From assembly GCA_009783855.1 (NCBI GenBank), contig WRCO01000006.1, positions 1-47,219 on the forward strand: DNA of 47,219 nucleotides, given 5' to 3'. A program made the translations under genes and the position numbers. Below are positions 1 to 47,219 of the stretch, one piece after another (within the stretch, counting starts at the first letter, position 1; each line of letters begins with the position of its first letter). The notes under the pieces are model-generated. The model made no database searches. It was not told the DNA's origin and was given only the letters and a program-made list of their open reading frames with translations. The DNA comes from Alphaproteobacteria bacterium. Lineage in GTDB: Bacteria; Pseudomonadota; Alphaproteobacteria; Rs-D84.

Positions 1-2
1 GT

Positions 3-338
3 CTTACACAAACTCAGATTAACAATCTTATAAGAGACTACATGACTGCCAATCCTGGTCTTACCGAAGCGCAGGTTCGTCAGTGGATTTCTCAGAATCC
101 GGGTCTTACCGAAGCACAGGTTCTTGCCCTTATCCAGGCTAATCGCCTTAGCGACAATGACGTGAGGCAGATTGTGACCAACGCTGGCTTTGTTAACCAG
201 AGCAATATCAACAGTCTGATTAATACCCAGGTGAATCAGCAGCTGAATCAGATGAACTTGGCGACGAAGACAGACTTGGACGCACTGAGGACCCAGCTTG
301 GGAATCTGGAAGCGGAAGTTGCTCTCCGTGGCCGGTAA
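3..338 (+). CDS. 3' end of a repeat protein with coiled-coil tail (partial)
   Basis: The reading frame is open to the left edge, so this is the C-terminal part of a longer gene; an internal ATG at 42 has no visible reason to be the start. The visible 111 residues carry a degenerate repeat of about 17 residues built on NPGLTEAQV (two clear copies) with weaker versions (SDNDVRQIV, QSNINSLIN). It ends in a heptad-like stretch, TKTDLDALRTQLGNLEAEV, which probably forms a coiled coil. The repeats are polar and rich in Asn, Gln and Thr, as in surface or stalk proteins, but no family can be named. A strong terminator follows directly. Confidence 0.7.
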   Translation, partial: LTQTQINNLIRDYMTANPGLTEAQVRQWISQNPGLTEAQVLALIQANRLSDNDVRQIVTNAGFVNQSNINSLINTQVNQQLNQMNLATKTDLDALRTQLGNLEAEVALRGR

Positions 339-350
339 TATCCGAACTGT

Positions 351-382
351 AAAAAAGAGCGGGGATTTTCCCGCTCTTTTTT
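351..382 (+). terminator. intrinsic terminator
   Basis: Stem GAGCGGG / CCCGCTC with an A-run before and a T-run after. It closes the partial gene at the left edge and could also serve parE from the other side. Confidence 0.9.
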
Positions 383-411
383 AAGCACAAGCGCATGGAA
401 ACGCGCCCATG

Positions 412-2385
412 CTATACAAAAATATCCTTTACAAATTTTGCGTGTTCCGTAATAAAGCGGAATCGAAATTCGGGCTTTTTGCCCATAAGTTCGGAAATAA
501 GCGTGCGCGTTTTTTCCGTGTCTTCGGCGCCTTCTTCGGTCCTTGGCGGCAATTCCACACGTATCAGGCGGCGCGTCTTCGGGTCCATCGTCGTTTCTTT
601 TAATTGCGCAGGCATCATTTCGCCAAGCCCCTTGAACCGCGAGATTTCAATCCTGCGCCCTTTGAACTTTCCATTGCGAAGCGCGTCCAATTCTTCGTCG
701 CTTGCGACATAAATCGATTCCGTCCCCGCCGTCGCTTTATAAAGCGGCGGACACGACAGATACAGATGCCCCCCGTGGATAAGCCCCGGCATCGCTTGGT
801 AAAAAAATGTCATAAGTAATGATGCGATATGGCTTCCGTCCACGTCCGCGTCGGTCATGATGATTATTTTTTCATAACGCAGTTTTGCGACGTCGAAATC
901 CTTGCCGCTGCCCGCGCCGATAATGTCGATTAATTCGTTCAATTCTTTATTCGCGCCGAATTTCTCGTCGCTGTTCGACATGATGTTCAATACTTTTCCG
1001 CGAAGCGGCATAATGGCCTGGACCGCTCTGTCTCGCGCCTGTTTCGCGGTGCCGCCGGCACTGTCGCCCTCTACGATAAACAATTCCGTGCCCGCCACGC
1101 CGTGTTTGGAACAGTCCGCCAACTTTGCCGGCATGCGCGCGCGCTTGGTCGGCGTTTTGCGCGCGACGTCTTTCGCCTGTTTTATCCGTATCCGCGCCGC
1201 CGCCAAATTATTTACAAAATCAAGCAGCGCCGTCGCCGTCTTCGGGTCGGATGCCAGGAACATCTCCCACGGGTCGCTTATTGCCTTTTCCACATATCGC
1301 GCGATTTCCGGGTTGGACAGCTTCTCTTTTGTCTGGCCCAAGAATTGCGGGCTTTTGTAAAATACGGAAATAATCGCGCACGCGCTGTCGAACATGTCTT
1401 CGGCGACGATATTCGCGGCGGCTTTGTTATTAACCTTTTCCCCGAAGTTTTTAAGGCCGCGCGTGATAGCGGTGCGGAATCCCGATTCGTGCGTGCCGCC
1501 GTCGATGGTCGAAATCGTGTTGCAATAAGAACTTAAAAAACCATCATCCGACGCCGCGCCGTTTTCATCGGTAAGGATGGTAATCGCCCACTCCACATGC
1601 CCGGAATCATCCGGGAAATCCACCGACCCGTTGAACAAATTCGGAAGAAGCCGCGGCTTGTCCCGCGTCTTCTGGTCCAGGAAATCCGCAACGCCGTTCG
1701 GATAATAAAATGTTTCGGACGCGGCAATCCCCATGTCTTCGGTAACAAGTTCGGGGTTGCAAATCCATTCAATCTTGACGCCGCGGGTAAGGTATGCCTT
1801 TGCGCGCGCCATGCGGTAAATCTTCACAGGTTTGAAAGCCGCCGCGGTGCCGAATATCTGGTCGTCAAGGGTAAACCGGACCGTTGTCCCGGTTTTCGTC
1901 GCCGCCGCGCCTTTTTCAAGTTTTCCGATTGTCTGGCCGCGCGAGAATTTCAATGTCCACAGATGTCCGTCGCGCGCGACCGTAACCGTCGTTTCCGAAG
2001 AAAGGGCATTTACGACGGCCGCGCCGACGCCGTGCAGGCCGCCGGATGTTTTGTATACCGTATTGTTGAACTTGCCGCCGGAATGCAGCGAAGAAAATAT
2101 AATTTCAAGCGCGCTTTTGCCGGGTGATGTCGGATGGTCGTCTATCGGAACGCCGCGGCCGTCGTCGCTTATTTCAATTGTCTTTGCGTCTATGAGATGC
2201 ACGGTGATGCGTTTTGCAAACCCCGCGACGGCTTCGTCCACCGCGTTGTCAAGAATTTCAATTGGCAGATGGTGCCACGCCTTTTCATCCGTGCCGCCGA
2301 TATACATGCCGGGACGAAGGCGCACGGGTTCAAGGCCTTCCAGAACCTGAATATCGCTTGCCGAATAGTTTTTGTTATTGGTCAT
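412..2385 (-). CDS. parE: DNA topoisomerase IV subunit B (ParE)
   Basis: ATPase subunit of the type II topoisomerase that decatenates daughter chromosomes; it works with ParC, not seen here. The GHKL ATPase has E-I-L-D-N at residues 43-47, DDGRGVP at 74-80 and the GGLHGVG lid motif. The TOPRIM part has EGDSAGG and the metal site DADVDG. The 657-residue length and the C-terminal MMPAQLKETTMDP fit ParE rather than the longer GyrB. The frame extends upstream to a TTG at 2421, but the ATG at 2385 matches the family N-terminus better; neither has a clear Shine-Dalgarno. It is divergent from the gene at 2502 and convergent with the partial gene to the left. Confidence 0.93.
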   Translation of the reverse strand: MTNNKNYSASDIQVLEGLEPVRLRPGMYIGGTDEKAWHHLPIEILDNAVDEAVAGFAKRITVHLIDAKTIEISDDGRGVPIDDHPTSPGKSALEIIFSSLHSGGKFNNTVYKTSGGLHGVGAAVVNALSSETTVTVARDGHLWTLKFSRGQTIGKLEKGAAATKTGTTVRFTLDDQIFGTAAAFKPVKIYRMARAKAYLTRGVKIEWICNPELVTEDMGIAASETFYYPNGVADFLDQKTRDKPRLLPNLFNGSVDFPDDSGHVEWAITILTDENGAASDDGFLSSYCNTISTIDGGTHESGFRTAITRGLKNFGEKVNNKAAANIVAEDMFDSACAIISVFYKSPQFLGQTKEKLSNPEIARYVEKAISDPWEMFLASDPKTATALLDFVNNLAAARIRIKQAKDVARKTPTKRARMPAKLADCSKHGVAGTELFIVEGDSAGGTAKQARDRAVQAIMPLRGKVLNIMSNSDEKFGANKELNELIDIIGAGSGKDFDVAKLRYEKIIIMTDADVDGSHIASLLMTFFYQAMPGLIHGGHLYLSCPPLYKATAGTESIYVASDEELDALRNGKFKGRRIEISRFKGLGEMMPAQLKETTMDPKTRRLIRVELPPRTEEGAEDTEKTRTLISELMGKKPEFRFRFITEHAKFVKDIFV

Positions 2386-2433
2386 GGCGGGCAATCTAGC
2401 GGAAGCGAAGCCGAAATTCAAGTCCGTTTTTTA

Positions 2434-2461
2434 TTGACTTTTGTCCGATTTATGCTATATT
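2434..2461 (+). promoter_or_regulatory. promoter of the ACP-like gene pair
   Basis: TTGACT (2434-2439), 16-base spacer, TATATT (2456-2461), followed 40 bases later by the ATG at 2502. Confidence 0.6.
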
Positions 2462-2501
2462 TGTCGAAAATAAGATTCGTCAAACAAGAAGAGAAATAAA
2501 A

Positions 2502-2933
2502 ATGAGACGACCATCAAAGGTTTTTCAAGAAATAATAATGCGCGTATTAATATCGACAAGCATTAAAAGGACGGTCATCGCCCGCTTGAACAATCATCAC
2601 GGCGCCGATATATTCGAATACGGGTTTGTCGACGATGCGGATTTAAGACGGGACCTTGACATGACCGACGAAGATGTCAAAGACCTTGTCCGTTGGGCAG
2701 AAAAGACGTTCGGCATCGTCGGTATGAAAACAAATGTTAAAACCATCGAACAATTTGTCAAAGTCATAGGAACGATTCTTTGCGGACCCGCAAAGAAAGA
2801 CAAGGACGCGCACAATGCCATAGAAGTCGCTTTGTGCGGACCTGTGAAAAAAGAAAAAGGCGACCCTTTGGCGCATATTTCCAAAGTCGCCCAAAAGGTC
2901 GCATACATAAACCGTGCGCAGCACTTGCGATAG
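2502..2933 (+). CDS. acyl-carrier-like fold protein lacking the carrier serine (143 aa)
   Basis: Not a recognised named family. Residues near 48-70 (DLDMTDEDVKDLVRWAEKTF) read like helix II of acyl carrier proteins ([20 protein letters not shown]), but the DSL motif that takes 4'-phosphopantetheine is replaced by T-D-E. It therefore cannot carry an acyl chain in the usual way. The C-terminal third holds a duplicated element, LCGPAKKDKDA / LCGPVKKEKGD, in lysine-rich surroundings. The gene is 17 bases upstream of a second protein of the same kind and probably shares its promoter at 2434. The ATG at 2502 has a GAAGAG about 9 bases upstream; an in-frame ATG at 2538 is possible. The fold call is an inference from one helix and the size. 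Confidence 0.6.
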   Translation: MRRPSKVFQEIIMRVLISTSIKRTVIARLNNHHGADIFEYGFVDDADLRRDLDMTDEDVKDLVRWAEKTFGIVGMKTNVKTIEQFVKVIGTILCGPAKKDKDAHNAIEVALCGPVKKEKGDPLAHISKVAQKVAYINRAQHLR

Positions 2934-2950
2934 AATAAAAGGAGAAAAAA

Positions 2951-3244
2951 ATGCAAAACATACGCGAAAAGCTTATAAACCGGCTTATCAAATATCACAA
3001 AGTCCTTGTGGATGAACACGGGTTCACCAACGGGGCGAAAATCGAAGCCGATTTGGGACTGGACGAATTTGAATTCACGGATTTTATTCATTGGGTTGAC
3101 AGCGCGTTCGATATTTGTCTTTCGGACGAAGAGACCGCAAAAATCAAAACATTCGGCGATGTCATCAAAATCATAGAAAAGAAACAAAAGCAAACGGCCA
3201 AAGCCCAAATAATGCACCGCATTACCGGTCGCGGTGGCAAATAA
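2951..3244 (+). CDS. acyl-carrier-like protein with Ser replaced by Glu (97 aa)
   Basis: This aligns without gaps to acyl carrier proteins over the DSL helix and following loop. LGLDEFEFTDFIHWVDSAFD matches the family pattern [20 protein letters not shown], then SDEETAKIKTFGDV matches PDEEAEKITTVGDA. The serine that receives phosphopantetheine is Glu, so it is a carrier-fold protein without the carrier residue. AAGGAG lies 8 bases before the ATG. It forms a pair with the upstream 143-residue relative and is closed by a strong terminator. Known degenerate carrier-fold proteins act as structural or binding partners; what this one does cannot be told from sequence. Confidence 0.75.
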   Translation: MQNIREKLINRLIKYHKVLVDEHGFTNGAKIEADLGLDEFEFTDFIHWVDSAFDICLSDEETAKIKTFGDVIKIIEKKQKQTAKAQIMHRITGRGGK

Positions 3245-3246
3245 AG

Positions 3247-3277
3247 AATCAAGCCCCGTTTCAGGGGCTTGATTTTT
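3247..3277 (+). terminator. intrinsic terminator after the ACP-like pair
   Basis: Perfect 11-bp stem AATCAAGCCCC / GGGGCTTGATT with a 6-base loop and T-run. Its right arm also contains the -35 box of the dnaJ promoter. Confidence 0.92.
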
Positions 3278-3297
3278 CATTGATTGTTACTTATATT
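3269..3297 (+). promoter_or_regulatory. dnaJ promoter with leaderless geometry
   Basis: TTGATT (3269-3274), 17-base spacer, TATATT (3292-3297), then only six bases to the ATG at 3304, so transcription should start at or next to the A of the start codon. There is no Shine-Dalgarno. The -35 overlaps the preceding terminator. Confidence 0.55.
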
Positions 3298-3303
3298 TGC
3301 ACT

Positions 3304-4431
3304 ATGAAAAATCCCTATGAAATTTTGGGCGTGCCTGTCGGCGCCACAGACGCGGAGATAAAGAAAGCGTATCACCGGCTTGTCCTTAAATACCATCCCG
3401 ATAAAAATTCCGGCGACAAAGCGGCGGAAGAAAAGTTTAAGGAAGTCAACAACGCGTTCGACATCCTGAAAGACCCGCAAAAAAGGGCGGCGTACGACCG
3501 ATTCGGCGCATCCGCGTTCGGCGCGGGCAACGGCGCGTCTGCGGGCGCGGGCGGATTCGGCGGAAACCCGTTTGGCGGCGGATTTAGTTTCGGCGGCGAT
3601 TTCGGGGACATGTCCGAAATGATGGAAGAAATGCTTCGCTCCGCCGGCTTTGGCGGTATGGGCGCCGGACGCGGAAGCCGCCGGACACGAACCGACCTTC
3701 GCGGCCGCGATTTGTTGCACCAGGTTACGGTATCGCTTCGCGAAGCGTTCACAGGCAAGACCGAAACGATTAAATTTTCAAGCAATACTAAATGCGAAAA
3801 ATGCGACGGACACGGCACCGCGGACGCAAAGCCCGCCGCGTCGTGCGACAAATGCTTTGGCACCGGATATGTCCGCACTCGCAATGGATTCTTCGCGATG
3901 GAATCCCCGTGTCCGGAATGCCACGGAGCAGGGCGGAGTATTAAAAAGCCGTGCGGCGCGTGCGATGCCGGCGTGAAAAACAAACAGCGGGAAATAGAGG
4001 TAAAGATTCCGGCGGGCACCATGGACGGCATGCGCCTGCGTCTGGCGGGCAAGGGAGAGGCGGCGCCGCTTGGCGGCAGCGCGGGCGATTTCTATATTGA
4101 TGTGCGCGTTCAGCCCGACAAGATATTCGAACGCGAAGGCGATGATTTGTACATGACGGCGGCGGTTCCGTTTGCGACGCTTGCGCTTGGTGGTGAAATC
4201 GAAATCGATACCATCGACGATAAAAAATTATCCGTAAAAATTCCGGCGGGAACACAGGTTCACGAACGCATGCGCATGCGGACACAGGGCATGCCGGCCG
4301 CGCGCGGCGGCCGCGGCGATTTGTATCTTGATATTGGAACGGAAGTTCCGAAAAAACTTTCCGAAAAGCAAAAAAGGGCGCTTGAAGAATTCGCCGGGAC
4401 CGAACCGAAAAAGAAAAAAGGTTTATTTTAA
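3304..4431 (+). CDS. dnaJ: chaperone protein DnaJ
   Basis: Co-chaperone that delivers substrates to DnaK and stimulates its ATPase in the cytoplasm. The 375-residue product has the whole class I layout: J domain (1-65) with the HPD motif at 31-33, a Gly/Phe-rich linker (about 68-120), and the zinc domain (about 163-222) with CEKCDGHG, CDKCFGTG, CPECHGAG and CGACDAGV. The substrate-binding C-terminal region follows. The fourth zinc repeat lacks the usual final Gly-x-Gly. The ATG at 3304 is chosen because the family starts here (KNPYEILGV); the frame is open further upstream across a terminator. No dnaK is adjacent. Confidence 0.96.
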   Translation: MKNPYEILGVPVGATDAEIKKAYHRLVLKYHPDKNSGDKAAEEKFKEVNNAFDILKDPQKRAAYDRFGASAFGAGNGASAGAGGFGGNPFGGGFSFGGDFGDMSEMMEEMLRSAGFGGMGAGRGSRRTRTDLRGRDLLHQVTVSLREAFTGKTETIKFSSNTKCEKCDGHGTADAKPAASCDKCFGTGYVRTRNGFFAMESPCPECHGAGRSIKKPCGACDAGVKNKQREIEVKIPAGTMDGMRLRLAGKGEAAPLGGSAGDFYIDVRVQPDKIFEREGDDLYMTAAVPFATLALGGEIEIDTIDDKKLSVKIPAGTQVHERMRMRTQGMPAARGGRGDLYLDIGTEVPKKLSEKQKRALEEFAGTEPKKKKGLF

Positions 4432-4467
4432 CCGCCTGTGCCGATTATGAATTTCATCCGGTTAAAA
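4426..4467. terminator. possible weak bidirectional terminator
   Basis: Perfect 9-bp inverted repeat TTTTAACCG / CGGTTAAAA with a 24-base loop between the convergent dnaJ and the 4469 gene. The long loop makes it weak. Confidence 0.3.
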
Positions 4468-4468
4468 T

Positions 4469-5119
4469 TCAACTTTTGACACGCCGATTTTTTTGTTTGC
4501 CGGCCAAAACTTTGGCGCGGGTCGGTTTGCCGTGTTGCGCCACAAGGTTTTCAAGAAACTCGACAATCGTCCCCTTCTCCTCCTCGGGGGAGCCCATCCA
4601 TCGCATATAGACCGCGAAGTTGAGCGCCGCAAGCTGTGAAGCCGTGGCAACCGAGGACCAACTGCCCAACGCCAACACGGGGCTTGTATACTCTTTGCTT
4701 TCATATTTGACAATGATTCTGCCAACGGCGCGTCTGCCATTCTCTGTCGAATCATATTTTATCAGTTCTCGCGGTACTGTCTCGCCCCATTGCAATCCAT
4801 GCACGTCACGCAGGTCTGTATGCACGGTCATAACTTGGACCGCTATCAGTTCAAAGTCCTTGTCCACGGACTTGATGAATTTCTGGATGCCTGGGGTGTA
4901 ATTATTGGAGTCGTAGGCAACGTATTGACCGTTGTATTTTTGTTTGTCCTTTTGCGAATAATTGTAATTGCACCAGATATTGCCAACATCGTCCTTGCCT
5001 TTGGAATTTTCGCGGCGTTTGGCGCGCGCGTCATCGCGGACGGTTTTTATTTCTTTCAATTCATCTTTTGCCAGTATGGCAAGCGCTTTTGCAATTGACA
5101 GCGTCGTTGGCATTTTCAT
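4469..5119 (-). CDS. hypothetical protein, 216 aa
   Basis: Not recognised. It is a soluble-looking protein with a lysine-rich N-terminus and a basic C-terminus (KQKNRRVKS). There is no signal peptide and no membrane segment apart from a mild hydrophobic stretch near SWSSVATASQLAALNFAVY. The ATG at 5119 is preferred because AGGA lies 8 bases upstream; a GTG sits directly before it. It is single and convergent with dnaJ. The coding pattern is good and no other frame competes. Confidence 0.75.
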   Translation of the reverse strand: MKMPTTLSIAKALAILAKDELKEIKTVRDDARAKRRENSKGKDDVGNIWCNYNYSQKDKQKYNGQYVAYDSNNYTPGIQKFIKSVDKDFELIAVQVMTVHTDLRDVHGLQWGETVPRELIKYDSTENGRRAVGRIIVKYESKEYTSPVLALGSWSSVATASQLAALNFAVYMRWMGSPEEEKGTIVEFLENLVAQHGKPTRAKVLAGKQKNRRVKS

Positions 5120-5306
5120 CACGTAATCCTTTGTTTATGTGGATTGCAGTATGAATCATTTTTACTTTTTTGTCAAGAAGATTAAGGAAAAACGAAAAAA
5201 CGTGTTCACTACATGGAATCTCAGCGAACGACACATGTGTATGATTTATTATTGTCTTTTATTTTGCAAATACAACGATTATAATCTGGAAAACCATGGA
5301 GATAAA

Positions 5307-5963
5307 ATGAAGCGTATCTTTTTGATTTCTGTTTTTGTTATGTTGGCAGGATGCGTTAAAGTGTTGCCGCAAGGCGCTGCGCCGATAAGTGGCTTAGCCC
5401 GGGTTGAAGCAAAGCAAACCCAGTTCGCCGCTGAAAACAACTTTAATCATATTAGCAATGATACGAATATCCGGCTGATATCGGCACTGCCTGATAAACT
5501 GGGTAATTGGTCGACCGAGCGTGAACGATATGTAATAAATTACGAGAGGCGACAGCACGGATTAGGCTATTCCAAGCGATATAATGAAGGACCGCGTCGT
5601 CCTATATGGGCGGACATATATTTTTTCCATGCCAGGCAAACAGGCATGTCTGACGGTATAGAATCAAGGCAGTTCGTAGATTTATGGTCGCAAAGTATAA
5701 TTGAACCTTCGTGGGTTAGGACATGTGATATAAAGGATAAGACCGATACGATTGAAACATTCAACAATATCAAATTCAGAAAATGCCGATTGGCAACAAT
5801 CTTAGGCGGTAAAGAATATGAAGGTCTAATGTTCATGACGGTATTCGAAGGAACTTTCTTGAAAGTCAGAATATCGTATAGGCCGGATTATAAAAATTTC
5901 GAAAGAGAAATTGATAAATTTATGAATGATTTGGCCAACAGTTTGAATAAACAAAGAATCTGA
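5307..5963 (+). CDS. putative lipoprotein, 218 aa
   Basis: The N-terminus KRIFLISVFVMLAGC is a lipoprotein signal with lipobox LAGC, so the mature protein begins with a lipidated cysteine near residue 16 and should sit in the inner or outer membrane. The rest has no recognised motif; it is rich in aromatic and charged residues with a few Cys. The ATG at 5307 has GGAG seven bases upstream; the frame is open further up to 5139 but only this start gives a signal peptide. A -10-like TATAAT lies at 5280-5285. Function unknown. Confidence 0.8.
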   Translation: MKRIFLISVFVMLAGCVKVLPQGAAPISGLARVEAKQTQFAAENNFNHISNDTNIRLISALPDKLGNWSTERERYVINYERRQHGLGYSKRYNEGPRRPIWADIYFFHARQTGMSDGIESRQFVDLWSQSIIEPSWVRTCDIKDKTDTIETFNNIKFRKCRLATILGGKEYEGLMFMTVFEGTFLKVRISYRPDYKNFEREIDKFMNDLANSLNKQRI

Positions 5964-6010
5964 AAAAAGACATATTCACGACATAAAAATCGCGTAATCA
6001 AAAACAATCA

Positions 6011-6047
6011 CCCGCAGACCGTTTGAATCTGCGGGTTTTGATTTTTA
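6011..6047. terminator. terminator between convergent genes
   Basis: 8-bp stem CCCGCAGA / TCTGCGGG, 9-base loop, T-rich tail. A-rich bases on the left make it usable from both strands. Confidence 0.85.
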
Positions 6048-6065
6048 TGGGAGACTATTTTCGAA

Positions 6066-6539
6066 TCACACGTCATAGAACATGAAATGCTCGTCCTCGT
6101 CGGCCCAGTATTTCGCGCCCATACGTTCGTACAATTTCCGCACCATGGTGTTTTTTCCATATACGCTGAAACAGATTCTTTTGGTGCCTGTTTTTATCGC
6201 GATATTCCGTATCTGTCCAAGCAATGGGAACAGCGCCCGTCCGCCGCGATATTCCGGGTCTACAAACAGGTACGGAACATGGAATACAGTGTCGACGGCC
6301 AATGATGTGAAAAATCCGTTATAGAATGAAATTGCGCCGACAATTTTTCCCGCGTCTTCTGCGACAAATATGTACAGCAACGGCCGTCCGGTGAACGACA
6401 GGTTTTTTATATCACGGACAATCTTGTCTTTGCGAATCTGTTTGTTATCGTTATCAAGATTTTGGAAATATTGGTGGAATGACACCAATATATTGGCGAT
6501 TTGTTCTGTATCGCCAATGCGCGCGCGCCGGACCAGCAT
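6066..6539 (-). CDS. GNAT-family N-acetyltransferase
   Basis: Transfers an acetyl group from acetyl-CoA to an amine; the substrate cannot be inferred. The 157-residue product shows the GNAT core: beta strand and pyrophosphate-binding loop FVDPEYRGGRALFPLL (92-107) and a C-terminal KLYERMGAKY that matches the family's LYE..GF element. It is the last gene of a leftward operon; its start is one base after the stop of the AI-2E-type gene, so the two are probably translationally coupled. Confidence 0.88.
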   Translation of the reverse strand: MLVRRARIGDTEQIANILVSFHQYFQNLDNDNKQIRKDKIVRDIKNLSFTGRPLLYIFVAEDAGKIVGAISFYNGFFTSLAVDTVFHVPYLFVDPEYRGGRALFPLLGQIRNIAIKTGTKRICFSVYGKNTMVRKLYERMGAKYWADEDEHFMFYDV

Positions 6540-6540
6540 G

Positions 6541-7584
6541 TCAATCCCCTTCTTTGGCCGGAATTTCTCCGTTTGCCGACAACAGCACCGCTATCCATCT
6601 TGTATGGTCGAACTGTGCCGTTGCGATAAACGCCGCGACAAGAATCGGAACGGAAAAGAACATTCCGACCGGACCCCAAAGAACGCCCCAAAACACAAGG
6701 TTTATCAATATCGCAAGCGTCGAAAGATTCAAAGTCTTGCCGGTCAACCGCGGCTCAAACACGTTGCCGATAAGTATCTGAAGCGCGACCAATCCCGACG
6801 CAAGCAGAATTATAAATTCCGCCTCGCTTCCAATTATAAGCGAATAAAGCACGGGAAGGGTGACCGAAACAATCGTCCCGAACGTCGGGATATAATTCAT
6901 CACGAATATGATAAACGCCCAAACGCCCGCGAACTCCAACCCCATGTACGACATGAGCATGTACGAAATAATCGCCATTATCGCGGACGACAATGTTTTC
7001 ACAAACATATATTTCTTCATGTTTCCGTCAATGGATTTTATTATATACCGCACTTTGGTCAATTGCTTTTTCTGCGGGACAAGCGCGGCCAGCTTTTGCT
7101 TGAAAGTGCTCTGTTCTATGTACATGAATAATATGTATATAAGGACAAGACCGACCGCCGCCGAAATCTGCGCCACGCCGCCGCCTATGCTTGTCAGGAC
7201 CGCGCCCGTATCGGGAAGCATTTTTTCATCCAACGCAATTCCGGTCTTGTCGTAAAGGTAATGCTTGAAATTCAAAAGCTGGTGCTGAATTTCCGGAAGC
7301 CTTGTCATAAGGCCCGCGAACGCCGGCTTTATCTGTGTCGTAAACGCATACGCCAGGCCGCCGAATGTCAAAAGCGACATGACTTTTGACAATATGTCAA
7401 AAGCAACCGCGCCCGGTTTCGGTTTCTTGCCGTCCCTGACATAAAGCGGCAAAGCCTTTCTGTAATACGCCGCAATCGCGTTCAAAAGATACCAAAAGAA
7501 AACCGCGACAAGCAAAGGCAGAAATATGCCCCGCCCGACGTACATTACAAATGTCGCGCCGATAAAGACTGCTATGGTTTGCAT
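6541..7584 (-). CDS. AI-2E family (PerM/UPF0118) membrane transporter
   Basis: Polytopic inner-membrane protein of the AI-2E exporter family, whose members have been linked to signal export or ion transport; the substrate here is unknown. The 347-residue product has paired N-terminal helices (FIGATFVMYVGRGIFLPLLV), a central soluble region (about 80-140) and a C-terminal helix bundle with the family's typical SVPILVAAFIATAQFDHT end. Start and stop abut both neighbours: its ATG follows the upstream stop as TAAATG. It belongs to the four-gene leftward operon. Confidence 0.88.
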   Translation of the reverse strand: MQTIAVFIGATFVMYVGRGIFLPLLVAVFFWYLLNAIAAYYRKALPLYVRDGKKPKPGAVAFDILSKVMSLLTFGGLAYAFTTQIKPAFAGLMTRLPEIQHQLLNFKHYLYDKTGIALDEKMLPDTGAVLTSIGGGVAQISAAVGLVLIYILFMYIEQSTFKQKLAALVPQKKQLTKVRYIIKSIDGNMKKYMFVKTLSSAIMAIISYMLMSYMGLEFAGVWAFIIFVMNYIPTFGTIVSVTLPVLYSLIIGSEAEFIILLASGLVALQILIGNVFEPRLTGKTLNLSTLAILINLVFWGVLWGPVGMFFSVPILVAAFIATAQFDHTRWIAVLLSANGEIPAKEGD

Positions 7585-8535
7585 TTATTCGACCTCTGAA
7601 ATTTCGATTTGTTCGAACGCCGCGTGGAACGCCATCGGCTGTGCCGGCGCAGGGTCCCGGACCGTGCCGGATATTACAAGTGCGATGCTTGCAATATTAA
7701 AGACAATCGCGATGGTGGAAATCATTCCCGCCATGTGATGCGTAAGCTTTTTAAGCGTATAGATTTTCGCCAAAGCAAAAAGCGCAAACAAAGATATAAT
7801 CGTCACCGCGGCGCCCTCTATGTCCATAAAGCCGCTTGAAAACACTACGGCCACAAGGACTATCGCGCCGTGCATCGGCCGCACCATTATCCATCCGACA
7901 AACCGTTCAAACCAACGCGTGCGATTCGTAATCGCGTCCGCCGTCTTTTTATTCGAATCGGCGATAAACGCGGGCCAGCCAAGGAAATCCGTACCAAGCG
8001 GAAGGGTCAACAGAATCTTCCACTGCGGCACGCCGTTCGCGCGCGCGTATTTGTAAATCGCGATAAGGTTGAAGACCACAAGCCCGACTATGTAAAGCCC
8101 GGCAATGAATATAAGCGTCACTATGGCGAAATAAACCACGGGCGAAAGCGCAAGAAGCATGCCCTGGTACGATATGAAGGTGCCCTTTGCCGCAAGTATG
8201 ACAAACAGCAGAATCGGCAGACTTATCGCAAGCATTATCATGGTCGCGCCCGTCGATACGTACAAAAGGTCGCGCCGGGACAAAAGATTTACGTTGGTTC
8301 TCTTTATCGCCCATCTTATGATAAAGGCAAATGCCGCCGTAAACGACAAAAGCATCGCAACTTCGACCACGGTGCTGTTTTCGGAAAGCATCGCAAGCGC
8401 CACAATCATTGCCGCCGCGAAAATAAGTCCGAAAGAAATAAACGCAAATTTTACGGGCCACTTGAATATCCATTGCGACAACATGGTGGTTGGCGGCTTG
8501 TGGCCGGTGGTTTGTGTTTTTCTGTTTGTTGGCAT
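7585..8535 (-). CDS. multi-pass membrane protein of unknown function
   Basis: About eight hydrophobic segments in 316 residues and no recognised motif. Translation from 8535 is supported by AAGGA upstream of the ATG. The first 17 residues after it (PTNRKTQTTGHKPPTT) are a polar Thr/Pro/Lys tail encoded by short direct words (ACCACC, GCCAAC, CACAAG). The hydrophobic part starts only at MLSQWIF, and that internal ATG is an alternative start. It is the second gene of the leftward operon, directly joined to the AI-2E-type gene. Confidence 0.78.
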   Translation of the reverse strand: MPTNRKTQTTGHKPPTTMLSQWIFKWPVKFAFISFGLIFAAAMIVALAMLSENSTVVEVAMLLSFTAAFAFIIRWAIKRTNVNLLSRRDLLYVSTGATMIMLAISLPILLFVILAAKGTFISYQGMLLALSPVVYFAIVTLIFIAGLYIVGLVVFNLIAIYKYARANGVPQWKILLTLPLGTDFLGWPAFIADSNKKTADAITNRTRWFERFVGWIMVRPMHGAIVLVAVVFSSGFMDIEGAAVTIISLFALFALAKIYTLKKLTHHMAGMISTIAIVFNIASIALVISGTVRDPAPAQPMAFHAAFEQIEISEVE

Positions 8536-8610
8536 TTTCCATCCTTTTTTAAGCAGTTTAATTGTATCATAATTTTATCGTTTGACAAAATCAGCGGTCG
8601 CCGGCACGAA

Positions 8611-9150
8611 TCACGGATTCTGCGCCAATTGTCTTGCCTGGGATAAAAGCGTCATCGCCTGACCCAGCAATCCGTCCGCAAAAGTCGCGGCAAGAAGACC
8701 GTCCGGGTCGCTTGTCGCAAGATGATGCAAAAGTCTTTCAGAACGCAAAAGAAACGTATCGGTGCCGCGCGCGATGTCGGAATCAAGCTTTATAAGTCGG
8801 CGAAGACTTTCAAGGACGTACGGATTGCGCGAATATTCGTCCACAAGCCCGCCAAGCGTCCGCCAAAGCGGATGCTGTTCGGATTCGCGGGGCGGTATCT
8901 CGACAGCCTTTGCAATCGGCGCGATGTGCTGCAATAAATCCTGGTAAATTATTTCGGCGTTCTGGACGCAGGCGTCGCTTGCGTTCCGGGCGCGGAAGTT
9001 TTCCTGCATCTTGGTAAGAAGCGCGGTTTGTCGCGAGACGACTTTTTCAAGCGTTGTGATTTTTCCCCTGGCCGTCATGCCGACGAACAACGCGGCGCCC
9101 GCCAAAGCAATTATAACGAACAGCAATAAAATTACGATTTCCATTTCCAT
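8611..9150 (-). CDS. membrane-anchored coiled-coil protein, 179 aa
   Basis: Not recognised. One N-terminal membrane segment (EIVILLLFVIIALAGAALFV) is followed by a heptad-rich helix (KITTLEKVVSRQTALLTKMQ) and a helical cytoplasmic or periplasmic domain. The ATG at 9150 is preferred; the frame runs back to a GTG at 9159. It is first in the leftward operon with the membrane protein, exporter and acetyltransferase. The build resembles envelope-scaffold proteins, but no function can be claimed. Confidence 0.72.
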   Translation of the reverse strand: MEMEIVILLLFVIIALAGAALFVGMTARGKITTLEKVVSRQTALLTKMQENFRARNASDACVQNAEIIYQDLLQHIAPIAKAVEIPPRESEQHPLWRTLGGLVDEYSRNPYVLESLRRLIKLDSDIARGTDTFLLRSERLLHHLATSDPDGLLAATFADGLLGQAMTLLSQARQLAQNP

Positions 9151-9171
9151 AACACGCACAGTATATCACAA

Positions 9172-9240
9172 AATTATCAATTATCAATTATCAAACGGCA
9201 ATAATTACGTGTGTTTTAATTGCCAATTTAATAATTGCCG
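9172..9240. repeat. AT-rich word repeat in the divergent intergenic region
   Basis: Three tandem AATTATC words are followed by an imperfect inverted pair around GGCAATAATT and AATAATTGCC. It resembles the longer word-repeat inverted repeats elsewhere in the window, but the complementarity is weaker. Confidence 0.5.
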
Positions 9241-9256
9241 GTGCCTCATTTCCCCC

Positions 9257-9285
9257 TTGCGTCGATTCGGTGAAGTCGTTATAAT
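9257..9285 (+). promoter_or_regulatory. promoter of the TcpQ-like/secretin operon
   Basis: TTGCGT (9257-9262), 17-base spacer, TATAAT (9280-9285); then AAGGAAAGG before the ATG at 9317. The -35 and spacing match those in front of ftsE. Confidence 0.75.
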
Positions 9286-9316
9286 AAATTCTGAATATAT
9301 AAGGAAAGGTTCATAA

Positions 9317-10138
9317 ATGTTCCGACATATCTTTGTTTTCGCGGCTTTTGCGACTTGTTTTGGTTACGCATCGACCATATTCGCGTCTATGCCGACACAC
9401 TGGGTGCCCGATGCTGAAATGCAGCAATTCGTCCCGCCGGCGCCGGTATGGCCCGCGCCCGGAAGCGACGCCGACGTGCAAATAGCAACGCAGGCGACGG
9501 ACAGCGGAGTACGCCGCGCCGAAGACGAAAACGACCATGTGCGCATAGTGTCTCATATTGGCGCCGACCTTGTCGTTGAAAACAATATCAATATCGGCAC
9601 GCCGCGCGGTGGCGCGGATATGGGATTTTCAGGCGGCGCGAACCTTACCCACGGGCGCCAGGCTCCGCGCGGATTCAATATCTGGGAAGGACAGGCGGCT
9701 ATGCCGCTTATGCACGCCGAAATGATGGAAGATGACGGCGCCCCGGTTCTTGTCATGTCGCGGTCCGGCCGCGCGCGTGCGGGTCATAACGCTCCGATGC
9801 ACTTTGGCGACAGAATCGCAAGCCCCGAATCCGAAATCGACGTGGATTACGAAAAACAGCCCGCCCCGGGTCAACCCGACCAAGTGCGGTCGTGGGTCGT
9901 CACGTCCGGCCAAACACTTCGCCAGGTTTTGCAAGAATGGGCCGACAGGGAAGGATGGGATTTGGTCTGGGCCACTTCGCGCGAATATCCGGTCCAAGCG
10001 TCCGCGGTGTTCAAGGGAAGATTCCTTGACGTGGCAAGCGCGCTTGTTCGCAACTTTTCCCGCGCAAGCCCGACGCCGCATGCAAAATTCTATAAAGGAA
10101 ACCGCGTCATCGTGATAACGGCCGCGGGCGGAGAGTAA
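9317..10138 (+). CDS. TcpQ-like secretin-partner protein (type IVb pilus)
   Basis: Exported protein with signal peptide (about 1-24). A low-complexity Pro/Ala/Asp-rich middle leads to a C-terminal domain (about 190-270). That domain begins SWVVTSGQTLRQVLQEWADR and ends in FYKGNRVIVI. This is the pattern of the toxin-coregulated pilus protein Q C-terminal domain, which works with the outer-membrane secretin of type IVb pili and related secretion systems. The next gene is a PilN-type secretin, which supports the call. AAGGAAAGG precedes the ATG. The other pilus genes (ATPase, platform protein) are not in this window. Confidence 0.75.
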   Translation: MFRHIFVFAAFATCFGYASTIFASMPTHWVPDAEMQQFVPPAPVWPAPGSDADVQIATQATDSGVRRAEDENDHVRIVSHIGADLVVENNINIGTPRGGADMGFSGGANLTHGRQAPRGFNIWEGQAAMPLMHAEMMEDDGAPVLVMSRSGRARAGHNAPMHFGDRIASPESEIDVDYEKQPAPGQPDQVRSWVVTSGQTLRQVLQEWADREGWDLVWATSREYPVQASAVFKGRFLDVASALVRNFSRASPTPHAKFYKGNRVIVITAAGGE

Positions 10139-10160
10139 TTTTTTGCGACCGTAAAAATTA

Positions 10161-10279
10161 GAGCATGGATAAGAGAGCATAGAGCATAAATAATGGAGAG
10201 CGAACAAATGTTAAGAATAAAAAAACAATTTTCCACGCCACTCAAAGCATCTATGCTCTGTGCTCTATGCTCCATGCTC
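10161..10279. repeat. word-repeat inverted repeat flanking the secretin start
   Basis: Arm 1 (10161-10187) and arm 2 (10253-10279) are both 27 bases, made of GAGCAT and ATGCTC words. They are complementary at 23 of 27 positions without a gap. The 65-base loop contains the GGAG and the ATG of the secretin gene; arm 2 encodes the hydrophobic core of its signal peptide. If both arms are in the mRNA the stem would enclose the start site. Confidence 0.85.
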
Positions 10280-11845
10280 TTGCTTGCGTCGTGCGCGAAA
10301 AAGGAATCGCAACAGGTCGCGGGTTCGGTGGACCATGATTTTATAAACGCATTCGACGCATTCCAGATGTCAAGACAGCCGACGGCAAGGGCGTCAAACG
10401 ACACGGTCGCGATATCTGATGCCGTATGGCTTGGAAACCGGTCCATTGTTCTTGAGCATCGCAATCCGCTTCCGTCGGAATTCGAAACCGACACCGGAAT
10501 CACAATCGTGTTGAATACGCCCGTATCGCTTCAGGCGATTGCCAACAACATACACTCTGTCACCGGAATACCCGTGCGCATAGACAATCAGATAAACTCC
10601 GAAAAAACGCGCCGGAATATAAGCGTCGCATATACGGGAAGCCTTTCCGGATTGCTGTCGCAGATTGCGACCGATTTGGATTTGCTGTGGTTCTATGACA
10701 GAAACGCAATCGTGTTCTTTGAAACGGAAACGCGGACGTACTCTCTCTATGCGCTTGGCACCGACATAAGTTTTCAATCGCGGATACACACCGACGACGG
10801 AAACTCCGTCGCGCTTGAATCCAATATGCGCGAATGGGAAGAAGTAGAGAGAACAATCGCAAGCATGATAGGCAACAGCGACAGCGCCGATTTTACCGTG
10901 TCGCGTTCGCTTGGCACCATCACGGTCACCGCGCCGCCGTCCGTGCAATCGCGCGTTTCCGAATACATTGCCCGCCAGAATCAAAGATTATCACAGCTTA
11001 TCGCCATCGACGTAAAAGTTTTACAGGTTTCGATTACGAACAACACGGCGTTCGGACTTAACCTTGGCGCCGCGATTAATACCGCGTCGGGGCTTAATCT
11101 TGTCGCGAACCCAAGAAACAACCTTGTGACCAACGAAGCGACCGGAATGAATGTCGCGGTTCTTGCCGGGCTTACATCCGTCGGGCCGGGCATTGGCGGC
11201 GGCAATGTCACCGCGGGGCCCGGCGCGGACGCCATAAACGCGGGGCCGCTTGGTCCGATTGCGGGGTCCACCGCGCTTATCCAGGCTTTGGCGAAACAGG
11301 GCAAGATATCGCTTGTGACGAATGTCGGCGTTACGACCCGGAACAACCGCATCGCGCCGATTTCGAATACAAGGACGGTCGGATACATCAAACGGTTTGA
11401 ATCGCGCAACTTTACGACCGTGGAATCGTCAACCGTGGACCAGGATAACCTTGAAACCGGATTCTCGATGCAGTTGTTGCCGAATGTTTTGGAAAACGGC
11501 CGGATATTGCTGTTGTTCAAGATGTCGATTCGCGAATTGCTCTCCATGCGCAACGAAACAATCGGCGCGGTGACATTGCAATTGCCCGAAGTTGAAGAGC
11601 GTTCATTTATGCAGGAAGTAATCATGGAATCGGGTCAGATGCTTGTGCTGTCCGGGTTTGAACGTCAACAGAACAACGACGCGCGTTACGGACTTGGCCG
11701 GGCGGACTTTATGGCGCTTGGCGGGTCGCGTGAAACGCTTGCCACGCGCGACGTGCTTGTCGTGATGCTTACGCCGCAAGTATTGGTGTCGCCGATGGAT
11801 GCGGAGAGGCAGATACAACAGCACTGGGGCGCCCCGTTGCATTAA
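10208..11845 (+). CDS. PilN-type outer-membrane secretin lipoprotein
   Basis: Forms the multimeric outer-membrane channel of a type IVb pilus or related secretion machine. The 545-residue product has a lipoprotein signal with lipobox LLAS-C (Cys 29). N-domain folds follow (about 90-250). The C-terminal secretin domain includes VEERSFMQEVIMESGQMLVL and ends with the beta-rich VLVVMLTPQVL. Size and lipidation match the PilN branch. The ATG at 10208 is chosen because GGAG lies 9 bases upstream. The gene follows the TcpQ-like gene in the same direction, 69 bases on, with the inverted repeat around its start. A terminator follows. Confidence 0.85.
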   Translation: MLRIKKQFSTPLKASMLCALCSMLLLASCAKKESQQVAGSVDHDFINAFDAFQMSRQPTARASNDTVAISDAVWLGNRSIVLEHRNPLPSEFETDTGITIVLNTPVSLQAIANNIHSVTGIPVRIDNQINSEKTRRNISVAYTGSLSGLLSQIATDLDLLWFYDRNAIVFFETETRTYSLYALGTDISFQSRIHTDDGNSVALESNMREWEEVERTIASMIGNSDSADFTVSRSLGTITVTAPPSVQSRVSEYIARQNQRLSQLIAIDVKVLQVSITNNTAFGLNLGAAINTASGLNLVANPRNNLVTNEATGMNVAVLAGLTSVGPGIGGGNVTAGPGADAINAGPLGPIAGSTALIQALAKQGKISLVTNVGVTTRNNRIAPISNTRTVGYIKRFESRNFTTVESSTVDQDNLETGFSMQLLPNVLENGRILLLFKMSIRELLSMRNETIGAVTLQLPEVEERSFMQEVIMESGQMLVLSGFERQQNNDARYGLGRADFMALGGSRETLATRDVLVVMLTPQVLVSPMDAERQIQQHWGAPLH

Positions 11846-11871
11846 ATTGATTTGGTTTATACAGGAAACAA

Positions 11872-11895
11872 AAAATCCGGCGAAAGCCGGATTTT
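11872..11895. terminator. bidirectional terminator with GAAA tetraloop
   Basis: 10-bp perfect stem AAAATCCGGC / GCCGGATTTT closed by GAAA, between the convergent secretin gene and rpsT. Confidence 0.93.
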
Positions 11896-11897
11896 AT

Positions 11898-12158
11898 TTA
11901 AGCAACTTTGTTTAATTTTTTGGTGAGGCGCGAAACCTTTCGCGCGGCGCGCTTTTTCGGCATGACTTTGCCGGCCGCTTTCATGATTTGCGATTCAGCT
12001 TTGCGCGTTGCGGTGGTTGCGACGGCTTTGTCGCCGGAATCGATTGCCTTTACGGCTTTCTTTATATATGTTTTCACGGCGCTTTTGCGGGCGGTGTTTA
12101 CGCGGTTCTTTTTTTCAGTCACCAAAATACGCTTTTTGGACGATTTATGATTTGCCAC
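11898..12158 (-). CDS. rpsT: 30S ribosomal protein S20
   Basis: Small basic ribosomal protein that binds 16S rRNA early in 30S assembly. The 86 residues match S20 from end to end (ANHKSSKKRILVTEKKN at the start, KKRAARKVSRLTKKLNK at the end). It starts with GTG at 12158, with AAAGGA upstream. A GTG start and a single-gene unit between a strong promoter and a terminator are visible. Confidence 0.97.
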   Translation of the reverse strand: MANHKSSKKRILVTEKKNRVNTARKSAVKTYIKKAVKAIDSGDKAVATTATRKAESQIMKAAGKVMPKKRAARKVSRLTKKLNKVA

Positions 12159-12191
12159 TTTTTTTCCTTTTATTATAGTGTTTGTGCGGGT

Positions 12192-12220
12192 ATTCTATAT
12201 CCTGTTCGTTAAAAAGTCAA
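12192..12220 (-). promoter_or_regulatory. rpsT promoter
   Basis: On the minus strand: TTGACT (12215-12220), 17-base spacer, TAGAAT (12192-12197). It lies in the divergent gap with plsY. Confidence 0.65.
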
Positions 12221-12235
12221 CCACGGAGAAAAAAA

Positions 12236-12823
12236 ATGACACACATTGTATTAATAATCGCGGCGTATCTGTTGGGCAGTATTCCGTTCGGTCTGCTTCT
12301 TGCCAAATATGCGGGCAAGGGCGACATAAGAAAGGTCGGAAGCGGCGGTACCGGCGCCACCAACGTCATGCGGGTCGGCGGATTCAAATTGGCGGCCGCG
12401 ACCTGGGTTCTTGATATGGCCAAAGCCGTGGCTGCGGTCGCAATAGGTTGGCGCTTTGCCGGATATGATTTCGGCGCGCTTTGCGGCGCGGTTGCGATTG
12501 CGGGACATATTTTTCCCGCATGGCTTGGCTTCAAAGGCGGCAAGGGCATAAGTTCGATGTTCGGATTCATGTTGGTTATAAATCCGATAATGTTTGCGGC
12601 AAGCGGCATAAATTGGTTGATAATCGCGCTTGGTACGGGATATTCGTCGGTCGGTGCGCTGGTATCGCTTACCATTCTTCCGATTTTGGGTTTTGCGGCC
12701 GGGTTTAATATCGGATTGGTTTGTATTGCAGTCTCCGCGCTTGGCTTTTATGCGCACCGCGAGAATATCAAGCGGCTTTTGAACGGCACCGAATCGAAAA
12801 TCGAATGGCGCTGGAAAAAATGA
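12236..12823 (+). CDS. plsY: glycerol-3-phosphate acyltransferase PlsY
   Basis: Integral membrane enzyme that transfers an acyl group from acyl-phosphate to glycerol-3-phosphate, the first step of phospholipid synthesis. The 195-residue product shows the family blocks GSIPFGLLLAKYAGK, DIRKVGSGGTGATNVMR and FKGGKGISSMFG. GGAG lies 9 bases before the ATG at 12236. Its stop overlaps the dprA start (ATGA), giving a plsY-dprA operon. The partner PlsX is not here; PlsC is at 38.7 kb. Confidence 0.96.
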   Translation: MTHIVLIIAAYLLGSIPFGLLLAKYAGKGDIRKVGSGGTGATNVMRVGGFKLAAATWVLDMAKAVAAVAIGWRFAGYDFGALCGAVAIAGHIFPAWLGFKGGKGISSMFGFMLVINPIMFAASGINWLIIALGTGYSSVGALVSLTILPILGFAAGFNIGLVCIAVSALGFYAHRENIKRLLNGTESKIEWRWKK

Positions 12824-13836
12824 GCGACTTATTCCATAAGCTGTTAATTTTTCGCACGCCGGGAATAGGGCCGGCAAGATACGCCGAATTGATTGGCAAG
12901 TTTGGAACGCCCGCGGCGGCGGTCGATTCGCTTTGCTGTGGTCAAGAGCACTTGGACACGGTCCAGCGCGAAATGGACCGCGCGGCGGAATTGGGCATAC
13001 ATTATATATGCGACGAATCGGAGATTTTTCCCGCGGGTATCAAAAGGGCGAAAAATCATCCGCAAATCATAACGGTCCGCGGAAATTTGGAAACATTAAA
13101 GCGGCCTGCGGTCGGGATGGTCGGCACGCGGCATGCGACCGGCGCGGGGATGGGCTTTGTACAGGGGCTTGCGCGCGCGTTTGCGGAAAACGGATACGCG
13201 GTGGCGTCCGGCATGGCGATGGGCACGGATACGGCGGCGCATACGGGCGCGCTTTTGTCGCAAAGCGATTCGTGCACGGTTGCGATACTTGCCGGCGGAG
13301 CGGATTATATCTGGCCGCTTGAAAACGAGCGGCTTTATCATCAGATATTGGAACGCGGCGCGATTATTTCAAGGATGCCTGTGGGATATAAACCGAACAG
13401 AGGGGACTTTCTTCGAAGAAATCGTGGAATCGCGGCAATTTCCGAAAAATTGATACTTGGCGAAGCGGATGAAAAATCGGGAAGCATGGCGACGGTCGCC
13501 TTTGCGACCGAATTCGAGCGCCAGGTTTTCGCGATTCCGTCCCATCCGTCCGATTCGAGAAGCGTCGGTCCGAACCGTCTTATCAAAGAAGGGCTTGCGA
13601 CAATATGCACCGGTATCGAAGATTTTTTTCCAACAAACGCGAAACAAAAATTCACAAATCATAAATCGGAAAACATAAACAATGATATTCTTAACCGTCT
13701 TGGAATAATTCCCATGACGGATTCTGTGTTGGCAGAACTTGTCAAAAAAAGCGTGGCGGATGTGCGTCGCGAATTGGTAATGCTTGAACTGTACGGGCGC
13801 GCGCGGAAAACCGACGGCGGATATGTAAAGGCATAA
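12820..13836 (+). CDS. dprA: DNA processing protein DprA
   Basis: Single-strand DNA-binding protein that loads RecA during natural transformation. The 338-residue product has an N-terminal helix-hairpin-like region (TPGIGPARYAELIGKFG), a Rossmann-fold core (VGTRHATGAGMGF, ASGMAMGTDTAAHTG, VAILAGGADYIWPLEN, RRNRGIAAIS) and a short C-terminal winged helix after an Asn/Lys-rich linker. The canonical glycine of the second motif is Met (SGMAMGTD). Start at 12820 by ATGA overlap with plsY; an ATG at 12805 is also possible. The operon is typical of alphaproteobacteria. Confidence 0.94.
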   Translation: MSDLFHKLLIFRTPGIGPARYAELIGKFGTPAAAVDSLCCGQEHLDTVQREMDRAAELGIHYICDESEIFPAGIKRAKNHPQIITVRGNLETLKRPAVGMVGTRHATGAGMGFVQGLARAFAENGYAVASGMAMGTDTAAHTGALLSQSDSCTVAILAGGADYIWPLENERLYHQILERGAIISRMPVGYKPNRGDFLRRNRGIAAISEKLILGEADEKSGSMATVAFATEFERQVFAIPSHPSDSRSVGPNRLIKEGLATICTGIEDFFPTNAKQKFTNHKSENINNDILNRLGIIPMTDSVLAELVKKSVADVRRELVMLELYGRARKTDGGYVKA

Positions 13837-13883
13837 TTCATTATGTCTATACACCGTCAATACAGCCCGCAGAATCGATGCCG

Positions 13884-13952
13884 AAAACCGAATCGGTGGC
13901 AAGGAAAAAATTAAAAATATATCCCGATAAAAACTTGCAATCGGTTTTTTTT
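13884..13952 (+). terminator. possible terminator or two-state leader hairpin
   Basis: AAAACCGA (13884-13891) can pair with TCGGTTTT (13941-13948), and GCAAG with CTTGC, before a run of eight T. A competing local hairpin (TGCC-ACCG / CGGT-GGCA) uses the same left arm. No standard DnaA box (TTATCCACA) was seen in this 166-base gap. Confidence 0.4.
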
Positions 13953-14002
13953 GTTTTAACTTCATCGCGGTATCCAGCTTTCTTTGGGAAAGGAGAAAAG
14001 CG

Positions 14003-15286
14003 ATGACAATGACAGCGGTAAGGAATCCGGCAATTGCGATTGACGCAATCAAGGAGTCCGCCAAACAGAAAATGGACGAAGGCGCATACGCAACATGGAT
14101 TGCGCCCCTTCGCGGAACTTCTGATGGCGCTGTTTTCAACTTTGTCGCGGCCAATCAATTTTCATGTGATTTTGTAAAATCGGCCTATCTTCACATACTG
14201 CGCGCGGCGGCGGCGGAGTTCGGAATGGACGCCGCCATCCGCGCGGGCGTCGCGCCAAGCATTCCTGTTGTGCCGACGAACGACAACAGTGTCCGGCCGC
14301 ATTATGATTCGCCGGCGGCCGCGCCTGTTGCGGCGGCGGGTTTTGATGAATTTATCGCGTCCGAAGAAAATTTCTTTGCGCTTACCGCGCTTAAAAAAGT
14401 CGCCGCCGGCGCGGTGACTTTTTCACCTTTATATATATACGGTCCCGAAGGTTCCGGGAAATCGCTGTTGATGGAATGTTTGTCGGGTGCGGCGCGCGGG
14501 CGGACTTTATTGATGTCCGGCGCACAGTTTGTATCGGAATTCCAACGCGCGATTACAGAACGCAACGTATTTGCCTTCAAAGACTTTGTCCGCAATTGCG
14601 ATACGTTTGTTCTTGACGACGTGCATGCATTGTGCGGAAAGCGGGCGACGACGGACGAATTTCTGACTTTGTTGTTGGAATTGGTGCGCGACGGGAAGAA
14701 TGTTGTGCTTTCCGCGAATGCGTCGCCGTCGTCGCTTACGGGATTTGACCGGCGGGTACAGTCGGTTTTGGCGTCGGGTTTGGTTGTGGATATTGCGGGT
14801 CCGAATAAAACGGTTCGAAAGAATATATTGTCACGCGCGGGCGTTGCAACGAATGTCGCCGAAAGCCTTGCGTCGCGGTCGCCGGCGAACGGGCACATAG
14901 TTGCGGGCCTTTCCAAAAAAGTTTTCGCATGGCGTGAAATGACGGGCGCGGATATAACGTTGGACGTTGCGGAAAAATTGTTGTCGGATTCTCTTGGCGC
15001 GGACAAGACTCCGATTGTGATGGTGCGGAACATGTGTGCGAAACTGGGCGTGTCTTTTGATGATGTGACGTCAAAGTCACGGACGCGCGGGGTTGTTCGT
15101 GCACGGATGATAATGTTTGCGGCGTTAAAGGCGGCGACGAAATTGTCGCTTTCGGAAATCGGGCGTTTGATTGGCGGCCGGGACCATGCGACGGTGTTGT
15201 ACGGGCTTTCCCAGATTGAAAAGATGAAGGGCGCGGATTTGGTTCTTGCGGCGGATATTACCCAGATGATTGCGGAATGCGGATAG
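14003..15286 (+). CDS. dnaA: chromosomal replication initiator DnaA (divergent)
   Basis: AAA+ ATPase that opens the origin. The 427-residue product has an N-terminal domain (YATWIAPLRG), a short Pro/Ala/Asp linker and an AAA+ core with a deviant Walker A GPEGSGKS (about 148-155; usual form GxxGxGKT). Walker B is FVLDDVHAL (about 202-210). The C-terminal DNA-binding helix-turn-helix carries GGRDHATVLYGLSQI (about 391), matching the DnaA signature. AAAGGAG sits seven bases before the ATG. It follows dprA rather than dnaN; dnaN is 15 kb away. Bases that mark an adjacent origin were not found. Confidence 0.93.
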   Translation: MTMTAVRNPAIAIDAIKESAKQKMDEGAYATWIAPLRGTSDGAVFNFVAANQFSCDFVKSAYLHILRAAAAEFGMDAAIRAGVAPSIPVVPTNDNSVRPHYDSPAAAPVAAAGFDEFIASEENFFALTALKKVAAGAVTFSPLYIYGPEGSGKSLLMECLSGAARGRTLLMSGAQFVSEFQRAITERNVFAFKDFVRNCDTFVLDDVHALCGKRATTDEFLTLLLELVRDGKNVVLSANASPSSLTGFDRRVQSVLASGLVVDIAGPNKTVRKNILSRAGVATNVAESLASRSPANGHIVAGLSKKVFAWREMTGADITLDVAEKLLSDSLGADKTPIVMVRNMCAKLGVSFDDVTSKSRTRGVVRARMIMFAALKAATKLSLSEIGRLIGGRDHATVLYGLSQIEKMKGADLVLAADITQMIAECG

Positions 15287-15291
15287 TGGTT

Positions 15292-15345
15292 GCAGGGGCA
15301 AATATCATTTGCCCCATTAAAGGGCGCAAGATATTGCGCCCCTGC
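15292..15345. repeat. REP-like compound palindrome
   Basis: Two adjacent palindromes, GGGGCAAATATCATTTGCCC plus one C (15295-15315) and GGGCGCAAGATATTGCGCCC (15322-15341), are bracketed by an outer pair GCAGGGG / CCCCTGC. A close copy of the second occurs inside uvrC (24848). Confidence 0.85.
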
Positions 15346-15353
15346 TGAATTGA

Positions 15354-15378
15354 ATCGCCGGCAAAGCCGGCGATAGTT
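15354..15378. repeat. GC-rich palindrome, possible dnaA terminator
   Basis: Perfect 9-bp arms ATCGCCGGC / GCCGGCGAT around AAA, followed by a short T-rich stretch. It may be a REP-like unit that also terminates dnaA. Confidence 0.6.
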
Positions 15379-15385
15379 TTTACAA

Positions 15386-15412
15386 GGGATTCCCGCCTTT
15401 GCGGGAATGACG
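15386..15412. repeat. REP-like palindrome of the ATTCCCGC type
   Basis: ATTCCCGC / GCGGGAAT around CTTT, with flanking GGG and GACG. This resembles the dispersed 'TTCCCGC...GCGGGAA' repeats of many proteobacteria. Confidence 0.75.
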
Positions 15413-15478
15413 TATGATACAGGGGCACGTTTGCAATAAGAATTTCCAAAAATCTTTCTTTTTTCTGCATTTTTATGC

Positions 15479-15508
15479 TTGCCCGGGGGTACGCGATTAT
15501 TATATAAT
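15479..15508 (+). promoter_or_regulatory. promoter of the giant Cys-rich gene
   Basis: TTGCCC (15479-15484), 18-base spacer, TATAAT (15503-15508). Confidence 0.55.
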
Positions 15509-15514
15509 TGACGC

Positions 15515-15532
15515 ACGATACGTCCGTATCGT
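15515..15532 (+). promoter_or_regulatory. 5'-leader hairpin abutting the ribosome-binding site
   Basis: Perfect 8-bp inverted repeat ACGATACG / CGTATCGT with a 2-base centre, ending one base before the GGAGAG Shine-Dalgarno (15534-15539). It could be an operator at the DNA level or a leader hairpin limiting translation. Confidence 0.6.
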
Positions 15533-15544
15533 CGGAGAGTGGTC

Positions 15545-18500
15545 TTGAAAAAAGCAATCCTTTTGTTCGTGGTTGTTGTCGGCTTTGTTGCCGGCGGTTC
15601 GACGTCCGCTTATGCTTGTGTTAATAATTCCGATTGTGGGCAATTCCAAATTTGTGATCGCGGTTGTTGTGCGGTCGGCAGCCAATGCGGCTGTGCCGCA
15701 GGCCAACACCCTTCCATGCTAATGCAGGATTGTCGCCACCCCTTATCATGTAGTCTTTGCCCTGCCAGACCTGCCAATACATCGTGGTCCAATCCCGGAT
15801 GCAATTGCAATTGGCACTGTAATCCCGGATTCGTGTTGGATCCGTTCGGGATGGGATGCGTCGCGGCGGGATGTCCCGCGAACCAATATATGTCGGGCGG
15901 ACGTTGTGAGAACTGTCCCGCCGGATATACAAGCGCCGCCGGCTCTACCCAATTAAGTGAGTGCAGGATAAGCTGTGCCGCGGGAACGCGTGTTACGACC
16001 GCATTAGGTCAATGCGTCGGCATACCCGCAAACAGCGGCGTATACAGTATCGCGCACACGGTCAACGCCGGGAACGTATCGGGCAGTTGCCGCCAGACAG
16101 GAGCAAATTGCCATGTGATGAATTGTCCCGATGGCTATCCGAACACGCCCGCGAATGCCAGTGCGGCATCGTCGTGTTTTGTAACCTGTTCCGCGAATAC
16201 CCGCGTTGCGTCATCCGGCGCCGCGTGCACCGCATGTCCGGCGAACCACACCCTTGCACAGCATAATGTCAATTTCGGCTCCACATCCGCCGCATGCGTC
16301 ATGCAAAGCTGTTCGGCCAATTGGTACTTGTTAAATGGTGAATGCACGTATTGTCCCGATGGATTTACAAGCCCCGCCGGATCGGTTGGACTTACCAGTT
16401 GTACCAGACCATGTAACACGAACGACGTCACGGGTTCATCATCGGTGACCGGAACGCTTACATGCACAGCGCAGATAAGTCGCAGTTGTAGCGCGACCAG
16501 CGGGACATGCACCGCGACAGGTTGCGTTTCCGGCCGATTCCTTTCCGGCGGCGCATGTCCCGTGTGTCAATGCGATACAAGCCAGCTCTGTACACTAAAC
16601 TGTACTCAGCAACCTTGTCCTGCGAACGCGACTTGCACTCATGGCTCTCAAACCGGCAACGGCATCCGGACCCGCCAGAACACATGTTCCGGCGGTGCGA
16701 CAAGCAATTGCCCGGCATGGGGCGATTGTACCGGCACGCCGCCGCAATGTTCCATCACCATAACCTGTAACGCCGGCCGCTTTTGGAACGGCACAAGTTG
16801 CGAGGCGTGTCCGTCCGGATTTCCGAACTCTGTCGCCGGCGCAACCGCGCGGACACAATGCTTCAGCAATACGAAATCCCGCGCATGGACCGGAAGCCAG
16901 ACGGAATCCGCCCGCCCGGTTGGCGCGGCTTCGTGCTCCGCCGGAACCTGTTCGCATCCGGCGTGCGATTACGTTGCTTATTCCAATTCCGCCGGTACCG
17001 GCGACGGAACCGTACGAAGCGGATGCTCTACCAATAATGCCAATTGCGCCAGGCCATTCACGTCGTGTGTTTGCAACGCGAACTGGTATGCTGTTGCCGG
17101 ACCCACTTGGTGCACCGGCTGTCCGTCAACTCATCCGTCGTCTGCACAAGGAAGCACCGCGCAGAGTCAATGCTTCACGTCATGCTCTGTCGCGTGTTCT
17201 TGTCCGGCTTGGAACTCCTCGAATTGTCCGGCGGGAAGTTCTTGTACCTGTAACACCACTTCTAATCCCGCGTCGGGTCAGCGGTTCCATCCGAATACAT
17301 CCGGATGCAGCGTCGCCGCGAATACTTGCAATACATCTACGGCCGCTTGCGCGCCCGGCACAAATGCCGCCGCAGGCGTCGCGAACTGTACCAATTGTTC
17401 CGCCGGCGCGACCGATTGCGGGTGCGGCGCGAACGGCGAAGCGAACGGAAGCGGCGGATGCCGCGCACGTGCGAATTCGTTCGGAAGCGGCACAAGCTTC
17501 CAGGCATGTCCGTCCGGATTCCCGAACTCTGTTGCCGGCGCCACGGCGATAACAAGCTGTTTCAGTAATACCAAATCCCGCGCATGGACCGGGTCGCAGA
17601 CGGCGTGCAGTCTTACCTCGTGCTCTGCGAATCAATATTCGACCGGGTGCGCCGCGTGTTCCATTGCCGCGTGTAATTATGTTGCCTATTCAAATTCTGC
17701 GGGAACCGGCGACGGTACCGTGCGAAGCGGATGTTCGACCAATAACGCCGCGTGTCAGCAGACAACGAACTGTACCGGTTGTCCGTCAAGTCACCCAAGT
17801 TCTTCTGCCGGAAGCACCGCGCAGAGTCAATGCTGGGCCGCGTGCACCACCGCGTGTTCTTGTCCGGCTTGGAATACAACGAACTGTACCAATTGCAATT
17901 CATGCGCGTGCAACACCGGCTCTAACCCCGCATCGGGTCAGCGGTTCCATCCGAATACATCCGGGTGCAGCGCCGCCGCAAATACTTGCGGCGTGACATT
18001 AACGCCGTGCAGCGCGGGACAAGTTTCCGCCGCAGGAACCGCAGCGTGCAGCAATGTCGCCGCGGGCGGCACGACTACTTGCGGATGCGGCGCGAACGGC
18101 GAAGCGAACGGAAGCGGCGGATGCCGCGCGCGCGCGGGTTCGTTCGGAAGCGGCACAAGCTTCCAATCATGCCCGTCAACCCATCCGAATTCACCCGCCG
18201 GAACCACCGCGCAAAGCGGATGCTTCAGCAATACTTTATCGCGCGCATGGACCGGGTCGCAGACCGCGTGTTCGGGGCCCACGGGCTCTGTGTCGCATAC
18301 TTGCAACAGCTGTTCGAATCCGGCATGTAATTTTACAGAATTCCACGGCGGTGCGCATCGCGACGGATGTTCAAGCAACAGTGCCGCGTGCCAGCAGACT
18401 TTGAACACATTCGTATGCTCTGCCAATCGTTTTCAAAGCGGAAACAGCTGTGCCGGATGTCCGACCGGGCACCCGAATTCCGCCCAGGGAAGCACCGCGC

Positions 18501-21500
18501 AGAGCCAATGTTTCAGCAATACATTGTCAAGACCATGGACCGGGTCGCAGACCGCGTGTTCGGGCCCCGCGAACAGCGCTTCGCGAACTTGCAATTCTTG
18601 TTCCAATCCTGCGTGTAATTTTACGGAATGGCAAAACGGTACTCATCGCGACGGATGTTCAAGCAACAGTGCCGCGTGCCAACAAACAGTCGCAACATTC
18701 GTGTGCAGCGCGAACTTTTTCGCAAGCGGAAGCAGTTGCACCGCCTGTCCGTCAAGCCATCCGACGTCCGCACAGGGAAGCACCGCGCAAAGCCAGTGTA
18801 CCGCATCTTGCGCCGCGGCCGCGACCGGAACCAACGGAACCATAACCCGCGTTGCGGCGAATGTAAATCACCCGACGACTTGTACTTATACAAAGACGTG
18901 CAATAATGGGTTCCACAGCACGGCGCACGGCGTGACCGACGGAACGAATTCATTAAATTGCGCGTCGTGTACGAATACTGCGGACAATGCCGCGACGCGT
19001 ACTTGGAACAGCGGCTCGACAAGTGCGACCGGATGCACCAAAACCATCACGTGTCCCGCGGGACGCCAGGTAAGCGGAACCCAAGGAACCGCAACGGTGA
19101 CTTGCGCGGCGTGCAGCGCAGGCACGCAATGCGGATGCCCGGCCGGTCAGGAAGCAAACGGTACCGGCGGCTGTCGAAACTGTACGGCCGGAGCTGCGTG
19201 CGGATGCGGCACGAACGCCGCCGCGAATGGAAGCGGCGGATGCCGATGCAATGCCAACTTTTCTGGTAACGGAACGACATGTACCGCGTGTCCGTCAAGT
19301 CATCCGAATTCACCCGCCGGAAGCACGGCGCAGAGCCAATGTTTCAGCAATACATTATCGCGCCCATGGACCGGGTCGCAGACCGCGTGCAATATGTCGT
19401 GTCCTTCGGGTCAATTTGCGACCGGATGCGCCGCGTGTTCTCATGCCGCGTGTAATTATACGGAATTCCACGGCGGCGCGCATCGCGACGGATGTTCAAG
19501 CAATAACGCCGCGTGTACGCAGACAACCACATGCAGTCCGTGCAATTGTACCACAAGTCAGAATTGCACATTTGCCTGTACGCCGCAAACCTGTCCTGCG
19601 AACGCGACTTGCACTCATGGCACCAACACTTGTTCCGGCACACAGGCGCGCGCCAATACCTGTTCCGGCGGCGCGACAAGCAATTGCCCGAACTGGGGCG
19701 CTTGCACCGGCACCGCGTGCAGTTGCACCATAAACATCACTTGCAACGCCGGAAGATTCTGGAACGGCACAAGTTGCGAAGCTTGCCCGACCGCTTTTCC
19801 GAATTCCGTCGCCGGCGCAACCGCGCGGACACAATGCTTCAGCAATACTTTATCGCGTCCGTGGACGGGAACTCAGACCACGTGCGCCACAAACACTTGT
19901 ACGTCGGGCAATTTCCACAACGGTTGCAACAGCTGTTCGAATCCGGCCTGTAATTACACTGCGTTTTCCAATTCCGCCGGCACGGGCGAGGGCGCATTGC
20001 GCGACGGATGTTCAAGCAACAGCGCGAACTGTACGCAGATGCCGATTTGCTCCGCATGCGGTTGTACCACAAGTCAGCCATGCAGCCGCGACGGCTTTGT
20101 TCAGAATTCCAGTACCCAGGCGCGCGCCAATACCTGTTCCGGCGGCGCGACAAGCAATTGCCCAAACTGGGGCGCTTGTACGGGCGGCACGCCGTGCAAC
20201 TGTACCACAAGTCAGGTCTGTACGCCGACCGGTTGTACCGTTGCCAACGGCACCTGTACATGGAACGCCAATTGCGGCACACAGACGCGCGCGAATACTT
20301 GCACGACCGGACCGACCGCCGGATGTCCGGCTTTTGGCGCATGCTCCAGCACGGGCTGTGGCAGGACGATTACTTGCAGTGCCGGATTCTATCAAAGCGG
20401 TGACGCCTGTGTCGCATGTCCGTCCGGTTCGACCAGTTCCGCGGGTTCTACCGCTATAACGCAATGCTTCCGCGCTTGCAGTCGCGACGGCTTTGTTCAG
20501 GATTCCAGTACACAAAACTGTTCCTCTGGGTCTGGCAGCACTTGCAACACATGGGGAACATGCACTGGCGGTACTGCGTGCAGCTGTACGACAAACCAAA
20601 CTTGCGATGCGGGTAATTGCGGCGCCGGTCAATGGAGAAGTTCCAATGCAGGAACGCAGACACGCGCGAACACTTGTACCACGGGTCCGACCACCGGATG
20701 CCCGGCTTTTGGTACATGTAATCCGACGGCTTCCTGTCAATCATGCGGATGCAGTACAAGTCAGGCTTGCAGTATTTCCGGCTTTGTTCAGAATTCCAGC
20801 ACGCAGTCGCGAACGGATGCATGCAACCCTACAACCGGGGCTTGTACAGGGGCATGGGGTGCTTGTACGGGCGGCACGCCGTGCAACTGTACCACAAGTC
20901 AGAATTGCACATTTGCCTGTACGCCGCAAACCTGTCCTGCGAACGCGACTTGCACTCATGGCACCAACACTTGTTCCGGCACACAGACGCGCGCGAATAC
21001 TTGCACGACCGGCGCGACTACCGGGTGTCCTTCTTTTGGCGCTTGCACCGGCACCGCGTGCAGTTGCACCATAAACATCACTTGCAACGCCGGGTTTTAC
21101 TTAAATGGCGGTGCCTGTGTCGCGTGTCCGTCAAGTCATCCGAACTCTGTCGCGGGGGCAACCGCGCAAAGCCAGTGTTTCAGTAATACATTATCGCGTC
21201 CGTGGACCGGAAGCCAAGTAAACGGCACGCCGCCCGCGAATTCAACTTGCACCACATGGGGAACTTGTTCCCTTGGCGCGTGCAATTATACGGAATTCCA
21301 TGGCGGCGCGCATCGTGACGGATGTACCACCAACAGCGCGAACTGTACACGTCCGTGCAACGGGTTCAGTTGTAACGCCGCCTTTTTCGCAAACGGGTCG
21401 GCGTGCACGGCATGTCCGACCGCTTTCCCGAATTCCGTCGCCGGCGCAACCGCCCGGACACAATGCTTCAGCAATACATTATCGCGTCCATGGACGGGAA

Positions 21501-23800
21501 CACAGACGCCGTGTTCGGGGCCCGCGAACAGCGCGTCGCACACGTGCAACAGTTGTTCAAATCCGGCATGCAATTATACTGCGTTCTCTAATTCCGCCGG
21601 CACGGGCGAGGGCACGTTACGCGATGGATGCGCAACCAACAATGCCGCATGTACCCAGACGGTCGGGCCGTTTACATGTAATGCCAACTTTTTCGCAAGC
21701 GGGTCGTCGTGTACGGCATGTCCGACCGCATATCCGAATTCCGCCCAGGGTTCGACCGCCCGGACACAGTGTTTCAGCAATACATTGTCAAGACCATGGA
21801 CGGGCACGCAGACACCGTGCGTTGCGCCCGCGGGCGCCGCGTCGCATACGTGCAACACGTGTTCAAATCCGGCGTGTAGTTTCACGGTATTTTCCAATGC
21901 GGCGGGTGACGGCGACGGAACGCATCGCGACGGATGTTCGACCAACAATGCCGCGTGCCAGCAGACTTTGAATAATTTCTCGTGCGGCGCCGGGTCTTTC
22001 GCGGATGGCTCTTCCTGTACGACATGCCCGGCCAATTATCCGAATTCTGCCTCCGGCGCAACCGCACGAACACAATGCTTCAGCAATACTTTATCGCGCG
22101 CATGGACCGGGTCGCAGACCGCGTGTTCGGGCCCCGCGAACAGCGCTTCGCACGTGTGCGGCGCCTGTTCGAATCCTGCGTGTAATTATACGGTGTTCTC
22201 CAATGCGGCGGGCAACGGCGACGGAACGCATCGCGACGGATGCGCAACGAATGCCGCCGCTTGCACACAGCCGGTTAATTCTTTTATATGCAGTGCGAAT
22301 TTCTTTGCCAACGGCGCGGCGTGCACGGCATGTCCGACTGGGTTTCCGAATTCTGTTGCCGGCGCCACGGCGCGGACACAATGCTTCAGCAATACATTAT
22401 CGCGTCCATGGACGGGAACACAGACGCCGTGTTCGGGACCCGCGAACAGCGCTTCGCGAACTTGCAATTCATGCTCTCGTTCGGCGTGTAATTATACTGC
22501 GTTCTCTAATTCCGCCGGTACGGGCGAGGGCACGTTACGCGATGGATGCGCAACCAACAATGCCGCATGTACCCAGACGGTCGGACCGTTTACATGTAAT
22601 GCGAATTTCTATGTGAATGGCGCCGCGTGTACGGCATGTCCGTGGAATTCCACGACGGCACAGGGCAATGTTTCGGCGAATTGCGCATGTACGGCGAATT
22701 TTCCGATTGCGGGCGGAACGCTTGCGCTTACCACCGCGAACCAGACTGTTGTCGCGGGTGGAACATGTTTATATCGGCGGACTTGCAACAATGGCAATTG
22801 GCACGCAAGCCATGGCGCGACGAATCTTTCCGCTGCGAATTCATCGACACAGACCACGATGACGGCGGCGTGTGCGGTATGCGACAACCCGCGGCCGGCC
22901 GGCGTTAATTATAGCGGCGCTGCGACGGCCAACCTTTGCCCATGGGCCGCAGTTGTGCCAGAGGGCCAGTTCCTGCGCGTCAGCGATATGACGTTCCAGC
23001 TGTGCCGGTCTGGAGAATCTTGTCCCGGCGGCGCGCTGATAAGCCACGTCACCACCGCAGACACCGGGTACGAGGCATGTCCGTCCGGCACATACCAGTC
23101 CGGAACCGGTGAATCGACGTGTACTTTGTGTCCTTCTGGATTTGACAGCCCGGAAGGTTCCGAAGCGTTGACAGATTGCGCCCGCCCATGCGTCAACGCC
23201 GATGTCCAGTGGGCAAGCGCGGTGACAGGCACGATTTCATGCACGGCGGCAACCGGTACGAATTGCACCGCGACGACAAATACGTGCGTTGCGACCGGCT
23301 GTGTTGACGGCTATAACTTTGAAGGCGGCGTATGCGTGGCGGCAATGTGTGACCCGGGGTATTATATGGAAGGCGGGTTTTGTACCCCATGTTTGGCCGG
23401 AACGTTTAAGTCTGAATCAAGCGACCATGCGTGCACGCCATGCAATGACGGTCAGTGGTCCGGTCTTGGCGCCGAACATTGCACCGCATGCACCAACGCG
23501 CCGACACACGGCCATTACACCGGCGCCGGAACAAACAATAATTGTCCATGGGAATGCGACAACGGATTTGTATACGTGCTTGGCAATTGCGTGTCTATAT
23601 GCGACGGGGTTACGGTTTTGCGGGTCGGCGACCTTGCCGCGCCGCTTACCGCCGAAAGGCATACATCGCCAAGTCTTGCCGTAAGAATCAACGATAATAA
23701 GGTTTGCTATACGCCGCTTGTCGACGGACAGGCTTCCGGCGCGCTTAATGTCCGGTTGCCCGGAAACCAGGTTTTCCACGCACCCGTCCGCGCGCAATAA
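15545..23800 (+). CDS. giant secreted cysteine-rich repeat protein (about 2751 aa)
   Basis: A signal peptide (1-24, cut after SAYA) is followed by about 2700 residues of Cys/Asn/Ser/Thr/Gly-rich repeats with roughly one Cys in ten, so it should be exported and disulfide-bonded. Two module types alternate. One, about 100 residues, has 11 copies starting CFSNT(L/K)SR(P/A)WTG and including DGC(S/A)(T/S)NxAxC. The other is shorter and resembles thrombospondin-like units (CSGGATSNCPNWGACTG). Each boundary has a TNFR/GCC-like ACP(S/T)..PNS motif. The tail carries TSPSLAVR, shared with the 43114 product. Start: a TTG at 15545 with GGAG seven bases upstream is preferred over GTG 15539, which is too close to the Shine-Dalgarno. 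No membrane anchor is visible. Adhesin or coat are guesses. Confidence 0.88.
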   Translation: MKKAILLFVVVVGFVAGGSTSAYACVNNSDCGQFQICDRGCCAVGSQCGCAAGQHPSMLMQDCRHPLSCSLCPARPANTSWSNPGCNCNWHCNPGFVLDPFGMGCVAAGCPANQYMSGGRCENCPAGYTSAAGSTQLSECRISCAAGTRVTTALGQCVGIPANSGVYSIAHTVNAGNVSGSCRQTGANCHVMNCPDGYPNTPANASAASSCFVTCSANTRVASSGAACTACPANHTLAQHNVNFGSTSAACVMQSCSANWYLLNGECTYCPDGFTSPAGSVGLTSCTRPCNTNDVTGSSSVTGTLTCTAQISRSCSATSGTCTATGCVSGRFLSGGACPVCQCDTSQLCTLNCTQQPCPANATCTHGSQTGNGIRTRQNTCSGGATSNCPAWGDCTGTPPQCSITITCNAGRFWNGTSCEACPSGFPNSVAGATARTQCFSNTKSRAWTGSQTESARPVGAASCSAGTCSHPACDYVAYSNSAGTGDGTVRSGCSTNNANCARPFTSCVCNANWYAVAGPTWCTGCPSTHPSSAQGSTAQSQCFTSCSVACSCPAWNSSNCPAGSSCTCNTTSNPASGQRFHPNTSGCSVAANTCNTSTAACAPGTNAAAGVANCTNCSAGATDCGCGANGEANGSGGCRARANSFGSGTSFQACPSGFPNSVAGATAITSCFSNTKSRAWTGSQTACSLTSCSANQYSTGCAACSIAACNYVAYSNSAGTGDGTVRSGCSTNNAACQQTTNCTGCPSSHPSSSAGSTAQSQCWAACTTACSCPAWNTTNCTNCNSCACNTGSNPASGQRFHPNTSGCSAAANTCGVTLTPCSAGQVSAAGTAACSNVAAGGTTTCGCGANGEANGSGGCRARAGSFGSGTSFQSCPSTHPNSPAGTTAQSGCFSNTLSRAWTGSQTACSGPTGSVSHTCNSCSNPACNFTEFHGGAHRDGCSSNSAACQQTLNTFVCSANRFQSGNSCAGCPTGHPNSAQGSTAQSQCFSNTLSRPWTGSQTACSGPANSASRTCNSCSNPACNFTEWQNGTHRDGCSSNSAACQQTVATFVCSANFFASGSSCTACPSSHPTSAQGSTAQSQCTASCAAAATGTNGTITRVAANVNHPTTCTYTKTCNNGFHSTAHGVTDGTNSLNCASCTNTADNAATRTWNSGSTSATGCTKTITCPAGRQVSGTQGTATVTCAACSAGTQCGCPAGQEANGTGGCRNCTAGAACGCGTNAAANGSGGCRCNANFSGNGTTCTACPSSHPNSPAGSTAQSQCFSNTLSRPWTGSQTACNMSCPSGQFATGCAACSHAACNYTEFHGGAHRDGCSSNNAACTQTTTCSPCNCTTSQNCTFACTPQTCPANATCTHGTNTCSGTQARANTCSGGATSNCPNWGACTGTACSCTINITCNAGRFWNGTSCEACPTAFPNSVAGATARTQCFSNTLSRPWTGTQTTCATNTCTSGNFHNGCNSCSNPACNYTAFSNSAGTGEGALRDGCSSNSANCTQMPICSACGCTTSQPCSRDGFVQNSSTQARANTCSGGATSNCPNWGACTGGTPCNCTTSQVCTPTGCTVANGTCTWNANCGTQTRANTCTTGPTAGCPAFGACSSTGCGRTITCSAGFYQSGDACVACPSGSTSSAGSTAITQCFRACSRDGFVQDSSTQNCSSGSGSTCNTWGTCTGGTACSCTTNQTCDAGNCGAGQWRSSNAGTQTRANTCTTGPTTGCPAFGTCNPTASCQSCGCSTSQACSISGFVQNSSTQSRTDACNPTTGACTGAWGACTGGTPCNCTTSQNCTFACTPQTCPANATCTHGTNTCSGTQTRANTCTTGATTGCPSFGACTGTACSCTINITCNAGFYLNGGACVACPSSHPNSVAGATAQSQCFSNTLSRPWTGSQVNGTPPANSTCTTWGTCSLGACNYTEFHGGAHRDGCTTNSANCTRPCNGFSCNAAFFANGSACTACPTAFPNSVAGATARTQCFSNTLSRPWTGTQTPCSGPANSASHTCNSCSNPACNYTAFSNSAGTGEGTLRDGCATNNAACTQTVGPFTCNANFFASGSSCTACPTAYPNSAQGSTARTQCFSNTLSRPWTGTQTPCVAPAGAASHTCNTCSNPACSFTVFSNAAGDGDGTHRDGCSTNNAACQQTLNNFSCGAGSFADGSSCTTCPANYPNSASGATARTQCFSNTLSRAWTGSQTACSGPANSASHVCGACSNPACNYTVFSNAAGNGDGTHRDGCATNAAACTQPVNSFICSANFFANGAACTACPTGFPNSVAGATARTQCFSNTLSRPWTGTQTPCSGPANSASRTCNSCSRSACNYTAFSNSAGTGEGTLRDGCATNNAACTQTVGPFTCNANFYVNGAACTACPWNSTTAQGNVSANCACTANFPIAGGTLALTTANQTVVAGGTCLYRRTCNNGNWHASHGATNLSAANSSTQTTMTAACAVCDNPRPAGVNYSGAATANLCPWAAVVPEGQFLRVSDMTFQLCRSGESCPGGALISHVTTADTGYEACPSGTYQSGTGESTCTLCPSGFDSPEGSEALTDCARPCVNADVQWASAVTGTISCTAATGTNCTATTNTCVATGCVDGYNFEGGVCVAAMCDPGYYMEGGFCTPCLAGTFKSESSDHACTPCNDGQWSGLGAEHCTACTNAPTHGHYTGAGTNNNCPWECDNGFVYVLGNCVSICDGVTVLRVGDLAAPLTAERHTSPSLAVRINDNKVCYTPLVDGQASGALNVRLPGNQVFHAPVRAQ
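19547..19645 (+). repeat. 99-bp exact repeat, copy 1
   Basis: Identical over 99 bases to 20888-20986, inside the giant gene. It encodes a CTTSQNCTFACTPQTCPANA-type module. Exact identity at DNA level points to recent duplication or gene conversion. Confidence 0.9.
20888..20986 (+). repeat. 99-bp exact repeat, copy 2
   Basis: Second copy of the 99-base block at 19547-19645, in the same orientation and frame. Confidence 0.9.
21176..22660 (+). repeat. tandem array of about 300-bp units in the giant gene
   Basis: Five consecutive CFSNTLSR units begin near 21176, 21463, 21772, 22077 and 22381, a period of about 287-309 bases (96-103 residues). Long stretches are shared between neighbours, so copy number could change by recombination without losing frame. 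Confidence 0.85.
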
Positions 23801-23819
23801 TTTAACAAGGGGTCAAGTC

Positions 23820-24383
23820 ATGAAGGTATTCGTAAACTGTATAACCGCGTTTCGTGTCGCACTGGCGTTCTTAATTATCCCGTGCTTTATATTCGAATTG
23901 TTCGGGATTGCGTTTTTCCTGTTCCTTGTCGCCGCGATTTCTGATTTCTTCGACGGATATCTCGCCCGCAAGTATAATGTGTCGACAAAGCTTGGCGCCG
24001 TCATGGACCATACCGCCGACAAGTTTCTTATCGCAATCGTATCGATATTGATTGCGATATTCTGGCCCGAATGGCCGGTGTCGGTTCCGATAATCCTTAT
24101 GATATGCCGCGATTTGTACGTATCGTCGTTGCGCGAATTCGCCGGCGCGCAGAAGATGGAATTACCGGTCGGCTTCGGAGGCAAGATAAAAACAGTCGCA
24201 CAGATGGTCGCGCTTGGCGGCCTGTTGCTTACCATATGGATAATTCCGTTCGCGGCCGAAGATGTTTCGTACGACCTTTGGACGGCAAGCGCCGTCGCGC
24301 TTTGGGTCGCATTGGGTTTCAGTCTTTTGTCCGCAGGCCTGTATACGAAGGGCTTTGTTAAAAAACTGTTGAAGTCAAAGTAA
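23820..24383 (+). CDS. pgsA: CDP-alcohol phosphatidyltransferase, PgsA-like
   Basis: Membrane enzyme most likely making phosphatidylglycerol-phosphate from CDP-diacylglycerol and glycerol-3-phosphate. The 187-residue product carries the complete family signature D45-G-x2-A-R-x8-G-x3-D-x3-D67 (DGYLARKYN, GAVMDHTAD) and about five membrane helices. Start at ATG 23820 with AAGGGG upstream, 19 bases after the giant gene. Its last 9 bases overlap the end of uvrC on the other strand. PgsA is preferred over phosphatidylserine or cardiolipin synthases on length, without proof. Confidence 0.87.
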   Translation: MKVFVNCITAFRVALAFLIIPCFIFELFGIAFFLFLVAAISDFFDGYLARKYNVSTKLGAVMDHTADKFLIAIVSILIAIFWPEWPVSVPIILMICRDLYVSSLREFAGAQKMELPVGFGGKIKTVAQMVALGGLLLTIWIIPFAAEDVSYDLWTASAVALWVALGFSLLSAGLYTKGFVKKLLKSK

Positions 24384-26171
24384 CGCGTCGCTTTCCGGAT
24401 GGAAATGCAGATATATTTTTTCCGCAAGTGATTTCGATATTCCCGCTGCGCGCGTCAATGCCGACGTGTCCGCGTCCGCAATTCCAGAGGCGGAGCCAAA
24501 ATGACGAAGCAGGGCGCGTCGGCGCGCGGCCCCGATGCCGTCGATTTCATCCAATGCGCTTGCAACCGCGCGTTTGCCGCGCGTTTTTTTATGGAATGTA
24601 ATCGCAAACCGGTGCGCTTCGTCTCTGCCTGCGCGAAGTAATAAAAACAGCCGCGAATCTTTTGGCAGCGATGAATCGACTTTGCCGTCCGGCATTATAA
24701 AACTTTCGTCGCCGTCGCGTTTTTCGCCCTTTGTAATTCCCAAAACCGGAATTTCCAGATTTAATTTTTTCAAAACTCTTTTCGCGGCGTTCCATTGTTG
24801 TCTCCCGCCGTCGACGATTAACAGGGGTCGAACATCTTCGGCCCCGGGGGCGCAAGATACTGCGCCCTTACAATTACCATACCTTCGCGTCAAAAATTCT
24901 TCCATCATTGCCGCATCGTTCCCGGCGCGGGATTCGTCGTGAAGTTTATAATGCCGGTATTCTTTTTTTGCAAACCCTTCCGACCCGAATACAATCATCG
25001 CGCCGACCGGGTTTGTTCCGAACAAATGCGAATTGTCGAACACGTCCGCGCGTTCGATTCGGATGCCAAGCCAGCCTTCCAGTTCCGCAACCGCGTCGCG
25101 CCATTTGATTTCGGCGCGTGCAAAAACTTTCCGATTGGTCGATATTTGGTGAAGAAGTTTTTTAATCTCGACGTCGTCGGGGCGACAGGCGACCGGCAGC
25201 AGGCGATAGGAATCAAGCAACGGTGTCGGGATGTTTGTGATTATCGGAATATTCCGGTTTCCTGTTTCTTGCCGCTTGTCGCTTATCGCCCAGAGAATCG
25301 TTTGTTCCATAATATCCGACGGCGTCATGCCGTCCGTTTGTTTCGGATATATTATCTGGTTCGATATAATCGCCCCGTCGCGAATGCGTTCAATTGCAAT
25401 CGTTGGCCGTTCGGAAAAATCGCCCGCGAAATAGTCCGCCGATTTGCCGCTTTTCCTTCCGCGCGCGGCGGTTTCCGATAATGCGCGAATCTGGTCGCGA
25501 AATTTCGCGGCGCTTTCGAAATCCATATTCGCGCTTGCCGCGTCCATTTGTTTTGACAAGTCTTTCAAGACCGAAGACGTATCGCCCGATAATATCCGGC
25601 GGGCAAGGGCGACACAGTTTCGGTATTCGGATACGGTATCCGAATGCCGTATCCGAATACCGGCCATGCACGGCGCGCTGCACCTTCCGATTTGATAAAG
25701 CAGGCACGGCCGCGTGCGGTTCTTCATATATGAATCGGTGCAAGTGCGGATGCGGCATACTTTCTGGATAAGTTTTAACGATTCGTTAAGCGCCGTCCCG
25801 GACGTATACGGCCCGAAGACGTCGCGTTTCTGATTCGTCTTTCCGCGAAATTTGGACAGGCGGGGAAATTCGCCCGGAACAAGTGCAAGCATCGGATACA
25901 TCTTGTCATCGGACAACAGGATATTGTATTTCGGCCGCTTGTTCTTTATAAAATCGGATTCAAGGATAAGGGCGTCCGCTTCGGTCTTGGTCGTAATAAT
26001 TTCAATCCGCGCGACGTCCCACTGCAATATTTTTTCGTCCGCCGCATGCTGGCGCAGTCTTGCGCTCAAACTCTTTGCCTTGCCCACGTAAAGCAGCGCG
26101 CCAGATTTGTCAAACATCTGGTATACGCCCGGAACTTTGGGAACATTTTCAATAAGCGACTTGAATTGCAT
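24375..26171 (-). CDS. uvrC: UvrABC system protein C with in-frame insertions
   Basis: Nuclease subunit of nucleotide excision repair; it makes both cuts beside the lesion. The 598-residue product has a GIY-YIG domain (VPGVYQMF, LLYVGKAKSLSARLRQH), a UVR motif (ANMDFESAAKFRDQIRAL), the RNase H-like domain (VFDNSHLFGTNPVGAMIVFG, LLIVDGGRQQWN) and terminal helix-hairpin-helix motifs (EIDGIGAARRRALLRHFG). Start at 26171 with AAGG upstream. Three palindromic segments lie in frame near residues 170-184, 294-331 and 435-441, each encoding residues foreign to the family, so the core is close to family length only because other loops are short. It converges on pgsA with a 9-base overlap. Confidence 0.93.
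   Translation of the reverse strand: MQFKSLIENVPKVPGVYQMFDKSGALLYVGKAKSLSARLRQHAADEKILQWDVARIEIITTKTEADALILESDFIKNKRPKYNILLSDDKMYPMLALVPGEFPRLSKFRGKTNQKRDVFGPYTSGTALNESLKLIQKVCRIRTCTDSYMKNRTRPCLLYQIGRCSAPCMAGIRIRHSDTVSEYRNCVALARRILSGDTSSVLKDLSKQMDAASANMDFESAAKFRDQIRALSETAARGRKSGKSADYFAGDFSERPTIAIERIRDGAIISNQIIYPKQTDGMTPSDIMEQTILWAISDKRQETGNRNIPIITNIPTPLLDSYRLLPVACRPDDVEIKKLLHQISTNRKVFARAEIKWRDAVAELEGWLGIRIERADVFDNSHLFGTNPVGAMIVFGSEGFAKKEYRHYKLHDESRAGNDAAMMEEFLTRRYGNCKGAVSCAPGAEDVRPLLIVDGGRQQWNAAKRVLKKLNLEIPVLGITKGEKRDGDESFIMPDGKVDSSLPKDSRLFLLLRAGRDEAHRFAITFHKKTRGKRAVASALDEIDGIGAARRRALLRHFGSASGIADADTSALTRAAGISKSLAEKIYLHFHPESDALL
24848..24867. repeat. REP-like palindrome inserted in uvrC
   Basis: GGGCGCAAGATACTGCGCCC differs by one base from the intergenic copy at 15322-15341. 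In uvrC it helps encode GNCKGAVSCAPGAED between the RNase H-like motifs. Confidence 0.85.
25180..25291. repeat. word-repeat inverted repeat inside uvrC
   Basis: Arms 25180-25210 and 25261-25291 (31 bases each, words of the GGCGACA type) are complementary at 22 of 31 positions without a gap, with a 50-base loop. They are translated in frame as residues about 294-331. Confidence 0.75.
25621..25662. repeat. perfect 16-bp inverted repeat inside uvrC
   Basis: CGGTATTCGGATACGG (25621-25636) is the exact reverse complement of 25647-25662; the 10-base loop repeats part of the arm word. In frame it encodes the RIRHSDTVSEYR stretch right after the conserved CSAPC. Confidence 0.95.
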
Positions 26172-26229
26172 TTTTGCCTTGTTTATGATAACATTATAGG
26201 TGAAAAAAAATAAAAGAAAAGGAACGAAT

Positions 26230-26742
26230 ATGAAAATGCTACTCACAGGCCGCAGGCCGCGAACCGCAAGCCGCGAACAATCCGGCCGCTCGATGATAGA
26301 AATGCTTGGCGTGCTTGCCATTATGGGCGTCATAACCGTCGCCGCAATCGGCCTTATAACATCCGCCATGCGAAGCATGCATCGAAGCAATGTCCAAGAC
26401 CACGTCGCCCAAATCGTCAACGAAGTGCGCGCCATATACGGCGAATACGACGATTATTCCATGCTGGATAACGCAACGGTATTCGCGTCGATGCGCGGCA
26501 TGTCGTCAAGGAACCCTTATGGCGGCGAATATGCGATTTCCGTGCACCCGCTTGACGCGCGTCAATTCGTGCTTGCCATAACCGGACTTTCCCGTTCCGA
26601 CTGTTTATTCTTCCGGACAAGGGCGTGGACCGATTCGGTCGGATTCCAGACGTCCGACGGAAGGGTCAGCGGCGCCGAAGCCGACCCGTTTGATTGCGGT
26701 GCGACCGACGGAAGGAATATCATAAGGATAATCTTTAATTAG
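26230..26742 (+). CDS. type IV prepilin-like protein
   Basis: Pilin or pseudopilin. The class III signal has a basic leader (TGRRPRTASREQSG), a predicted prepilin-peptidase cut G19/R20 and Glu at mature position 5 (RSMIE). A hydrophobic N-terminal helix follows (MLGVLAIMGVITVAAIGLI), then a globular domain with a Cys pair near the end. ATG 26230 has AAAGGA upstream; a start at 26200 is open but less likely. The leader is encoded by short repeated words (GGCCGC, AACCGC, AAGCCGC). It stands alone between uvrC and the pseudouridine synthase, away from the secretin at 10.2 kb. Confidence 0.85.
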   Translation: MKMLLTGRRPRTASREQSGRSMIEMLGVLAIMGVITVAAIGLITSAMRSMHRSNVQDHVAQIVNEVRAIYGEYDDYSMLDNATVFASMRGMSSRNPYGGEYAISVHPLDARQFVLAITGLSRSDCLFFRTRAWTDSVGFQTSDGRVSGAEADPFDCGATDGRNIIRIIFN

Positions 26743-26777
26743 TAGAAGGTAAAAATACTTTCTGCTATGCGAATGGA

Positions 26778-27779
26778 ATGAGCATAGAACCAGTAAAAGT
26801 TTCCCCGACTGAAGACGGAATCCGTCTTGTGCGCTGGTTCGCGCGGCATTACCCCCGGCTTTCCCAAATAGAGTTCCGGAAACTTTGCCGCACGGGCCAG
26901 ATACGGATAAACGCCGGCCGCGTCCGCGGGAACGAAGTGCTGTACGCCGGCGACGTCGTGCGCGTGCCGCCCGCCGCATTGGCAAGGGGTGACGCCTGCG
27001 CGCCAAAGGCGGAATCCGGAAGACAGTTTTCGATGTCTGATTTGGAACGCCTGCGAAAACGGATAATCCATGACGATGCGGACATCGTCGCGTTCGACAA
27101 GCCGGCGGGACTCAGCGTTCAGGGCGGAACAGGGATTAAGAAATCCCTTGATAAAATGGCGACCGCGCTTTTCCCGCACGATACAATTTTATTGGTCCAC
27201 CGGCTTGACCGGGAAACCAGCGGTGTTATAGTGTTGGCAAAGAACCAGCGCGCGGCGCAAAAGCTTGCCGAAGAGTTCCGGTCAAAGACCGCAGGCAAGG
27301 AATATCTTGCGCTGCTTTCGGGAAGCCCGAAACAAAAGCGCGGGACGATAGACAATTTTATGACGCGCGGACGCGTTTTCGATGCGGAAGAGGCAGAGGT
27401 CTTCAAAAACGAAACGGGGTTAAAGCCTCAACGCGCGGTAACAAGGTATAGGGTTCTTGGCGAATTGCCGGGCGTCCTGTCGTGGGTGCGGTTTATGCCG
27501 GAAACCGGGCGGACGCATCAATTGCGTCTGCATGCGGCGTTTTCGCTTCATGCGCCGATTGTCGGCGATGCGATGTATGGAAACAAGGAAGGGAAGCCGG
27601 GCGGACTGCGCGCGATGATAGAAAGCGACAATTTATTCCTGCTTGCGCGGCGGTTGACTTTCCGGCATCCTGCGACCGGGAAAAACATGACGCTTGCGGC
27701 AAAGCTTCCGGAATTTATGAAGTCTGTGGTAGGCTTGCTTGGGTTTGATGATGAAGAAAAAGAAGAGCCGGAAAAGTAA
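26778..27779 (+). CDS. RluC/RluD-type 23S rRNA pseudouridine synthase
   Basis: Converts specific uridines of large-subunit rRNA to pseudouridine. The 333-residue product has an S4-like RNA-binding N-terminus (RLSQIEFRKLCRTGQIRINA) and the catalytic domain with HRLDRETSG, catalytic Asp 144. FDKPAGLSVQGG and the later PETGRTHQLRLHA motif also match RluC/RluD. RluC is more likely than RluD from the S4 layout, but the target site cannot be fixed. Its 3' end overlaps the start of the AsmA-like gene by about 30 bases, suggesting coupling. Confidence 0.88.
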   Translation: MSIEPVKVSPTEDGIRLVRWFARHYPRLSQIEFRKLCRTGQIRINAGRVRGNEVLYAGDVVRVPPAALARGDACAPKAESGRQFSMSDLERLRKRIIHDDADIVAFDKPAGLSVQGGTGIKKSLDKMATALFPHDTILLVHRLDRETSGVIVLAKNQRAAQKLAEEFRSKTAGKEYLALLSGSPKQKRGTIDNFMTRGRVFDAEEAEVFKNETGLKPQRAVTRYRVLGELPGVLSWVRFMPETGRTHQLRLHAAFSLHAPIVGDAMYGNKEGKPGGLRAMIESDNLFLLARRLTFRHPATGKNMTLAAKLPEFMKSVVGLLGFDDEEKEEPEK

Positions 27780-29916
27780 AAAACCGGGAATCTTGATAAG
27801 AAAACGCGGCGCAAAAATATTGCGCCTGCTTAAACGCGCCGCATTGGCGCGAAGGCGGCGCATCTGGTTCATCATCCGCGCCTGCGCGCTTGCGTTCGGC
27901 ATATTCGTTTTATCGCTTGCCATCACGCTTTCCAAAATAGACCTTGATATGTTCCGCGAAGAAATAACGGCCGGACTTCGCGCCGCGACCGGGCTTCCCG
28001 TTGAAATTCAAGGGGACGTTTCGTGGAATCTTTCGCTTCGTCCGCGCGCCACGCTTACCGACGTACGCGTCAAGAATGCGGATTGGGCGACGCGTCCGTA
28101 CGGCGCAAGAATCGATTCCATTGTCGTGACGTTTGACTTGTTTTCCGTGTTTTCGGGCCGTCCCGCGATTGAAGAGCTTCGACTTGTCAATATGTGGGTT
28201 TCCGTCGAAGAAAACGAACAGGGCAAATTTTCCATAGACAGAGCGCCGCCCGCGCATGACTTTGTCGGACCGGATGAAAGCTTTCCGTTCGATTTGAACC
28301 TTGGGTTCGAAACGATAGAGCTTATAAACCCCCGCATCGAACACATAACGCCAAAGCGTGCGGAAAACTTTGCGGCGCAGCGCGCGCGAATAACGTACAG
28401 AAGACACCCGGACGGCGTTGAATACACCGGGTTCCTTGTCCGGTACGGTGTGGAAAAATCGTTCGTTCTGTCGTTTTCCGAACTTGATGCCGAACGAAGA
28501 ACATATCCCGCGCGCGTCGCCATCGCGGGCCGCACGGCCCAGCTTGTCGCGTACGGCGCGCTTGACGCGGAAAGCAAAATTCCCACGGACTTTACGGTTT
28601 CCGGAAGCGTGATAGACCTTAAAAAAATCGGAACGTTCCTTCGTCTTGATTTCCCGGAAGTGCCGCGGTTCAATGTCAATATGGCCGGTGGAATGGAACG
28701 CCAAAAAATTGTCGTCCGCCGCGCCGACCTTCGGTCCGGCAATAATGATATAAGCCTTGTCGGCAATTTTGATTGGAGGGGCCGCGTTCCGCTTTTATCC
28801 ATGCGCTTGTCGGGAAATAACATTAACCTTAAACAAATTGCGCCGGACATATATCGTCCGGAATATCCGCCGTGGGTGCGGCCGGCCGACCGCGAATTGA
28901 ACGTGTTCAAAGACACTCCGATTTATCCGGAACTGCTTCGTCTTGCGGATATCGACCTTGTGCTGGATTTTGGAAACATTACGGTATACCGCGAACTTGC
29001 CATCCGCGATTTGATCGCAACGGCAAGCGTAAAAGACGGCGTTGCAACCGTCCGCGCGAACGCGGAGATGGGCGGCGGCGACGTCACGGGCGTTGCAAAG
29101 GCGCATGAACAGGACGGCGTGCTGTACGCGCGCGCGGCCGGCCGCGGCGACAATATAGTCGTCGGCGACTTGCTTGCCGAGCTTCGCACTCATAACTTCC
29201 TTACCGGTCTTCCAAGCGGGTTCGAATTCTATTTGGAAAGCCGCGGCGGCGACCTGTTAAGCCTTATGTCCAACATCAACGGCCAGGTTATCGGCGCATC
29301 AACCGGCCGCGGACGGGCGCTCCGCGATGCCCAGGAATACCTGTACGGTCGGGATTTCTTGACATCTCTGCGCGACGGCGTCACCGGTTTTGTGCGAAGA
29401 AATAACGAAGAAATAATGCGCATCAATTGCGCGGCGGTAAACCTTAAAATCCGGGACGGTCGGGTTGAAACCGAACGCGGCGTCGCCGTCGAAACGTCCG
29501 AAGTCAATATACGCGCCGAAGGATACGTCGATTTGGGACGCGAAACGCTGCGGGCGTCGATGGTGACGACCCCTGTGCGGGGCCTTAAAATATCCGTGTC
29601 CGGAAATGTAGTCAATTCGATGGAGGTTCGGGGCAATCTTGCAGAGCCGGATTTACGGGTAAGCCGCGGCACCGTTGTAAACCGCGCGGTTACGGCGACG
29701 GGCATCGGATTGGTCCTTGCCCCGTTTACGGGCGGGCTTTCTATTCCTGCGGGCGCGGCCGTTGGGCTTCTTGCGTCCGATATTCTTACCAATTGGCTTG
29801 CCGACGACACTCCATGCCGGACGGCGATTGAACGCGGCGCGCCGTCGCGCCGTGGCGACCCCGAATTCATGCGGCGCCCCCTTTCCGAAAATGTGAACGA
29901 AATGTTTGGGGAATGA
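27748..29916 (+). CDS. AsmA family envelope protein
   Basis: Large inner-membrane-anchored periplasmic protein of the AsmA family, involved in lipid traffic to the outer membrane. About 722 residues: a very basic cytoplasmic tail (about 1-45), one membrane segment (IIRACALAFGIFVLSLAITL), then the AsmA N-terminal block (TGLPVEIQGDVSWNLSLRP). The C-terminal block has VDLGRETLRASMVTTPVRGL and the family ending in a Gly-rich hydrophobic stretch. ATG at 27748 (a second ATG follows directly). A GGCGCAA / TTGCGCC palindrome (27808-27826) lies in the basic tail. Confidence 0.88.
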   Translation: MMKKKKSRKSKKPGILIRKRGAKILRLLKRAALARRRRIWFIIRACALAFGIFVLSLAITLSKIDLDMFREEITAGLRAATGLPVEIQGDVSWNLSLRPRATLTDVRVKNADWATRPYGARIDSIVVTFDLFSVFSGRPAIEELRLVNMWVSVEENEQGKFSIDRAPPAHDFVGPDESFPFDLNLGFETIELINPRIEHITPKRAENFAAQRARITYRRHPDGVEYTGFLVRYGVEKSFVLSFSELDAERRTYPARVAIAGRTAQLVAYGALDAESKIPTDFTVSGSVIDLKKIGTFLRLDFPEVPRFNVNMAGGMERQKIVVRRADLRSGNNDISLVGNFDWRGRVPLLSMRLSGNNINLKQIAPDIYRPEYPPWVRPADRELNVFKDTPIYPELLRLADIDLVLDFGNITVYRELAIRDLIATASVKDGVATVRANAEMGGGDVTGVAKAHEQDGVLYARAAGRGDNIVVGDLLAELRTHNFLTGLPSGFEFYLESRGGDLLSLMSNINGQVIGASTGRGRALRDAQEYLYGRDFLTSLRDGVTGFVRRNNEEIMRINCAAVNLKIRDGRVETERGVAVETSEVNIRAEGYVDLGRETLRASMVTTPVRGLKISVSGNVVNSMEVRGNLAEPDLRVSRGTVVNRAVTATGIGLVLAPFTGGLSIPAGAAVGLLASDILTNWLADDTPCRTAIERGAPSRRGDPEFMRRPLSENVNEMFGE
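27808..27826. repeat. possible REP-like palindrome in the AsmA-like N-terminus
   Basis: GGCGCAA / TTGCGCC around AAATA, similar in layout to the 15322 and 24848 copies but shorter. It could be chance. Confidence 0.4.
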
Positions 29917-29924
29917 TTTTCCTC

Positions 29925-29954
29925 TTGCACCGAATCGGGCGTTTTTGCTATCAT
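29925..29954 (+). promoter_or_regulatory. dnaN promoter
   Basis: TTGCAC (29925-29930), 18-base spacer, TATCAT (29949-29954), the same -10 as the candidate RNA at 40.3 kb. Confidence 0.6.
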
Positions 29955-29998
29955 TCCCGCGATAATCTGAAGAAAAAATACAATAAAGAGGTATTAAA

Positions 29999-31117
29999 AT
30001 GGAATTTTCAGTATTTCGTCAAGTGCTTATACGCGCCCTGGGTCATATGCAGTCCATAGTTGAAAAACGCGCGACATTGCCGATTCTTATGAACGTAAAG
30101 ATGGAGGTAAAGGACGACCTTGTCCTGTCTGCGACGAATGTCGACCTTGAACTTGTAGAACATGTTGCGGCCGATATCACGCTTGGCGGCAAAATCACCG
30201 TGCCGGTGCATATGCTTTACGATATTGTCCGCAAACTTCCGGACGATGCCGAAATCAAATTCAAAATGAGCGGCGACCAGCTGGTCGTATCGGCGAACCG
30301 CGCCGTGTTCAAATTGCCGACGTTGCCGGCGGAAAATTTCCCAATGATGGCGGGCGCGCATTTGACCACGAAATTCACGATGACGACGGGCGATTTGGGG
30401 CATCTTATCAACCAGACTAAATTCGCAATCCCGACCGACGACGTGCGTTATCACCTTGGCGGAATTTATTTTCATATCACGGAAGAGGGCGGCAAAAAAA
30501 TGCTTACCGCCGTTGCGACCGACGCGCAAAGCCTTGCGCTGTGCAGCATGCCGGCCCCGGCGGGCGCTGCGGAAATGCCGGCCGTCATATTGCCGCGCCG
30601 TGTTATCGGCGAACTTTCCAAACTTCTTGAAGATGCGAATGTCGACGACGCGACCGTGGAGCTTTCGGATACCAAGGCGCGGTTTACCGTCGGTGCCGCG
30701 ACGCTTACATCCAAATTGGTCGACGCGCAATATCCGAATTACCGCGTTGTGATTCCAAAGGGCAACGACAAGATTTCCATCATCGACCGCAAGCAATTCG
30801 TGTCCATGGTCGACCTTGTCTCTGTCGCATCGACCGACAAGACGAAATCCGTGCATTTGGCGTTTTCGATGAACAAGCTTGTCGCGACGGCGTCAAGCCC
30901 CGACAACGGCACCGCGACCCAGGAACTGGACATCGAATACAACGGCGACGATACTTTCAACATTGCGTTCAATGTAAAAATATTGATGAATATCGCGAAT
31001 CAAATCGAAGGCGACAAATTCCAACTGGCGATGCAGGACCCGCTTGCCCCGACTGTGTTTCAATCGACGGACAAGAAGACAGATTCGTTGTTCATACTTA
31101 TGCCAATGCGAATGTAA
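29999..31117 (+). CDS. dnaN: DNA polymerase III sliding clamp (beta subunit)
   Basis: Ring-shaped clamp that holds DNA polymerase III on DNA. The 372 residues match the beta clamp over its length: EFSVFRQVLIRALGHMQSIV and LPILMNVKME near the start, and the C-terminal LFILMPMRM typical of the family. AAAGAGG precedes the ATG. It is a single-gene unit with its own promoter and terminator. It is not next to dnaA, unlike the common dnaA-dnaN-recF order. Confidence 0.96.
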   Translation: MEFSVFRQVLIRALGHMQSIVEKRATLPILMNVKMEVKDDLVLSATNVDLELVEHVAADITLGGKITVPVHMLYDIVRKLPDDAEIKFKMSGDQLVVSANRAVFKLPTLPAENFPMMAGAHLTTKFTMTTGDLGHLINQTKFAIPTDDVRYHLGGIYFHITEEGGKKMLTAVATDAQSLALCSMPAPAGAAEMPAVILPRRVIGELSKLLEDANVDDATVELSDTKARFTVGAATLTSKLVDAQYPNYRVVIPKGNDKISIIDRKQFVSMVDLVSVASTDKTKSVHLAFSMNKLVATASSPDNGTATQELDIEYNGDDTFNIAFNVKILMNIANQIEGDKFQLAMQDPLAPTVFQSTDKKTDSLFILMPMRM

Positions 31118-31119
31118 TA

Positions 31120-31146
31120 AAAAATCCCGCCGTTGGCGGGATTTTA
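31120..31146. terminator. bidirectional terminator
   Basis: AAAATCCCGCC / GGCGGGATTTT stem with a 3- to 4-base loop. It overlaps the stop codon of the leftward 63-residue gene. Confidence 0.92.
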
Positions 31147-31335
31147 TCGAGCAAATTTCCTGCCGATTTCGAAAAACAGACGGAACGGTATCTTAAGTGT
31201 CCAGTCTATAGCGGCGGCGGCGCGCGGGTGTTCGTCCACTATCTTGGCGCCTTCAAAAAATGAATTTTCTTTAAGGTCCAAGATGGCGTCATCGAATTCT
31301 TCTTTGGTAAGCGATCTGCGTTCTCTTTCCGGCAT
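31144..31335 (-). CDS. small hypothetical protein, 63 aa
   Basis: Not recognised. Charged N-terminal half (PERERRSLTKEEFDDAILDL) and a basic, mildly amphipathic C-terminus (WTLKIPFRLFFEIGRKFAR). It sits 15 bases after the 31351 gene in the same direction and shares its strong promoter; its stop is inside the shared terminator. The weak Shine-Dalgarno (AAGAAG) and small size keep confidence modest. Confidence 0.6.
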   Translation of the reverse strand: MPERERRSLTKEEFDDAILDLKENSFFEGAKIVDEHPRAAAAIDWTLKIPFRLFFEIGRKFAR

Positions 31336-31350
31336 TTCATTCTTCTTTTA

Positions 31351-31989
31351 TTAAGTGCCCCTGGCTTTATTCCAAAGCAGTTTTATACCCTTGCCGGCGC
31401 CGCGAAGCAGATGGGCGGATGTCCAAAGCGTGGTGCCAATCGTCTTGTCCGCGGTCCATGCCATCGCGCCAAGGGCAAAATTTTCTTTCGCTGCCGGCGT
31501 GCTTGAAAAAGCTTCGAATTTCAGAAGAGAATTGATTTTTGTATTTCCTTCTTTGAATCCCTTGGAGTTTGCTTTTTTCTTTGCGGCCTTTATGATTTCG
31601 TCTTTGGTCTTTCCGTCGACAAGAAGGTTGATGATGTCTTGGAACGCAAGCCCTTTTACGCACTTTACGATTTCTTCATACGTGAAGCCGTTCTTGTACA
31701 GAACCAGAACTTCGAAAGGTTTCAGGGTATATTTCTTTTCCAACTGGCCCTTGTCCTTTTTCATCATGTCAAGCACGGCAGTGGCGTCTGCTATGATGTC
31801 AAGAGCGGGCACGAAGTAGTTAAGTTCGTCTTCGAGATAATCATAATTCATGCCGGACTGCAGACATTTAATTAAATCAGTAAATCCGAAACCATAGAGC
31901 TCGAGTGTTTCAATCTGAGGGTCTTTCGTAGTGTCTTTCAGGCCATACAGTGTTTTGAGCTGTTGTTTTTGTATTGCGGTGTATGCCAT
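31351..31989 (-). CDS. hypothetical protein with internal helical repeat, 212 aa
   Basis: Not recognised. Cytoplasmic and Lys-rich, with a repeated short element: LYGFGFTDLIKCLQSG near residue 31 and LYKNGFTYEEIVKCVKG near 105, then LLVDGKTKDEIIKAAKK. This suggests tandem helix-turn-helix-like or helical-hairpin units. The tail is hydrophobic to basic (GAGKGIKLLWNKARGT). AAAGGAG lies before the ATG, and a consensus promoter drives it, so high expression is expected. It heads a two-gene unit with the 63-residue gene. Confidence 0.8.
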   Translation of the reverse strand: MAYTAIQKQQLKTLYGLKDTTKDPQIETLELYGFGFTDLIKCLQSGMNYDYLEDELNYFVPALDIIADATAVLDMMKKDKGQLEKKYTLKPFEVLVLYKNGFTYEEIVKCVKGLAFQDIINLLVDGKTKDEIIKAAKKKANSKGFKEGNTKINSLLKFEAFSSTPAAKENFALGAMAWTADKTIGTTLWTSAHLLRGAGKGIKLLWNKARGT

Positions 31990-32024
31990 ACCTGTCTCCT
32001 TTGTTCTTTTTTCATTTCAAGAAC

Positions 32025-32052
32025 ATTATAGCCCGGAATCATATTTTGTCAA
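32025..32052 (-). promoter_or_regulatory. consensus sigma70-type promoter
   Basis: On the minus strand TTGACA (32047-32052), 16-base spacer, TATAAT (32025-32030): both hexamers are perfect matches. It lies in the 65 bases between ppa and the 31351 gene. Confidence 0.85.
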
Positions 32053-32054
32053 GT

Positions 32055-32591
32055 CTATTTCTTGTTTTTCTTCACCTTGTCACCCGCGGCTCGTTTTATA
32101 CTTTCCATGATGATTTTCTCCGCGCGGACACGGTCGTCCCACCCCAATGTCTTGGACCAGGATTTCGGTTCCAAATCCTTGTAATGTTGAAAGAAATATT
32201 GGATTTTCGACCGCAAAGAAAGCGGCAATTCATCAATACGGGAAATCTTTTCGTAATACGGGTCAACCTTGCCCGTGGGCACACAAATGATTTTTTCATC
32301 GCCGCCCGCCTGGTCTTTCATAAGCAGCACGCCAATAGGGCGAACCACAACGATAACGCCGGGACGAAGCGGCGCGCTGCACACCACCACACAGTCAAGC
32401 GGGTCGCCGTCACCGCCCAAAGTTCCCGGAAAATATCCGTAATTCGCAGGGTAAGCAAGCGGAGTATGCAGAATCCGGTCAACTTTCAGCATGCCGGTGT
32501 CTTTGCAGATTTCGTATTTAACATGGCCGTCTTCCGGCACCTCTATTAACGCCACCAGTTTCTTTGGCGCTTCTTTGAATGTTATCTTCAT
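32055..32591 (-). CDS. ppa: inorganic pyrophosphatase
   Basis: Soluble family I pyrophosphatase; hydrolyses pyrophosphate to phosphate and pulls biosynthetic reactions forward. The 178 residues carry the signature DGDPLD (61-66) with metal-binding aspartates, plus YPANYGYFPGTLG and KVDPYYEKI. AGAGGT lies before the ATG at 32591. The C-terminus ends in a short Lys-rich tail (DKVKKNKK) not typical of the family. It sits 23 bases after the methyltransferase gene on the same strand. Confidence 0.95.
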   Translation of the reverse strand: MKITFKEAPKKLVALIEVPEDGHVKYEICKDTGMLKVDRILHTPLAYPANYGYFPGTLGGDGDPLDCVVVCSAPLRPGVIVVVRPIGVLLMKDQAGGDEKIICVPTGKVDPYYEKISRIDELPLSLRSKIQYFFQHYKDLEPKSWSKTLGWDDRVRAEKIIMESIKRAAGDKVKKNKK

Positions 32592-32614
32592 TTTTCTACC
32601 TCTGAGGCATTATA

Positions 32615-33598
32615 TCATAAATTTTTGGAAAACACCCGCAAACTGGCCTTTCGTCCGTGGATAAGGACTTTATGCCCGGCGGTTTCGGAAAGCGCCGGTT
32701 GTACGGGCATTTCTATATCCCGCGCGGTAAGTAATACAAGCCTTCCGCCGGGTTTCAAGATGCGCGCGAATTCCGCCATCACGCGCGGATAAAAATCCGC
32801 ATCAATATCGGTATGCAGCCCCCACGGCGGGTCGGTCACGATTGCGCTGGCAAAATTATCGTCGAATTTATTTTCCAAAAAATTCCCGATTTTTATAAAG
32901 AACGATTTTTGAATCTTGGAATTTTTTATAGACCGCGCGCGCAGGCGCAGGTCTGCAATTATTTCCGGGTCTATGTCCGCCGCGAATATTCCGCGATACG
33001 GCATCATCCGCGCGCGCGTCAATGCAATCGCGCCGGACCCGCAAAACGGGTCGATGAATATGTCGTCTTCTTTGGGTGCGCTGGCGCGGCAGAGAGCCGC
33101 GGCGACATGCGATTCCAATTCGCCCGGTGCCGTTGTTTGCGATGGGGTTAAGCGTTGCATGAAAAATCCCGCGCCGTCTTCGCGTACGGAAATCCAGAAT
33201 TCCACATCGCCGTGCCCGGAACGAAAGCGCAGCCGTGTGCGATTGGCGACGGCGTCGACAAGTCGCGCCTTTGACGCGCCATCGATTTTCACAGGCGTAT
33301 TCCGATAAGAAAACGACAGATGAAAATCCCGCGCTTTCCACGGCGCATGAATTTTGGGCGTGTTTTCGGCCAGACGCGCGGCAAATTCTTCAAGGTTTTT
33401 AACACCGGCGGCTTCGCCAAGGACCAGGAATGAATTCTTGAAATATTTTATTTCGCGGATTACATCCGGCTTTGCGGGCGTGTCGTATACAATCGCGCCT
33501 TCCAAAACCTTTGCGTTGTCCAATTGAATATCCGCCGCCAGGAATTCATGGACAAGTTTTTCAAACCCGGCGGCAAAAGATGAATAGTATTTCGGCAT
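32615..33598 (-). CDS. THUMP-type RNA methyltransferase (RlmL/Trm14-like)
   Basis: Probable SAM-dependent methyltransferase for a guanine N2 in rRNA or tRNA. The C-terminal half has the SAM site DPFCGSGAIALTRARMM (about 187-203) and the catalytic DPPWG (about 255); the N-terminal half reads like ferredoxin/THUMP domains. The exact target cannot be assigned. The ATG at 33598 lies six bases after TATAAT with no Shine-Dalgarno, so a leaderless mRNA is possible. It is followed by ppa. Confidence 0.82.
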   Translation of the reverse strand: MPKYYSSFAAGFEKLVHEFLAADIQLDNAKVLEGAIVYDTPAKPDVIREIKYFKNSFLVLGEAAGVKNLEEFAARLAENTPKIHAPWKARDFHLSFSYRNTPVKIDGASKARLVDAVANRTRLRFRSGHGDVEFWISVREDGAGFFMQRLTPSQTTAPGELESHVAAALCRASAPKEDDIFIDPFCGSGAIALTRARMMPYRGIFAADIDPEIIADLRLRARSIKNSKIQKSFFIKIGNFLENKFDDNFASAIVTDPPWGLHTDIDADFYPRVMAEFARILKPGGRLVLLTARDIEMPVQPALSETAGHKVLIHGRKASLRVFSKNL

Positions 33599-33604
33599 AA
33601 TGCC

Positions 33605-33610
33605 ATTATA
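33605..33610 (-). promoter_or_regulatory. -10 box with leaderless spacing (methyltransferase)
   Basis: Minus-strand TATAAT, then six bases, then ATG. The -35 region (GATGAA) is poor, so only the -10 supports it. Confidence 0.45.
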
Positions 33611-33648
33611 TAGTGTTTTTTCTTGAATTCATCTGTTTTGTGCGTTAT

Positions 33649-33768
33649 CGTGCTGGTGACTGGTGCTGGTGACTTGTGGTTCGGTTGTCGCCAAAGCACC
33701 GCCCATTATTTCTGGCAGTGGTTCGAAATATAGCAAACCACGAACTGCCGGCACGAACCACCAGCACG
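33649..33768. repeat. word-repeat inverted repeat in the efp leader
   Basis: Arms 33649-33682 and 33735-33768 (34 bases, words GTGCTGGTGAC and relatives) pair at 24 of 34 positions without gaps, the outer 10 perfectly (CGTGCTGGTG / CACCAGCACG). They end 10 bases before the efp ATG; GAGG is at the right edge. Confidence 0.85.
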
Positions 33769-33778
33769 AGGTAAAAAA

Positions 33779-34348
33779 ATGGCATCATACACAGCAAATG
33801 ACATTCGCGTCGGATGGGTGATTTCCCACAACGGCAAAAGATATTCCGTAACGTCAATCATGAAAGTAAAACCGGGCAAGGGCGGGGCGTTTGTCCAATG
33901 CGACCTTCGCGATGTTGACGCCGGCACCAAAAGCGGCGAACGGTTCCGGTCCGAAGACAAGGTTGAAAAACTTATGGTCGAAGACGTAAAGTGCCAATTT
34001 ATGTACAACGACGGCGCGGATTGCTTTTTTATGAATTTATCCGATTATGAACAGTTTGCAATGCCGACGGAATCGCTTGGCGAATCGGTAAAATTCTTGC
34101 AACCGGAAATGGAAGTGATGGCAAGCTTTATATCAGGCGCGCCGGTATCCGTATCTTTGCCAAAGACAATAATCGCAACGATTGAAGAGACCGAACCCGC
34201 ATTAAAAGGCCAAACCGTATCCGGAAGCGGCGGCAAGCCGGCCATACTGGACAACGGCATCCGCGTTCAGGTTCCGGTGTTCATAGAACAGGGCGAAAGA
34301 ATTGTTGTGAACACTGAGAGCTTGGAATACGTAGAACGCGCGAAATGA
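33779..34348 (+). CDS. efp: elongation factor P
   Basis: Ribosome-binding factor that rescues stalling on consecutive prolines. The 189-residue product has the KOW-like N-domain with the loop KPGKGGAF, Lys 34 at the tip being the position modified in many bacteria, and two OB domains (PVSVSLPKTIIATIEETEP, the C-terminal VNTESLEYVERAK). GAGG lies before the ATG. A long imperfect hairpin forms the leader. EpmA or other modification enzymes are not in the window. Confidence 0.96.
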   Translation: MASYTANDIRVGWVISHNGKRYSVTSIMKVKPGKGGAFVQCDLRDVDAGTKSGERFRSEDKVEKLMVEDVKCQFMYNDGADCFFMNLSDYEQFAMPTESLGESVKFLQPEMEVMASFISGAPVSVSLPKTIIATIEETEPALKGQTVSGSGGKPAILDNGIRVQVPVFIEQGERIVVNTESLEYVERAK

Positions 34349-34376
34349 AAAATCCGCCCGATGGGCGGTTTTTTTA
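34349..34376 (+). terminator. efp terminator
   Basis: CCGCCC / GGGCGG stem with a GAT loop and a run of T, directly after the stop codon. Confidence 0.9.
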
Positions 34377-34412
34377 TGATATAATGCCCGGTAGAGAAGA
34401 GGTGTTATAATC

Positions 34413-35366
34413 ATGAAGCCTAATATATATACCGCGCGTGGTGTTTTGCTTGCCACCGTGATTTTATTTCCGACTTTATCGAATGCCAACGAGATTCCGC
34501 TTAGCCAGGCGATTGCAAACGCGCGCGAAGAATGCGTGGGCATTTCGTCCGAACTGAACCGGATGAAAACCATGGCGGGAATCGGCACCGCGGTCGGCGG
34601 CGTCGGAACGCTTGCCGCCGGCGGCGCAGCCTATGCCGGATTTGCAAGGGCAAGGGTGGACAGAGAAATTTCGTCTTTGCAGGCAATGGCTGAAATAAAT
34701 AATCGGGAACCCGGGGCGGTAACGTTTGCACCGGACATAAGGGAACAGATTGCGGCCGGGGTAAGAGAATTGGCGTTTGATGACGAACCTGTGGATTCCA
34801 GACTTCAAGAATTGGAAGACAGGTCCCGCACCCTTGGCCATTGGCGCACGGGTCTTATGGCGGGAAGTACCGCAACCAACGTTGCCGGCGCGGTCATTGC
34901 CGGCGGCAACCGCGTGCGCGGCGATTTGCGAAGCCAGATAAGAGCGTGCATAAACGCAACAAACGCCGTACAGCGTGCCGCCATGCAGGAACGGATGAAC
35001 CATAACCCGGACAATGCCATGATTGCCCGCGCGAACAACATAGTCGAAAGATGCGGCGAATGGGTCACTGTTGACGTAAGCAGTATCAATGACCGCGCAT
35101 CCGGCGCAATGACGGCAAGCATAGTCGGCGCAGGCGCAGGCGCCGCCGGAACCATTGCATCCGCGCAAGCCAATACCAACCGCGTGCGCGAAGACCGTAC
35201 GGAAGAGGGACAGAGGCGCGGAACCAACCTTAACACCACCGCGAACGTTCTTGCCGTTGCGACCGGTGTCGCATCATTGACCGCAACGGTGTTCAGCGCA
35301 ACGCAGATTCGTGTGATTAACAGGGCGTCGTCGGTGTCGGACGCGTGCGAAAATTCTTTCAGATAA
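34413..35366 (+). CDS. secreted or membrane-associated protein with Gly/Ala-rich hydrophobic segments
   Basis: Not recognised. Signal peptide (about 1-25, NANA end). There are three Gly/Ala/Thr-rich hydrophobic stretches (IGTAVGGVGTLAAGGAAYAG, AGSTATNVAGAVIAGG, SIVGAGAGAAGTIASAQA), each near an Arg-rich helix (ARARVDREI, NRVRGDLRSQ, NRVREDRTE). This looks like a triple repeat of glycine-zipper hairpins. A few Cys (C41, C176, C212 and C313 by approximate count) could form disulfides. AGAGG is upstream and a -10 (TATAAT) lies at 34380-34385. Followed 10 bases later by the next secreted protein, so probably an operon. Confidence 0.75.
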   Translation: MKPNIYTARGVLLATVILFPTLSNANEIPLSQAIANAREECVGISSELNRMKTMAGIGTAVGGVGTLAAGGAAYAGFARARVDREISSLQAMAEINNREPGAVTFAPDIREQIAAGVRELAFDDEPVDSRLQELEDRSRTLGHWRTGLMAGSTATNVAGAVIAGGNRVRGDLRSQIRACINATNAVQRAAMQERMNHNPDNAMIARANNIVERCGEWVTVDVSSINDRASGAMTASIVGAGAGAAGTIASAQANTNRVREDRTEEGQRRGTNLNTTANVLAVATGVASLTATVFSATQIRVINRASSVSDACENSFR

Positions 35367-35376
35367 AGGTGCCGAT

Positions 35377-36768
35377 ATGAAAAAAATTATAACAAGTCTG
35401 ATTTTGGTTTTTGCGCTGGCCGTCAGGTCGGCCGGGGCCGATACAGGTCGGGAAATTAATTTTGACACGCCGATTGGGTGGATTGGTGCAGAGCTTATCG
35501 AAGCTATGAACAGGGCCGGTATGTCAGAGGGACAAAAGCACTTTTTTGTGGAATTGGTGCTTACCGATCTTGATGTTCGTAACCGGCCCACTTCGCTTGC
35601 CCAATTGGCAAACATGATGTCGCATGCGTTGGTGTTGGGGAACAATTACGATTATCTGATTCATCGACAAAACCGCACTCTGCAACCGTTGCTCCATAGA
35701 AGGGTAAGGTCAAGAGAAGACAATCGTGTGGTGACGGAAAGATTTCTTAACGTGCTTGTAGAAATTGTACAAGAAAACAAGGGTGACGTGATAATTTTGC
35801 GCGGTCATCCGGATTGCGCGGAGGACCCGGAAAACCCGCCGCCGCCGGCAAAGGTTCGCCTGTGCCAACTGTTGGTAACGGAACACGGATTTACAAACAG
35901 CCCGATTAATTGCAAGGATACCGGTTTGTATTGCTGGATAACAGACGGGACAACAACAATTGAATGTGAAAGTGGCGGAATAGGCATGCCGCCGACATGC
36001 GAAAAAAGACAGGGTAATGTCGCCGTATCCCTTGAATGCGAGCGTATGCGCGCAGTGCTTGAAATGGCCCCGCTTTTGGAGGCGAACAGGAATGCAGTGA
36101 TAGGCGCATGCGGCGGGACCAGAGATACCAACAACTTTATAAGCACCACGGTGTTTGAGCATTGCAGGCGTCAAATGACAGAACAAACAGACAGAAGAAG
36201 CGTCGACAGCTTGCAGAATCGTTGCGAGGCGGCCGGTGTTACAGGAAGCGCTTTGGCGGAAGTGGTCACCGCTGGTCTCATGCACCTTTGCAATCAAGCA
36301 ATAGCGGCGGCCAGGGAAAATAATTTTTCAGACCATCATATGAGAGTGGCGGAAGAAAACTGTATATTCGAAATTCAAGAATTCGGTCTCGGCGCACGCT
36401 TGACATCGGCGGTAAGAAGTCGCCTTAACATCCGACAAGGGGATGCAAGAAGGGCGTTGAACGACTTGCTGTGGGACAGGTGCAGAATGCATGTCCTTGC
36501 CATTAATGACAGCGCGACCGAGCAAAGCTATCGAACCGCGTTGCGCCATTGTGATGGCATGTCGGAACAGGCGACCAGGGCGCACACCAACGAATGTCAA
36601 AGACGGCTTAACAATTTTGAAAGCAGGATTACGGGCTCTAACAGACCGGGTGCCCATGAATACACCGCCGCCAGAGAAATATGCAACAGCGGCGACAGAG
36701 GACGCAGACAAGAATTTATCGGACGGTTGAACGAGCTTGAAAGGCTTTATGGCCAGGTAAGACGATAA
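35377..36768 (+). CDS. secreted cysteine-containing protein, 463 aa
   Basis: Not recognised. It has a signal peptide (about 1-21, RSAGA end) and then a mostly helical polar protein with about 16 Cys spaced through the C-terminal two thirds (CEKRQ, CERMR, CGGT, EHCRRQ, NRCEA, HLCNQ, ENCIFE, DRCRM, RHCDG, NECQRR). No catalytic motif is visible. It is 10 bases downstream of the 34413 gene and both end at the terminator at 36781, so they form a two-gene envelope operon of unknown function. Confidence 0.78.
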   Translation: MKKIITSLILVFALAVRSAGADTGREINFDTPIGWIGAELIEAMNRAGMSEGQKHFFVELVLTDLDVRNRPTSLAQLANMMSHALVLGNNYDYLIHRQNRTLQPLLHRRVRSREDNRVVTERFLNVLVEIVQENKGDVIILRGHPDCAEDPENPPPPAKVRLCQLLVTEHGFTNSPINCKDTGLYCWITDGTTTIECESGGIGMPPTCEKRQGNVAVSLECERMRAVLEMAPLLEANRNAVIGACGGTRDTNNFISTTVFEHCRRQMTEQTDRRSVDSLQNRCEAAGVTGSALAEVVTAGLMHLCNQAIAAARENNFSDHHMRVAEENCIFEIQEFGLGARLTSAVRSRLNIRQGDARRALNDLLWDRCRMHVLAINDSATEQSYRTALRHCDGMSEQATRAHTNECQRRLNNFESRITGSNRPGAHEYTAAREICNSGDRGRRQEFIGRLNELERLYGQVRR

Positions 36769-36780
36769 GTGTTATATGAG

Positions 36781-36805
36781 AAACCCGCGCGTCGCGCGGG
36801 GTTTT
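36781..36805. terminator. terminator shared by convergent genes
   Basis: CCCGCGC / GCGCGGG stem with GTC loop and A- and T-rich flanks. It overlaps the 3' end of the leftward RHH gene by two bases. Confidence 0.88.
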
Positions 36806-37037
36806 ATTTCGCGGGTTTTGGGTCTTCTATATTGGCAAGCGAATAAAGCACCGAAGATATCAATGACTGGTATGGCACATGCTGCTCGGCGGCAAGTTTT
36901 TTTATATTGTCCAGAATCGGTTTCGGAATCCGCATATTAATTACACAGTCCGATTTATTAAAGGCCCGAAACACCGCATATTCTTTAAGCAGAGTTTCAA
37001 TGTTCATCACGAACAATTGTTGCATTACATTTGGCAT
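36804..37037 (-). CDS. ribbon-helix-helix (CopG/Arc-like) regulator
   Basis: Small DNA-binding protein. The core VINMRIPKPILDNIKKLAAE then VPYQSLISSVLYSLA has the beta-strand plus two-helix pattern of CopG/BrnA-type RHH antitoxins, which usually autoregulate. Start uncertain: the frame runs to 37127, but that part contains a -10 box and lacks Met; ATG 37037 with a weak GAG is chosen (77 residues). No toxin gene is adjacent on either side, so it looks like an orphan regulator. GTATTTAC repeats surround its promoter. Confidence 0.7.
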   Translation of the reverse strand: MPNVMQQLFVMNIETLLKEYAVFRAFNKSDCVINMRIPKPILDNIKKLAAEQHVPYQSLISSVLYSLANIEDPKPAK

Positions 37038-37140
37038 GGTTTGCTCGCTTTGCTTGCAGTCGAAAGTAGACAGCAGAGGGCACAAGGTCTTTCTATCAAA
37101 TGCTTTCCGCCTTCTATTATATACCAATGACTACACGACA

Positions 37141-37181
37141 GTATTTACGCATGACTATAACATTGTATTTACAGTTGTCAA
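37141..37181 (-). promoter_or_regulatory. promoter and possible operator of the RHH gene
   Basis: Minus-strand TTGACA (37176-37181), 16-base spacer, TATAGT (37154-37159). GTATTTAC occurs at 37141-37148 and 37165-37172, 24 bases apart, flanking the -10, as expected for an autoregulating RHH protein. Binding is inferred. Confidence 0.55.
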
Positions 37182-37226
37182 TACATTTGTGCGGACGGGT
37201 GTAATGGCGGCCGTGTGGGCGTTTGT

Positions 37227-37382
37227 AAGGGCATAGGGCATAAGGCATATGGCATAAAAAGTGAGGCGCAAAACTTGCAATTTTGGTTTTCAGCGTATAA
37301 TATTCCCGTGTTAAAAAAGGAAAGTTCATGTTCAGGAAATTTTTGTTCGCCCTATGCCTTGTGCCTTGTGCCCTATGCCTTG
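37227..37382. repeat. word-repeat inverted repeat flanking the tolB start
   Basis: Arm 1 (37227-37256, words GGGCATA/AGGCATA) and arm 2 (37353-37382, words TATGCC) are complementary at 25 of 30 positions without gaps. Arm 2 encodes the TolB signal-peptide core. Between them lie a -10 (TATAAT, 37296-37301), an AAAGGAAAG and the ATG; if that promoter is used, arm 1 is not transcribed. Confidence 0.85.
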
Positions 37383-38653
37383 GTCCCGCGCATGCCGAAC
37401 TTCGTGTCGATATTGTCGCCGGCAATATTGAACCGATACCGATTGCCATACAGCGTTTTGAATTTTCGCGCGGCGACGATGCCATCGCCCGCGAAATTCG
37501 CGAAGTGGTTGAAAACAACCTTCGTTCGACCGGGTTGTTCCGCATAATAAATCTTGACGCGCATCCACAGCGCGTGCGCATGGACGAAATGCCGCGGTTC
37601 GACGACTGGATGGCAATCCGTGCGCAAGTATTGGTGCAAGCGCGCCTTACACGCGACGGCGACAGGTACCGGCTTCAATTCTATATGTGGGACATAAACG
37701 GCCGCGAACAGATAGAGGCGCAGATTCTTGTGTCGTCGCGCGCATCGCACCGCCGCCTTGGGCACATTATGTCGGACGCGATATACGAACGGCTTACCGG
37801 CGAAATCGGATATTTCGATACTCAGATTATTTTCATCGCCGAAACCGGCACCATGGACGCGCGCGTAAAACGCATGGCGGTCATGGACCAAGACGGCCAC
37901 GGATTCCGATTCATATCGGATGCGAATACTTTCGTTATGTCGCCGCATTTTTCACCCAATATGCAGACGGTCATATTCCTTTCGTTCCGAAACGACGACC
38001 CGACGGTATGGTCGCTGGACATGAATACCGGAGAACAGCGGCGGCTTGGCCAATTCGGCGGAATGACTTTTGCCCCGCGCTTTTCGCCGGACGGCAAACG
38101 CGTCGCGTTGTCCATGGCAAGCCGCGGCGGTGCGACGAATATTTACGAATATGATTTGGAAACGCGGACGCTGCGCCAGCTTACGTCCGGCAATACTATA
38201 AACACTTCGCCAAGCTATTCGCCGTGCGGCCGAAAGATGGCGTTCAATTCCACGCGGTCGGGCGCGCAACAGATTCACATACTTGACCTTGAAACCATGG
38301 TTGAAACCCGCATATCGTTCGGAAGCGGCCGCTATGCCACGCCGGCATGGTCGCCGGACGGAAATTTCATCGCGTTTACAAGAATCGACCGCGGAACGTT
38401 CTTTATCGGAATAATGGACCCGCGCGGACGTAATGAAAGAATCCTTGCAAGCGGATGGTTTATGGAGGCACCGTCGTGGGCGCCCGGGTCGCGCCGCGTG
38501 GTGTATCACCAGACAGAGCGCGGTGAAAACGACGACACCGTCCGGATAAGCAGAATACGAAGCGTCGACATATCCGGCCAGAACGATTATGAAATAAAAC
38601 TTCCCGACGGCATTTCCGGCACAGCCGCGACATGGTCGCCAAGGCTTCCGTGA
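37328..38653 (+). CDS. tolB: Tol-Pal system protein TolB
   Basis: Periplasmic beta-propeller that links the Tol machine to Pal at the outer membrane during division. The 441 residues have a signal peptide cut after AHA (residue 23), an N-terminal alpha/beta domain (VDIVAGNIEPIPIAIQRFE) and propeller blades with the SPDG-type repeats (FSPDGKRVALSM, YSPCGRKMAFNST, WSPDGNFIAFTR). AAAGGA precedes the ATG at 37328. It is separated from tolQRA and pal, and is followed by plsC 25 bases later. Confidence 0.95.
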   Translation: MFRKFLFALCLVPCALCLGPAHAELRVDIVAGNIEPIPIAIQRFEFSRGDDAIAREIREVVENNLRSTGLFRIINLDAHPQRVRMDEMPRFDDWMAIRAQVLVQARLTRDGDRYRLQFYMWDINGREQIEAQILVSSRASHRRLGHIMSDAIYERLTGEIGYFDTQIIFIAETGTMDARVKRMAVMDQDGHGFRFISDANTFVMSPHFSPNMQTVIFLSFRNDDPTVWSLDMNTGEQRRLGQFGGMTFAPRFSPDGKRVALSMASRGGATNIYEYDLETRTLRQLTSGNTINTSPSYSPCGRKMAFNSTRSGAQQIHILDLETMVETRISFGSGRYATPAWSPDGNFIAFTRIDRGTFFIGIMDPRGRNERILASGWFMEAPSWAPGSRRVVYHQTERGENDDTVRISRIRSVDISGQNDYEIKLPDGISGTAATWSPRLP

Positions 38654-38677
38654 AGCGTAAGACGTAAGGCGTAAGAC
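38652..38677 (+). repeat. direct word repeat in the tolB-plsC spacer
   Basis: The 25-base gap is almost only CGTAAG/ACGTAAGGCG words in tandem. It leaves no ordinary Shine-Dalgarno at a usual distance before plsC. Confidence 0.6.
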
Positions 38678-38678
38678 G

Positions 38679-39359
38679 ATGTTCAGAACAATACTTGTAA
38701 ATCTTTTATTCTTCCTTTGGATGATTTTAATTTCGCCGCTGGTGCTTGTCGGGCTTTTGTCGACAAGACTTTTGCGCCAGGTTGCGCGGGTCGTAGTCGG
38801 CGGAGTTCTTTTTATCGCGCGCGCAGTCGGCGGAATTAAAATCGAAATCCATAACGCGCGCTATGCCTTTGTCGCAATCAAATCAAAACGACCGGTTGTC
38901 GCGTCAAAACATATGTCCGTTTTGGAGACCGGCGTTCTTTTGATATTCGTTCCGGATTCGTTTTTTGTGATAAAGCGCGAATTGATGTGGCTTCCCATTT
39001 ACGGGTGGGCTTTTTGGCGGCTTGGCATGGTTCCGGTCAATCGCAAGGCCGGCGCGACGAATATGGCCGCGCTTGCAGAGCGCGTCCGGCGTCGAATCGC
39101 GTCTGGAGGCACGCTTGTGATTTTTCCCGAAGGCACGCGGGCGCGTCCCGGCACGCCGGTCAGAATCCGCGGCGGAATCCTGCATATCGCGCGGACATTG
39201 GAAATTCCCATTTTGCCGGTCGGATGCGACACCGGATTATATTGGCCGAAGCGCGGACGGGTGTCGCCCGGCACTGCGAATATCTGGTTCGAACAGATTT
39301 TGCCGCATGACGCCACGGCCGAAGAAATCGCAAACGTGATTGGAAAACACAGCGCTTGA
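38679..39359 (+). CDS. plsC: 1-acyl-sn-glycerol-3-phosphate acyltransferase
   Basis: Membrane enzyme making phosphatidic acid from lysophosphatidic acid. The 226-residue product has N-terminal hydrophobic helices, the catalytic H78-x4-E83 in KHMSVLET (a variant of the usual H-x4-D), and the acceptor-site motif FPEGTRARPG. The H-x4-E form is known in alphaproteobacterial homologues. It lies 25 bases after tolB, probably in one operon, and ends at a terminator. Confidence 0.92.
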   Translation: MFRTILVNLLFFLWMILISPLVLVGLLSTRLLRQVARVVVGGVLFIARAVGGIKIEIHNARYAFVAIKSKRPVVASKHMSVLETGVLLIFVPDSFFVIKRELMWLPIYGWAFWRLGMVPVNRKAGATNMAALAERVRRRIASGGTLVIFPEGTRARPGTPVRIRGGILHIARTLEIPILPVGCDTGLYWPKRGRVSPGTANIWFEQILPHDATAEEIANVIGKHSA

Positions 39360-39387
39360 AAAAAACACCCCTTGGGGTGTTTTTTTA
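39360..39387. terminator. terminator after plsC
   Basis: Stem ACACCCC / GGGGTGT with a TT loop, A-run before and T-run after; usable from both strands between convergent genes. Confidence 0.92.
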
Positions 39388-39406
39388 TAAGGAGATATGC
39401 GCTCGC

Positions 39407-40036
39407 TTAAAACTGCATATTCCAGCCCGCCTTGGCAGTAAAGGCGCTTTGCGTTCCGAAAGACGCGCCCGCGTTAAACGCGTGGTTGCTGCCGGTTCTT
39501 ATGACTCCGCCAAGCGCCATCGCCGCCTGTGAATTGTAATAGCCGGTTCCTATGCCAATGGAAAAGTTTTTGCCGGCGTCAAGATGATTGTTCAGCCCGG
39601 TCAAGGCCGTCGCCGCGGCGATGCCGCCGGAAAGCTCTTTGCTTTGTTTTTCAATCCTGTCGCTCAAGTTATCCAAACGGTTGTTAAAAACGGCGGCATA
39701 AAGCCCAACTTCTTCAGACAGAGACGCCACCTGATTGTTCGTATAAATTGCGGCGCGGAACAGCGTGTCGTTCGCCGATGCTTGGATTCCGTTCGCTATT
39801 TCATCAGCCATTGCTTCAAACGGTGTACCGTCCAACATATCCGCTATTTGTTCACGTCCGGCGAAATCGTCGTTCAACAAAAGCGTGCGCAGTTCGTCGC
39901 TTTCATAGATTTCGTTATACGTCATGGTCAATTCCTCCGAGCTTGTCGCGATTCCTGTCCAGCTTGCATTCGCCGCGCCGGTCATCACGCCAATCACGGC
40001 TGTGCATGTTAACAATTTTTTCTTTGTTATTGTCAT
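39407..40036 (-). CDS. short YadA-anchor (trimeric autotransporter-like) protein
   Basis: Outer-membrane protein with a signal peptide (about 1-24, ANA end), a polar helical stalk (about 30-120) and a C-terminal YadA-type anchor. The anchor has heptads (LSDRIEKQSKELSGGIAAA), then TALTGLNNH, then beta strands ending AGWNMQF with a terminal Phe. The passenger is only about 100 residues, with no head repeats, so it is a minimal member. It starts 24 bases after a terminator on the same strand that ends the candidate RNA; AAGGAAA precedes the ATG. Likely a trimer in the outer membrane. Confidence 0.82.
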   Translation of the reverse strand: MTITKKKLLTCTAVIGVMTGAANASWTGIATSSEELTMTYNEIYESDELRTLLLNDDFAGREQIADMLDGTPFEAMADEIANGIQASANDTLFRAAIYTNNQVASLSEEVGLYAAVFNNRLDNLSDRIEKQSKELSGGIAAATALTGLNNHLDAGKNFSIGIGTGYYNSQAAMALGGVIRTGSNHAFNAGASFGTQSAFTAKAGWNMQF

Positions 40037-40059
40037 AAGGGTTTCCTTTGTTGTGGATT

Positions 40060-40087
40060 AAAAAAGACACCTGGATGTGCAGGTGTC
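40060..40087 (-). terminator. terminator of the candidate RNA
   Basis: Minus-strand GACACCT / AGGTGTC stem followed by six U. If the RNA is a leader, this would be an attenuator of the YadA-like gene. Confidence 0.85.
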
Positions 40088-40299
40088 GGGGAGTTCAAAA
40101 AATCACACATAAATATGACCCCGCTGGTTTTTGGGTTACCCCTGTTTTATAACCGGCGGCTCCCCGACCAAACGGGGACTGCATAATAAAAAAACGCGTA
40201 TCCGCGCGATTTATTATGCTTGCGGATGTCAGCACAAGTGCTTGTGCAATTTATGTGAGAGCTTTTTGAAGGCCCCGAACACACATCCCTGTGAGTTCA
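40060..40299 (-). ncRNA. candidate structured RNA or 5' leader (about 240 nt)
   Basis: In a 318-base region without genes. The minus strand has a promoter, then a run of strong hairpins. These are GGATGT / ACATCC closing an arm with GCACAAG / CTTGTGC; a perfect 10-bp GCATAATAAA / TTTATTATGC stem; CCCCG / CGGGG; and CCGC-GGTT / AACC-GCGG around a GNRA-type GGG-GTAA-CCC. The 8-bp TCGGGGAG / CTCCCCGA can also close over the last of these. It ends in a terminator (GACACCT / AGGTGTC plus six U) 23 bases before the YadA-like gene. It may be an sRNA or an attenuating leader. It does not match 6S, SRP, tmRNA, RNase P or a riboswitch I know. Confidence 0.55.
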
Positions 40300-40305
40300 T
40301 CCGTG

Positions 40306-40335
40306 ATGATAGTCTAACGCAGAGGGTATTGTCAA
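40306..40335 (-). promoter_or_regulatory. promoter of the candidate RNA
   Basis: Minus-strand TTGACA (40330-40335), 18-base spacer, TATCAT (40306-40311), giving a start near 40299. Confidence 0.65.
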
Positions 40336-40354
40336 TGCATAATTGAAGATATTT

Positions 40355-40807
40355 CTATTCACACCAACTGTTGCGGCGGCCGCCGCCGTACGGAACCGCA
40401 TGCCCTTCAGAAATCATAATCTTGCCAATGTCGCGGCCGTCCTGGTCGATTACGTTCGCATTTATCCGGCCAAGCCATTTGTCGTCTTTTATTTGGATAA
40501 GCGTCACGGTCGATTCGGGCGGAATAAGTTCCGCAAGACGGTCGCGGGACAAAGCGGCGGCAACGGTTTCTTCGTCGCATTCGCCTTTTAATTCCGGCGC
40601 GTCTATGCCAAGAAACCGAACGCGGACGGAAATATCGATATCGTTTTGCAATTTTACGCGTGCGGAAAAAGTATCGCCGTCAATGATATGGCGGACCGTT
40701 GCCTTTAACGGGGGCACGGATGCTTGCGCCATTGGCGCAAGCAAGAGCACAGATAATAGGGCAAAAAGCATAGATGTTTTGATAAAATTGTTTGCCGGTC
40801 TTAACAT
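40355..40807 (-). CDS. secreted thermonuclease-like (SNase) protein
   Basis: Staphylococcal-nuclease-fold nuclease, exported. Signal peptide (about 1-29, AQA end). The OB-fold has IDGDTFSARV, the catalytic-site strand VRFLGIDAPELKG, and the later DKWLGRINANVID and GHAVPYGGG motifs. Its signal-peptide DNA is related to that of the secretin lipoprotein (IKTSMLFALLSVLLLA versus LKASMLCALCSMLLLA). It is last in the leftward ftsE-ftsX-ydcF operon, 11 bases after ydcF. Confidence 0.85.
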   Translation of the reverse strand: MLRPANNFIKTSMLFALLSVLLLAPMAQASVPPLKATVRHIIDGDTFSARVKLQNDIDISVRVRFLGIDAPELKGECDEETVAAALSRDRLAELIPPESTVTLIQIKDDKWLGRINANVIDQDGRDIGKIMISEGHAVPYGGGRRNSWCE

Positions 40808-40818
40808 TCATCCATGCT

Positions 40819-41352
40819 CTATTTTCTGCTTTCCACGCCAAGCACTGTACCGATGTATTTCAGGTATTCGATGGCCCATCGTTCAAGCCTTTGCGGCGCC
40901 GGCATGCCGTGAAGCGGCACGGGACACGGGATTATATTTGCGTCCGGCATTCGCCGCCGGACAAGAAGCATCGCGCGCGGCATATGGTCTTCGGTGGTGA
41001 CGATTGCAAATCGGTTAAGGTTTTGCGCCGTCGCGATTTCGCGAATGGCAAGCGCGTTCTCGTACGTGGTCCGCGATTCCGATTCGGTCGTAATCATTGG
41101 TCTTTTGTCGGTGGGTATCATCGCGGTAAAATCTCCGCCCACGCCGATTATATACAGATGCCGTCTTGGGTGCCTCTCCAAAAGCGTTTTGGCGAACGGA
41201 ATGCGCCGCACATCGCCGGTCAAAACAAATATCCGTTCGTTTTCGGAAAGCCACGGGCATGTCGTCGGCGCGGACGACTTGAAATACACGCCGGTCGCGA
41301 TGAACAGAATCAAAAGCCAAAAAAACGGTCGCGTAAAGAAAAACAATGTCAA
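40819..41352 (-). CDS. YdcF/DUF218 family membrane protein
   Basis: One N-terminal membrane segment (FFWLLILFIATGVYF) and a periplasmic or cytoplasmic DUF218 domain. The domain has the family residues in VLTGDVRRIPFAKTLLE, SESRTTYENALAI, TTEDHMPRAMLL and the closing RLERWAIEYLKY. Homologues (YdcF, SanA, ElyC) affect envelope precursors; the activity is unproven. Its ATG overlaps the ftsX stop by 4 bases (ATGA). Order ftsE-ftsX-ydcF matches alphaproteobacteria, where plsC usually follows; here plsC lies apart at 38.7 kb. Confidence 0.85.
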   Translation of the reverse strand: MTLFFFTRPFFWLLILFIATGVYFKSSAPTTCPWLSENERIFVLTGDVRRIPFAKTLLERHPRRHLYIIGVGGDFTAMIPTDKRPMITTESESRTTYENALAIREIATAQNLNRFAIVTTEDHMPRAMLLVRRRMPDANIIPCPVPLHGMPAPQRLERWAIEYLKYIGTVLGVESRK

Positions 41353-42194
41353 CTCGTTTTCAATATCTCCATCACTGTCCGTTTGGCGGTCCAGATGGAA
41401 AGTACGACTATTGCGCCGGCAAGCATGGCGGTTAATATCCAGCCGGCGGGCGGCATCGCCATTTGCGAAAACATTCCGACCCGGATCGAACTTGCAATGC
41501 CGGATATGACAAGCAATGCCGGAACGGCGGCGGCGAATCCGATTGCAGCGGCAACGCCGCAGATGCGCGCGATGGCAATCATAAGCTGGCGCGCGACAAA
41601 GCTGTCCTTGGCGCCGATTTGGTTAAGGATTTCAAGTTCGCGCCGGTGTATAAGCGTGATGTTGCGCGTAATGTACGATATGCACGCGACAACCGCGCCA
41701 AGCACAAGCGCAAGCACAAGCGCCGACAACAATATCACCCGCCATCCGACGCCCGCCGTCTGTCGCATGGCGTCGTTGTGCCGCGCGAAACGCGCGCCCT
41801 GGATGGGTCTTATCTGTTCCGCCATGGCGCCGATGGCCGCGCGGCGCCTGAATCTTATTTCCATCATTTTCGGAATATATTCGGAAAGCGCGCCACCGTC
41901 GCCGGACAGCCACGGGCGAAGCATGCGCGTCGCGTCCGCTTCGGAAATTTCGCGCACACCTTGGATATCCGCGCGGGCGGCGTCGACCACGCGGCGCGCG
42001 GCGGCGGCGTCGCCGCCGGGCAAAATCTGAACCGTTGCCATAAGCGACCATTCGGCGTTCCACCGGATTATCGCGGACGACAAAGATATGACAAGCCCAA
42101 GCGATAAAACGGATAAAAACGTCAAAAGCGACATAAGCAGTGTCAGAAAAGTCTTCTGTTCCCGGACGAATGAAAATACAAGCGGGGTCTTCAT
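41349..42194 (-). CDS. ftsX: cell division protein FtsX
   Basis: Permease-like partner of FtsE that activates peptidoglycan hydrolases at the septum. The 281-residue product has one N-terminal helix, a periplasmic loop (about 45-145, with IQGVREISEADATRML), then three helices with the FtsX motif RRELEILNQIGAKDSFVARQ. Its ATG overlaps the ftsE stop by four bases and its stop overlaps the ydcF start. The loop is short, as in other alphaproteobacteria. Confidence 0.92.
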   Translation of the reverse strand: MKTPLVFSFVREQKTFLTLLMSLLTFLSVLSLGLVISLSSAIIRWNAEWSLMATVQILPGGDAAAARRVVDAARADIQGVREISEADATRMLRPWLSGDGGALSEYIPKMMEIRFRRRAAIGAMAEQIRPIQGARFARHNDAMRQTAGVGWRVILLSALVLALVLGAVVACISYITRNITLIHRRELEILNQIGAKDSFVARQLMIAIARICGVAAAIGFAAAVPALLVISGIASSIRVGMFSQMAMPPAGWILTAMLAGAIVVLSIWTAKRTVMEILKTS

Positions 42195-43021
42195 TTTTTC
42201 GCGAACTCCTCGAACTGTTTGGATAATTCTGCAAAATAATTTTGGGATATGGCGCCGTCGCTTTGGCGCGTCTTGTCAAGAATCCGATGCGGCGCGCTTT
42301 GCGCGACAAGGTCGCCTTTGAAAACCACTTTGTGATTTTCGACCAGAATGCGCGGGAATTTATATGTGTCCAACAAGTTCTGGCTGTGCGTGGCAAGGAT
42401 GATGGTCGTCCCGAAATTCCGGTTCATCTGGACAAACATTTCCATAAGTTTCGACGCGGAATCGTCGTCAAGGTTTCCGGTCGGTTCGTCGGCAAGAAGG
42501 ATTTCCGGTTGCGTAATAATTGCGCGCGCGACCGCGACGCGCTGTTGCTGGCCGCCCGATAAATTCAACGGAAGCACCGTCGCATAACGGGAAAGCCCGA
42601 CCCATTGCAACGCGCGCGCGACAAGCTTTTGTATATATTTTTCATCCCGGCCGCGCACGCGAAGGGGAAGGGCGATATTATCAAAAACCGACAAATGGGA
42701 TATAAGCGAATATTCTTGGAAAACAATCGCCATTTTCCGGCGAAGGTCCGCGATATCATCGCGGGATAATTCCGCCGTCGATTTTCCGAAAAGCTTTATC
42801 TGACCCCGCGATTGAGTATGAAGATGGTATATGAGGCGAAGCAGGGTGGTCTTGCCCGCGCCCGACGCGCCGGTAAGAAAATAGAACGAATGAGAATTTA
42901 TATTGAACGAAACATCGGACAGGATTTCCGGCCCGCCTTCGTACCGTGCGGCGACATTCGCGAAAGAAATCACGTTGCGTTTTGCGGGCGCCGCGGCGAC
43001 AGTGTCAAGAAGGTGTTCCAT
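42191..43021 (-). CDS. ftsE: cell division ATP-binding protein FtsE
   Basis: ATPase of the FtsEX complex. The 276-residue product has Walker [10 protein letters not shown] (51-59), Q-loop FQEYSLI, signature [14 protein letters not shown], Walker [11 protein letters not shown] and the switch ILATHSQ. It is longer than usual FtsE (about 220): an extra C-terminal tail (about 220-276) lacks homology to the usual end. The ATG lies six bases after TATTAT with no Shine-Dalgarno, so the message may be leaderless. First gene of the leftward operon. Confidence 0.92.
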
Positions 43022-43027
43022 GCACTG

Positions 43028-43056
43028 ATAATAGAAAAAAAATCGAACCGACGCAA
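43028..43056 (-). promoter_or_regulatory. ftsE promoter with leaderless geometry
   Basis: Minus-strand TTGCGT (43051-43056), 17-base spacer, TATTAT (43028-43033), then six bases to the ATG at 43021. Confidence 0.7.
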
Positions 43057-43073
43057 GAAGGGAATGTTTTTTC

Positions 43074-43103
43074 TTGTTCGTATGGCGGCGATTTTGATAA
43101 AAT
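43074..43103 (+). promoter_or_regulatory. divergent promoter for the Cys-rich surface protein
   Basis: TTGTTC (43074-43079), 18-base spacer, TAAAAT (43098-43103), only 10 bases before the ATG at 43114. Confidence 0.45.
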
Positions 43104-43113
43104 GCAGACGGTT

Positions 43114-44535
43114 ATGAAACAGCTTGCAAAAATTATTACAATTGCGGGGATCGAATATTTTCGACCCGGATGCAGGGGCTTAATTACCCCGCCCGGGCGT
43201 GTCCGCCGCGCTGTAACCCTTATTGCCGTTTCGTTTTTATTTTTGGCGTCATCACAACCGGCCCGCGCCGCATCCACATGCGAACCGGGATGTTATCCGG
43301 TCGGTGCGACCTGTATGCCATGTCCGCCCGGAACGTTTGCGGCAACAGGCGGAAGTTTGGTTTGCACCCCATGTCCGACCGGCCAGACGGGAAACCTTGC
43401 AACCGGTTCGACAAGTTGTGTCGCTTATCGAACACTGCGGTCCGGTGCCGGCCATTCCGCCAAACTTCGTCCGACCAGAAACACATCGCCAAGCTTGGCC
43501 ATAAGGGCCGACAGCGTCATATATTGGGGCGATTTGTCGACAGTGTTGGTGTCGGGCAGTTTCAGAATAAACCACGCCGGCACAATTTATTCCGTTACGG
43601 AACCCATCGGCAAGCCCGCGGGTGAATGCGGTGAATCAGGGATGGGTGAATTTCGTGTGACATTGAACAACATGCCAGCGAATTCTTTATTCAGTTTCAC
43701 AATCGGCGCATCCGGAACATTTACAATTGACTGGGGCAACGGCGCGCCCATAACGGTTATAGAACGGACCCAACCCGGGTCGATACGATATACTTCGCCC
43801 GTGGCATACGCTGGCGGCGGGCCGTATACACTGATAATAACGGGTCGGGCAACGGGGTATAGCGCTGCACTTGGGTCATGGGGAGAAAACAGGAATTCAG
43901 CGATAGGTTTTAATCATGGCCTTCTCCCGACCAGGATAACCGCACTTTATGGCGACTTGGGGACTATATTCCCTGTGCTGGGCGCTGGTCCCGCCCTTAC
44001 TCCGCGTTTTGATCTTTCGTTTGCCTATTTGAGCCTTCCGTTCACCATACCCGATAATATGTTCGCAAGCGTTCAGGGCGCGCCGGTGCCAAATATGTTT
44101 AGCGCTTTGTTCGAAGGTTCCAGGGGCCTTACCAGGATTCCGCCAAATCTGTTTTCCGGCATACAGGGGCCGCCAGCCAGCAATTTATTTGCCTTTGCGT
44201 TCCATGGCACCCGACAGGCTGAAATTCCAGGCGGCTTGTTTTCCGGAATAGTTGGCCCGCCGGCAGCCGGTATGTTCTGGAGTACGTTCAATGAAAATCC
44301 AAATCTGACCAGTATCGGCCAAGGTTTGTTTGATGGAATATCCGGTTCGCTGGCCGGCAACGCATTCGTCAACACATTCGCAAACGCAATCAACCTTTCC
44401 GGGCCGTCGGCGACATCCGACGGACAATTCCTGTATGAAAAATGGCCGAATGCGACGGTCGCTCAAATAGGCGGCGCTTACGCCGGTGCAACCAGGCTTT
44501 CCGACTGGGCCAACATTCCGGCGAATTGGAGATAA
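43114..44535 (+). CDS. secreted Cys-rich protein with BspA-like repeats
   Basis: 473 residues. A long signal peptide (about 1-52, PARA end) has a proline-rich n-region; its DNA (43171-43195) resembles the REP-like unit GCAGGGGC...CCCC. Then come two Cys-rich GCC2/GCC3-like units (CMPCPPGTFAATGG, CTPCPTGQTG) and the module RSGAGHSAKLRPTRNTSPSL shared with the giant protein's tail. A beta domain follows, then about four repeats of 30 residues (310-430) of the form IPxxLFSGIxGPPAxxMFxxxF, similar to BspA/DUF285 surface proteins. Shine-Dalgarno is weak. It is divergent from ftsE and convergent with the DedA gene. Confidence 0.8.
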   Translation: MKQLAKIITIAGIEYFRPGCRGLITPPGRVRRAVTLIAVSFLFLASSQPARAASTCEPGCYPVGATCMPCPPGTFAATGGSLVCTPCPTGQTGNLATGSTSCVAYRTLRSGAGHSAKLRPTRNTSPSLAIRADSVIYWGDLSTVLVSGSFRINHAGTIYSVTEPIGKPAGECGESGMGEFRVTLNNMPANSLFSFTIGASGTFTIDWGNGAPITVIERTQPGSIRYTSPVAYAGGGPYTLIITGRATGYSAALGSWGENRNSAIGFNHGLLPTRITALYGDLGTIFPVLGAGPALTPRFDLSFAYLSLPFTIPDNMFASVQGAPVPNMFSALFEGSRGLTRIPPNLFSGIQGPPASNLFAFAFHGTRQAEIPGGLFSGIVGPPAAGMFWSTFNENPNLTSIGQGLFDGISGSLAGNAFVNTFANAINLSGPSATSDGQFLYEKWPNATVAQIGGAYAGATRLSDWANIPANWR

Positions 44536-44541
44536 TGATTT

Positions 44542-45114
44542 CTACATCCATCCCATCATGATTATGCCAAGGCCGGCGACGACAATGGCAAGAAGCGTCA
44601 GCGGCCAAAAGAATTTCTTTACAATCGCGTTCGCATGCTCTTGGAACCGCCAAAGCAAAAAGCCAAGTATTGCAAAACGCAAAGTCCGGAATATCGCCGA
44701 CACGCCAAGGTATAAAACAGGGTTAAAGCCCAAAAACCCGGCGCAAAGCGTCAATAATTTATACGGCACGGGCGTAAATGCCGCAAGGAATATGATAAAC
44801 AGACCGTGCCGCGCGAACAATGCCTGTGCAATTTCGAACTGTTCCCAGCTTGAAAAAGTCCCGATAAGCCACCGGCCCATAGTTTCGAAAATCCAGAATC
44901 CGATAAAATACGCGATTATGCCGCCTATGAGAGAGCCAAGCGCGGTCACAAGCACGACCGGCACGGCTTTTTTCTTGTTCGCGACGACTGTCGGCGTCAT
45001 AAATACTTCGGGCGGAACGAACAGAAATATCGATTCGCAAACGGTAAGAAGGAATATCGCCCAAAGGGCGCCCTTGGAATCGGCTTTGTTAAGAAGATAA
45101 TATTGTAATTTCAT
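44542..45114 (-). CDS. DedA/YqaA (VTT-domain) membrane protein
   Basis: 190-residue inner-membrane protein of the SNARE-associated/DedA superfamily, YqaA branch; relatives are lipid scramblases or flippases. Seen: FLLTVCESIFLFVPPEVF, then GSLIGGIIAYFIGFWIF, the family motif FTPVPYKLLTLCAGFLGF and three C-terminal helices. The ATG at 45114 fits the family but has no Shine-Dalgarno. The frame continues to a TTG at 45183 with GGAA upstream, which would add about 23 residues (VVSGSGSVSVESLTPTPVPT) encoded by an inverted word repeat. It is only six bases from the convergent gene at 44535. Confidence 0.85.
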   Translation of the reverse strand: MKLQYYLLNKADSKGALWAIFLLTVCESIFLFVPPEVFMTPTVVANKKKAVPVVLVTALGSLIGGIIAYFIGFWIFETMGRWLIGTFSSWEQFEIAQALFARHGLFIIFLAAFTPVPYKLLTLCAGFLGFNPVLYLGVSAIFRTLRFAILGFLLWRFQEHANAIVKKFFWPLTLLAIVVAGLGIIMMGWM

Positions 45115-45115
45115 G

Positions 45116-45177
45116 GTGGTTGGCACAGGTGTTGGTGTAAGTGATTCGACACTAACACTACCACTACCACTAACTAC
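45116..45177. repeat. word-repeat inverted repeat before the DedA-family ATG
   Basis: Arms 45116-45143 and 45150-45177 (28 bases, words GTTAGTG/GGTAGTG) pair at 18 of 28 positions without gaps, loop of six. It lies directly upstream of the ATG and is translatable in the same frame. Confidence 0.7.
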
Positions 45178-45240
45178 TTGCAAATGATATTTTCCATATT
45201 ACAATGGCAGGACGAGAGAGGTACAGGCAAGGATTACACA

Positions 45241-45705
45241 ATGCCAAAATTCGATGTGCCAAAGTTTACAATTTTTGTAAGCAACGACAAGCAAGCGCGC
45301 AAAGGCCAGGTTCAGGCGCTGTACACTTCTGCCCGGTATATGCCCGGCGATGTTAAAATAATCGTCCCCCGCGGCAGCAGGCCGAAAACCGAACAAGACG
45401 AAAACGCGCCGCCGCTTGCGAATGTTCCGGATTTTTCGCTTGAGGCGCTTAAACAAAACAAAGACGTGTATTTCGCGATGAGCATCATAATGCAGGACAC
45501 CCATAAATTCCCGGTGCCGTCGGTTGAAAACCTTGCCAAATATTGCAGGGCGCGCTATATTGATTTATATCTGGTAAGCGCGGAAACCGACAGAAAAGGC
45601 GCGCCGTACCCGATTGTAAGCCATCTTGAAACCATGGGATGGGAATTGCAAAGGCCGCGTATTCCAAACGCGGCGCAAATTGAACAAACAAAAAAAGTGA
45701 GATGA
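45241..45705 (+). CDS. hypothetical protein, paralogue 1 (154 aa)
   Basis: Not recognised. Soluble, no signal. The C-terminal half (IDLYLVSAETDRKGAPYPIV, then MGWELQRP) matches the next gene's IDLYLLSAKADMNNVPYPIL block, so the two are paralogues. The N-terminal half holds KIIVPRGSRPKTEQDE, Rossmann-like in feel. AAGGA lies before the ATG; it is one base from the next gene, in an operon leading to rbfA. Confidence 0.78.
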   Translation: MPKFDVPKFTIFVSNDKQARKGQVQALYTSARYMPGDVKIIVPRGSRPKTEQDENAPPLANVPDFSLEALKQNKDVYFAMSIIMQDTHKFPVPSVENLAKYCRARYIDLYLVSAETDRKGAPYPIVSHLETMGWELQRPRIPNAAQIEQTKKVR

Positions 45706-45706
45706 A

Positions 45707-46519
45707 ATGTCAGAAATCAAAATCTTCGCGGGCAACAGTTTTGTGCGCAATCAAAAAACCCGGGAATTGTACGAAGAAGACCCAAAGGATGCGGTAATAA
45801 TAATTCCGGGACACCAGGGCGCTGCATTGCTGCCGTCGCTGGAAAACGCGGTCACGATGGTCATGTCAAACTTCAAGGCTTCGGAATTGGGGGCGGCGCT
45901 TTCCGTGTATCGCCGCGTTATTGTGTCAAATGCGCATACTCTTTCGGCGGATTCGGCGGACAACCTTATAAGGTGCGCCAAAAATTGGCAAATCGATTTA
46001 TATTTGTTAAGCGCAAAGGCCGACATGAACAACGTGCCGTATCCGATTTTGCGCCATTTGTCGGACAGCGGGTATGATATACACGAACTTGATAATTTCG
46101 GGATGCCACAGGCGACGGTTCAACGCGCGTCGGATTTATTGCCGCCCGCAAAGGAAGAGGCAAAGCCCGAACCGCAACCTTTGCCGACAAAACCGAAATC
46201 CATGACACTGTCGGAAGTAAACGAATTGCTGGCACCAAACAAAGACGCGCCCATGGCGCGGAACGTTCCGACAAAAGAGGTGACGTTGCTCTTTACGCAG
46301 GAAGAAATGGATATAATGTTCCCCGAATCCGCGGGCTTGCCTATATTCAAAGACGTTGCGCACATATCGAAAGACGCCAAAGCTGCTTATAACATCGTAA
46401 TGCGCGGCGTGAAGTCGGAAACGGGATTAAGCCAAAAGGCGTGCATAAGACTTCTTAATAATCTTGCATGTATCAAAAAAACCGCAGCGGCGCTGGAAAA
46501 GAAAACAAAGAAAAAATGA
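45707..46519 (+). CDS. hypothetical protein, paralogue 2 (270 aa)
   Basis: Not recognised. The N-terminal half repeats the layout of the upstream paralogue (VIIIPGHQGAALLPSLENA near residue 30, then the IDLYLLSAKAD block near 102). After a Pro/Lys-rich linker (EEAKPEPQPLPTKPKS) there is a separate C-terminal helical domain with a Lys-rich end. ATG one base after the previous stop; its own stop overlaps the rbfA start. Operon position with rbfA hints at translation or RNA, but this is inference only. Confidence 0.78.
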   Translation: MSEIKIFAGNSFVRNQKTRELYEEDPKDAVIIIPGHQGAALLPSLENAVTMVMSNFKASELGAALSVYRRVIVSNAHTLSADSADNLIRCAKNWQIDLYLLSAKADMNNVPYPILRHLSDSGYDIHELDNFGMPQATVQRASDLLPPAKEEAKPEPQPLPTKPKSMTLSEVNELLAPNKDAPMARNVPTKEVTLLFTQEEMDIMFPESAGLPIFKDVAHISKDAKAAYNIVMRGVKSETGLSQKACIRLLNNLACIKKTAAALEKKTKKK

Positions 46520-46854
46520 AAACGCAAAAAAATTCTAATCGCGGCGACAGAATTGCCGTATCCGTGCGGCGCCAAGTTGCGGAAATCCTTCAAACGGATT
46601 TCGCGGATGACGCGTTGTTGTCGCGCGTGTCGATTGTCGATGCCGACAGCGGGATGCAGTTTATAAAATTATTCTATTACGCGCGCGGCGGCAAAGACGA
46701 CAATATTCAAAAGCGCCTTGACACTGTGACGCCGCGCATCCGTCACGAACTTGCGGCCCGAATAGACCAGAAATACGTCCCGAACATCCGATTCGTTTAC
46801 GACGATACTTTGGAAAAATCCGAACGGATTGATAAATTGTTAAGGAATATTTGA
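46516..46854 (+). CDS. rbfA: ribosome-binding factor A
   Basis: Binds the 30S subunit during 16S rRNA maturation. The 112-residue product has the RbfA KH-like pattern: RIAVSVRRQVAEIL at the start, VSIVDADSGMQFIKLFYY, then VTPRIRHELAARI and VPNIRFVYDDTLEKSERIDKLL at the end. Start by ATGA overlap with the upstream gene; the longer frame to 46468 lacks support. The usual neighbours infB and truB are not seen. Confidence 0.9.
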   Translation: MKTQKNSNRGDRIAVSVRRQVAEILQTDFADDALLSRVSIVDADSGMQFIKLFYYARGGKDDNIQKRLDTVTPRIRHELAARIDQKYVPNIRFVYDDTLEKSERIDKLLRNI

Positions 46855-46855
46855 T

Positions 46856-47089
46856 ATGATAAAAATCGGCGCGACGTACAAGCACTTCAAAGGCAACGAA
46901 TACAAAGTTATCGCGATTGCAAAACATTCCGAAACCGAAGAAGACATGGTGGTGTATCAAAAACTTTACGGCGACATGGCGACGTGGGTGCGGCCTGCGT
47001 CGATGTGGGACGATATAAAAAACGGCGTCCCAAGGTTTGCCGAAATCGTCGCGAAAACCGCGACCGATAAAAAAATCCCCATCAAGTAA
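46856..47089 (+). CDS. DUF1653 family protein (77 aa)
   Basis: Small protein of the DUF1653 family. The match is clear: GATYKHFKGNEYKVIAIAKH, SETEEDMVVYQKLYGD and WVRPASMWDD. Function is not known in the family. It begins one base after the rbfA stop, so it is the last gene of this operon in the window. Confidence 0.85.
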   Translation: MIKIGATYKHFKGNEYKVIAIAKHSETEEDMVVYQKLYGDMATWVRPASMWDDIKNGVPRFAEIVAKTATDKKIPIK

Positions 47090-47149
47090 GAATTACCCGG
47101 GAACTGTTAAGATAATAGACCAATGCATAAAATAATTGTTTATAAAAAC

Positions 47150-47167
47150 TGTCTAATATATTAGACA
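47150..47167. promoter_or_regulatory. operator-like palindrome 1
   Basis: Perfect 18-bp palindrome TGTCTAATATATTAGACA. Its half-sites TGTCT / AGACA recur at 47194 with the same 8-base spacing. Confidence 0.75.
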
Positions 47168-47193
47168 ACTTGATTTTCTGCCGTTTTTATGGT

Positions 47194-47211
47194 TGTCTGC
47201 CATAGTAGACA
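47194..47211. promoter_or_regulatory. operator-like palindrome 2
   Basis: TGTCT-N8-AGACA, the same half-sites as 47150-47167 but with a non-palindromic centre. The centres are 44 bases apart. The regulated gene must lie beyond the right edge or be the operon ending at 47089. Confidence 0.7.
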
Positions 47212-47219
47212 GTCAAAAC

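Follow-up and report, generated by a model that had tools for sequence, protein, structure and literature searches.

We propose that the segment of uvrC under study is probably an old heptad foldback, built of two arrays in inverted orientation, each with about five degenerate 7-nt words, which is kept as a translated passenger in an expendable RNase H-like domain and belongs to a class of repeats found across the bacterial family. The window analyzed here is a 47,219-nt stretch of an alphaproteobacterial draft genome (G000), of which about 30% was read directly; the relatives with which it is compared (G001, G003, G004, G005, G007, G012 and others), likewise draft genomes, presumably come from termite guts, judging from their isolate names. 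The uvrC coding sequence (24375..26171, minus strand) is intact and encodes 598 amino acids when its start is set at MQFKS from alignment with relatives. The protein contains GIY-YIG, UVR, RNase H endonuclease and HhH domains (Pfam matches PF01541, PF02151, PF08459 and PF14520), and these four domains, together with the family-invariant residues in an alignment of which G000 is the first row, identify it as a UvrC.

The whole foldback is in frame and spans residues 293–332. The count of 22 complementary positions out of 31 given in the preliminary description is exact (25180–25210 against 25261–25291), and the best ungapped extension (25177–25212 against 25259–25294) pairs 26 of 36 positions, which in the mRNA amounts to 26 Watson-Crick and 2 G:U pairs. 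The left arm, 5' in the mRNA (25259..25294, minus strand; residues 293–305, AISDKRQETGNRN region), reads GGCGATA AGCGACA AGCGGCA AGAAACA GGAA; the right arm, 3' in the mRNA (25177..25212, minus strand; residues 320–332, DSYRLLPVACRPD), reads as its reverse complement GGCGACA GGCGACC GGCAGCA GGCGATA GGAA. Period-7 autocorrelation is 17 in the left arm and 9 in the right, with all remaining periods at 6 or less. Both arms encode hydrophilic residues (hydropathy −2.0 and −0.4) and, as had been described, the word-repeat arms are translated as loops: they fall in low-confidence loops of an AlphaFold model, where pLDDT drops below 50 at residues 300–303 of the left arm. With foldbacks scored as matches minus mismatches, the heptad foldback of uvrC scores 16. 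Five places in the window score at least 16, against 0.15 per 47 kb expected from order-2 Markov copies of the window, and two of the places with such scores lie in uvrC (the heptad foldback and 25621–25662) against 0.00 in 300 synonymous-codon shuffles, so the claimed excess of foldbacks in this gene is real.

Comparison with relatives alters the picture of how this segment is built. The preliminary description had named a family alignment in which these residues look ordinary as evidence against its reading; in the alignment the left-flank residues are not ordinary, a heptad array occupying that flank in G000, G001, G003, G004 and G012, whereas G005, G007 and sequences from beyond the family lack it or differ there. 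The left arm adds a few residues to the loop before strand IPIITNIPTPLL relative to G007 and to other families, in line with the expectation that this place of UvrC varies in length, and the right arm replaces sequence of equal length in arm-less relatives. The 46 nt between the arms (25213..25258, minus strand; residues ~305–320) encode that native UvrC strand, lie outside any repeat and are kept in relatives with and without arms. A single insertion is thus not supported, and the 38-residue insert (294–331) first described gives way to two rewritten flanks around a conserved strand.

Heptad-like arms made of other words occupy the same two places of uvrC in G001, G003 and G012; G004 has the left array alone, and G005 and G007 have neither arm. 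The arms of G001, G003, G004 and G012 cross-pair between species and share GAACCGA-like words, which points to a shared ancestral repeat. The outer words of G000 are private yet mutually matching (Watson-Crick score 16 with itself, 5–8 with others). Judged from these comparisons of sequence, the uvrC heptad foldback appears to be an old, evolving repeat. In G001 the right arm shows no heptad pattern and in G012 only a weak one, and its residues fit a plausible native pattern (SVLGPRLSVRE and SVFGSRFSARE; STVYDSKIMVNE in the arm-less form), so that part of the pairing may be fortuitous.

The domain that carries the foldback is one the family is losing. The middle segment of UvrC (25101..25451, minus strand; residues 241–357, M1 numbering) is predicted to adopt a beta-beta-beta-alpha-beta-alpha-beta-alpha fold (pLDDT 87, pTM 0.81), and its matches to solved structures, weak ones with a best TM of about 0.56, are consistent with an RNase H-like domain without amounting to proof. 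It evolves faster than any other part of the protein, with 59% identity to G001 compared with 75–80% elsewhere, and it is wholly deleted in about 20 family genomes (including L021, L023–L026 and L028–L030), in which the UVR and endonuclease parts almost abut. At least three separate losses are needed on a tree built from UvrC (middle segment left out) and RecF, on which the arm carriers G000, G001, G003, G004 and G012 cluster with G005 and G002, internal nodes having 34–71% support. In G022, G025 and G028, which belong to one genus, the sole UvrC found is an N-terminal half, in open frames of 250–269 aa.

Two further palindromes lie in uvrC. The one at 25621..25662 (minus strand; residues 170–184) is real, a near-perfect 42-bp palindrome with 19-nt arms (95%), and adds about 8 residues relative to G001. 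It belongs to a palindromic repeat family of G000, with matches on at least eight other G000 contigs and little beyond that genome. That at 24848..24873 (minus strand; residues ~433–442) is only a 7-bp stem with a 6-nt loop, TTGTAAGGGCGCA-GTATCT-TGCGCCC. It is a TTGTARGGGCG unit, present at three loci of G000 (uvrC and two more), and a relative of the family's TTGTAGGGGCG hairpins, which occur at five places in G001 (contigs 12, 23, 31, 37 and 55), mostly as head-to-head pairs of about 50 bp. In a comparison with GTAG-tagged REPs, the copy at 24848 has GTAA and the G001 and G012 copies have GTAG. The uvrC of G012 has such hairpins at both the 24848 and 25621 sites, and unlike inserts occupy the 24848 site in G000, G002, G005, G008 and G012. 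A reading of the three foldbacks as one phenomenon is not supported, because they are members of three different repeat families. Structure prediction places all three segments in low-confidence AlphaFold loops (residues 437–444, like 300–303, below 50; around 170–180 at about 59). The uvrC gene has thus gathered repeats from three families, each in a loop that tolerates it.

It is unlikely that different heptad elements struck one tolerant place of uvrC independently, leaving elements in the several species that are not orthologous. The private outer words of G000, the different inserts that G000 and G012 carry at one place in recF, and the unlike inserts at the 24848 site would all fit such a history, but the shared words and cross-pairing of G001, G003, G004 and G012 do not, nor is a conserved strand between the arms expected from one insertion. 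Still less probable is a functional mRNA hairpin, involved in pausing or translation regulation and held under selection for RNA structure. A hairpin is predicted from the same two arms in G000, G001, G003 and G012, but its stability exceeds that of synonymous recodings in G000 only (p=0.003, compared with 0.32 in G001, 0.11 in G003 and 0.13 in G012); folding energy being no better than in synonymous recodings in three of four species, we rejected RNA selection on the arms. There is also no such hairpin in G004, G005 and G007, and many relatives have lost the entire domain. Ordinary coding sequence with coincidental complementarity is scarcely credible, for although just 22 of 31 positions pair and the right arm is no longer than its counterpart in arm-less relatives, a score of 16 was reached in none of the 300 synonymous shuffles, the period-7 signal is strong and the same arrangement recurs in relatives and elsewhere in the genome.

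An old foldback carried as a translated passenger would most likely have no role in UvrC chemistry. We propose that it persists because its words are stop-free in the frame used and encode hydrophilic, flexible-loop residues, in a domain that the family is losing. Replication slippage could keep the words alike within an arm, and template switching across the hairpin could keep the arms complementary, so that the word could change in both arms without any change in the strand that separates them. The foldback probably first arrived by copying from another site in the genome; against this dispersal origin, a search of G000 gave no similar copy beyond one 33-nt partial match. A pair of loci, L051:6924 and L044:19485, was considered as orthologous copies in which both arms had undergone parallel T-to-C changes, and was set aside because synteny places them at different loci.

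The uvrC element belongs to a class that is abundant in the family. In the stretches sampled from G000, G001, G003, G004, G005 and G012, period-7 arrays number 12–73 per 100 kb, compared with about 0–4 per 100 kb for other periods within 4–11 in the well-sampled sets (period 8 reaches 13 in G012, where 15 kb was sampled), and none were found in the sampled loci of order-mates or other alphaproteobacteria. An inverted partner lies within 130 nt of 42 of 69 sampled arrays (1.6% at random positions) and a direct partner of none of the 69. Arms are mostly 28–32 nt long, that is, four words plus a bit. A foldback of this class at 33648..33769 of the window (TCGTGCTGGTGACTGGTGCTGGTG..., no strand assigned) has 34-nt arms and a 54-nt loop, with no open frame across it. 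The recF gene of G000 contains an in-frame heptad foldback (L044:5440–5541, GHKAYGTGNNEDENALCPMTYAL region) that was gained whole and that other aligned relatives do without, G012 having a different insert at the same place. Heptad runs also occur in pilin-like leader peptides of the SMIEMLG type (window 26244–26280, L059:15376–15405 and L051:7505–7539), where they are hydrophilic in the window and L059. Elsewhere in the window, 15539–23800 is an open frame of 2753 residues, rich in cysteine and containing many CPS...GSTAxxQC repeats.

Several candidate causes of heptad growth and spread were considered. Loss of mismatch repair was rejected, the MutS domain being present in nearly all genomes. 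The hairpin nuclease SbcD gave no match above cut-off in any family member, but it gave none in the remainder of the order either, and its loss therefore does not explain a family-specific heptad pattern. A search for a mobilizer of the RAYT/IS200 type gave no PF01797 match in the drafts of G000, G001, G003 and G004 and one weak match in G012.

More surprising and more novel than the uvrC foldback itself is the place that the commonest words occupy. AGAGCAT and AAGGCAT sit at gene starts, where the leader holds the left arm, the loop holds the start codon, and the right arm, read as MLYALCS or LCLMPYA, forms the hydrophobic core of a signal peptide of the Sec or lipoprotein type. In the window, an AGAGCAT/ATGCTCT foldback (10160..10280, plus strand) has its left arm in the leader and ATG 10208 in the loop, its right arm being the lipoprotein signal peptide MLRIKKQFSTPLKASMLCALCSMLLLASC, and an AGGGCAT foldback of the same class (37228..37379, plus strand) has the signal peptide MFRKFLFALCLVPCALCLGPAHA as its right arm. 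A unit of ~110 nt with AGAGCAT/ATGCTCT arms and a start codon is common to 17 or more genes in G000 and G001 that have no obvious likeness outside it. Further AGAGCAT/AAGGCAT signal-peptide foldbacks were seen at L042, L044, L047, L051 and L094–L123. By a crude rule applied to samples, heptads occur in 7 of 95 Sec-like genes of G000 and 5 of 15 of G001 but in 0 of 46 of G003 and G004, and by that rule no other period occurs there in any set.

Individual genes illustrate the same arrangement. Over its first 37 residues, the lytic transglycosylase matches N-termini encoded by other genes of G000; among its orthologues in the family (L124–L141 and L102), 7 of 18 have heptadic signal peptides, with words that differ between genera, and that of G008 (L133) has a complete foldback around the start codon. 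In the signal peptide of the SurA-like orthologues, the heptad words differ between G000 and G001. Mean hydropathy is 1.9 for N-terminal arrays and −0.95 for internal arrays, the classes having been picked by hand. A broader reading, which we advance tentatively as a serious possibility, is that in the heptad foldbacks of this family the two arms evolve together, and that the foldbacks serve as cassettes for expression and export that are copied onto genes for secreted proteins and lipoproteins, while hydrophilic words land in the loops of soluble proteins such as UvrC. The copied unit would consist of the leader arm, the start codon, a basic n-region and a heptad-coded hydrophobic core. Capture by genes should be easy, since a heptad run, whichever frame it is read in, gives the same cyclic repeat of seven residues.

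Coding repeats in repair genes have been described in other bacteria, which makes the uvrC foldback a variant of a known phenomenon and not an unprecedented one. REP palindromes are translated in frame inside uvrA, uvrB, recB, dnaE and other genes, sometimes two per gene (Di Nocera et al. 2013, PMC3733652), and are sometimes found at one site with different repeats (PMC3733652). The 24848 hairpin bears some resemblance to a GTAG-tagged unit of this kind, but no Y1/RAYT transposase was found in G000, and whereas REPs are palindromes of 20–40 bp, the uvrC element is two heptad arrays flanking native sequence. Rickettsia palindromic elements (RPEs) are likewise palindromic repeats that sit in frame within genes unrelated to one another, in a reduced alphaproteobacterial genome (reviewed in PMC10969869), as heptad foldbacks do in uvrC and recF. 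RPE families, however, are conserved sequences of ~150 bp; here the word varies by locus and species while the layout is kept, and the uvrC element, with its one partial match in G000, does not occur as multiple copies of one conserved sequence. The four-unit heptanucleotide elements of Geobacter metallireducens (PMC2700814) and the GGGAATC repeats of Xanthomonas (PMC4692102) resemble ours, as do cyanobacterial STRRs, in being dispersed tandem 7-nt words, often in four units; here the arrays are mostly inverted pairs with widely varied words within one genome. Period-7 tandem arrays dispersed through the genome are STRR-like, but their host is alphaproteobacterial, which by host group sets them apart from cyanobacterial STRRs. 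In the Nostoc tRNA-Leu intron, both sides of the P6b hairpin stem carry degenerate heptads that pair in the RNA and vary in copy number (PMC3488679), but that is a structured intron RNA and uvrC a protein-coding gene. Finally, in one Yersinia case an exported protein owes its signal peptide to a small, dispersed mobile repeat of enterobacteria (Delihas 2007, PMC2759123), whereas in our case a single heptad family provides the signal peptide, and the start codon as well, of at least 17 genes.

Importantly, these findings show a way in which simple repeats become part of proteins. What a word encodes, once translated, appears to set the site at which it survives, hydrophobic words in signal peptides, hydrophilic words in loops and stop-containing words outside genes. 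If the copying of the cassette is confirmed, it would provide a direct route by which genes gain or exchange export signals, with natural replicates across species.
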